Positions 1 to 38,479 of a DNA stretch of 38,479 bases are shown here, one piece after another. The stretch comes from Propionivibrio sp. (GTDB taxonomy: Bacteria > Pseudomonadota > Gammaproteobacteria > Burkholderiales > Rhodocyclaceae). The translations under genes were made by a program, and so were the position numbers. The notes below the pieces were generated by a model that worked only from the letters and a program-made list of their open reading frames with translations, was not told the origin of the DNA and made no database searches. Each line of letters starts with the position of its first letter. Position 1 is the first letter of the stretch. Location of the stretch: the NCBI RefSeq assembly GCF_016790145.1, contig NZ_JAEUOI010000219.1:1-38479 (forward strand), written 5' to 3'.

Positions 1-116
1 TCAAGCGACTGGCCGATGGCGGCAATGCTAATGCTCTCGTCATCGTCGACGAACTGGCACGGCGCGGCGTGACCATCAATCCGAATTCGGCGCAAGCCGG
101 CGGCGCGGCAAAGTAG
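1..116 (+). CDS. C-terminal end of an unrecognised gene (partial)
   Basis: Reading from base 3 there is an open frame of 37 codons ending at TAG (114-116). The visible tail includes LVIVDELARRGVTINPN and ends in a small-residue stretch, AQAGGAAK. The start lies outside the window and I recognise no family. It is convergent with the enolase gene and ends about 90 bases before a shared hairpin terminator, which supports it being a real gene end. The short length means a chance open frame cannot be excluded. Confidence 0.4.
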   Translation, partial: KRLADGGNANALVIVDELARRGVTINPNSAQAGGAAK

Positions 117-204
117 CTGGCCTGCGCTTCGGGTAACTCACCGTTGTCGCCCGCACGCATCCGGTACCGTGGCGCGCTGGCGGATGGCAATGTTCAAGGC
201 AGAT

Positions 205-233
205 AAAAAAAGGCATCGCGAACGATGCCTTTT
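205..233. terminator. bidirectional intrinsic terminator between the left-edge gene and eno
   Basis: An 11-bp perfect stem (208-218 with 223-233) encloses the tetraloop CGAA. The A-run at its left (205-211) becomes a U-tract for transcripts from the minus strand (eno), and the TTTT at its right serves the plus strand. It lies 21 bases past the eno stop codon, so it most likely ends eno and also the convergent left-edge gene. Confidence 0.85.
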
Positions 234-253
234 AGTCATGCTCTATGGCTTGA

Positions 254-1684
254 TCAGAAGCCGGCACCCTTGATCGACTTGAGACCCTTGTAGATTCCCT
301 TGCCAGCGAGTTGCTCTTCGATGCGCAGCAACTGGTTGTACTTGCAGATGCGGTCGGTACGCGACAGAGAACCGGTCTTGATCTGGCCGGCACCGGTACC
401 GACGGCGAGGTCGGCGATAAAGGAGTCTTCCGTCTCACCGGAGCGGTGCGAGGATACCGCACTGTAGCCGGCCTTCTGCGCCATCTTGATGGCATCCAGC
501 GTCTCGGTCACGGTACCGATCTGGTTGACCTTGATCAGGATCGAATTGCAGGCGCCCATGTCAATGCCCTTCTTCAGGCGCACCGGGTTGGTCACGAAGA
601 AGTCGTCGCCAACGATCTGCACCTTCTTGCCAAGTGCCTGGGTGAATTTGACGTAGCCGTCCCAGTCACTCTGGTCGAGGCCGTCCTCGATGGAAACGAT
701 GGGGTACTTTTTGCACCACTCGGAATACTTGGCAATCATGTCGTCGGCGGTGTAGAGCTTGTCCGGGTCGGACTTCCAGAACTTGTAGCCCTTGCGATCG
801 CCTTCGTCGAACAGTTCGGACGATGCACAGTCGAGGGCGATGCCGATTTGCTTGCCGGCCTTGTAACCGGCGGCTTCGATGGCCTGCATGATGACTTCCA
901 GCGCTTCGTCGTTCGACAGGTTCGGCGCAAAACCGCCTTCATCACCTACCGCTGTAACGTGCCCGCCCTTCTTGAGGATGCCCTTCAGGGCGTGGAAAAT
1001 TTCGGTGATCCATTGCAGGCCTTCGGAGAAGGTCTTGGCGCCGACCGGCATGATCATGAATTCCTGGAAGTCGATCAGGTTGTCGGCGTGCTTGCCGCCG
1101 TTGATGATGTTGGCCATCGGTGTCGGCAGCACGAATTCCTTGTTCTTGTGGATCTTGCCGATGTACTTCCAGAGCGGCATCTTGCTGACGTTGGCACCGC
1201 ACAGCGTGATGGCCATCGAAGCACCGAGCAATGCGTTGGCGCCGAGCTTGGACTTGTTGGTGGTACCGTCGAGGGCGATCATTGCATCGTCAAGCTCGCG
1301 CTGGTTGAGCGGGTTCTTGCCCTTGAGCAGCGTAGCGATCGGGCCGTTGACGGCAGCAACGGCTTTGAGCACGCCCTTGCCGAGATAAACTTTCTTGTTG
1401 CCATCGCGCAGTTCGCAGGCTTCGAATTCGCCGGTCGACGCACCGGACGGAACGGCGGAACGCGCCATGAAACCATTGTCGAGGGTGATATCGACTTCGA
1501 CGGTGGGGTTGCCGCGCGAGTCGAGAATCTGACGACCGACCACCTTGGTGATCTTGACGAATTTTGCAGGCGCTGCCTTTTTGGCGGGCGCGGCTTTCTT
1601 CACTGCAACAGCCTTCGCGGCAGGCGCAGCTTTTTTAGCGGGAGCAGCTTTCTTGGGGGTTGCAGCTTTTACGGCATTGGCCAT
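254..1684 (-). CDS. eno: enolase (phosphopyruvate hydratase) with Lys/Ala/Pro-rich N-terminal extension
   Basis: Converts 2-phosphoglycerate to phosphoenolpyruvate in glycolysis and gluconeogenesis, in the cytosol. Family signatures are clear: [16 protein letters not shown] near the start of the fold, [11 protein letters not shown], the GDEGG acid, [18 protein letters not shown] (catalytic Lys) and [10 protein letters not shown] chose the ATG at 1682-1684 because GGAG (1691-1694 on the opposite strand) lies 6 bases upstream; the frame is open to 1735 but the earlier starts have no ribosome site. The 476-residue product is about 40 residues longer than usual. The extra N-terminus (about residues 5-41) is made of AAPAKK-like repeats, resembling histone H1/AlgP tails. 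The core also has variants such as KHADN and [12 protein letters not shown] that differ from what I recall of betaproteobacterial enolases, and the usual pyrG-kdsA neighbours are absent. It may be a second or acquired copy. Confidence 0.95.
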
Positions 1685-1848
1685 GTTTGTCTCCATGTTG
1701 GAAGTTAAAAAAAAACTGTGACGCACCGACAGCAACGCGACTATACAACGGAATGACCCCTGATTTAACAGCGGGAAAGCGTAGAGGGCCGAATGAATGC
1801 AAAAAAAGTCGCAGCGCGCGCTCCCGATACTGCAGATTGCTCGGCACG

Positions 1849-2202
1849 CTAGTCGTCAGACGTCATGCTGATTGAATCAGCGGCATTCGGATTGATGATG
1901 CCAAAACGCGCCGGGATCAGGGTATAAAAGATGCGGATTTTTTCCTGATGAAGGTGGGCAAGCAGTTGCTTTGACTCTGCTTCATTGGCAATGAATTCGA
2001 CCTCGATCGCGGTACTGCCAGCCAGCTCAAAAAAACGTTCTTCGTGCACGGCATGGTGGCTTCCGAAGCCCCCGATCGCGCGAAATGCGGAGCCACCGCG
2101 CATGCCCATTTTATTGGCCTGCTGAAGCAGCCATTCCCAAAGAAGAACGCCGTGATGGCTCTGCTTTTCGTCCACATAGAATCTCAGGAATTCGCCTTCC
2201 AT
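1849..2202 (-). CDS. DUF190 (PII-like) protein paired with crcB
   Basis: A 117-residue protein of the DUF190 family, which has a PII-like ferredoxin fold and no firmly established biochemical role. Visible family features are the early LRFYVDEKQ strand, [30 protein letters not shown] and a later [16 protein letters not shown] segment. The ATG at 2200-2202 was chosen because GGAGG lies 5 bases upstream (2208-2212 on the opposite strand); the ATG four codons earlier has none. It lies 31 bases downstream of crcB on the same strand, so the two are probably co-transcribed. DUF190 genes often neighbour crcB, which suggests a role in fluoride export or its control (inference). Confidence 0.82.
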
Positions 2203-2233
2203 GTTCGCCTCCATTATCCGACTGGTCTTTTCT

Positions 2234-2620
2234 TCAAGGTGTACTTTTCAACAGGTAGATGGTAGCGATGCCGGCAAAGGTCATCACCACCGACCCGACA
2301 ACATGCGCGGCAACGGCGCCGAGCGCCCAAGAAATTCGGCCTTGCTGAAGCAGCGTGGTAATTTCTGCGGAAAACGTCGAGAAGGTAGTCAGTCCGCCGC
2401 AAAAGCCGGTGATGACCAGCAAGCGCCATTCCGGCGAAATCGCCGAAAAGGTGGCGAAGAAGGCGATGCCCAGTCCGACCACGTAGGCACCGATCAGATT
2501 GGCCGCCAGCGTGCCGGGAGGAATAGTCGGGAAGATACTGTTGAGCCGGGTGCCAAGCTGCCAGCGCAACAGGGCACCGAGTGTAGCGCCGATGGCAACG
2601 GCCAGAATTGATTTCCACAT
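2234..2620 (-). CDS. crcB: CrcB/Fluc fluoride ion channel
   Basis: A small inner-membrane fluoride channel that works as a dual-topology dimer and protects the cell from fluoride. The 128 residues give four hydrophobic segments. Family motifs are GALLRWQLG near the N-terminus, [15 protein letters not shown] (conserved Asn) and [16 protein letters not shown] (the Phe/Thr/Ser-rich pore segment). An AGGA ribosome site lies about 7 bases before the ATG at 2618-2620. It is followed on the same strand by the DUF190 gene. I looked for a fluoride riboswitch in the upstream 180 bases and could not recognise its conserved core. Confidence 0.93.
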
Positions 2621-2761
2621 ACTCTTGTCCTGAATCCGTCCAGACCTTGTTCAGGCAGGAGAAAGCACTTTAACTCCACTTACCCACAGAAGCTGTGAAT
2701 AAGTCTGTGGATTTGCTGTGCGCAGGCCGAGAAAACCCTGAGCGGGTCAAGTCTGGAAGAG

Positions 2762-2782
2762 GCTGCCCAATAAACGGGCAGC
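2762..2782 (-). terminator. possible terminator after fadD
   Basis: Perfect 7-bp inverted repeat (GCTGCCC at 2762-2768, GGGCAGC at 2776-2782) with a 7-base loop, 16 bases past the fadD stop. Only a mixed pyrimidine tail (CTCTTCC) follows on the minus strand, so intrinsic termination is plausible but weak. Confidence 0.45.
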
Positions 2783-2798
2783 ACCCGCAGCGCGGGGC

Positions 2799-4475
2799 TC
2801 AGCCTTTGCTCGCCACTCCGTCGCGCAACTCGCGTCGCAGGATCTTGCCGACGTTGGATTTTGGCAAGTCAGTCCGGAATTCAACGTGGCTTGGTACCTT
2901 GTAACCGGTCAGGTGTTCGCGACAGTGCGCGATCAGTTGTGCCGCCGTCAGCGACTGATCCTTCTTGACGACAAAAATCTTTACCGCTTCGCCCGATTTT
3001 TCGTCCGGCACCCCAATCGAGGCGACCTCGAGAACCCCAGGGTGCATGGCGACGATTTCCTCGATTTCATTCGGATAAACATTGAAGCCGGAGACGAGAA
3101 TCATATCCTTCTTGCGGTCTACAATACGCACGTAACCTTTTTCGTCCATCACCGCGATATCACCGGTTCGCAGGAATCCATCCGGCATGATGACCTTGGC
3201 CGTTTCTTCCGGTCGATTGTAGTAGCCCTTCATCACCTGCGGACCACGGATGCACAGTTCGCCGCGTTCGCCGAGCGGCACATCGGCGCCATTGTCATTG
3301 CGTATCGCCACCTCGGTCGACGAAATCGGCAGCCCGATGGCGCCGGTGTATTCAGGAATGTTCAGCGGGTTCATGGTCGCTGCCGGCGAGGTTTCGGTCA
3401 GACCGTAGGCTTCGATCAGCGGTTTGCCGGTAACGCGCTTCCAGTGTTCGGCCACCGCCCGCTGCACAGCCATGCCGCCACCCAGTGCAAGCTTCATTTT
3501 GCTGAAATCGAGCGCAATGAATTGATCATTGTTGAGCAGCGCATTGAACAGCGTGTTGACCCCGGTGATTACGGTAAATGGATATTTTGCAAGCTCGGCC
3601 GTAAACGCCGGGATGTCCCGCGGATTGGTAATCAACAGATTGCTGGCACCGATCCTGATGAAGGCAAAGCAGTTCGCTGTCAGCGCGAAGATATGGTACA
3701 GAGGCAATGCCGTGACAATAAGCTCGCCGCCCTCGACCACGGCCGGCTTGATCCAGGCGTAGGCCTGTGCCAGGTTGGCCAGAATGTTCCGGTGCGTCAG
3801 CATCGCGCCCTTGGAAAGCCCAGTAGTGCCACCGGTATATTGCAGAAAAGCAAGGTCCTCCTGCGTCACCTTGACCGGTTTGAAATCGCTGCCTGCACCC
3901 TTTGACAGCGCCTTGCCAAAGTCGACGTGGCTCGGCAGACTCCATGCCGGCACCATTTTCTTGACGTACTTGACGACGAAATTGACAATGCTGCCCTTCG
4001 GTACGCCGAGCATGTCGCCAAGCCGCGCCATGACGACATTCTTCACGGCGGTCTTGTCGATCACCTGTTCCAGCGTATGCGCAAAATTTTCCAGTATGAC
4101 GATCGTTTCAGTGCCCGAGTCCTTGAGTTGATGCTCTAGTTCGCGCGGCGTGTACAGCGGATTGCAATTCACCACCGTGTAACCGGCACGCAAGGCGCCG
4201 AGCATGCAGATCGGATACTGCAGCACATTGGGCATCATGATCGCCACACGTGAGCCCTTCGGCAGTTTGAGGTTCGACTGCAGGTAGGCCGCAAAATCCC
4301 GCGACTGCTTGTCCAACACGCCATAGCTGATCTCGACACCCATATTGATGTAGGCGATGCGCTCGCGGTAAAGCGACACACTCTTCTCGAACATCTCACC
4401 GAGGGACTGGAACTCGCCCAGTTCAATCTCGGCAGGCACGCCCTCCTGGTAACTGTGCAGCCAGATCTTGTCCAC
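2799..4475 (-). CDS. fadD: long-chain fatty-acid--CoA ligase
   Basis: Activates free fatty acids to acyl-CoA using ATP, with an acyl-AMP intermediate, at the inner face of the membrane. It belongs to the adenylate-forming (ANL) superfamily: P-loop-like motif [16 protein letters not shown] in the middle, [12 protein letters not shown], the [26 protein letters not shown] hinge region and the C-terminal catalytic Lys in [12 protein letters not shown]. At 558 residues it is the normal length for FadD. The start is GTG (4473-4475), supported by AGGAGG at 4483-4488 with a 7-base gap. It stands alone between addA and crcB. It could feed acyl-CoA to beta-oxidation or to the wax-ester and PHA genes about 20 kb away (inference). 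Confidence 0.94.
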
Positions 4476-4631
4476 TTGTTATCCTCCTGATTAACTTCAT
4501 GAATCCGAAACTGCTCCGATTACCCTTGACAGCTTTCCAGCAACGGTAGCCAGGCCATTGAATTATTGAGATGCTATTCCATCCGGCTGGTTTATGGAAG
4601 TGCTGTGCTCGTGAATGTGATCCAGGGCAGG

Positions 4632-7600
4632 TCAGCACACTTCATGGAACGAGGCATCGGAAAAAATCAGTGCCCCGCGCACCTGGCTTCCGGGAAAGAC
4701 GTCTGACACGGCCCGGCAATAGGCGGCGACCTGCGCCTGGTAGTCGGCAAGGCGCGCGCTGTCGCTTCCCGAACTCTTGTAATCGAGCACCCAGAAGGCA
4801 GAATCCAGCTCAACGAGGCGGTCGATGCGCTGCAATTCACCCTCGCCACTCGTTAATTCGACTTCGTTCCACGCCCGTCGATACTGCGCCGGGTCGAAGA
4901 AACGCTGCAAGTGCCCGGCGGCAAGCAGGCGTTCGGCCACTGGCAATACACGCCCGTACTCAACATCGTTATAGCCCAGTTCCTTCCACCAGCCTTGCGT
5001 TTCCTGCCCGCCGGTTCGCCGTTCGAGCAACGCATGCAGCAGAATTCCGAATCGTTCGGCGGCATCCGGCGGGCGACGGCGCTCGCCGACCGGCGGCAAG
5101 GGCGCGCTCAGCACAGACGCCGGGGACTGTGCTGCATCCGGCAGCACACTGCGGAGCATCGGCAAAGTGTCGCCATGGGCCAAACCCCCGCCCAGTCTGT
5201 CGAGCGCCGCTTCAAGCAGGCGATAGGGCGTGCCCCCCTGATCCCTGGCATTCTCGATACCGCTGGCGATGAATACCTGGCGCGCGCGCGTGATGGCGAC
5301 GTAGAGCAGATTCAATTCCTCGCGCCGGGCTGTGGCACTCTCGGCGTCGAACAGCGGCTGCCGCGCCGCACCGTGATCCTCCTTGCGGCCGTAGAACGAA
5401 AAATGCCGTGGCGATGGCGCCTGCGCCGGCCAATCGACCAGCGCATCCCACGCTTCCAGCCCGCGCGGCGGTGAATTGGCGCCGAGCAACCAGACCACCG
5501 GGGCTTCCAGCCCCTTGGCGCCGTGGATGGTGAGAATGCGCACACGCCCGGCATCGACGCGCCGCGCTTCGATTACCCCCTCGTCCGGCGCATCGTCGAC
5601 ATCGGCGTCGCGCAGGTCACGCAACTCGTCGATGAAGCGCGGCAGGCTCGGATAGCGCCCGCCGTCGAGATCGAGCGCAAGCAGCAGCAGCGCACGCAGG
5701 TTGGCTTCGACACTGGCGCTGACGGCTTCCGGAACGGCCAGACGATAACGTTCGATGACTTCGCCCTGATGGAAAATCCGGTCAAGCAGATCGTGCGCCG
5801 GCAGTCGATCGGCCGCCTGCAGCCACTCGCCGAGCAGTCGCGCCGCACGCGCCAGGCACGGCGATGCACGACCCTCTCCCTCAGCGGCCAGCGCCACAAG
5901 CCGCTGCCACCATGAAGCCTCCTGACGTGATGCCATCAGCATCAAGTCTTCGTCGCAACAGGCAAAAACCGGCGAACGCAGTGCATGTGCGAGCTTCAGG
6001 TCGGCCACCGGCGTTACCAGAAATTCAAGCAGCGCTACCGTGTCGCGCACTTCAAGTGCCGCCAGCAAACCGCCGAGCGACCCGGCAGCAAAGGGAATGC
6101 CGGCGGCACTCAGCGCGCGCTCGTAACAGGCCAGGTTGGTTCGCGAACGGACCAGCAACATGATGTCGCCGTAGCGCAGCGGACGTTGTCCAGGTTGACC
6201 GTCCACCCATTTTTCTTCGATCTGCCAGACCCCCGCCATTTCGCCGATCTTCGTCGCCAGGCTCTCAGCCTCCTGCGTGAGACGTAAATCCTCTGGCTCA
6301 ACATCGGGCTCGAACAAGGGATCGCGCAAGCCATCACGCTCCGGCACCTGCTCGTCCTCGGCCTTGGCGCACAGCGGCAGCAGTTCGACCCGTCCCGGCA
6401 GCGCGCCAACCAAAGAAGTCTGCTCACGGAAGGGTGCGAACTCCGAAACGCCGAGGAAGAGCGCGTTGATCACGTCGACAATCGGCTGCGCATTGCGTCG
6501 CGTGGCATCCTGTTCGCAGCGCAGCGCGCCGTACTCGCCTACCAGGAAATCGCTCGCCACCGAGAACAGCTTCGGCTCGGCGCGACGGAAGCGATAGATC
6601 GACTGCTTGGGGTCGCCAACCAGAAAAATGCCTGGGCGCGACGCATCCGAATAAGCCGCCAGCCAGGCCAGCAGGATCTGCCATTGCAGCGGGTTGGTAT
6701 CCTGGAACTCGTCGAGCAGCACATGGCTGTAGCGCGCATCGAGACGTGCCTGCAGGAAAGCGGCAGTGTCCTCGTCGCGCAGCAGTTTGAGCACCTTCCA
6801 CTCGGCGTCGACAAAGTCGATCTGCCGCCGCGCTTTCTTGAACTCGTCCACATGCGCGAGAAAAGCCTGGAACACGGCGCAGGCCTCCTGATTGAAAGCC
6901 ACGATCCGCTCTTCGATCTGCCACGCCACATAGTCGGCGAGGGACTCACCCAACTGGACATGCAGGTCGAGGAAACGCAACGCGCCATCGACGCCGAAGC
7001 GCCTGTCGGCCGTTTTGCCCGGCTTGCGCTGGCGTAGCGTATTTGTCCCGGTCAGCAGCACACCGCGCAACAGTTCGAAGCAAACGGCCTGCCGTGGCTC
7101 AGACAGCGCAGCGCGCAGATTCCGCACCAGCGCCTGATCCCCTTGCAGTTCGCTCATTTCGAGGAAAGCGAGGTAAGCCTTGAAATCCGACGACCAGTCA
7201 CCCGTAAAGAAATCTTTCAGCGCCCGGCCAGGCTCGCTGACGCCCAGTTGCTCACGCAGCGCGGCCATGACTCTATCCGCCGTAGCCGGCGAACCTTCGC
7301 CGAAAGCCAGCCATTCGCTGCGTCGATTCAGAGCACGTCGAATCAGGCGCCGCGTCGATTCAAGGCCAACCTCGTCTAGAAGCCGGACAAAGCTCTGCGT
7401 CAACGCGCTGTCCGGCGCCTTCTGCAAACTGGCGGCGAAAGTCTGCCAGAGTTCGTCAAACAGGCGCGAACCGGTTTCGACCAGCGTGGCCCCCGCCAGA
7501 TTGGCCGACAGCGGTGCGGCATCGACGAGTTGCAAGAACCAGCCGTGAAAGGTATTGACCGCCAGCCCCGGCTGCGCCGCCAGAACACGTTCGTAGAGGC

Positions 7601-7907
7601 CGCGCGCAGTGCGTAACGCTTCCTGATCAGCCGCTACGCCACGCTCGGCAAGAAATTCGTTGAGTTGCGCTTCGCTGCCGGTCGCCAGCAGGTGCAGCCA
7701 GCCGACGACGCGTTCCTCGATCTCGCGCGCCGCCTTGCGCGTGAAGGTGATCGCCAGAATCTCGCCGGGCGCGACGCCAACCAGCAACAGACGCACGATG
7801 CGCGACGCCAGCAGCCAGGTCTTGCCGCTGCCGGCGCAGGCTTCGACAACGACACTACGCGCAGGATCGAGGGCGCGCAGGATCAGCGAATTGGTGGAGT
7901 CAGGCAT
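4632..7907 (-). CDS. addA: AddA-like UvrD/RecB-family helicase-nuclease
   Basis: Large subunit of an AddAB-type double-strand-break end-processing enzyme (inferred from architecture and pairing). The 1091 residues show a superfamily 1A helicase: Walker A GSGKT at residues 26-30, TFTRKAAREIEERV, NTFHGWF, Walker B DEFQDTNPLQWQ, GDPKQSIYRFRRAEP, ILTIHGAKGLEAPVV and LLYVAITRARQVF. A C-terminal PD-(D/E)XK nuclease follows, with RIDRL, LDYKSSG and the QXXXY-like QAQVAAY. The ATG at 7905-7907 has no clear ribosome site but gives the N-terminus expected for the family. The partner addB lies upstream on the same strand but is separated by dctA and a binding-protein gene, which is unusual. Confidence 0.88.
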   Translation of the reverse strand: MPDSTNSLILRALDPARSVVVEACAGSGKTWLLASRIVRLLLVGVAPGEILAITFTRKAAREIEERVVGWLHLLATGSEAQLNEFLAERGVAADQEALRTARGLYERVLAAQPGLAVNTFHGWFLQLVDAAPLSANLAGATLVETGSRLFDELWQTFAASLQKAPDSALTQSFVRLLDEVGLESTRRLIRRALNRRSEWLAFGEGSPATADRVMAALREQLGVSEPGRALKDFFTGDWSSDFKAYLAFLEMSELQGDQALVRNLRAALSEPRQAVCFELLRGVLLTGTNTLRQRKPGKTADRRFGVDGALRFLDLHVQLGESLADYVAWQIEERIVAFNQEACAVFQAFLAHVDEFKKARRQIDFVDAEWKVLKLLRDEDTAAFLQARLDARYSHVLLDEFQDTNPLQWQILLAWLAAYSDASRPGIFLVGDPKQSIYRFRRAEPKLFSVASDFLVGEYGALRCEQDATRRNAQPIVDVINALFLGVSEFAPFREQTSLVGALPGRVELLPLCAKAEDEQVPERDGLRDPLFEPDVEPEDLRLTQEAESLATKIGEMAGVWQIEEKWVDGQPGQRPLRYGDIMLLVRSRTNLACYERALSAAGIPFAAGSLGGLLAALEVRDTVALLEFLVTPVADLKLAHALRSPVFACCDEDLMLMASRQEASWWQRLVALAAEGEGRASPCLARAARLLGEWLQAADRLPAHDLLDRIFHQGEVIERYRLAVPEAVSASVEANLRALLLLALDLDGGRYPSLPRFIDELRDLRDADVDDAPDEGVIEARRVDAGRVRILTIHGAKGLEAPVVWLLGANSPPRGLEAWDALVDWPAQAPSPRHFSFYGRKEDHGAARQPLFDAESATARREELNLLYVAITRARQVFIASGIENARDQGGTPYRLLEAALDRLGGGLAHGDTLPMLRSVLPDAAQSPASVLSAPLPPVGERRRPPDAAERFGILLHALLERRTGGQETQGWWKELGYNDVEYGRVLPVAERLLAAGHLQRFFDPAQYRRAWNEVELTSGEGELQRIDRLVELDSAFWVLDYKSSGSDSARLADYQAQVAAYCRAVSDVFPGSQVRGALIFSDASFHEVC

Positions 7908-8201
7908 GGGTTTTTGGAGTGATCGCCTGATTGATCATCGTTTATCGATTCTGGCTTGTTCAAGCGTAAAAAGCCTGGTTGAAAATACATGCCAGAATCG
8001 TAAGCCCTCACCCCGGCTTCGGCAAGTCGAATCAATGCCTTGCAGCAAGCCGGCGAGAGCCATTCCATTCGCCGCACAATCATCCCTGTTGTTCGAGGAT
8101 CTGTCAGAGTAAAAGTTGGCTGGCGAGATACTTTCGTTTATACACCTGCTGCCGTGACCTTATCAGCGACCCGGAGTCGGCGTCTGACTGGCGTGCTGGC
8201 A
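7908..8201. other. 294-bp intergenic gap between dctA and addA
   Basis: No gene or convincing terminator was found here. Short open frames on both strands lack family resemblance and ribosome sites. The gap presumably holds the addA promoter, because dctA is unlikely to drive it functionally, but I could not identify good -35/-10 elements. Confidence 0.4.
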
Positions 8202-9584
8202 TCACGCGCTGATCGATTTGTGTGCGGCGGTGTTTGCTGCCGTCAGCCTTTCCTCTTCAGCAACCATGACGCCTTCGGGATCCTCGGCCTCCTCTTCGGT
8301 TTCGCGATCAAGAGTCTTTTGCATCTTGGTTTCGTCGAGCTGCCTGCACCACTTGCCGACGACCACAGTGGCGACACCATTGCCGATGAGGTTGGTGAGG
8401 GCACGCGCTTCGGACATGAAGCGGTCGATGCCAAGGATCAGAGCCAGTCCGGCGACCGGCACGTCACCGACTGCGGAGAGTGTGGCCGCGAGCACAATGA
8501 AGCCACTCCCGGTGACCCCGGCGGCACCCTTCGATGTCAGCAGAAGAACGCCGATGAGTGTTAGTTGATGCGTCAGATCAAGTGGCGTATTGGTGGCCTG
8601 GGCAATGAAGACCGCCGCCATCGTCAGGTAGATCGAAGTACCGTCCAGATTGAACGAGTAACCGGTCGGGATCACCAGTCCGGCCACCGACTTGTGCACA
8701 CCCAGGTTTTCCATCTTGGCCATCATCCGCGGCAGCACCGACTCGGACGAGGAGGTGCCCAACACGATGAACAGTTCCTCCTTGATGTACTTGATGAATT
8801 TCCAGATGCTGAAACCGTGCACTTTCGCGACTATTCCCAGGACCACGAATATGAAGAGCAGGCAGGTAGCGTAAAAACAGGCCATGAGTTTGCCCAGCGA
8901 GAGCAGCGAACCCAGACCATACTTGCCGATGGTGAAGGCCATTGCCCCAAAGGCGCCGATCGGCGCCACGCGCATGATGTAGCCGACGATCTGGAAGAGG
9001 ACATGGGATACCTTGTCTACCATGTTGAAGACCAGTTTTCCCTTCTCCCCGACGGCGTGCAGTGCAAAACCGAAGAAGATGGCAAAAAGCAGTACCTGGA
9101 GAATTTCACCCCTGGCGAAAGCGTCAACGACGGTGTTGGGAATGATGTCCAACAGGAAATCGATGGTGCTCTTCATCTTGCCCGGACCGGTGTAAGCGAC
9201 AATCGCCTTGGTGTCCAGGGTGGTGGGGTCGACGTTCATGCCGACGCCTGGCTGGGCGATATTCACGATCAGCAGCCCGATGATCAGTGCGAGGGTGCTC
9301 ATGATCTCAAAGTAGAGCATCGCCAGGCCTCCGGTCTTGCCGACCGCCTTCATGTCTTCCATGCCGGCGATACCCACAACCACCGTGCAGAAGATGATGG
9401 GAGCGATAATCATCTTGATGAGCTTGATGAACCCATCGCCCAGAGGCTTCATCTTGGCGCCCATCTCCGGATAGAAGTGACCCAGCAAAACCCCGATGAC
9501 GATTGCCGTTATGACCTGGAAGTAAAGCGTCCGATAGAACTTCTTGTGACCCGCCGGGGCCGCCCCTTGTGCCGTCTGTGCCAT
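8202..9584 (-). CDS. dctA: C4-dicarboxylate/H+ (or Na+) symporter DctA
   Basis: Inner-membrane transporter of succinate, fumarate, malate and often aspartate, of the DAACS/glutamate-transporter family. Signatures: [13 protein letters not shown] in the first helix, [24 protein letters not shown], the serine-rich loop [14 protein letters not shown], the [16 protein letters not shown] signature and GGTSGSGF-like [16 protein letters not shown], then [23 protein letters not shown]. The 460 residues end in an acidic tail. GGAG lies just upstream of the ATG at 9582-9584. It follows a periplasmic amino-acid-type binding protein gene by 134 bases on the same strand, which suggests joint use of related acids (inference). 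Confidence 0.95.
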
Positions 9585-9718
9585 TGTCTACTCCTCCTGT
9601 ATGTCTGCGTTCAAGCCCCGCTGCCCGGGGTCTCGTCATGCCAAGTCAGAACCGAATCCAGTTCCCGTCTTGATGCGGGTGGCTGGCCTTGAAAAAACGC
9701 TGTTGCTGTATCGGGCGG

Positions 9719-10636
9719 TCAATCGCCCTGTAATCCCTGGACCTTGAACAGCTCCTCCATGTGAGGACTCATCGGCATATTGAGGCGAACGCCCGAAGGC
9801 AAGGGGCCGATAAACCACTTGTGATAGATTGCGCTTATCGTGCGAGTGCCGGAGAGTTTCGTGAACGTGCGTTCGACGACTTCGGCGAACTGTGGATCGT
9901 CCTTGCGGAACATGAGCGCATAATCGGCGTAGGTCAGGAAGTCGCCGACCACGCGATACTGCTTGTTGGTTCGGGTTTCAGCAATCATGCCGTAGAGCTG
10001 TACATCGTCGTTGGCAAAGGCATCGGCCTTGCCGGAGGCCAGAATTCCGAACGACTCGTCGTGATCCGCTCCGCTGACGAAGGTGATTGCCAGCTTCTGC
10101 CTTTCAGCGAGTTTCGGCATCCATTCGGCATGGACTGTGCCGCGCGTGAAGACCACGGTCTTGCCCTGCAAGTCGCGCAAGGACCGGACCTTGCTGGGCT
10201 GGCGGACGAGCAGCTTGATTCCGGTCACGAAAATGGTGGGCGAGAAGGCAACCCGCTTGCGACGTTCAAAAGTGTTCGTCGTTGAACCGCACTCCAGGTC
10301 TACCGTTCCCGAGGTCACCAGATCAAGACGGTTCTCGGGAGTAACCGGCAAATACTCGACGCGGATTTCCTTGTTGAGTTCGTCGGCGATTTCTTCGACG
10401 ACGGCGTTGCAGAGATCGAGAGAGTAACCGACCGGTTTACCTTTGAGATCAAGGAATGCGAATGGCGGTGAGTTTTCGCGATGCCCGATGCGGATGATCC
10501 CGCTATCCTTGATCTTCTTCAGCGTGCCTGTGTACTGCGTCGGGAACAGTTGCTTGATATCCAGCGCCGAGGCATCTGCTGTAACGGACAGCCACATGGC
10601 GCAGACAAGGGTTGCCAGAAACCCGTTTTTCAGCAT
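9719..10636 (-). CDS. periplasmic glutamate/aspartate-type solute-binding protein (GltI-like)
   Basis: A family 3 extracellular solute-binding protein of 305 residues. An N-terminal signal peptide is visible (MLKNGFLATLVCAMWLSVTADASA, with likely cleavage near ASA-LD). The fold begins with IRIGHRENSPPFAFLDLKGKPVGYSLDLC, continues with LDLVTSGTVDLECGSTTNTFERRKRVAFSP, as in glutamate/aspartate binders, and ends with AIYHKWF. GGAGG lies 6 bases before the ATG (10634-10636). No ABC permease or ATPase gene adjoins it. The next gene is dctA, so it is either an orphan binding protein serving a system elsewhere or a partner or sensor linked to dicarboxylate uptake. The ligand is inferred from family only. 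Confidence 0.87.
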   Translation of the reverse strand: MLKNGFLATLVCAMWLSVTADASALDIKQLFPTQYTGTLKKIKDSGIIRIGHRENSPPFAFLDLKGKPVGYSLDLCNAVVEEIADELNKEIRVEYLPVTPENRLDLVTSGTVDLECGSTTNTFERRKRVAFSPTIFVTGIKLLVRQPSKVRSLRDLQGKTVVFTRGTVHAEWMPKLAERQKLAITFVSGADHDESFGILASGKADAFANDDVQLYGMIAETRTNKQYRVVGDFLTYADYALMFRKDDPQFAEVVERTFTKLSGTRTISAIYHKWFIGPLPSGVRLNMPMSPHMEELFKVQGLQGD

Positions 10637-10788
10637 TTAAATCCTCCCTCGAAGGAAGAAAAAGACTCTCATTGGCTCTGGATTCACAGCCTCGCCAACC
10701 CATGCGCGTTCTGAAGTCTAGCATGCTGACGGCTTGTTGCAAGTTGGATTTCGCCCATGCGGGTTTCGTCCGTTGCCGGAGCGGGAAT

Positions 10789-13596
10789 TCAGACATAGGC
10801 TTTTCGGCACAAACCGCTCATCTCGCACCACTGACAGACGCTGTCGACGCCATGTGCCGGCAGTTTCGCCCCGGCGCGCATCGAGGCGAAGACCGACTGC
10901 AAGCGCTGGCCCTGATCTTGTGCCGCGGCCAACAAAGCGCCTTCCTCGTCTCCCGCTGCTACCGCCGCAATACGTTCGTCATCGAGTGCGACATAGGCGG
11001 CTTGAACAGCATCGCCGTGTAAAAGTGCGTAGGCCGGAAGTTGTACGTCGTCCCTGAGCCGCTCGCGGATAACCCTGGCCGTCTGCGTCTTGTAATCGAG
11101 CAGCGAAGCGCCTTTCCCTGTTCCACTGGTGTAGTCGATACGGTCGATACGACCATAGAGCTCGACGCTTTCGCCAGCCTCCAGCGGCAGCACACGGCTG
11201 ACCCGCGTTTCGGCCTGCGCCCAGCGCCAGCCAAGCGCTTCCTGCTCGCGCTGCCAGTCGAGATAGGCCGGCAGCCGCTTTTCCCAGCGCAGACGCCAAC
11301 CCGTCGCCAGAAAATTATCCGCGATAGCCGGCGCGAAGACTTCGGCAACACAATCCTGCAAGGCTGCCAGCGCCTCGTCTTCGGCAAGTTCCGAGAGCAC
11401 CGGATGGCGTTCGTGGAAGCGCTCCAGCACACGATGCACAAGCGCGCCGTAGTCGCTCTTGTCCATTTCCTCGCTGACCTCGTCCATTTCGCCCAGCCCG
11501 AGCACATGGCGGGCGAAAAAGCGGTACGGGCAGGCAACCAGGCTGGCATAGCCGCTGACCGAGACACGATGCGGGACCAGCGCCGGCGGCGCGACGGGCG
11601 CCGCCGGCACGGTGGCGGGCGGCGCCGTCGCGTCCTCGGGGATCGATTCCCTGCGCGCCGGCAGTGGGGGTCTGATCAGGTCGTCGTGCCAGGCCAGTTG
11701 ATGCAGGGTCGAGAGCAGAGCCAGTTCTGGTGCCAGCAGATTGGCCTCGCCCTCGTGTTCGGACTGCCAGGTCACGGTTATGCGCGGCACCGTCGCCAGC
11801 AGCAATTCGAGATCGCGGCGCAGTTCTCGCTCGGCATCTTCGCGTGTCCGCAGGCCGAGCTCCCGACGCACCGACTGATTGAAGTATGCGCCATCGGCGG
11901 CGGGTGCCAGTTGGCGCGCATCGCCGCCAAGCAGCAAGGCGGCTTCGAAGCCGCGCTGTCCGACAGCGCTGAGTGGCGTCAGAACGATGGGGCTGCTGAT
12001 ACTGCTGTCGCGGAAATTGGCGGCTTCCAGTTCGCGGTTGAGCCAGTCGCGCCAGGCCGTAAAGCTGAACAGCGCCGCGCTGCCGTCCAGTTCGACGCGG
12101 CGCGCTTCGAGCAGGTCGAGCAGCACCTTGCCAGCAGCGTCCTGCTGCAAGGGTTCGAGCGCGCCCAGCACGGCGAGCGCCTGGTGCAGACGCTTGATCC
12201 AGCGCGCCAGAGGCGCCGGTTGCGAGCGAAAAAGTATGCTGATGGCTTCTAGTATCCGGTCGAGCAGGGCCAGCCCAAGGTCTTTCGCTCCATCATTGTC
12301 GGCTTCAAGCAAACAGCGCCGGATACGCGGCAGACCGGACTTGACCGAGGACGAACGAAGCGCCGATTCAAGCGTGAACACCGCCGCCTTGCGCGCGTCT
12401 TCCTCGCAATCGGAAAAAAAGTAGGGCGATTTGCACAGGTCAAGCAAATCGCGATAGTACGCACCGCCCGCAGCCGTTTCGATGAGTGCATCGACGTCCG
12501 CCGCCGCGCGCGAGGTGGATAGCTTCCAGCCGCTTTCATCGCTGACCAGAATGTCCTCACGTTCAAGCAGCGCGCGAACGCGCCGAGCCGTCAGACGGTC
12601 CTGGGTAATCAGCACGATACGGATCAGCCCGACGCTCAGCCATTCGCCGATTTGCGCCACGGCGGCCTGCGCCTCCTGCTCCCGGCCAGTCGCCGGAACG
12701 AGTTGCAGGCGTCCGGCAAGCGGACTTTGCGGGTGCTGCAGCGCCAGGCCGGCGGCACGTTCGAACAGCGGGGGCATTGGGGAATGCGGCACCACTGTGG
12801 CCTCCGGCCACGCCGCTGCCAGGGTGGTCATCAGCGGTGAGGTGCGGGCAGAACGCGGCGCAGGATGGAACAGCGACAAGCCCTGCGCGCGCGCATAGCG
12901 CAGCAGAAATGCGTTTTCGGCAGGAGACAGCGATTCTTCCGGCGCGGCATCCAGCAGCATCAGCAGGGGGCAGGACGGCGCATCCTCGCGCTCGGCCAGA
13001 CGGGCCATTGCGGCCAGACGAAGCCGGTAAACCGCCGCTGAATCGGCCTGCCCGCAGGCGGCAAGCGCACGCCAGGACTCATGCACGACGCGCGCCTCGA
13101 AGGCCAGCGGAAGCGAAGCTCGCAACGCATAGGCCGCTTGCAGTTGACAGGCCAGCGCCGTTTCGTCAACGGCCAGCGAAATGACGTCACCCGTCGCCGA
13201 TGTCGTCAACTCGTCGAAAAGCCCGGCCATCTCCGCGGCGATACCCCACAGCGCCGCTTCGTCGAACCAGCCGCGCTGGCGCAGGGCTTCATGCAGCAGA
13301 ACGAGTCGTTCGCTGTCTGCCAGCGGCTTTTGCATTGTGCCGTCGGTGACAGAATGAACCCAGTGCCGCAGCGTATCAAAGCGTGGCAGCAGCAGCGGTC
13401 GGGGTGCCACGCGCCGTAGCGCATTACGCAACTCGGCAGCGATCGGGAACGCCGGAACGAGGATGAGCACCGACGACAGATCGCCGGTGGCGAGCACTCT
13501 GCTGCAACGCTCGAGCATGGCGCTCGCCAATGCATCGAAGAAACCCTCACCCGCCGGCAAGGCTGTCGATGTCAGCCCGTCAGCGGTCAGCAGCAT
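10789..13596 (-). CDS. addB: AddB-like PD-(D/E)XK nuclease subunit with Fe-S cysteine motif
   Basis: Probable second subunit of the AddAB-type recombination nuclease. The C-terminal third has [15 protein letters not shown] with the first cysteine, [34 protein letters not shown] (the PD-(D/E)XK core), LPAYALLH and a terminal [12 protein letters not shown]. The four cysteines match the Fe-S staple of AddB. The N-terminal region looks like an inactivated helicase: [18 protein letters not shown] occurs where a P-loop would be, and no Walker A is visible. The frame is open to 13662. I prefer the ATG at 13594-13596 (935 residues), just past the ferredoxin stop, because the earlier start would overlap that gene by 47 bases. 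Neither has a strong ribosome site. Confidence 0.85.
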
Positions 13597-13615
13597 GGGC
13601 AGGCCGGGAAGCGGA

Positions 13616-13939
13616 TCAGCGCTCGAGGTGTTCGAGTTTGTCCGGCGTACCGTTCCACGCATCGGCGTCGGCCGGCGGCTCCCGACGCTCGGTAATCACC
13701 GGCCAAATCTTTGCCAGTTCGGCATTCAACTCGATGAACCTGCGCTGTTGGTCCGGCACATCATCCTCGGCGAAGATGGCTTCCGCCGGGCATTCGGCCA
13801 CGCACAGCGTACAATCGATGCACTCGTCCGGGTCGATGGTCAGGAAGTTGGGCCCTTCGTGAAAGCAGTCGACGGGGCAAACGTCCACGCAATCGGTGTA
13901 TTTGCATTTGATGCAGTTCTCGGTAACAACGTAAGTCAT
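13616..13939 (-). CDS. fdxA: 7Fe (3Fe-4S/4Fe-4S) ferredoxin FdxA
   Basis: A soluble electron carrier of 107 residues. The N-terminus [25 protein letters not shown] and the second motif [17 protein letters not shown] give the cysteine spacing of proteobacterial 7Fe ferredoxins, and the remaining length is the typical long C-terminal region ([16 protein letters not shown]). It is divergent from trxA and immediately upstream of addB on the same strand (19 bases), so they may share a transcript. The start at 13937-13939 gives the family N-terminus although the ribosome site is weak. The redox partner cannot be deduced here. Confidence 0.93.
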
Positions 13940-13993
13940 ATTTCGCGCTTTTCAAAGTTAACAGGCCAAACTATATCGTATTTGCTTGCTCGC

Positions 13994-14022
13994 TTCCCAT
14001 GTGGGTTTTTTTTCGCTAGGAT
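13994..14022 (+). promoter_or_regulatory. possible sigma70 promoter for trxA
   Basis: TTCCCA (13994-13999) and TAGGAT (14017-14022) are separated by 17 bases and each matches 4 of 6 consensus positions. They lie about 77 bases before the trxA start in the fdxA-trxA divergent gap. This is a pattern match only. Confidence 0.33.
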
Positions 14023-14098
14023 AGCCCCCATCTGCCGAGTTTCATCTCTTCAGGCATCAAAATTTCCCCCCAACCCTGTTTCCCCAAGAGGCTTTACG

Positions 14099-14425
14099 AT
14101 GAGCGAACACATTCATTATGTCACCGACGATTCCTTTGCCGCCGAGGTTCTGCAATCGAAGCAACCCGTTCTGGTCGATTACTGGGCCGAATGGTGCGGC
14201 CCATGCAAAATGATTGCACCGATTCTCGACGAGATCGCCAATGACTATGCCGGTCGCCTGAAAGTCGCCAAACTGAACATCGACGACAACCAGTCGACCC
14301 CCGCCAGTTTCGGTGTGCGTGGCATTCCTACGCTGATGCTGTTCAAGAACGGCAACGTCGAAGCGACCAAGGTCGGCGCGCTATCCAAATCGCAACTCAG
14401 CACTTTTATTGACAGCCATCTGTAA
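14099..14425 (+). CDS. trxA: thioredoxin 1
   Basis: Cytosolic disulfide reductase of 108 residues. The active site is WAEWCGPCK, with the two redox cysteines. Other thioredoxin-fold signatures follow: [26 protein letters not shown], the cis-proline loop [14 protein letters not shown] and a C-terminal helix. The open frame extends upstream to 13463, but the ATG at 14099-14101 is preceded by AAGAGG at about 8 bases and gives the normal N-terminus and length. It is followed after about 210 bases by rho, the common trxA-rho arrangement of proteobacteria. Confidence 0.97.
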
Positions 14426-14590
14426 AGTCGATAACCTCCGCCTGAAGGTTCAAACGATGCGGCACCTGAAAACAGCAAAACAAGGCCCGCACAGAACTTT
14501 CAGGCGAAATCCCCTGTAGTAGCCCAGTTGTAAGCCAGCAGCAAAATTCCCGGCAGTACCCAAGCCCCCTCGCCGCACGCGTGTCATTCT

Positions 14591-14680
14591 CGACAACGCC
14601 CAACGCATCTCCTCCCATTACTTCTTCATATCCGCTCATGCACCTATCCGAACTCAAAGCCCTACATGTAAGCCAGTTGC
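14591..14680 (+). promoter_or_regulatory. C-rich, G-poor rho leader (possible rut/autoregulatory region)
   Basis: The 212-base gap between trxA and rho ends in a stretch poor in G and rich in C and T running into the first codons of rho. Such C>G stretches are where Rho binds nascent RNA, and rho is autogenously attenuated in E. coli. No ribosome site is obvious before the chosen rho start. The role is inferred from composition. Confidence 0.4.
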
Positions 14681-15894
14681 TCGACATGGCTGTCACCAAT
14701 GATATCGAGGGCGCCAATCGACTGCGCAAGCATGAACTGATCTTCGCCCTGCTCAAGAATCAGGCCAAAAAGGGAGAAACCATTTTTGGCGATGGCACCA
14801 TGGAGACGCTGCCGGACGGTTTCGGTTTCCTGCGCTCACCCGACACGTCTTACCTGGCCAGCACCGACGATATATATGTCAGCCCGAGCCAGATTCGCCG
14901 TTTCAACCTGCATACGGGCGATACCGTCGAGGGTGAAATTCGCACCCCGAAGGAAGGCGAACGCTATTTCGCGCTGGTCAAGGTCGACAAGATCAACGGC
15001 GAGGCTCCGGAAGCGTCGAAGAACAAGATCCTCTTCGAAAACCTGACGCCGCTGCACCCCACTGAACACATGAAACTCGAACGCGACATTCGCGGCGAGG
15101 AAAACACCACCAGCCGCATCATCGACATCATTGCGCCAATCGGCAAAGGCCAGCGCGGCCTGCTGGTTTCCAGCCCGAAAAGCGGCAAGACGGTGATGAT
15201 GCAGCACATCGCGCACGCCATTACGAGCAATCACCCCGACGTGACGGTCATCGTCCTGCTGATCGACGAACGCCCGGAAGAAGTGACCGAAATGACGCGC
15301 TCGGTGAAGGGTGAAGTGGTTGCTTCAACCTTTGACGAACCCGCCACCCGCCACGTTCAGGTCGCCGAAATGGTTATCGAAAAGGCCAAGCGCCTGGTCG
15401 AACATAAAAAGGATGTGGTCATCCTGCTCGACTCGATCACCCGTCTGGCGCGCGCCTACAACACCGTGCAGCCGGCTTCAGGCAAGGTACTGACCGGCGG
15501 TGTCGACGCCAACGCGCTACAGAAGCCGAAGCGCTTCTTCGGTGCGGCACGCAATATCGAGGAAGGCGGCTCACTGACCATCATCGCCACCGCTCTGATC
15601 GACACCGGCAGTCGCATGGACGACGTCATCTACGAAGAATTCAAGGGTACCGGCAACCTCGAGATCCACCTTGATCGACGCATGGCCGAAAAGCGCGTTT
15701 ACCCGGCGATCAACGTCAACCGTTCCGGCACCCGTCGCGAAGAGCTGCTGCTCATGCCCGATGTCCTGCAAAAGATGTGGATACTGCGTAAACTGCTCTA
15801 CAACATGGACGATCTCGAAGCGATGGAATTCCTGCTCGACAAGATCAAGGCCACGAAAAACAACGGGGAATTTTTCGACTCGATGCGCCGTTGA
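14638..15894 (+). CDS. rho: transcription termination factor Rho
   Basis: Hexameric RNA-dependent ATPase that ends untranslated transcripts. The 418-residue product starts [15 protein letters not shown] like other Rho proteins, so I use the ATG at 14638-14640 rather than the upstream GTG at 14581, which would add 19 Ser/Pro-rich residues. Domains in order: N-terminal helical region; cold-shock-like RNA-binding domain with [20 protein letters not shown] and [11 protein letters not shown]; and the ATPase with P-loop [37 protein letters not shown], the Q-loop [15 protein letters not shown] and [17 protein letters not shown]. All are normal. Expression is probably autoregulated through its leader. 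Confidence 0.97.
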
Positions 15895-15929
15895 TCCTGC
15901 TCGATCCCAAGCAGGATCCCAAGCAGGAT
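15894..15929 (+). terminator. hairpin with duplicated 3' arm after rho
   Basis: ATCCTGCT (15894-15901) can pair with AGCAGGAT at 15910-15917 or with a second copy at 15922-15929, because the 12-mer CCCAAGCAGGAT is directly repeated. The stem overlaps the rho stop codon. No U-run follows, so this may be a weak or processed 3' end rather than a classical terminator. Confidence 0.4.
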
Positions 15930-16041
15930 TGCTAATTCCCAAAGAATCAAGGATAATTGCGCGTTTTCCGGAGCCGGTCACCGAAGTAACGTACGTTTAC
16001 ATCGAATCGGCTAGATCCAGACTTACAGGAATATCCAAAAA

Positions 16042-16257
16042 ATGAAACCCGATATCCACCCCGCTTACCAGGAAATAGAAGTCACCTGCTCCTGCGGCAG
16101 CGTGTTCAAGACCCAGTCAACGATGAAGAAAGCGCTTCACGTTGAAGTGTGCTCTTCCTGCCATCCGTTCTACACCGGCAAACAGAAGATCATCGATACC
16201 GCCGGTCGCGTCGAGAAGTTCAACAGGAAGTACGGGGCGATGCACAAGCCGGCCTGA
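16042..16257 (+). CDS. rpmE: 50S ribosomal protein L31 (zinc-binding type)
   Basis: A 71-residue large-subunit ribosomal protein. The zinc ligands of the C+ form are present: CSCG near residue 17 and [13 protein letters not shown] near residue 38. The typical tail ([11 protein letters not shown]) follows. The ATG is preceded by AGGA about 11 bases away. It lies about 150 bases after rho and is closed by a strong terminator. Having all four cysteines marks it as the zinc-replete paralogue. Confidence 0.97.
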
Positions 16258-16287
16258 TTCAGATAACGAGTTCACGCGGACTCAGCG

Positions 16288-16313
16288 AAAGGCAGCCGCA
16301 GGGCTGCCTTTTT
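16288..16313 (+). terminator. intrinsic terminator after rpmE
   Basis: Stem GGCAGCC (16291-16297)/GGCTGCC (16302-16308) with loop GCAG, flanked by AAA on the left and TTTTT (16309-16313) on the right. It lies about 30 bases past the rpmE stop. Confidence 0.92.
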
Positions 16314-16354
16314 CATTTACTCAACAGCCCTCCTCCATCGACTACCGCCCGGCC

Positions 16355-18064
16355 ATGCCATTTATCCCGGAACAACCGCGCTTCAAGGGGATTTCGCTGC
16401 CACCCAGCGGCTGGGTGCTGGCCGTATTGCTGGTGGTCTACATCTTTACCGGCCTCATCGGTCATGACCCGTGGAAGCACGACGATGCGATATCGATCGG
16501 CATCGCCTACGACTTGGTGAGCAACGGCAACTGGCTGATGCCGCAACTTGCCGGACAGCCTTACCCGGACGCTCCGCTCTACTACTGGGCAGCAGCGATC
16601 ACGGCCCACCTCTTTTCGTGGCTCCTGCCAGTGCATGACGCCGCGCGCCTGGCCAGCGGCCTCTTCACCTTGCTCGCGCTGGCCTTCATCCTGCTTGCCG
16701 CTCGCGAACTGCATGGCCGCGAGCATGCGGCTGCCGGGCCACTGATCCTTGCCGGAAGCATCGGCTTCCTGTTTCACGCGCACGAAGCGCAACCCATGCT
16801 GGCCGCATTGACGGCAAATACCGCCGCTTTCTGGGCACTGACACTGCTGCCACGTCGCCCCGGTTTTGCAGCCATGGTATTTGGCACGGCTTTCGCCATC
16901 GCCTTCCTGGCCAACGGATTGCTCCCCGTTCTGACTTTGCTGCCGGTTACCGCTTTTTCCTTGTGGCAATCTGAGGACAGGAAAAAAAGCCTGAAGCTTC
17001 TGGCCTGGGCCATGGCCCTGGCGCTTTTGCTTTCCGGATTGTGGTTGCTCCCCTTGTACCTGGCTTCTCCGGAGTATCTCAAGACATTTTTTCAGCGCGA
17101 ACTGGCGGCCATGACCAAGCAGGTACCGGCCTTTTCCAACACCCTGCGTTACCTGAGCCTCCTGCTCTGGTACGCCTGGCCTGCGCTACCGCTGGCGGCC
17201 TGGGCGTTATGGTCAAAACGACGTCTTCTGCGCAGCACACCGCTGGCACTTCCCATTTTCTCGTTTGTGTCAGTCCTGCTCATTCTTGGCCTGAGTACCG
17301 AGTTGCGCAGTGCAGCGGCTTTACTGCTTCTGCCGCCACTGGTCCTGCTGGCCGTTCCCGGCGTAAGCTCATTGCGGCGCGGCGCGGCAAACTCCTTTGA
17401 CTGGTTTGGCATGATGCTCTTTACCTTTCTCGCAGCAGTCGTCTGGATCGTCTGGTACGCCATGGTGTACGGCTGGCCTGAGCGACTGGCACGCCAGGCA
17501 GTGCGACTGGAACCCGGCTTCGTTGGCCACTTCAGTCTGCTTGCCTTTGTCTTCTCGATACTGGCCACGGTTATCTGGTGCTGGCTGATCGTCACCAGCC
17601 CGCGCTCGCCGATGCGCGGCATCATGCACTGGATGTCCGGTCTAACACTGTTCTGGCTGCTAATCGCTACACTGTGGATGCCCTGGATTGACTACGGCAA
17701 AAGCTACCGTCCGCTCTCTGCCTCACTGGCCAGAACGCTGCCGGCCAAAACCTACTGTGTGGCCAATGCCAACTTGCCCGATTCCATTCTTGCTTCTCTG
17801 GATTACTTTGACCGGATTCGTACCGTTCCCTTGAAGAGCACCGCCGGCAAAGCGTGCAACTGGTTGCTGATACAAGGCGAGACACGCGACCCCGCAGCGC
17901 TTTCTGCGGCCGGATGGCGTAAGGTCTGGGAAGGAAAACGAGCGGGCGACCGACGCGATAGCGACACCTTTCACCTTTTCCGGCGCGACGCCAAGGCCAA
18001 CAAGGCGACTACCCTGCCTGACCTTCTCGTTGTTCCTCCCGAAGCCGGCACCTCGCGCCCCTGA
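16355..18064 (+). CDS. GT83/ArnT-like membrane glycosyltransferase
   Basis: A polytopic inner-membrane protein of 569 residues with about ten hydrophobic segments. It fits the ArnT/PMT-type (GT-C fold) glycosyltransferases: the first periplasmic loop after helix 1 carries GLIGHDPWKHDDAISIGIAYDLV, with the acidic residues typical of GT-C enzymes, followed by GNWLMPQLAGQPYPDAPLYYW. Such enzymes use a polyprenyl-phosphate sugar to modify lipid A or another envelope glycan. The exact donor and acceptor cannot be told. The ATG at 16355 was chosen because the frame upstream overlaps rpmE and reads as noise. It starts just after the rpmE terminator and needs its own promoter. The last ~120 residues are a soluble periplasmic-looking domain. 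Confidence 0.85.
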   Translation: MPFIPEQPRFKGISLPPSGWVLAVLLVVYIFTGLIGHDPWKHDDAISIGIAYDLVSNGNWLMPQLAGQPYPDAPLYYWAAAITAHLFSWLLPVHDAARLASGLFTLLALAFILLAARELHGREHAAAGPLILAGSIGFLFHAHEAQPMLAALTANTAAFWALTLLPRRPGFAAMVFGTAFAIAFLANGLLPVLTLLPVTAFSLWQSEDRKKSLKLLAWAMALALLLSGLWLLPLYLASPEYLKTFFQRELAAMTKQVPAFSNTLRYLSLLLWYAWPALPLAAWALWSKRRLLRSTPLALPIFSFVSVLLILGLSTELRSAAALLLLPPLVLLAVPGVSSLRRGAANSFDWFGMMLFTFLAAVVWIVWYAMVYGWPERLARQAVRLEPGFVGHFSLLAFVFSILATVIWCWLIVTSPRSPMRGIMHWMSGLTLFWLLIATLWMPWIDYGKSYRPLSASLARTLPAKTYCVANANLPDSILASLDYFDRIRTVPLKSTAGKACNWLLIQGETRDPAALSAAGWRKVWEGKRAGDRRDSDTFHLFRRDAKANKATTLPDLLVVPPEAGTSRP

Positions 18065-18156
18065 CTTTCTGCTGTGTGCATGGCAAAACGATCCGGATGC
18101 CCTCTGCGATCCCGGCATCGCAAGCGCTTGCCACCCGGTTTTACAGGTTTGCCTCG

Positions 18157-18702
18157 TTACAGCTTGATAAAGTGCTCGCGGTAATACTTCAGTTCTTCGA
18201 TTGATTCACGAATATCAGCCAGCGCTGTGTGATCGGCTTTCTTGACGAAACCCTTGGCAAGGTCGGGCTTCCAGCGCCGGCAAAGTTCCTTGAGGGTACT
18301 GACGTCGAGATTCCGGTAGTGGAACCACTCCTCCAGTTTAGGCATATAGCGCAGCATGAAGCGGCGATCCTGTCCAATTGAATTGCCGCACATCGGGCTC
18401 GCCTGCCTGGGAACGTAATCCTGAATGAAAGCCAGTGCTGCCGCCTCAACCATCGCCTCGTCAACGGCCGAGGCCCTGACTTTTTCGATCAATCCCGAGC
18501 GGCCATGCGTTTTTTTGTTCCATTCGTCCATCGCGTCAAGCTCGGCTTCGGATTGATGAACGACCCACACCGGCGATTCGGCGATGGTCACCAAATCGTT
18601 GTTGGTTACGATCATCGCCAGTTCGATGATGCGCTCGCGCTCGGGATCGAGGCCGGTCATTTCCATGTCCAGCCAAATGAGATGATTCGCGTCCTGTGCC
18701 AT
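18157..18702 (-). CDS. orn: oligoribonuclease
   Basis: A DEDDh 3'-5' exoribonuclease that degrades 2-5 nt RNAs, including pGpG from cyclic-di-GMP turnover. The 181 residues carry [20 protein letters not shown] (first Asp/Glu pair), [11 protein letters not shown] (third acidic residue), and [20 protein letters not shown] (catalytic His and final Asp). Length and N-terminus are standard. It is divergent from an M48 protease gene, with only 44 bases between the two start codons. Confidence 0.96.
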
Positions 18703-18746
18703 ATAATCTGTCCACTCTGTTCAATCCCTTATTCTGTCACAGCTTG

Positions 18747-19994
18747 ATGATCAATATTTTCTCGTTCGCTTTTCTTGCCGCACTCTCGGTGATGGTCGCG
18801 CTTCGCCTGTATCTGGCTTGGCGCCAGATTTCACACGTAATCGCTTGCCGGGCCGTAGTACCCGATCAGTTTGCCGGTCGGGTCGAGCTTGCCGCGCATC
18901 ACAAAGCGGCGGATTACGCTGTTGCTCGAACGCGGTTCGGCGTGCTGTCGCTTCTCGTCGAAATTGCCCTGCTTCTGGTTTTTACTTTTGGTGGCGGACT
19001 TCAAGCACTCCATGATTTCTGGAGTACCAGGCTCTCCGGTGCGGGTTATGGCGTCGCACTGATTTTCAGTGTCATGCTCATTTCGGGCCTGATCGACCTT
19101 CCCTTGACGCTGTATACGCAATTTGTCATCGAAGAGAAATTCGGCTTCAACCGCATGACGTTCGGCTTGTTCCTCATTGATCTTATCAAGCAAACGGCGC
19201 TTGGCGTCGCCATCGGCACGCCGGTACTGCTCGCCGTGCTCTGGCTGATGGCGCAGATGGGCAGCCTGTGGTGGCTCTATGTCTGGCTGTTCTGGTGCAG
19301 CTTCAATCTGCTGATCCTCTTTATCTACCCGACCTGGATCGCCCCGCTCTTCAACAAATTTTCCCCGCTCGACGATGCGCCGCTCAAGGCACGCATCGAA
19401 GCCCTGCTGCAACGGTGCGGTTTTGCTTCGTCGGGATTGTTCGTGATGGACGGTTCGCGGCGTTCAAACCATGGCAACGCTTACTTTACCGGCTTCGGCA
19501 AGAGCAAGCGCATCGTCTTTTTCGATACCCTGCTCGGCCGCCTGCTGCCGGTCGAGGTGGAAGCCGTTCTGGCTCACGAACTCGGCCACTTCAAGCACCG
19601 TCACGTGATCAAGCGCATCGTCCTGCTCTTCGCCCTGTCGCTGGCTGGTCTGGCACTGCTTGGCCAGTTGATGGACGCCGACTGGTTTTTCAACGGGCTT
19701 GGGGTGAGCGTGCAAAACACCGCGCTGGCACTGATTCTGTTCTTTCTGGTGGCGCCGGTCTTCAGCTTCCTGCTGACGCCACTGATCAGCCTGCTCTCGC
19801 GCCGCCACGAGTTCGAAGCGGATCGCTACGCCGCCGACCATGCCTCGGCCGACGATCTGGTCAAGGCGCTGGTCAAGCTCTACGAGGACAATGCCGCTAC
19901 ACTGACGCCCGACCCGCTGCATTCGCTGTTCTACGACTCGCATCCTCCTGCTGCGCTGCGTATCTCACGCCTGGCACGCCTGAACATAAACTGA
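18747..19994 (+). CDS. M48 (Ste24/CAAX-protease type) membrane zinc metalloprotease
   Basis: An inner-membrane peptidase of 415 residues. The N-terminal half has four to five hydrophobic segments and the Ste24 signature LYTQFVIEEKFGFNRMTFGLF. The zinc site is HELGH (in AVLAHELGHFKHRH), with the downstream EFEADRYAAD glutamate ligand. Near the C-terminus is LHSLFYDSHPPAALRISRL, also typical. The ATG at 18747 is preferred because the longer frame runs into the orn start region. Proteobacterial members probably degrade or mature membrane proteins; no prenylated substrate is implied. It is followed 7 bases later by the pterin dehydratase gene. Confidence 0.92.
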   Translation: MINIFSFAFLAALSVMVALRLYLAWRQISHVIACRAVVPDQFAGRVELAAHHKAADYAVARTRFGVLSLLVEIALLLVFTFGGGLQALHDFWSTRLSGAGYGVALIFSVMLISGLIDLPLTLYTQFVIEEKFGFNRMTFGLFLIDLIKQTALGVAIGTPVLLAVLWLMAQMGSLWWLYVWLFWCSFNLLILFIYPTWIAPLFNKFSPLDDAPLKARIEALLQRCGFASSGLFVMDGSRRSNHGNAYFTGFGKSKRIVFFDTLLGRLLPVEVEAVLAHELGHFKHRHVIKRIVLLFALSLAGLALLGQLMDADWFFNGLGVSVQNTALALILFFLVAPVFSFLLTPLISLLSRRHEFEADRYAADHASADDLVKALVKLYEDNAATLTPDPLHSLFYDSHPPAALRISRLARLNIN

Positions 19995-20001
19995 GGTCAA
20001 C

Positions 20002-20337
20002 ATGCCCGAAACACCGCTCATCGAAGATCGTTGCCGTCCCCTGCGTGGCCCGCAGCACCGGCTTGACGCCACGCAGATACTCGCGCTGCTCAAACAACTC
20101 GACGGCTGGGAAATTGACCAGGAACGACTGCACCGGGAATTTCGTTTTGCCGACTACAGGAGCACCATGCTGTTCGTCAATGCCGTCGCCTGGCTCGCCG
20201 AACGCGAGAATCACCACCCCGATCTCGAAGTTGGCTATAGCCGGGTGAAGGTCGCCTACAGCACGCATGATGTCGGCGGCCTCTCGCACAACGATTTTAT
20301 CTGCGCCGCCAAGATCGGGGCCCTGACATCAATTTGA
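20002..20337 (+). CDS. phhB: pterin-4a-carbinolamine dehydratase
   Basis: A small enzyme (111 residues) that recycles 4a-hydroxytetrahydropterin for aromatic amino acid hydroxylases, or a related pterin. The diagnostic stretch is AERENHHPDLEVGYSRVKV followed by YSTHDVGGLSHNDFICAAKI. GAGG lies 6 bases before the ATG. It sits 7 bases after the M48 protease gene, and its stop overlaps the TTG start of rsgA, so the three form an operon. No phenylalanine hydroxylase is in the window, so the physiological pterin is unknown. Confidence 0.93.
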   Translation: MPETPLIEDRCRPLRGPQHRLDATQILALLKQLDGWEIDQERLHREFRFADYRSTMLFVNAVAWLAERENHHPDLEVGYSRVKVAYSTHDVGGLSHNDFICAAKIGALTSI

Positions 20338-21200
20338 AACTCTCAGGCACCATCGTTGCCGCGCATGGACGGCAATATCGGGTTGAACTGACTACCGGCG
20401 AGACGCTGCTCTGCTTCCCGCGCGGAAAGAAAAGTGAGCTGGCCTGTGGCGACCAGGTCAGCGTGCAGCGTAGCGGCGATGCCCAGGGCGTCATTGTTTC
20501 GCTCGCTCCGCGCCGCACGCTGCTCTATCGCTCCAACGATTTCAAACAGAAGCTGATCGCCGCCAACGTGACACAAATCGTCATTGTGGTCGCTACCGAG
20601 CCTTCGTTTTCAGACGAACTGGTCTCGCGCTGCATGGTTGCTGCCGAAAGCCAGGACATCAAGGCGCTGATCGTTCTCAACAAGTGCGACCTGAGCGACC
20701 GGGTTGCACCGGCCATCCTTGCCCTGGCGCCGTTTGAAAAACTGGGTTACCCCCTGCTCAGACTTTCTGCGCGTGTCGGCGCCGAAGCCCTGCGCCCGTA
20801 TTTGTCAAACCAGACCAGTGTGCTTGTCGGCCAGTCCGGCATGGGCAAATCAACGCTGACCAACGTGCTGGTGCCTGAGGCGCAGGCGCCAACGCGCGAG
20901 ATTTCCGAGGCACTCGACTCCGGAAAACACACCACGACACACGCCACGCTCTATCGTCTCGACGCCAGCTCGGTATTTATCGACTCTCCCGGCCTGCAGG
21001 AGTTTGGCCTGCGCCACCTGTCGCCAGGTGCTATCGAGCGTGGCTTTCCGGAATTCAGGCTATTGCTCGGCCAATGCCGCTTTCGCAACTGCCGCCATCA
21101 GCGCGAACCCGATTGTGCCGTTCATTCTGCCGTCCAGCGTGGCGACATTGACCCACGCCGCTACGCCGCTTTCCGTTCTCTCTGCGCCGAAGCGGGCTGA
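20334..21200 (+). CDS. rsgA: ribosome small-subunit biogenesis GTPase RsgA
   Basis: A circularly permuted GTPase that checks 30S maturation. The 288 residues run as OB fold (GTIVAAHGRQYRVELTTGE), then the GTPase motifs in permuted order G4 (NKCD), G5-like LRLSARVG, G1 (GQSGMGKST), G2 (TTTHATLY) and G3 (DSPG), then a zinc finger with C-X5-C-X-H-X5-C spacing (CRFRNCRHQREPDC). The start is TTG (20334-20336), nested in the stop codon of the upstream gene (TTGA), which implies translational coupling. Confidence 0.95.
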   Translation: MKLSGTIVAAHGRQYRVELTTGETLLCFPRGKKSELACGDQVSVQRSGDAQGVIVSLAPRRTLLYRSNDFKQKLIAANVTQIVIVVATEPSFSDELVSRCMVAAESQDIKALIVLNKCDLSDRVAPAILALAPFEKLGYPLLRLSARVGAEALRPYLSNQTSVLVGQSGMGKSTLTNVLVPEAQAPTREISEALDSGKHTTTHATLYRLDASSVFIDSPGLQEFGLRHLSPGAIERGFPEFRLLLGQCRFRNCRHQREPDCAVHSAVQRGDIDPRRYAAFRSLCAEAG

Positions 21201-21218
21201 CCTCACAGGAGTATCTCA

Positions 21219-21497
21219 ATGACTGACATTTCCATTCGCCGCAAACACGGTAAAACGCACTCCGAAGCCCGTGCCGCTGCCGAACACATGGCCTCCGAAC
21301 TCAAGGAAGAGTTTGGCCTCAACTATGCATGGGATGGCGATGTACTGCGCTTCAAGCGTTCGGGCGTTTCCGGCGAGCTAGCGCTGGACGAAGTGGAAGT
21401 CGCCCTGCACATCCGCCTCGGCTTTCTGCTTTCGGCACTCAAACCGAGCATTGAACGCGAGGTGCACAAGTTCTTTGATGAAAATTTTCACGCCTGA
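21219..21497 (+). CDS. polyhydroxyalkanoate granule-system protein (PHA_gran_rgn family)
   Basis: A 92-residue protein resembling the polyhydroxyalkanoic acid system family: ISIRRKHGKTHSEARAAAEHMASELKEEFGLNYAWDGDVLRFKRSGVSGEL, then an amphipathic C-terminal helix ending KPSIEREVHKFFDENF. AGGAG lies 7 bases before the ATG. It is 18 bases after rsgA and may be read from it. Members occur near PHA granule genes; their biochemical role is not well defined. Here it opens a region with phasin, WS/DGAT and reductase genes. Confidence 0.85.
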   Translation: MTDISIRRKHGKTHSEARAAAEHMASELKEEFGLNYAWDGDVLRFKRSGVSGELALDEVEVALHIRLGFLLSALKPSIEREVHKFFDENFHA

Positions 21498-21604
21498 GCT
21501 GTGCGGATTTAATCACTGAAACTGTTGCGTGCGTACTCTGCTGAGTCCTTTGCAAAGCCTGTCGGCATTTCCAGCACCGGTTAGTGGTGTTATGCTCATC
21601 GCTC

Positions 21605-22294
21605 ATGACAAACAAGCCGTCAGCGGGCAGGCCCATGGATATTAAACCGAAGCGAAGAACACGCGAGCGCATCCTTGAAGCCAGCCTGCGGCTGTTCAAC
21701 GATTTTGGCGAACCGAATGTCACGACCACCGTTATTGCCGACGATCTTGATATCAGCCCGGGCAATCTCTATTACCACTTCCACAACAAGGACGAGATTG
21801 TCGAGGCCATATTCGCCGGATTCGAGCGGGAGATCGAAGCAATACTCTCCGTACCGAGCAATCGGCAGGCCGACGTCGATGACATCTGGCTGTTTCTGCA
21901 CCTGCTGTTCGAGCAGATCTGGAAGTTCCGTTTTTTCTACCGCGACCTGAACGATTTGCTGACACGCAACCGCACGCTTGAAATACATTTCAAGCAGATC
22001 CTCGCACACAAGGTGTTGACCGCTACGCTACTCTGCGAAGGACTGGTCGCGGCCGGCGCCATGCGCGCATCGAGCAGCGAGTTGCATGCGTTGAGCACCA
22101 ATATGGCGGTGATCGCCACGTACTGGTTATCCTTCGAGTATGCTCGTGATCCGCGCGGCAAGATGGAGAACGAACGAATCGGGCGGGGTGTTTATCAGGT
22201 CATGGCCATGGTTTCCCCCTTCCTGATCGATAAATCACGATCACTGCTGGAAAAGCTCTCTGTCGAGTACCTGAAGCAACAACCCCTCCGATAA
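21605..22294 (+). CDS. TetR/AcrR-family transcriptional regulator
   Basis: A DNA-binding repressor-type protein of about 229 residues. The helix-turn-helix is visible at the N-terminus: TRERILEASLRLFNDFG, then VTTTVIADDLDISPGNLYYHFHNKDEIV. The remaining helical ligand-binding domain is distinctive to a TetR subgroup (FEQIWKFRFFYRDLNDLL). The start is uncertain: ATGs at 21605 and 21635 both fit and no strong ribosome site separates them. It is 31 bases upstream of the TPR gene. Given the neighbours it could control acyl-CoA or storage-lipid genes, sensing a fatty-acid derivative (inference). Confidence 0.88.
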   Translation: MTNKPSAGRPMDIKPKRRTRERILEASLRLFNDFGEPNVTTTVIADDLDISPGNLYYHFHNKDEIVEAIFAGFEREIEAILSVPSNRQADVDDIWLFLHLLFEQIWKFRFFYRDLNDLLTRNRTLEIHFKQILAHKVLTATLLCEGLVAAGAMRASSSELHALSTNMAVIATYWLSFEYARDPRGKMENERIGRGVYQVMAMVSPFLIDKSRSLLEKLSVEYLKQQPLR

Positions 22295-22326
22295 TCCAAC
22301 CTCTTTGATCATTCAGGAGAAAAGTG

Positions 22327-23100
22327 ATGGCCTGGAAAAAATTTCCCCATACCGACAAGACGTTTTCATATACCGGTGCTGCGCTCCAGAAAAACTGGGC
22401 GCGCCTGCATCGCGGTGATTGCGAACCTTATCCGGACAATGCAAAAGTCCAGGCCGCCTGGCGCAGCTATCATGCCGGCGACTTCGGCAAGGCGGTCGAA
22501 CTCGGGCTCGCCTGCGGCATGGCCGGATACGCGGTTGCCAACAAGGCGGCGACCGTCTATGCCAGCTATCTGGAGACGGATGATGAGCGAAAGCGCACAC
22601 TGCTGCTTGACGCCGCGCAGCGCTGTGAAGAACAGCAGAAGGCGATGCCGGAGTACGTGAATGCCTGGTACCTCCATGCCTATGCCCTGGGTCGGTACAG
22701 CCAGAGCATTTCGGTGGTCAAGGCGCTAACCGAAGGCCTGGGAGGCAAGATCAAGAGCAGCCTGACGCAAGCCATCACGCTGGAACCGAAGCACGCCGAT
22801 GCACATATCGCGCTCGGCGCCTACCATGCCGAAGTAATAGATAAGGTCGGCTCGCTGGTCGGCGGCCTCACCTACGGTGCGAAGAAACACATCGGGGTCG
22901 AGCATTTTGAAACGGCATTGAAACTCAATCCGGACTCGGCCATCGCGAGGATCGAATTTGCCAACGGTCTGGCCATGATGTTCGGCAATGCCCGCATCAA
23001 GGACGCCGAGCGTTATTATCAGGAGGCGGTTGCCTGCATTCCTGCGGACGCCATGGAATGGCTGGATGTCGAGTCTGCCAGATCCGAGTTGGAGGATTGA
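22327..23100 (+). CDS. TPR-repeat protein
   Basis: A 257-residue protein without signal peptide or membrane segment. Tetratricopeptide-like helices are visible: VQAAWRSYHAGDFGKAVELGLACGMAGYAVANKAATVYASYL, the segment around ITLEPKHADAHIALGAYHAEV, and FETALKLNPDSAIARIEFANGL with AERYYQEAVACIP. AGGAG at 22315-22319 lies 7 bases before the ATG at 22327, which I prefer to the adjacent GTG. It follows the TetR gene closely on the same strand, so the two are likely co-transcribed. Function is unknown; TPR proteins generally mediate protein contacts. Confidence 0.82.
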   Translation: MAWKKFPHTDKTFSYTGAALQKNWARLHRGDCEPYPDNAKVQAAWRSYHAGDFGKAVELGLACGMAGYAVANKAATVYASYLETDDERKRTLLLDAAQRCEEQQKAMPEYVNAWYLHAYALGRYSQSISVVKALTEGLGGKIKSSLTQAITLEPKHADAHIALGAYHAEVIDKVGSLVGGLTYGAKKHIGVEHFETALKLNPDSAIARIEFANGLAMMFGNARIKDAERYYQEAVACIPADAMEWLDVESARSELED

Positions 23101-23251
23101 TCGGTTTAAACTGGTTTATCTGGAAGGGTTGTTGCCAGCGCTTTCAACGCAGAGGGCGCAGAGAGAGATTCGGGATTTCCCCCCCGGCGCTCGTTGCCAG
23201 TAACCGGTGCTGAGCGACCGCACCCGAGATGCGCAGCGTCCAATTTTTCAA

Positions 23252-23806
23252 TCAGCGCGAGCGTGCTTTGTCTTTGGGCGGATCGATCAGGTTGACGCAA
23301 CGCTGTAGCGTAGCGGCCTGCTCCTCAGGCGACTTGCCAACCAACTCGCAGTTCTGAGCAACCGTTTGCGGCTTCTTTGCCTTCGGCGGGATGGGGAGCT
23401 CCGGGGGTGCGCCTGTATCCTTGGCACCGGCACCAGGCGACTTCGGCGCGATGGCGGCGTTATCAAGCACAGCCGGAGCGGCACTTTCCGTTTTTTTGAC
23501 TTTTTCGCCAGCGGCATTTGAACGGGCGACCGAATACTCTTTCAACATATGCACCTGCCTGGAGAGCACTTCGATTTGTGCCTTCATATCGTCAAGAGCA
23601 AGGCTCTTTTCCTTGAGCGCGTCCTTTGCCACAAGAACCTCGGCTTGCAAGGCCTTGTTATTTTGATAATAAAGAAACGCACCGGCAACAATCGCCGTCA
23701 GAAGAACGCCCAGCAGCGTCGACAGGATTACGACAATCGTGAGTTTCGGACCATCGACTGGCGCTTTTTCTTCGATAACTTCAGACTCATCGTCATGAAT
23801 GGTCAA
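23252..23806 (-). CDS. membrane-anchored coiled-coil protein of unknown function
   Basis: A 184-residue protein I do not recognise. It has an acidic cytoplasmic N-terminus, one transmembrane segment (LTIVVILSTLLGVLLTAIVAGAFLYY, about residues 22-47), a predicted coiled coil (about 50-92, with LQAEVLVAKDALKEKSLALDD), a Pro/Ala/Lys-rich linker and a C-terminal segment with two cysteines (NCELVGKSPEEQAATLQRCVNLI) that could form a disulfide outside the membrane. The start is TTG (23804-23806), supported by AGAGGA 7 bases upstream. It lies 149 bases downstream of the WS/DGAT gene on the same strand and convergent with the TPR gene. Confidence 0.72.
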   Translation of the reverse strand: MTIHDDESEVIEEKAPVDGPKLTIVVILSTLLGVLLTAIVAGAFLYYQNNKALQAEVLVAKDALKEKSLALDDMKAQIEVLSRQVHMLKEYSVARSNAAGEKVKKTESAAPAVLDNAAIAPKSPGAGAKDTGAPPELPIPPKAKKPQTVAQNCELVGKSPEEQAATLQRCVNLIDPPKDKARSR

Positions 23807-23955
23807 GGCAGTGTCCTCTGATTATCCGTCGGCACAGTGTTTCACCAGCGCTGAAACTCCAAAACACAGCCCAGGCGACAACCTGGCGCCAGGGAATGAC
23901 AAGAGAAATCCGGACAGGCCACATCTAGCAATCGCGACTGTTCAACATTACGACG

Positions 23956-25440
23956 TCATACTTCTTCGAGCAGCACCGCTTCAACGGCCGCCGGATTGCC
24001 AAGTCGCGCCCAAGGCTCCATCAGGACCAGCCAAAGCAGTTTTTCGAATTCAAGCGCAAAACGTTCGACGATACGCTCGGGATCGTCAACCATGTTTTTA
24101 TCGGTAATCAACCCGAACTGTACCTGGCCGTCATAGGAGAGGATACTGACGCCGATACCGATGCTACCCGACTGCGGCACCCAGAACATCTGCTGCCTGA
24201 GTTTGACCCCGGCCATATAGCGCGCCTGCTGCGGCCCTGGGACATTGGTCATCACTGCCGTGGCTTTGCTGGACAGCAGGTCGAGCACCTGTTGCTGCAA
24301 AAACCGGGGCGCCATGCCGACCAGTCCGAGAAGGCTGTAAGTCACCGGCGCCTGATAGGAACCCTTGAGCGCCTGCATCCGCTCACGTGTGGTGTACAAA
24401 CGAGTCAGGGGATTCTCTATGCCAACCGGCAACTCGAGAGCGACCAGTCCGAAATGGTTACCCAGCTTCTCATTGCTGTCAGTCGAGCGCAGATTCACCG
24501 GCACCAGGGCGCGTATCTCGGTGTCCATTGCGCTATCGCCCTGCTCCAGGAGGTAGCCGCGCAATGCTCCCGCCACGGCGGAAAGCAGCATGTCGTTCAC
24601 GGAACAGCCGAGGACGCGGCCAACGGCCTTGACCTGAGGCAGGGGAATCGGTTCCGACCACGCCACGCGCTTGACCGTACCTGGCTTGCCCTTGAAGCGT
24701 GTAGCGCTGTCGTTGGGCATCAACGCCAGCTTTTTGACTTCATTGGCCAGCGAACCGGCGACGCTGGCATAGTCGCGGATTGAACCAGGGTCCTTGCGCA
24801 ACCCCTGGTACTGGCCCCACAGGTTGCCGCCGATACGGATCGACGCAAGCGCCAGGTCGGTAATCGGCTCGGCGATACTGTTCCAGAAGTTATCATCCTC
24901 GTCCGTTTCATCGTCGACGTGAGAACCACGCCTGGTAGACGGCTTCAGCCCACCCTCTTCAGGTGCATCGGCGCTCTCATCGGTCAGTGAATTCAACACA
25001 CCGATGAGAGCAATGCCGTCAGCAATGGCGTGATGAATGCGAATGACCAGGGCCGAGTCACCCTCGGCGGTTTCGACAAGCTGATACTCCCAGCGTGGGC
25101 GCGACGGGTTAAGCGGCTCACTGGCCAGTTCGGCGACGAACTTCTCCAGTTCACGCTTGCCGCAGGGCGAGGGCAGGAGCGACTGCCGAACATGGGTATC
25201 GATGTCGAAATCATCGTCATCTACCCACCAGGCACCCTCTGAATTCTGTTCGGCGATTTGATGGAAGCGTGCGTAGCGCTGCAGGCGCTTGGCGACGGTA
25301 CGCTTCAAGCGCTGGGGATCCAGGCGTCCGGCAAAAATCATCACGCCGATAATCTGCATCAGATTGCTCGGCCGATCCATACGCAACCATGCCGTATCGA
25401 CGCTGGCGATACGTTCACGAACGCGCTCACGGGATGTCAT
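23956..25440 (-). CDS. wax ester synthase/diacylglycerol acyltransferase (WS/DGAT)
   Basis: Transfers the acyl group of acyl-CoA to a fatty alcohol or diacylglycerol, making wax esters or triacylglycerol at the membrane/granule surface. The 494 residues carry the catalytic HHAIADG at 136-142, SVDTAWLRMD (13-22), PLNPSRPRWE (109-118), the ND motif (VNDMLLSAVAGALRGYL near 281) and NVPGP before the C-terminal domain. A GGAG site lies 9 bases before the ATG at 25438-25440. An acidic insert (DDETDEDD near 176) is not essential to the family. The nearby fatty acyl-CoA reductase would supply the alcohol, so wax ester synthesis is the favoured role (inference). Confidence 0.93.
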   Translation of the reverse strand: MTSRERVRERIASVDTAWLRMDRPSNLMQIIGVMIFAGRLDPQRLKRTVAKRLQRYARFHQIAEQNSEGAWWVDDDDFDIDTHVRQSLLPSPCGKRELEKFVAELASEPLNPSRPRWEYQLVETAEGDSALVIRIHHAIADGIALIGVLNSLTDESADAPEEGGLKPSTRRGSHVDDETDEDDNFWNSIAEPITDLALASIRIGGNLWGQYQGLRKDPGSIRDYASVAGSLANEVKKLALMPNDSATRFKGKPGTVKRVAWSEPIPLPQVKAVGRVLGCSVNDMLLSAVAGALRGYLLEQGDSAMDTEIRALVPVNLRSTDSNEKLGNHFGLVALELPVGIENPLTRLYTTRERMQALKGSYQAPVTYSLLGLVGMAPRFLQQQVLDLLSSKATAVMTNVPGPQQARYMAGVKLRQQMFWVPQSGSIGIGVSILSYDGQVQFGLITDKNMVDDPERIVERFALEFEKLLWLVLMEPWARLGNPAAVEAVLLEEV

Positions 25441-25486
25441 CGCAGATACTCCGGATAAGTGACCAGTTCACATGATAGCAAGCCAT

Positions 25487-25742
25487 AGGGGGTGTTGACA
25501 TTCATTTCGTGGATCGCGTTGCCACGAGGGGGCGGTGGATGCTAGGCGCGCGCCTCCGCCCGCACCGGGGTGCGGGCACGGCGAGCAACAACGCAGACGC
25601 CGCCCCCTCGCGGCAACCCTTCGGGACGGCCTCTGTGCGGGCGCTTCGAAACGTTGCGGCGGCTAGCTTGGCACCAGCCGCGCCTTGCGCCACATCCCGC
25701 ACAGAGACCGTCGCGCCCATGAAATGAATGTCAACACCCCCT
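25487..25742. mobile_element. 256-bp element with perfect 22-bp terminal inverted repeats and internal hairpins
   Basis: The ends, 25487-25508 and 25721-25742, are exact reverse complements (AGGGGGTGTTGAC... and its complement). Inside are ordered hairpins: an 18-bp stem 25518-25535/25600-25617 with one mismatch, enclosing a perfect 9-bp stem 25558-25566/25569-25577; and a 17-bp stem 25625-25641/25696-25712 with one mismatch, enclosing a small stem 25659-25664/25676-25681. The whole can fold as a multibranched cruciform. GCCA occurs one base outside each end (25482-25485, 25744-25747), a possible target duplication. No transposase is encoded. It fits a MITE-like non-autonomous element or a structured intergenic repeat; family unknown. 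Confidence 0.7.
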
Positions 25743-25806
25743 CGCCAGCTCAGGCAAAGCATCGCCAATCGAAATCTCAGGACCGCCAGCAAGACTGTGC
25801 CAGAAA

Positions 25807-27024
25807 TCAGGCTTTTTGCAACTCCAGCCAGCATTCGAGATCGTGCAGCGAAGTATCGAGCGCCGTCGCGGTTGATACCAGATCGGGATGACGTTTTTTA
25901 GACAGCAACGAACGGCTGTGATCGCGAAGAACAGAAACGTTCAGATGGAAACCATGGCGCTCGAAAACTGGCGCGAGTTCATGGCGACGCCGGTAAAGAT
26001 CGGTGCGCGTACGCTGATAGGCATGTTCGCACAAGCGGCTACGGCTGCGGTAACTGAAGACATTGGTAAAGAACATTTCCGCATCGTCACGACCTGGCTC
26101 GAACAACACCACATCGGAACCCTCGTATTCATGCCGGTAGCGATCCATACCGGTGCGCATGCGGGAATGGATGATGGCGCGGAATGTTTGCGACAGGACG
26201 ACCGGCAAGCCCCCGTCAACCAGATGCTCGGGTCTGCGCGCATCATGTTCACGGTGCTCATGTCTGGCCGCCAGTTCGGAATCAAAAGGCACCAGCGGGT
26301 TGATGCAAATCACCAGATCGGCACCCTCGCGCAAGGCCACAGAGGCGTGCAGTGTCTTGATCAACGCGCCATCGACATAATAATGTCCGTTGATCTTTAC
26401 TGGAGGAAACAATCCGGGCAAGGCGGCACTGGCCTGAACGGCCAGTGAGATCGGCACATCGTCATGCCCTGCCCCGCCAAAAGCCACCGACTCGCCAGTA
26501 TCAAGATCGGTCGCGACCAGGAAGAGCTTGTGTTTGAGCTGCCGGAAATCGTTACTTCGCCCCGCGCTCGAGAACAGTTTTCTGAGCAGTTGATCAATGC
26601 CGGCATTATCGAATACACCGGCCGGAAGCGCGTGGCTCAGGCGCTGAAACGACTCGAACAGACCGAGATGCCAAGGGTCGGAAAAATAATGCCGCAAAGA
26701 CGACCAGAGCAACGGTGGCACGGAACGCGCACGTCTGTAGTACTCGCCGAAAGCCGGGCGCAACAGGACCTCGGGGTCGAAAACCTCATCCGTATCGTTC
26801 TCAACCAACATTCGGGCCAGCGTATCTGCTCGCAATCCGTTGGCCAGCGCAGCGGCGATTATGCTTCCTGAACTGACGCCGACGAAGAAATCGAACTCGT
26901 TGAAATCGGCCCCCTCTAGCGCTTCGGCCAACGCAGCCATGGCACCGACCTCGTAGATTCCGCCCACAGGCCCACCGCCGGCAAGCGCCAACCCGACCTT
27001 CGAACGCAAGGCTCCAGCGGCCAT
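25807..27024 (-). CDS. patatin-like phospholipase/esterase
   Basis: A serine lipid hydrolase with a Ser-Asp dyad, 405 residues. From the chosen ATG the oxyanion loop is GGGPVGG (16-22), the nucleophile elbow GVSSG places Ser at about 51, and the dyad Asp is in YYVDGALIKT. SAALPGLFPPV between them is typical. There is no signal peptide, so it is probably cytosolic. GGGAG lies 7 bases before the ATG at 27022-27024; a TTG directly upstream is less likely. It sits between the phasin and WS/DGAT genes on the same strand, which suggests action on storage lipid, wax ester or PHA-granule surface lipids (inference). Confidence 0.92.
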   Translation of the reverse strand: MAAGALRSKVGLALAGGGPVGGIYEVGAMAALAEALEGADFNEFDFFVGVSSGSIIAAALANGLRADTLARMLVENDTDEVFDPEVLLRPAFGEYYRRARSVPPLLWSSLRHYFSDPWHLGLFESFQRLSHALPAGVFDNAGIDQLLRKLFSSAGRSNDFRQLKHKLFLVATDLDTGESVAFGGAGHDDVPISLAVQASAALPGLFPPVKINGHYYVDGALIKTLHASVALREGADLVICINPLVPFDSELAARHEHREHDARRPEHLVDGGLPVVLSQTFRAIIHSRMRTGMDRYRHEYEGSDVVLFEPGRDDAEMFFTNVFSYRSRSRLCEHAYQRTRTDLYRRRHELAPVFERHGFHLNVSVLRDHSRSLLSKKRHPDLVSTATALDTSLHDLECWLELQKA

Positions 27025-27084
27025 CAAGTATCTCCCGAAAAAACAGCCGGTACGTCTCTCACTGCCCCAAGACAGAAGCTCCCC

Positions 27085-27117
27085 GTCAGAGTGTGTTGTA
27101 GAAACTCACACTCTGAC
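27085..27117 (-). terminator. 11-bp perfect hairpin after the phasin gene
   Basis: GTCAGAGTGTG (27085-27095) pairs exactly with 27107-27117 around an 11-base loop. It lies 32 bases past the phasin stop and before the patatin start. There is no U-tract, so it may stabilise the abundant phasin mRNA end or partly terminate it rather than act as a classical terminator. Confidence 0.5.
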
Positions 27118-27148
27118 AGGCGGCCCTCCCGCCCGGACCCCTACCAGC

Positions 27149-27715
27149 TTAGTGGTTGGTATGCGAGATATTCTTCAGCACATCAGCCGGGGTGACTGGC
27201 GGTATAGCCTTCGCAGCGGCCGGCTTGGCCGCAGGCTTCCTGGCGACTGGTTTGGCAACGGCCCGGGCTGCCGGCTTGGCGACGGCCTTGACTGCCGGTT
27301 TTGCAGCAGGTTTCGCAGCGGGCTTGGCTGCAGCCTTCTGTTCGGTCAGGCCCTGTACGACGGCGGTGAGTTCAACGACACGCCTGGAAAGCTTTTCGAT
27401 ATCCTTCTTGCTCGGTACACCCAGGCTGCCGAGAGCACGTGCAACACGGTCTTCGAACACCTGCTCCAAGCGATCCCAAGTACCGGCTGCCTTACCGGCA
27501 ACGACGGCGATCTTTTCATCGGTCATTTTGCGCGTCCGCGCCTGAATGCTTTCACCTTCCTTGACCAGCGCATCAAAGACCTTGCCGCCCTCTTCCTGGG
27601 CCTTGGCAAATGCACCGAGCCCGGCCAGCCAGATCTGCTGTGCGGAATCCTTGACGGTGAGTGCAAGTTGGTTTTCGGTCAAACTACCGGCCAGTGCTTT
27701 CAGTTTCTTTCCCAT
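27149..27715 (-). CDS. phasin with AlgP/histone-H1-like tail (PhaF/PhaI type)
   Basis: A granule-associated protein of 188 residues. Residues 10-120 match the poly granule-associated family: LTVKDSAQQIWLAGLGAFAKAQEEGGKVFDALVKEGESIQ, TWDRLEQVFEDRVARALGSLGVPSKKDIEKLSRRVVELT. The tail (about 128-175) is built of KPAA-type repeats like AlgP and PhaF, able to bind DNA non-specifically. The ATG at 27713-27715 was chosen because AAGGAG (27722-27727 on the opposite strand) lies 6 bases upstream. A hairpin precedes the ribosome site. It may coat PHA or wax-ester granules and tether them to the nucleoid (inference). Confidence 0.92.
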   Translation of the reverse strand: MGKKLKALAGSLTENQLALTVKDSAQQIWLAGLGAFAKAQEEGGKVFDALVKEGESIQARTRKMTDEKIAVVAGKAAGTWDRLEQVFEDRVARALGSLGVPSKKDIEKLSRRVVELTAVVQGLTEQKAAAKPAAKPAAKPAVKAVAKPAARAVAKPVARKPAAKPAAAKAIPPVTPADVLKNISHTNH

Positions 27716-27733
27716 TTCAAACTCCTTTATCAT

Positions 27734-27755
27734 GAAAGTTGTTCTAGCAACTTTC
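27734..27755 (-). promoter_or_regulatory. hairpin in the phasin mRNA leader, next to the ribosome site
   Basis: GAAAGTTG (27734-27741) is perfectly complementary to CAACTTTC (27748-27755) with the loop TTCTAG. It ends 6 bases upstream of the AAGGAG ribosome site. It could be an mRNA 5' stabiliser or a dyad operator. Confidence 0.5.
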
Positions 27756-27991
27756 GAATCTCCCTTCGCTCTCTGAAGAGGGGTCGGGGGTGAGAGTAAC
27801 GGGCACAGTCTTCATTACCTTGATTGATTGACAAAGTCATGTCCGTTCGCTTTACTACTTGTAAGGTCGGCAAGCGTTTTCTCTTGCTCCTTGATGCCAT
27901 TGTAGAGACAATAAATAGAGGGGGCATACTAATAGCCTAGGCATTACCCTCTAAAATCGATTCCAGGCTCGCATCCAACCAGGAGAAGTGT
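27756..27991. other. divergent intergenic region between phasin and fatty acyl-CoA reductase genes
   Basis: About 236 bases that must carry the promoters for both genes. A G-rich run at 27775-27795 resembles half of a common proteobacterial intergenic repeat but its partner is missing. The AT-rich stretch around 27900-27945 probably holds the reductase promoter; no convincing -35/-10 pair could be fixed. No gene seen. Confidence 0.4.
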
Positions 27992-29983
27992 ATGAACTAT
28001 TTTGTAACCGGCGCCACCGGTTTTATCGGCAAACGACTTGTTGCCAAACTTCTTGCACGTCCCGATAGCGTTGTTTATTTTCTCGTGCGCACCATTGAGC
28101 TGCAACGCATCGATGAATTCAGGGATTACTGGGGCGTCGATGCGACACGCGCGATCCCGATCGTCGGCGATCTCACGCAGCCGAATCTTGGGGTAGTGCA
28201 AACCGAAATTCGCAAACTGAAAGGCAAGATCACTCACTTCTTCCACCTCGCAGCGATTTACGACCTCAAGGCCAGTGCGGAGGATCAGCAGCGTGCCAAT
28301 GTGGATGGAACGCGCAACACCGTCGGCCTGGCTGAAACCATGGCCGTCAAGCATTTTCACCTGGTCAGTTCGATTGCCTCGGCAGGCCTGTTTGAAGGCC
28401 TCTTTCGCGAAGACATGTTCGAAGAAGCCGAGAACCTGGAAAACCCCTACTTCCGCACCAAGCACGATTCCGAAGGCATCGTGCGCACGGAGTGCCACGT
28501 GCCATGGCGCATCTTCCGCCCGGCCATTGTCGTCGGCGACTCGCGCACCGGCGAGATGGACAAGATCGACGGGCCATACTACTTCTTCAAACTGATCCAG
28601 AAAATGCGCAAGCTCCTGCCGAGCTGGATGCCGACGATCGGCATTGAAGGCGGGCGCATCAATGTCGTTCCGGTCGATTTCGTTGTTGCGGCGATGGATC
28701 ACATCGCCCACCTGAAAAATGAAGACGGCAAGTGCTTCCATCTGACCGACCCGAGTCCGATGCGTGTCGGCGACCTGCTCAACAGTTTTGCCCGTGCGGC
28801 GCACGCGCCGCAAATGACCATGCGAATCAATGCCGCGATTTTTGGCTTCATTCCCAAGCACATCCGCAAGGCGCTGTTCGCACTGACGCCGATTCGCCGC
28901 ATTCGCAATGCGGTGATGAAGGATCTCGGTCTCCCCGACAGCATTTTCGAGTTCATCAATTACCCGACCCGTTTCGATTGCCGCGAAACACTGCGCGTAC
29001 TCAAGGGCACTGACATTGCCGTGCCGCCGCTTGACACGTATGCTTGGCGTCTTTGGGACTACTGGGAACGCCATCTTGACCCGGACCTGTTCATTGATTA
29101 CAGCCTGCGCGGTCAGGTCGAAGGCAAGGTTGTGCTGGTAACCGGCGGCTCCTCGGGTATCGGGAAAGCAACCATCCGCAAGATTGCCGAGGCCGGCGCC
29201 ATCGCTGTCACCATTGCGCGCGATGCCCAGCAGCTTGACGAGACACGCGCCGAATTCGAGGCGGCCGGTCTGAAGCTGATCACACACGTCGTCGACATTG
29301 CCTCGAAGGAACAATGCGATGCCTTCGTCAAGATCATGGACGAGCAGCTCGGCGGCGTCGATATTCTGGTCAATAATGCCGGACGTTCGATACGTCGCGG
29401 CATAGAGAATTCGTTCGATCGTTTCCACGACTATGAACGAACCATGGAAGTCAATTATTTTGGCGCGCTACGCCTGACCATGGGCTTGCTGCCGGGGATG
29501 ATCAAGAAGAAAAAGGGAATGGTGGTCAACATTTCATCGATCGGGGTGTTGACCAATGCCCCGCGCTTCTCGGCTTATGTTGCTTCAAAAGCCGCCATGG
29601 ATGCCTGGACGCGTTGTGCAGCGTCGGAGTTTGCTGACCGACACATCGACTTTACGACGATCAACATGCCACTTGTCAAGACCCCGATGATCTCGCCGAC
29701 CAAACTCTATGAGCAGGTGCCCACACTCACACCCGAAGAAGCCGCCATGATGGTGGTCAACGCCATCATCCACAAACCGGTGCGCATTGCCACACGGCTG
29801 GGAATCTTTGGTGCCCTGCTGCATTCTCTGATGCCGAAAGTGGCACAAATCGTCATGAATACAAGCTTCCGCATGTTCCCCGATTCGATCGCCGCTGGTC
29901 AGAGCAAGAAGCCCGCTGCGCTGCAAACACCATCGGCTGATCAGATCGCCTTCACCCAGATCATGCGCGGCATGCATTTCTGA
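27992..29983 (+). CDS. two-domain fatty acyl-CoA reductase (alcohol-forming type)
   Basis: A 663-residue fusion of two Rossmann-fold reductases. The N-terminal extended SDR/male-sterility-type domain has TGATGFIG (6-13), VSSIAS (125-130) and the Y153-X3-K157 pair. The C-terminal classical SDR has TGGSSGIG (384-391), NNAG (461-464), NISSIG and Y529-X3-K533. Both active sites look intact. This size and order match the bacterial alcohol-forming acyl-CoA reductases known from Marinobacter and the mycobacterial Acr-type proteins, which reduce acyl-CoA through aldehyde to alcohol with NADPH. GGAG lies 8 bases before the ATG. With the nearby WS/DGAT it would complete wax-ester synthesis; the substrate is inferred. 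Confidence 0.9.
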   Translation: MNYFVTGATGFIGKRLVAKLLARPDSVVYFLVRTIELQRIDEFRDYWGVDATRAIPIVGDLTQPNLGVVQTEIRKLKGKITHFFHLAAIYDLKASAEDQQRANVDGTRNTVGLAETMAVKHFHLVSSIASAGLFEGLFREDMFEEAENLENPYFRTKHDSEGIVRTECHVPWRIFRPAIVVGDSRTGEMDKIDGPYYFFKLIQKMRKLLPSWMPTIGIEGGRINVVPVDFVVAAMDHIAHLKNEDGKCFHLTDPSPMRVGDLLNSFARAAHAPQMTMRINAAIFGFIPKHIRKALFALTPIRRIRNAVMKDLGLPDSIFEFINYPTRFDCRETLRVLKGTDIAVPPLDTYAWRLWDYWERHLDPDLFIDYSLRGQVEGKVVLVTGGSSGIGKATIRKIAEAGAIAVTIARDAQQLDETRAEFEAAGLKLITHVVDIASKEQCDAFVKIMDEQLGGVDILVNNAGRSIRRGIENSFDRFHDYERTMEVNYFGALRLTMGLLPGMIKKKKGMVVNISSIGVLTNAPRFSAYVASKAAMDAWTRCAASEFADRHIDFTTINMPLVKTPMISPTKLYEQVPTLTPEEAAMMVVNAIIHKPVRIATRLGIFGALLHSLMPKVAQIVMNTSFRMFPDSIAAGQSKKPAALQTPSADQIAFTQIMRGMHF

Positions 29984-29997
29984 GCACTTCGTCGTGC

Positions 29998-30018
29998 GCG
30001 CACGCCGGTCGCGTGCGC
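29998..30018 (+). terminator. possible terminator after the reductase gene
   Basis: Perfect 8-bp GC-rich stem (GCGCACGC 29998-30005, GCGTGCGC 30011-30018) with a 5-base loop, 14 bases past the stop. There is no U-tract, so function as an intrinsic terminator is uncertain. Confidence 0.4.
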
Positions 30019-30078
30019 TGCATGACAAAGTGGTATGCTGCTAGGCTTCCGGAAAATCTGAAAAAAGACAGTGTGCCC

Positions 30079-30498
30079 ATGAACACACCCACCCCTCCTG
30101 ACAATCCAGGCCAGAATGCTCGCGCACTGCTCAAAACCTTGCAGGAAAATTACCCGGTTTTCCGCGAGTGCTCGCCACTGGTCATCGGCATCGACAAGCA
30201 AATTCTTGAACGGCTACCCGATATTGAGCGTAAAACCCTGCGCATCGCGCTGGGCATGCATACCAACTCGCTGCGTTATCTCAAGACAATGGAGAAAGCG
30301 ACCCACCGTCTCGATCTAGACGGTAACGCAGGGGCCGAAGTGATGGCTACGCACCGCAGCCATGCCACTGAAGTCCTGCGCGAACGCTTCCGGAAGGATG
30401 CCGAACGGCGCAAGGCGCAACGCGAGGCCGAAGCGCAGGAGCGTCAGCGTAGCGAGAAACTCAGGCAACTGCTCGAGAAGTTCGACAAGAACAGGTAG
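30079..30498 (+). CDS. ProQ/FinO-domain RNA-binding protein
   Basis: A 139-residue RNA chaperone of the ProQ/FinO family, which binds structured sRNAs and mRNA 3' ends. The domain is visible from about residue 12: ARALLKTLQENYPVFRE, PLVIGIDKQILERLPDI, TLRIALGMHTNSLRYLKTM, then RLDLDGNAGAEV. The C-terminal 40 residues form a charged Arg/Glu/Lys helix (RRKAQREAEAQERQRSEKLRQLL). The ATG at 30079 gives the normal N-terminus; the upstream extension to 30013 reads as noise. It is convergent with the cco block. Target RNAs cannot be deduced. Confidence 0.92.
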   Translation: MNTPTPPDNPGQNARALLKTLQENYPVFRECSPLVIGIDKQILERLPDIERKTLRIALGMHTNSLRYLKTMEKATHRLDLDGNAGAEVMATHRSHATEVLRERFRKDAERRKAQREAEAQERQRSEKLRQLLEKFDKNR

Positions 30499-30535
30499 CG
30501 TCGAGCGACTACCCTGAAACCGGCAGCAGCTCACT

Positions 30536-30694
30536 TCACCTGTTGCTTCTCAACTTTGCCTGCGTCTGCTGCTCTTCTTCGCGTATCTTTCTGGAAAAGA
30601 AGCGCGCGAACCAGAACGCCATCCCCACAATAAAAACGATGACGAACAGGCTGAAAAGCCCGATATCGCTTGTAAACAACGTGTTCCAGGCCAT
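30536..30694 (-). CDS. DUF3149-like single-pass membrane microprotein after ccoH
   Basis: A 52-residue protein beginning MAWNTLFTSDIGLFSLF, with one transmembrane segment (about residues 12-31) and a charged C-terminal tail (RKIREEEQQTQAKLRSNR). It resembles the DUF3149 family of short membrane proteins. GGGGAGG lies 6 bases before the ATG (30692-30694), inside the end of ccoH, and only 3 bases separate the ccoH stop from this start, so it is translationally linked to the cbb3 assembly genes. A role in cytochrome cbb3 assembly or stability is an inference from position. Confidence 0.8.
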   Translation of the reverse strand: MAWNTLFTSDIGLFSLFVIVFIVGMAFWFARFFSRKIREEEQQTQAKLRSNR

Positions 30695-30697
30695 CAC

Positions 30698-31255
30698 TTA
30701 CCTCCCCTTGCTATCGGAAATTAGAGCAGAACCGACATCGGTTTTCGCTTCGTCGGGCAAACGTAGCGATGCATTATTTTCAATGTTCCAGTCGCCGGTC
30801 AAACGCCATTCGCCCTTCTCGTCTTCCAGGGCAATACGCCAGCGGCCCGTCAGAAGAGCATCCAGCCTGCCCGAATAAGTCCCCGCGCCATCGGTGCGCA
30901 GGAGCACGTTCTGATCAACACCGGCGCGGGTTGGATGAGCAATGCGCAGTTTGAGCACATCCGGCAGAACAGTGTCCGGCTTCCCGCGCAGCAGAATCCG
31001 GATTTGCTTCCCATCGGTACTCAGCATCAGATCGGCCTGCAAGCCCAGCCTGACGGCACTCTGGTTGCGTGCCGTCACCTGATTCACGGCCAGACCCTGC
31101 TTGTAGTAGTCGTCATCGACCAGGCCATCATTGCTCCAGACGGCCAGATACAGTGTGGCAAACCCGGCAATGACAACAATGAACGGTCCGGCCATTAGAA
31201 TCCATGGCCAGGGATGGCGATACCAGGGCTTGATGGCAATCAATTTCTGATTCAT
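30698..31255 (-). CDS. ccoH: FixH/CcoH cbb3 oxidase assembly protein
   Basis: An inner-membrane assembly factor of 185 residues for cytochrome cbb3 oxidase. Features: WYRHPWPWILMAGPFIVVIAGFATLYLAVWS (one transmembrane helix near residues 15-40) followed by the signature NDGLVDDDYYKQGLAVNQ, then a periplasmic beta-rich domain. Its start overlaps the ccoG stop by 4 bases (31252-31255), showing coupling. It is followed immediately by the 52-residue membrane protein. The longer C-terminal region with GRWRIALEDEKGEWRLTGDW is usual in betaproteobacteria. Confidence 0.92.
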   Translation of the reverse strand: MNQKLIAIKPWYRHPWPWILMAGPFIVVIAGFATLYLAVWSNDGLVDDDYYKQGLAVNQVTARNQSAVRLGLQADLMLSTDGKQIRILLRGKPDTVLPDVLKLRIAHPTRAGVDQNVLLRTDGAGTYSGRLDALLTGRWRIALEDEKGEWRLTGDWNIENNASLRLPDEAKTDVGSALISDSKGR

Positions 31256-32661
31256 GGCATGAAGAAAGTCGTCTTCTCGCGCACGGCAATCGAGTCGTGA
31301 TTCTGCGCACGAACATCAAAGAAAATCCTGTTCGAACCCTTGCTGGCGTCCTGAGCCGATACGATGACCAGAACGCTCTTGTTGGAAGCGGCTGGCACTT
31401 CGATGATCCGATCGCCCGCGATGTCGATCCCCTCGATGCCGCTGACACTGATCGCGTAACGATGAGTCGTGGCATCGGTATTCATCACGTTCAGCGTGAA
31501 CACGTTCTCGATTCGTCCGTCGTCCGCTTCACGGTAGAGCGTTGAGCGATCGCGCAGGATATCGACCCTGAGTGGGATGCGAGAGCTTAGACTCCAGGCC
31601 GTCGCACTAATGATAACCAGCAGGATCGATGTGTACAGGATAGTGCGCGGACGCATCAGATGAGCGAGGATGTCGCGCGGCTTGTAGTGCTTGGCCAGTG
31701 CATTTTCGGTCGAGTAACGCACCAGCCCGCGCGGATAGCCAACTTTGTCCATCACCGTATCGCAGGCATCGATACAGGCGGCACAGGCAATGCACTCGTA
31801 CTGCAGGCCGTTGCGGATGTCGATACCGGTGGGGCAAACCTGGACGCAGATGCCGCAATCGACGCAGTCGCCGAGATTTTGGGCTTTTGCATCGACGCTT
31901 TTCTTGCGCAGGCCGCGCGGCTCGCCACGCTCGGCATCGTAGGTGATGATCAAGGAATCGGGGTCGAACATGACGCCCTGAAAACGCGCATAAGGGCACA
32001 TGTACTTGCATACCTGCTCGCGCATGAAGCCGGCCATCATGTAGAGGAAAGCCGCGTAGAAAAAAATCCAGAAGATCTCCCAGGGTCCCAGCGTAAGGCT
32101 GGCAATCGAGCCGATGAGCTCCCTGATCGGCGTGAAGTAGCCAACAAAGGTGACCCCGGTCCACAGCGCTACAAGAAGCCAGAGCGAATGCTTGATCGCC
32201 TTTAGGCGGAGCTTGCGCGGATTCATTGGCTGCGCGTCGAGCTTCATGCGTGCCGGTCGCTCGCCTTCGAGCTTGCGCTCGATCCACATGAACAGCTCGG
32301 TATAGACCGTCTGCGGGCAGGCGTAACCGCAGAACAGACGGCCACCAACCGCTGTCACCAGAAACAGGGAATAGGCCGAGATAACCAGCAGGACAGCCAG
32401 ATAAATCGCATCCTGTGGCCAGAAAACCATACCAAAAATATAGAACTTCCGCTCGACCAGGTGGAAGAGAACGGCCTGGCGTCCACCCCAGTCGATCCAG
32501 CAAAGACCGTAGAACAACGCCTGGGTAACAAAAACCATGGCCCAGCGCCAGTTGTTGAAAACACCCTTGACGCTGCGCGCGTAAATCGTTTTGTGTTTCT
32601 CGTACAGCCCCTCGGTATTGATGACAATCGGCTGGCTTGATTTATTCACGGCCTTGTTCAT
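31252..32661 (-). CDS. ccoG: CcoG/FixG/RdxA cbb3 accessory ferredoxin-like membrane protein
   Basis: A 469-residue membrane iron-sulfur protein that acts as a cupric reductase for cbb3 oxidase assembly in known systems. It has about five transmembrane helices, the conserved RLFCGYACPQTVYTELFMWIE loop, and a cytoplasmic double cluster motif CVDCGICVQVCPTGIDI followed by CIACAACIDACDTVM. The C-terminal IgG-like periplasmic domain (from about 365) is present. It is separated from ccoP by a strong terminator and has its own upstream region with an FNR-like box, so it probably starts a second transcript with ccoH. Confidence 0.95.
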   Translation of the reverse strand: MNKAVNKSSQPIVINTEGLYEKHKTIYARSVKGVFNNWRWAMVFVTQALFYGLCWIDWGGRQAVLFHLVERKFYIFGMVFWPQDAIYLAVLLVISAYSLFLVTAVGGRLFCGYACPQTVYTELFMWIERKLEGERPARMKLDAQPMNPRKLRLKAIKHSLWLLVALWTGVTFVGYFTPIRELIGSIASLTLGPWEIFWIFFYAAFLYMMAGFMREQVCKYMCPYARFQGVMFDPDSLIITYDAERGEPRGLRKKSVDAKAQNLGDCVDCGICVQVCPTGIDIRNGLQYECIACAACIDACDTVMDKVGYPRGLVRYSTENALAKHYKPRDILAHLMRPRTILYTSILLVIISATAWSLSSRIPLRVDILRDRSTLYREADDGRIENVFTLNVMNTDATTHRYAISVSGIEGIDIAGDRIIEVPAASNKSVLVIVSAQDASKGSNRIFFDVRAQNHDSIAVREKTTFFMP

Positions 32662-32700
32662 GACTGTGCTTTCTAATCCATTTAAGAATTACACGTTACT

Positions 32701-32744
32701 CTAATATTCGAAAGAAGGTGACATGCAATTTTGACAAGGATCAG
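32701..32744 (-). promoter_or_regulatory. FNR/ANR-like box and -10 upstream of ccoG
   Basis: TTGAC-AAGG-ATCAG (32731-32744) matches the FNR consensus TTGAT-N4-ATCAA at 8 of 10 positions. Reading the minus strand, a TATTAG -10-like element lies at 32701-32706, which would put the box centre about 43 bases upstream of the start site, close to the class II position (-41.5). This predicts oxygen-responsive transcription of ccoG-ccoH. Pattern match only. Confidence 0.5.
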
Positions 32745-32762
32745 ATCGTTCTCCCTGGATAA

Positions 32763-32788
32763 AAAAGAAAGGGCAACTCGCGTTGCCC
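32763..32788 (-). terminator. intrinsic terminator after ccoP
   Basis: GGGCAAC (32771-32777) and GTTGCCC (32782-32788) form a 7-bp stem with loop TCGC. On the minus strand it is followed by TTTCTTTTTT. It lies 21 bases past the ccoP stop and separates ccoNOQP from ccoG. Confidence 0.88.
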
Positions 32789-32808
32789 CGCCCGGGCCAA
32801 CCCAATGA

Positions 32809-33741
32809 TTATTTCTTCTCGCCACCCATGCTCAGATTAAGCACATAAGCGGACAGCAAGTGAATCTTTGCTTCCCCGAGGAAGTCCTTCATGGCCGGCA
32901 TCTGGTTAGCGCGCCCCTTGGTAATGGCTTCAACAATCTTGGCCTCGGAATTACCGTAGATCCAGACCTTGTCGGTCAGGTTAGGGGCCCCGAGGGCATA
33001 CATCCCCTTGCCATCCTGACCATGACAGGCCGCACAAACGGTCTCGAACTTAGGCTTGCCCTTGGCCGCAAGCGCACTGTCGTTACTCAGGCCGGAGAGC
33101 GAGCGCACATAATTGGCCACTTCCCTGGCGCCGGCTTCGCCACCGATGGCATCCGGGTTGCCGCCATAAGCCGGCATCATGCCCATGCGCCCGGCGGTGA
33201 TCGTCTCGACGATCTGGGCTGGCTCGCCACCCCACTGCCAGTCCTTGTCGGTGAGGTTGGGATAACCCTGCTCTCTCGACCCCTGGGCTGCTGCGCCATG
33301 ACACTGCGTGCAATAGGTCTGGTACAGGCGGGCACTCATTTCCATCGCCTCCTTGTTGGCGGCGACGGTCTGCAGATCCATCTTCAGGAACTTATCGAAA
33401 AGCGGATTGACCTGGGCATCGACTCTTTGACGTTCAATCTGGTACTGGCCGCTGGATGACCAGCCGAGCAGTCCCTGGAAGCTGCCGAGCGTCGGAAACA
33501 GAAGGGCATAAACCAGCGCGAAGACAATGGTGATATAGAACAGCCACATCCACCACTTGGGTAGCGGATTGTTGTACTCCTGAAGTGACTCATCCCACAC
33601 ATGACCCGTGGTATCGCTCGTCTGTTCGCTACCCGGATGGTGAATGCTTTGCGACCAGAGAAAGACGCCGCAGATCAGGACACTTCCCAGCACCAGCAGG
33701 ATGACATACCAGTTCCAGAACTGATTGACAAAAATGTTCAT
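32809..33741 (-). CDS. ccoP: cbb3 cytochrome c oxidase subunit III (dihaem cytochrome c)
   Basis: Membrane-anchored electron-entry subunit of cytochrome cbb3 oxidase, 310 residues. Two N-terminal transmembrane segments (about 12-31 and 63-83) flank a loop with the family DESLQEYNNPLPKWW motif. Two class I cytochrome c domains follow, with haem sites YCTQCH and VCAACH and Met-ligand regions GMMPAYGG and NQMPAMKDFLG. The ATG overlaps the ccoQ stop by 4 bases. It is the last gene before the terminator at 32763-32788. Confidence 0.96.
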   Translation of the reverse strand: MNIFVNQFWNWYVILLVLGSVLICGVFLWSQSIHHPGSEQTSDTTGHVWDESLQEYNNPLPKWWMWLFYITIVFALVYALLFPTLGSFQGLLGWSSSGQYQIERQRVDAQVNPLFDKFLKMDLQTVAANKEAMEMSARLYQTYCTQCHGAAAQGSREQGYPNLTDKDWQWGGEPAQIVETITAGRMGMMPAYGGNPDAIGGEAGAREVANYVRSLSGLSNDSALAAKGKPKFETVCAACHGQDGKGMYALGAPNLTDKVWIYGNSEAKIVEAITKGRANQMPAMKDFLGEAKIHLLSAYVLNLSMGGEKK

Positions 33742-33935
33742 GATATTTTCCTTTTTTCGTTGCCGGAAGAAAGACCGAGTTCGGCTCGATCCACTTCCTC
33801 ATCTGCAAACGGCAAATTGGCCGCTTCCTCGAAGCGTTTCTTGTTGCCCTTCAAGCCGTAAGCCCACCAGACAATACCCAGGAAGGTCACCAGGAAGACG
33901 ACCGTAACGAGGGATCGCAGATCGTTGATATCCAT
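33738..33935 (-). CDS. ccoQ: cbb3 oxidase subunit IV (CcoQ)
   Basis: A 65-residue single-pass protein that stabilises the cbb3 complex. It shows a short N-terminus, a transmembrane segment VTVVFLVTFLGIVWWAYG (about 10-27) and a charged tail with KKRFEEAANLPFADEE, typical of CcoQ. It starts 4 bases after ccoO and overlaps ccoP by 4 bases. Confidence 0.9.
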   Translation of the reverse strand: MDINDLRSLVTVVFLVTFLGIVWWAYGLKGNKKRFEEAANLPFADEEVDRAELGLSSGNEKRKIS

Positions 33936-33939
33936 GGCC

Positions 33940-34554
33940 TTACTTGGCCCCTTTCAGCTCGATTCCCAGCCCCTGCAGATAGGCGACCAGAACGTCGAGC
34001 TCGGTTTTGCCTTCGAGTTGCTTGCCGGCTTCGGCGATCTCCGCATCGGTGTAAGGCACTCCCACCATGCGCAGGGCGCTCATCTTGGCTCCGATCGTCG
34101 AGGCGTTGACCGGGGTCTTGCCGAGGAAGGCATAAGCCGGCATGTTGGACTCGGGAACCACATCGCGCGGATTGTTCAGGTGCGCGCGGTGCCAATCGTC
34201 CGAATAGCGACCGCCAACCCGATGCAGATCCGGGCCGGTACGTTTGGAACCCCACTGGAACGGATGGTCATAAACGAACTCGCCGGCCACCGAGTAGTGG
34301 CCATAACGCTCGGTTTCGGCACGGAACGGGCGGATCATCTGCGAGTGGCAGTTGTAACAGCCTTCGCGGATATAGATGTCGCGACCGGTCAGACGCACCG
34401 GATCGTACGGCTTGAGACCATCCACCGGTTGCGTCGTCGCGTTCTGGAAGAACAAGGGAACGATCTCGACCAGCCCACCCCAGATGATCGTCAGCACGGT
34501 CAGGACGATCAGCAAGCCGACGTTACGTTCTATCGAATCATGCGTAAGTTTCAT
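33940..34554 (-). CDS. ccoO: cbb3 cytochrome c oxidase subunit II (monohaem cytochrome c)
   Basis: A 204-residue membrane-anchored cytochrome c. One N-terminal transmembrane helix (about 11-34) is followed by the haem site [14 protein letters not shown] (Cys66, Cys69, His70), the [18 protein letters not shown] segment and the Met-ligand region [10 protein letters not shown]. Length and motifs are normal. It begins 18 bases after ccoN and ends 4 bases before ccoQ. Confidence 0.96.
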
Positions 34555-34572
34555 TTTATTTGAGCCTCCCTG

Positions 34573-36015
34573 TTAGGCGTGTTGGCCGGCCGGAACCAGC
34601 ACCGGCGCATCGACGGTGCTTCCACCGGCCATGGTCTTGAACATGTTGTAGGCCATGATCAGCATGCCCGACAGGAAGAGCACACCGCCCACCAGACGAA
34701 TGGCCCAGAATGGATAGGTCGCCTTGACCGATTCGACGAAGCTGTACGCCAGCGTGCCATCGGGGTTGCTCGTGCGCCACATCAGGCCCTGCATGACGCC
34801 GGCAATCCACATCGAAGCGATGTAAAGCACGATGCCGATGGTCGCCACCCAGAAATGGACGGTCATCAGTTTGACGCTGTGCATCTGAGGCTTGCCGAAC
34901 AGGCGCGGCAGCAGGTAATACATCGAGCCGATCGTGATCATCGCCACCCAGCCCAGCGCACCGGAGTGCACGTGGCCCACCGTCCAGTCGGTGTAGTGCG
35001 ACAACGCATTGACCGTCTTGATCGACATCATCGGGCCTTCGAATGTCGACATGCCGTAGAAGGACAGCGAGGTAATCAGGAATTTCAGGATCGGATCGTC
35101 ACGCAGCTTGCCCCAGGCACCGGACAGCGTCATGATGCCGTTGATCATGCCACCCCAGGACGGCGCCAGCAGGATCAGTGAGAAGATCATGCCCACCGAC
35201 TGCGTCCAGTCGGGCAGCGCGGTGTAGTGCAGGTGGTGCGGGCCGGCCCACATGTAGGTGAAGATCAGCGCCCAGAAGTGCACCACCGACAGCCGGTACG
35301 AATAGATTGGGCGACCCGCCTGCTTCGGAACAAAGTAGTACATGATGCCGAGGAAGCCGGTGGTCAGGAAGAAACCGACCGCATTGTGACCATACCACCA
35401 CTGAACCATCGCATCCTGGACACCGGCGTAGGCCGAGTAGGACTTGGGTGTCAGAATGCCGGCGGCAAAAACCGGAATCTCGGCGCTGTTGACCAGGTGC
35501 AGCACGGCGACGGTCAGTATCATCGAGCCGAAGAACCAGTTGGCCACATAGATGTGGCTGACCTTGCGCTTGGCAATGGTGCCGAAGAAGACGATGGCGT
35601 AGGAAACCCAGACGAGAGTGATCAGGATGTCGATCGGCCACTCAAGTTCGGCGTATTCCTTGCCGGAGGTGAAACCCAGCGGCAGCGAAAGCGCGGCCAG
35701 CAGGATGACCAGTTGCCAGCCCCAGAAGGTGAAGGCGGCCAGACCGCCGGCAAACAGGCGGGCATGGCTGGTACGCTGAACGACGTAATAGGACGTCGCA
35801 AACAGCGCGCAACCGCCGAAGGCAAAAATTACCGCGTTGGTATGCAAGGGCCGCAGACGGCCGTAGGTCAGCCACGGCCCGAAATTCAAATCCGGCCAGA
35901 CCAGTTGGGCCGCGATGATGACGCCGACCAGCATGCCGACAATGCCCCAGATGACCGTCATCACGGCAAATTGCCGCACAACCTTGTAGTTGTACGTCGA
36001 TTGAGTTGCTGACAT
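34573..36015 (-). CDS. ccoN: cbb3 cytochrome c oxidase subunit I (catalytic)
   Basis: Haem-copper oxidase catalytic subunit, a proton-pumping, high-affinity O2 reductase used at low oxygen. The 480 residues form about twelve transmembrane helices. Key parts: the low-spin haem His in [16 protein letters not shown], the CuB region [18 protein letters not shown] with the family Tyr/His positions, [11 protein letters not shown] with its His pair, and [18 protein letters not shown] chose the ATG at 36013-36015 because GGGAGG lies about 8 bases upstream; the open frame reaches 36048 without support. It opens ccoNOQP. Confidence 0.97.
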
Positions 36016-36224
36016 GAACCCACCTCCCTTGTTGATTTGGAACATCAATTACAGGAACAAAATGCCGCTAAAACTCCCCTTGAAGCAGCATTAGAAAACC
36101 GTCCTATTCTAACCGCTACAAGCCTGATTAGAAATAGTTCCGTCTTCCAAAAAATAAATAAATGTTCGATTCAGGAGCATTTTCATCGGCCTTCCTGAAA
36201 GTTTTTAACCTTATCGAAAGGGGT
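36016..36224 (-). promoter_or_regulatory. ccoS-ccoN intergenic region with several inverted repeats
   Basis: 209 bases probably carrying the ccoN promoter. Dyads seen: TTGAT-N7-ATCAA at 36032-36048 (wrong spacing for FNR), TTAGAA-N10-TTCTAA at 36091-36112, and a 7-bp stem 36170-36176/36193-36199 that on the minus strand precedes a T-rich stretch and could end ccoS transcription. No consensus FNR box was found. No gene seen. Confidence 0.4.
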
Positions 36225-36467
36225 TTAACCTGATACGTCCTTTTTGCCGTTCTCGCCTGCCGAACTGGCCGGATCAGGGGTAAGGTCGGGGGCAATATCG
36301 GGAGCCTCGGCGGAGGAATCACCGAGTTTGTCATCATCCATCAGCACCCGGTAACCCGGCCCCTCCAGATCGTCGAATTGACCACTGCGCAGCGACCACC
36401 AGAAAACGAGGCCAATCAGAAAAACCAGCACCACCGAAAGCGGGATCAGCAGATAAAGGCTTTCCAT
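36225..36467 (-). CDS. ccoS: cbb3 oxidase maturation protein CcoS
   Basis: An 80-residue single-pass membrane protein needed for haem and copper insertion into cbb3 oxidase. The N-terminus MESLYLLIPLSVVLVFLIGLVFWWSLRSGQFDDLEGPGYRVLMDDD is the family signature, including the FDDLEGP motif. The C-terminal tail (Pro/Asp/Ala-rich) is longer than the minimal form. It lies 16 bases downstream of ccoI on the same strand, so ccoI-ccoS form one unit. Confidence 0.94.
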   Translation of the reverse strand: MESLYLLIPLSVVLVFLIGLVFWWSLRSGQFDDLEGPGYRVLMDDDKLGDSSAEAPDIAPDLTPDPASSAGENGKKDVSG

Positions 36468-36483
36468 GATCGATCAGTACTCC

Positions 36484-38479
36484 TCAATACTCACTGAACC
36501 GCTGCAGCCGCAAGGAATTCAATACAACCAGCAGCGAACTGCCGGACATGCCGATGCCGGCCATCCACGGCGTGATGAAACCAAAAATCGCCAGCGGCAG
36601 CGCAATCAGGTTATAGGCAAAGGCCCACAGCAGATTTTGCCGGATGACGCGCAAGGAACGACGCGCGACGAAAAATCCCCGGCTCAGATGATCAAGATTC
36701 TCCGACAGCAAAACCAGATCGGCCTGCGTCCGCGCCAACTGCGAACCGCCGCCCATGGCCACCGAAACCTGCGCCTGAGCCAGTACCGGCGCGTCATTGA
36801 CCCCATCACCGACCATCGCCACGATCGCCCCGCCGGCCTGCAAACGACAAACGTAATCGTGCTTGCCCTGCGGCGAAATGCCGGCTGCCACCGTGTCGAT
36901 TCCCAGAGTCTGCGCCACCTTGCCGGCCACCGGCGCCGCATCGCCGGTCAACAGCGCGATGTGGCGTCCGTCTGCACGCAGCGCCGCGACCATCGCCGCT
37001 GCTTGCGGGCGGATTTCATCGCCGAAACGAAACAGTGCCAGCCAGCCCATGGGATTACCCAACGCAATCACCGTATCGCTGCTGGCTGCGAAAGAGCGCG
37101 CCGATTCAGGCAGCGGCTGACCGTGTAAAGCCGCAACATAGTCCGGCCGCCCGACACGAATGGTGCTGCCCCGATGCAGCGCCTGCATCCCGCTTCCTGG
37201 CTCATTGGTCACATCAGTCAACTCGGGAAGAAGGGTACCCGTTGCCGCCTTGCGCAGCGCGACCCCGACTGGATGCTCGGAAGACTGCTCGATGGCCGCC
37301 GCGAGCGCGAGACAAGCCTCCCGGTCGAGTGCTCCCAGGGGCAATACCTCCAGCAAGCTCATCTGCCCGGTGGTCAGCGTCCCGGTCTTGTCGAAAACAA
37401 AGTGCGTTGCCCGCGCCAGCGTCTCGATCGCGTGGCTGTGGGTTACCAGCAGACCGGCGCGCGCCATGGCGCCGCTGGCTACCGTCAGGGCCACCGGCGT
37501 AGCCAGCGACAGGGCACAGGGGCAAGTCACCACCAGTACCGAAACGGTAATCCACAAGACTTTCGCCGGATCGATGAACCACCAGGTCAGCGCCACCGTT
37601 GCCGCTATCAGGAGCAGCGCCAGGATGAAGCGGCCGGCTATACGGTCGGCGAGCTCGACAATGCGTGGTTTCTCCATCGCCGCCCGCTCCATCAAGCGGA
37701 TGATCGCCGACAGACGCGTCGCCTCGCCGACCTGCTCGACCCTGATCAGCAAGGGGCTTTCGACATTGACCGCGCCGCCGGTTACCGCCGACCCGGGAGC
37801 CTTGGCAACCGGCGCGCTTTCACCGGTGAGCAGCGATTCATTGGCGCAACTGAGGCCTTCAATCACCTGCCCGTCCGCCGGAATCGTCTCCCCCGGCTTG
37901 ACCAGCACCACTTCGCCCGGCGCAAGCTCGCTCGCCATCACCTGCTCAAGCGATCGATTCTGCGGGTAGCCGGTGACCCGGGTAGCCAGGGCAGGCAGCA
38001 GCCTGGCCAGCACCTCGGTGAAGCTCACGGCGCGCTGCCTGGCCGTCATTTCCAGGAAACGTCCGCCGAGCAGAAAGAAAACAAACATGGTCACCGAGTC
38101 GAAATAGACCTCGCCTGAGGCCGTCAGCGTCGCCCATACGCTGGCCGCAAAGGCCGCACCGACGCCCAGGGCGACCGGCACATCCATCCCGACCCGGCGC
38201 AGACGCAGGTCGCGCCAGGCGCCACGGAAGAAGGGTGCGGCTGAATAGAAGACAACCGGCAGGGTCAGCAGCAGGCTCGCCCAGCGCAACAGCAATTCGA
38301 TGTCGGGCGCCATGTCCCCGTCGCCGGCAAGATAGGCCGGGATGGCGTACATCATCACCTGCATCATCCCGAAACCGGCCACGAACAGCCGCCACAGGGC
38401 GCTGCGCCGCTCGCTGCGTGCCAGATCCTCATTCCTGCTGGCGTCATACGGGTAAGCGCGATATCCGATGGCGACGATG
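36484..38479 (-). CDS. ccoI: CcoI/FixI copper-translocating P1B-type ATPase (N-terminus beyond the window)
   Basis: Copper transporter that supplies CuB for cbb3 assembly. The frame runs unbroken to the window edge, giving 664 visible residues; the first residues seen (IGYRAYPYD) fit the end of the usual N-terminal metal-binding region. Motifs in order: the actuator loop LLTGESAPV, the copper-site TCPCALSLATP, the phosphorylation site FDKTGTLTTG, an HP-type EHPVGVAL motif, and GDGVNDAPVLAQAQVSVAMGGG, followed by two helices. A GTG at 38380-38382 could be mistaken for the start but is inside the protein. It is upstream of ccoS in the same direction. Confidence 0.95.
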   Translation of the reverse strand, partial: IVAIGYRAYPYDASRNEDLARSERRSALWRLFVAGFGMMQVMMYAIPAYLAGDGDMAPDIELLLRWASLLLTLPVVFYSAAPFFRGAWRDLRLRRVGMDVPVALGVGAAFAASVWATLTASGEVYFDSVTMFVFFLLGGRFLEMTARQRAVSFTEVLARLLPALATRVTGYPQNRSLEQVMASELAPGEVVLVKPGETIPADGQVIEGLSCANESLLTGESAPVAKAPGSAVTGGAVNVESPLLIRVEQVGEATRLSAIIRLMERAAMEKPRIVELADRIAGRFILALLLIAATVALTWWFIDPAKVLWITVSVLVVTCPCALSLATPVALTVASGAMARAGLLVTHSHAIETLARATHFVFDKTGTLTTGQMSLLEVLPLGALDREACLALAAAIEQSSEHPVGVALRKAATGTLLPELTDVTNEPGSGMQALHRGSTIRVGRPDYVAALHGQPLPESARSFAASSDTVIALGNPMGWLALFRFGDEIRPQAAAMVAALRADGRHIALLTGDAAPVAGKVAQTLGIDTVAAGISPQGKHDYVCRLQAGGAIVAMVGDGVNDAPVLAQAQVSVAMGGGSQLARTQADLVLLSENLDHLSRGFFVARRSLRVIRQNLLWAFAYNLIALPLAIFGFITPWMAGIGMSGSSLLVVLNSLRLQRFSEY

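Follow-up and report, generated by a model that had tools for sequence, protein, structure and literature searches.

Accumulibacter and its relatives store PHA, glycogen and polyphosphate, and no report of wax esters as a store in Accumulibacter or Propionivibrio was found in the open-access literature searched. The Marinobacter wax-ester pathway combines the FACoAR Maqu_2507 with a WS/DGAT, and the same two enzyme types, likened by family, are present in the window analysed here (the whole 38,479 bp stretch of contig NZ_JAEUOI010000219.1) from Propionivibrio sp., a relative of Accumulibacter. To our knowledge, the Marinobacter wax-ester genes do not lie clustered with genes for a phasin, a patatin, a TetR regulator and a TPR protein. 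The phasin PhaF has a basic histone-like tail; PhaF/PhaI phasins have both their domain and a basic Ala/Lys/Pro-rich tail in common with the window phasin, which, unlike them, sits with wax-ester genes, no PHA synthase being found among the 20 proteins scanned. The TPR domain of PTPIP51/RMDN3 (PDB 7cc7) has a fold like that of a TPR protein of the window, yet with 18 % identity. In Rhodococcus jostii, according to the available part of PMC5504291, lipid droplets are coated by MLDS, whose Lys-rich C-terminus binds DNA; this layout is similar to that of the window phasin, a likeness by layout alone.

Part of the gene set is already known. The accessible portion of a 2023 PLoS One paper (PMC10351704) describes Burkholderiales SDRs located beside WS/DGAT with 59 % identity to Maqu_2507, and WS/DGAT, a Maqu_2507-like SDR and a PHA system protein together on two scaffolds, with a phasin on another. 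WS/DGAT with a Maqu_2507-like SDR and PHA genes in Burkholderiales scaffolds is therefore not a new association; the accessible main text of that paper contains no mention of TetR, patatin or Rhodocycl. Nothing on a comparable cluster was present in the available parts of PMC12358690 (Azotobacter) and PMC11948995 (haloarchaea), and the sole mention of wax esters in that of PMC9003127 was a reference about Gordonia. New here are a TetR-linked dyad, the fold of the TPR protein, the exclusion of a coiled-coil protein, an inversion within the host genus and the occurrence of the unit in Accumulibacter MAGs. The features of the locus are as follows.

21219..21497, forward strand: PHA_gran_rgn protein (PF09650), 92 aa; 95.8 bits, cut-off 26.6
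21632..22294, forward strand: TetR-type repressor (PF00440 and PF13972); PF13972 149.8 bits
22327..23100, forward strand: TPR protein with PTPIP51/RMDN3-like fold (AlphaFold2 model and Foldseek)
23252..23806, reverse strand: membrane coiled-coil protein; no family above cut-off, 'membrane' and 'coiled coil' read by eye
23956..25440, reverse strand: WS/DGAT wax-ester synthase/O-acyltransferase (TIGR02946, HHAIADG)
25487..25742, no strand: MITE-like 256 bp element with 26 bp terminal inverted repeats (96 %)
25807..27027, reverse strand: patatin-like hydrolase with GVSSG/DGA dyad (PF01734)
27149..27733, reverse strand: PhaF/PhaI-type phasin with basic Ala-Lys-Pro tail (PF05597, TIGR01837)
27915..27932, no strand: dyad O1, core TAGNG-N6-CNCTA, candidate TetR operator (conservation across loci)
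27936..27953, no strand: dyad O2, weaker, TAGG-N7-CTCTA, beside O1 (alignment of promoters)
27992..29983, forward strand: two-domain acyl-CoA reductase (FAR), NF005539/PRK07201; 993 bits over 663 aa

All of the genes named for 21219–29983 in the original prediction were found with open reading frames, and the enzymes have intact active-site motifs; WS/DGAT and reductase are separated by 2.55 kb. The reductase matched NF005539 over its full length (residues 1–663; cut-off 549 bits) and carries PF07993 (NAD_binding_4, residues 5–235) and PF00106 (adh_short, residues 379–568) in one chain. Both halves are intact, with GATGFIG and YFRTK in the first and NNAG and YVASK in the second, which we take to be the motifs defining SDR sites. 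From these sequence features we infer an alcohol-forming acyl-CoA reductase of the Maqu_2507 type. The family name attached to NF005539 is merely 'SDR family oxidoreductase'. The WS/DGAT scored 380.3 bits against TIGR02946 (cut-off 309.95, residues 12–469) and has the active-site motif HHxxxDG as HHAIADG at residue 136, while the patatin has its GVSSG and DGA motifs. An internal stop in the WS/DGAT of one relative (G018) was rejected, the stop being the gene's own last codon. The phasin scored 131 bits against PF05597 (cut-off 28.8) and 99.1 against TIGR01837 (cut-off 94.7). Its last 60 residues have a net charge of +11, and a charge of at least +8 was found in 51 of 76 orthologs; the tail is short or absent in the orthologs of L046, L094 and L101.

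Gene order was computed over six genes in a set of 80 named FAR loci. The phasin adjoins FAR divergently in 75 of the 80, the order TPR< TetR< PAT< PHASIN< FAR> was present in 40 and the longer order WSD> TPR< TetR< PAT< PHASIN< FAR> was intact in 31. Phasin was present at 76/80 loci, TetR at 69/80, the TPR protein at 61/80 and PHA_gran_rgn at 34/80, with 33 of these 34 also having a linked WS/DGAT. Accumulibacter MAGs carry the unit, and cultured carriers are Crenobacter caeni, Limnobacter humi and Ramlibacter sp. Leaf400. In the host genus there is an inversion that places WS/DGAT behind phasin-patatin, and the gap between patatin and WS/DGAT is ~106 bp (tblastn ends) in the relative L015, whereas in the window it contains the MITE-like 256 bp insertion.

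A phylogenetic profile of 59 genomes, including the window's own, contained 13 genomes with FAR, and those with a close WS/DGAT (a match of at least 460 bits; 12), TPR protein (11) and patatin (12) all fell within the same 13. FAR was detected in 38 of 249 family genomes and, in a class-wide sample of 232, in nine genomes against 14 for WS/DGAT, with seven having both (Fisher P=1.8e-8 with and 2.3e-7 without the own genome, values that ignore shared ancestry). Among the 41 named FAR loci without a linked WS/DGAT, 39 belong to genomes that carry one elsewhere; the underlying search comprised 43 genomes, with 41 positive (two with a linked copy) and 40 above the cut-off. The conserved order and the common profile indicate that the grouping is beyond chance, and the predicted linkage and co-occurrence of reductase, WS/DGAT, phasin and patatin thus hold in relatives. 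Together with the TPR gene, these genes behave as one co-inherited unit, to which TetR is linked in most of the named loci.

FAR is missing in 23 of 28 genomes of the host genus, some of which are incomplete. Empty sites were obtained from 16 of the 19 FAR-lacking congeners that have rsgA. The flanks remain at these 16 sites, and TetR, TPR, WS/DGAT, patatin and FAR were jointly absent from the fetched stretch. Remnants consisted of the phasin (3/16), PHA_gran_rgn (3/16) and the coiled-coil gene (9/16). Sharing of the phasin between PHA and neutral-lipid granules, as had been proposed, is plausible because the phasin is kept in the same position by three relatives that lack the other genes of the unit. 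The proposal of two new granule factors divides: the TPR protein is retained by its co-inheritance and fold, while the membrane coiled-coil protein was dropped because it persists in congeners without the unit. In the 80 named FAR loci tblastn gave no match to the latter that reached 50 bits, and it is probably a resident of the locus outside the storage unit.

The AlphaFold2 model of the TPR protein had a pLDDT of 95.6, and its best Foldseek match was PDB 7cc7 (E=1.3e-6, TM 0.63/0.71). By this model, the protein shares its fold with the lipid-transfer protein PTPIP51/RMDN3, although general TPR folds match it likewise and a search by sequence profile places engineered and OGT TPR chains ahead of 7cc7 (E=0.0096). 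In Pfam, the window copy gave sub-threshold single TPR matches only and no match to RMD1-3, so that RMDN membership is not supported by sequence for this copy. Matches to RMD1-3 at E 0.05 were present in 10 of 27 aligned orthologs, with that of L064 above the cut-off (29.0 vs 26.7 bits). The TPR protein is a good candidate for a granule or droplet factor.

The TetR_N DNA-binding domain (PF00440) of the regulator scored 40.6 bits (cut-off 24). In 42 of 80 loci the 300 bp preceding FAR contain the dyad O1 with at most two mismatches, compared with 0 of 3724 random control segments; the other 38 loci lack it at two mismatches. Across the 4.05 Mb genome at one mismatch O1 is a single site, with two matches for the reversed control pattern; at three mismatches the whole window contained two O1-type matches versus 2.75 expected, hence no excess. 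O1 was found in 10 of the 12 other FAR genomes of the 59-genome profile; the fetched stretches of the two FAR genomes without O1, G033 and G054, gave no match to TetR. In G018 and G036, with FAR on a separate contig, O1 stays with the phasin. No O1 at two mismatches was detected in the 16 empty sites, including the three that retain the phasin; three-mismatch matches occurred in six, one of them (L121) intergenic. L055 and L057 have a three-mismatch O1-type site 6.6 kb past the FAR start, ahead of an ORF. No O1-type site precedes WS/DGAT in the window, and none was found close to the WS/DGAT genes of G034 and G036, which are not linked to FAR.

Wax-ester synthesis appears, on family membership and motifs, to be the best reading of these genes, and the locus is probably a module for wax-ester storage. 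Its two-domain reductase would convert fatty acyl-CoA to fatty alcohol, as its family suggests, and the WS/DGAT, by family and its intact HHxxxDG, would join this alcohol to a second acyl-CoA to give a wax ester. The phasin may coat the neutral-lipid inclusion, with its basic Ala-Lys-Pro tail possibly tethering it to the nucleoid, and the patatin most likely cleaves the ester or surface phospholipids during use of the store. The TPR protein most likely docks at the inclusion or carries lipid there, a weaker assignment than the others. TetR would repress the divergent phasin/FAR promoter via O1, and its inducer would probably be an acyl-CoA or a fatty acid.

Members of the WS/DGAT family are bifunctional and also make triacylglycerol, so the main product is not fixed by sequence. 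The WS/DGAT could chiefly make triacylglycerol or another O-acyl ester while aldehydes or alcohols from the reductase go elsewhere, and 7 of the 232 class genomes do have the enzyme but no FAR; in G034, G036 and 39 of the 80 named FAR genomes it lies outside the fetched FAR flank. This is nevertheless unlikely: FAR genomes without WS/DGAT are few (2/80 named, L043 and L080; 2/9 in the class sample, G067 and G245), which fits an alcohol destined for esterification, and the scan of 20 window proteins revealed none belonging to the Kennedy pathway. It is more improbable still that this is an ordinary PHA-granule locus, in which phasin and PHA_gran_rgn serve PHB and the lipid enzymes merely remodel membrane or granule lipids. 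The host genome does have four PhaC_N matches, and phasin and PHA_gran_rgn each persist in some relatives without the rest. However, the PhaC_N matches are all on contigs other than that of the locus, the same 20 proteins include no recognisable PhaC, PhaA or PhaB, TPR, patatin, WS/DGAT and FAR are gained and lost together, and the dyad is missing from the three phasin-only loci.

For the wax-ester module, control by the linked TetR has its own competing explanation, in which O1 serves as a core promoter or as an activator site. Its position is that expected of a promoter, and a scan of the promoter gave no sigma-70-like match or terminator around O1 by which promoter could be told from operator. 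This explanation is nonetheless rather doubtful, as O1 is a dyad (TAGnG-N6-CnCTA) and the corresponding position in many Comamonadaceae holds an altered dyad of the TTTAGG...CCTAAA type (read by eye). O1 also tracks the identity of the regulator, with median identity to the window TetR of 66 % in 38 loci with O1 vs 47 % in 31 without, uncorrected for ancestry. Since O1 is missing where TetR is missing, even with the phasin retained, it is likely to be the operator of the linked TetR, a new finding.

Tentatively, and with well under even probability, the TPR protein could be a bacterial counterpart of the lipid-transfer domain of PTPIP51, acting at contacts between membrane and wax droplet within a TetR-controlled droplet unit of Accumulibacter-type and some Competibacter-type bacteria. 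Wax esters would then be an unrecognised storage compound, beside PHA, glycogen and polyphosphate, in phosphorus-removal communities. If true, a wax-ester branch would shift the carbon and redox balances in models of Accumulibacter storage, given the more reduced state of wax esters relative to PHA. The parts of the unit also bear on the assembly and coating of lipid droplets in bacteria and on the sharing of coat proteins between PHA and wax within one cell.

All genes named in the original prediction for 21219-29983 were present. The features are listed below; FAR denotes the two-domain acyl-CoA reductase and O1 a conserved dyad in the divergent phasin/FAR promoter.

21219-21497, + strand, PHA_gran_rgn protein, leftmost gene of the storage stretch
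21632-22294, + strand, TetR regulator
22327-23100, + strand, TPR protein
23252-23806, - strand, small coiled-coil protein
23956-25440, - strand, WS/DGAT, passing the TIGR02946 profile at 380 bits, HHAIADG kept
25487-25742, MITE-like 256-bp element between patatin and WS/DGAT, bounded by 26-bp terminal inverted repeats and containing further, nested ones
25807-27027, - strand, patatin, GxSxG and DG kept
27149-27733, - strand, phasin
27915-27932, O1
27936-27953, second dyad, directly after O1
27992-29983, + strand, FAR, 663 aa, NF005539
after FAR, in this order: ProQ, FixH, FixG

FAR matched NF005539 over its full length (993 bits, cut-off 549) and contained the motifs of both SDR halves. The source genome (4.05 Mb, 239 contigs) contains four PhaC_N matches, so PHA synthesis is also likely in this organism.

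Conservation was assessed by tblastn scanning of the flanks of the best 80 named loci out of at least 579 relatives found by FAR; several of the fetched flanks end at contig ends. The closest FARs listed came from two MAGs, an uncultured Rhodocyclaceae member at 90 % and a Propionivibrio at 89 %, followed by Accumulibacter and other MAGs. Fetched flanks of these 80 loci contained phasin in 76, TetR in 69, TPR in 61, patatin in 53 and WS/DGAT in 39. Considering only FAR, phasin, patatin (PAT), TetR, TPR and WS/DGAT (WSD), with < and > for strand, phasin adjoined FAR divergently in 75 of the 80 loci. The order TPR< TetR< PAT< PHASIN< FAR> was complete in 40, WSD> TPR< TetR< PAT< PHASIN< FAR> in 31 and the patatin-less TPR< TetR< PHASIN< FAR> in 20. 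PHA_gran_rgn was nearby in 34 loci, 33 of them with linked WS/DGAT. For the 41 loci without a linked WS/DGAT, an unlinked copy was found elsewhere in 39 genomes and none for L043 and L080. The 11 loci titled Accumulibacter in this set (FAR identity 79–84 %) all carried FAR and phasin, with WS/DGAT linked in nine and elsewhere in the genome for the two cut by contig ends (L033, L038); having been selected by FAR, these counts give no estimate of prevalence.

Co-inheritance was also observed when linkage was ignored. FAR was present in 13 of 59 genomes, own genome counted; 12 of the 13 had WS/DGAT at >=460 bits (G037 had distant matches only), 12 had patatin (absent from G055) and 11 had the TPR gene (absent from G033 and G037). 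None of the 46 FAR-lacking genomes contained TPR, patatin or a close WS/DGAT at the thresholds used; one (G029) had two distant WS/DGAT matches. A family sample of 249 genomes in 68 genera contained FAR in 38 of the genomes and 17 of the genera. An even class-wide sample of 232 genomes (WS/DGAT threshold E 1e-30) yielded nine with FAR, 14 with WS/DGAT and seven with both (Fisher P 1.8e-8; 2.3e-7 with the own genome removed; shared ancestry ignored). The linkage of reductase, WS/DGAT, phasin and patatin in relatives and the consistent co-occurrence of reductase, WS/DGAT and patatin support the functional unit proposed in the original prediction.

Of 28 genus members, 24 gave an rsgA match, and the equivalent place was fetched for 16 of the 19 with rsgA but without FAR (five stretches were <9 kb, the contig ending there). 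TetR, TPR, WS/DGAT, patatin and FAR were absent from all 16 fetched stretches, while ProQ was kept in 10, the coiled-coil gene in nine, and phasin and PHA_gran_rgn in three each. Accumulibacter loci (e.g. L032, L035 and L037) have the unit at the corresponding position, flanked by rsgA and ProQ, indicating that its presence is likely ancestral and that loss has occurred. Since phasin or the coiled-coil gene remains between unit members, loss would have required more than one deletion, and such repeated, separate deletions would favour joint function of the lost genes. Retention of phasin leaves room for it also to serve PHA. The coiled-coil protein, proposed earlier as a candidate granule factor, was rejected as a unit member because its gene stays in nine of 16 sites without the unit.

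In the five FAR-containing genus members the WSD-TPR-TetR block runs in the opposite orientation to that in Accumulibacter and the majority of other loci. WS/DGAT consequently follows phasin and patatin co-directionally in these members and may share an operon with them, and the inversion would have removed TetR-TPR from the phasin operon. The patatin-WS/DGAT gap is 366 bp in the window and approximately 106 bp in the relative L015 (tblastn ends).

Alignment of FAR upstream regions showed a single strongly conserved block, whose core is the dyad TAGnG-N6-CnCTA (O1). Allowing <=2 mismatches, 42 of the 80 loci had O1 in the 300 bp preceding FAR, against none of 3724 random 300-bp control segments from the same loci; a looser palindrome occurred in 53 of 80 and 18 of 3724, respectively. 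TAG, CTA and the central CA were invariant in the 42 sites, an invariance that the search pattern itself favours. At one mismatch, O1 was the only site in the source genome, where the reversed control pattern matched twice. O1 was present at two mismatches in 10 of the 12 other FAR genomes of the 59-genome set; the two lacking it, G033 and G054, had no TetR match in the fetched stretch. None of the 16 empty sites, including three that keep phasin, contained O1 at two mismatches; six had 3-mismatch matches, one intergenic. Where FAR is on another contig (G018, G036), O1 stays beside phasin, and in G055 an O1-like dyad (two mismatches, L028:3603) precedes a second phasin gene 11 kb from FAR. Median TetR identity to the window copy was 66 % with O1 (38 loci) versus 47 % without (31 loci), shared ancestry not being accounted for, and by eye many Comamonadaceae carry an altered dyad of TTTAGG...CCTAAA type at the same position. 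O1 is read as the likely operator of the linked TetR. It may also have a promoter role; no sigma-70-like match was found around it. In two related loci (L055:16600, L057:16554), an O1-like dyad with three mismatches lies 6.6 kb past the FAR start, upstream of an ORF that is a possible extra regulon member.

For the TPR protein, 26 aligned orthologs had 46–84 % identity to the window copy, with many invariant residues. Its AlphaFold2 model (pLDDT 95.6, pTM 0.92) best matched, among solved structures, the PTPIP51/RMDN3 TPR domain (7cc7, E 1.3e-6, TM 0.63/0.71); the next two chains were of the bacterial sterol transporter 7t1s (TM 0.62-0.65/0.68-0.71), followed by general TPR proteins. Pfam RMD1-3 was matched at E 0.05 by 10 of 27 aligned members, one of which (L064) exceeded the curated cut-off (29.0 vs 26.7 bits, residues 85-243); the window copy had no match to this family. 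Engineered TPR chains and OGT ranked above 7cc7 (E 0.0096) in a PDB profile search. According to the available text of PMC9239997, phospholipids bind inside the cavity of the PTPIP51 TPR domain, which can move phosphatidic acid in vitro; together with the predicted fold, this provides a lead that the TPR protein may carry lipid.

By family function, FAR would convert acyl-CoA to fatty alcohol, which WS/DGAT would esterify. Phasin would coat the droplet, the TPR protein might act in lipid supply or docking, and patatin could take part in turnover. When acyl-CoA is scarce, TetR would switch off phasin and FAR. The phasin, a predicted droplet coat with a Lys-rich tail, is similar in layout to Rhodococcus MLDS, whose tail binds DNA (PMC5504291, available part). 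The tail was basic by the +8 measure in 51 of 76 orthologs and short or absent in some. A C-terminal motif, V-T-P-A-D/E-V-L, was conserved in the listed Propionivibrio and Accumulibacter orthologs but not in most others, and is perhaps a docking peptide.

The core association has been published: in the accessible part of PMC10351704, Burkholderiales scaffolds combine WS/DGAT with a PHA system protein and with an SDR that shares approximately 59 % identity with Maqu_2507; a phasin is encoded on another scaffold. The terms TetR, patatin and Rhodocycl had no matches in its main text as available. In the open-access literature, the available part of PMC9003127 included, neither wax-ester storage by Accumulibacter or Propionivibrio nor the O1 operator was found described. 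Further afield, a Competibacteraceae MAG (L101) carried TetR, patatin, phasin, WS/DGAT and FAR in a different order with no TPR match, and a Contendobacter MAG (L096) carried WS/DGAT and FAR alone of the unit; FAR and WS/DGAT were <=10 kb apart in both. The FAR of a MAG titled Acidobacteria (L080) was 65 % identical, with no other unit gene in its flanks, and may be a binning error. The locus is real, conserved and functional-looking. As read from its genes, it would be a version of the known bacterial wax-ester pathway in which PHA-type coat proteins, a dedicated regulator and a TPR protein resembling lipid-transfer proteins are encoded together, in organisms noted for storing other compounds.
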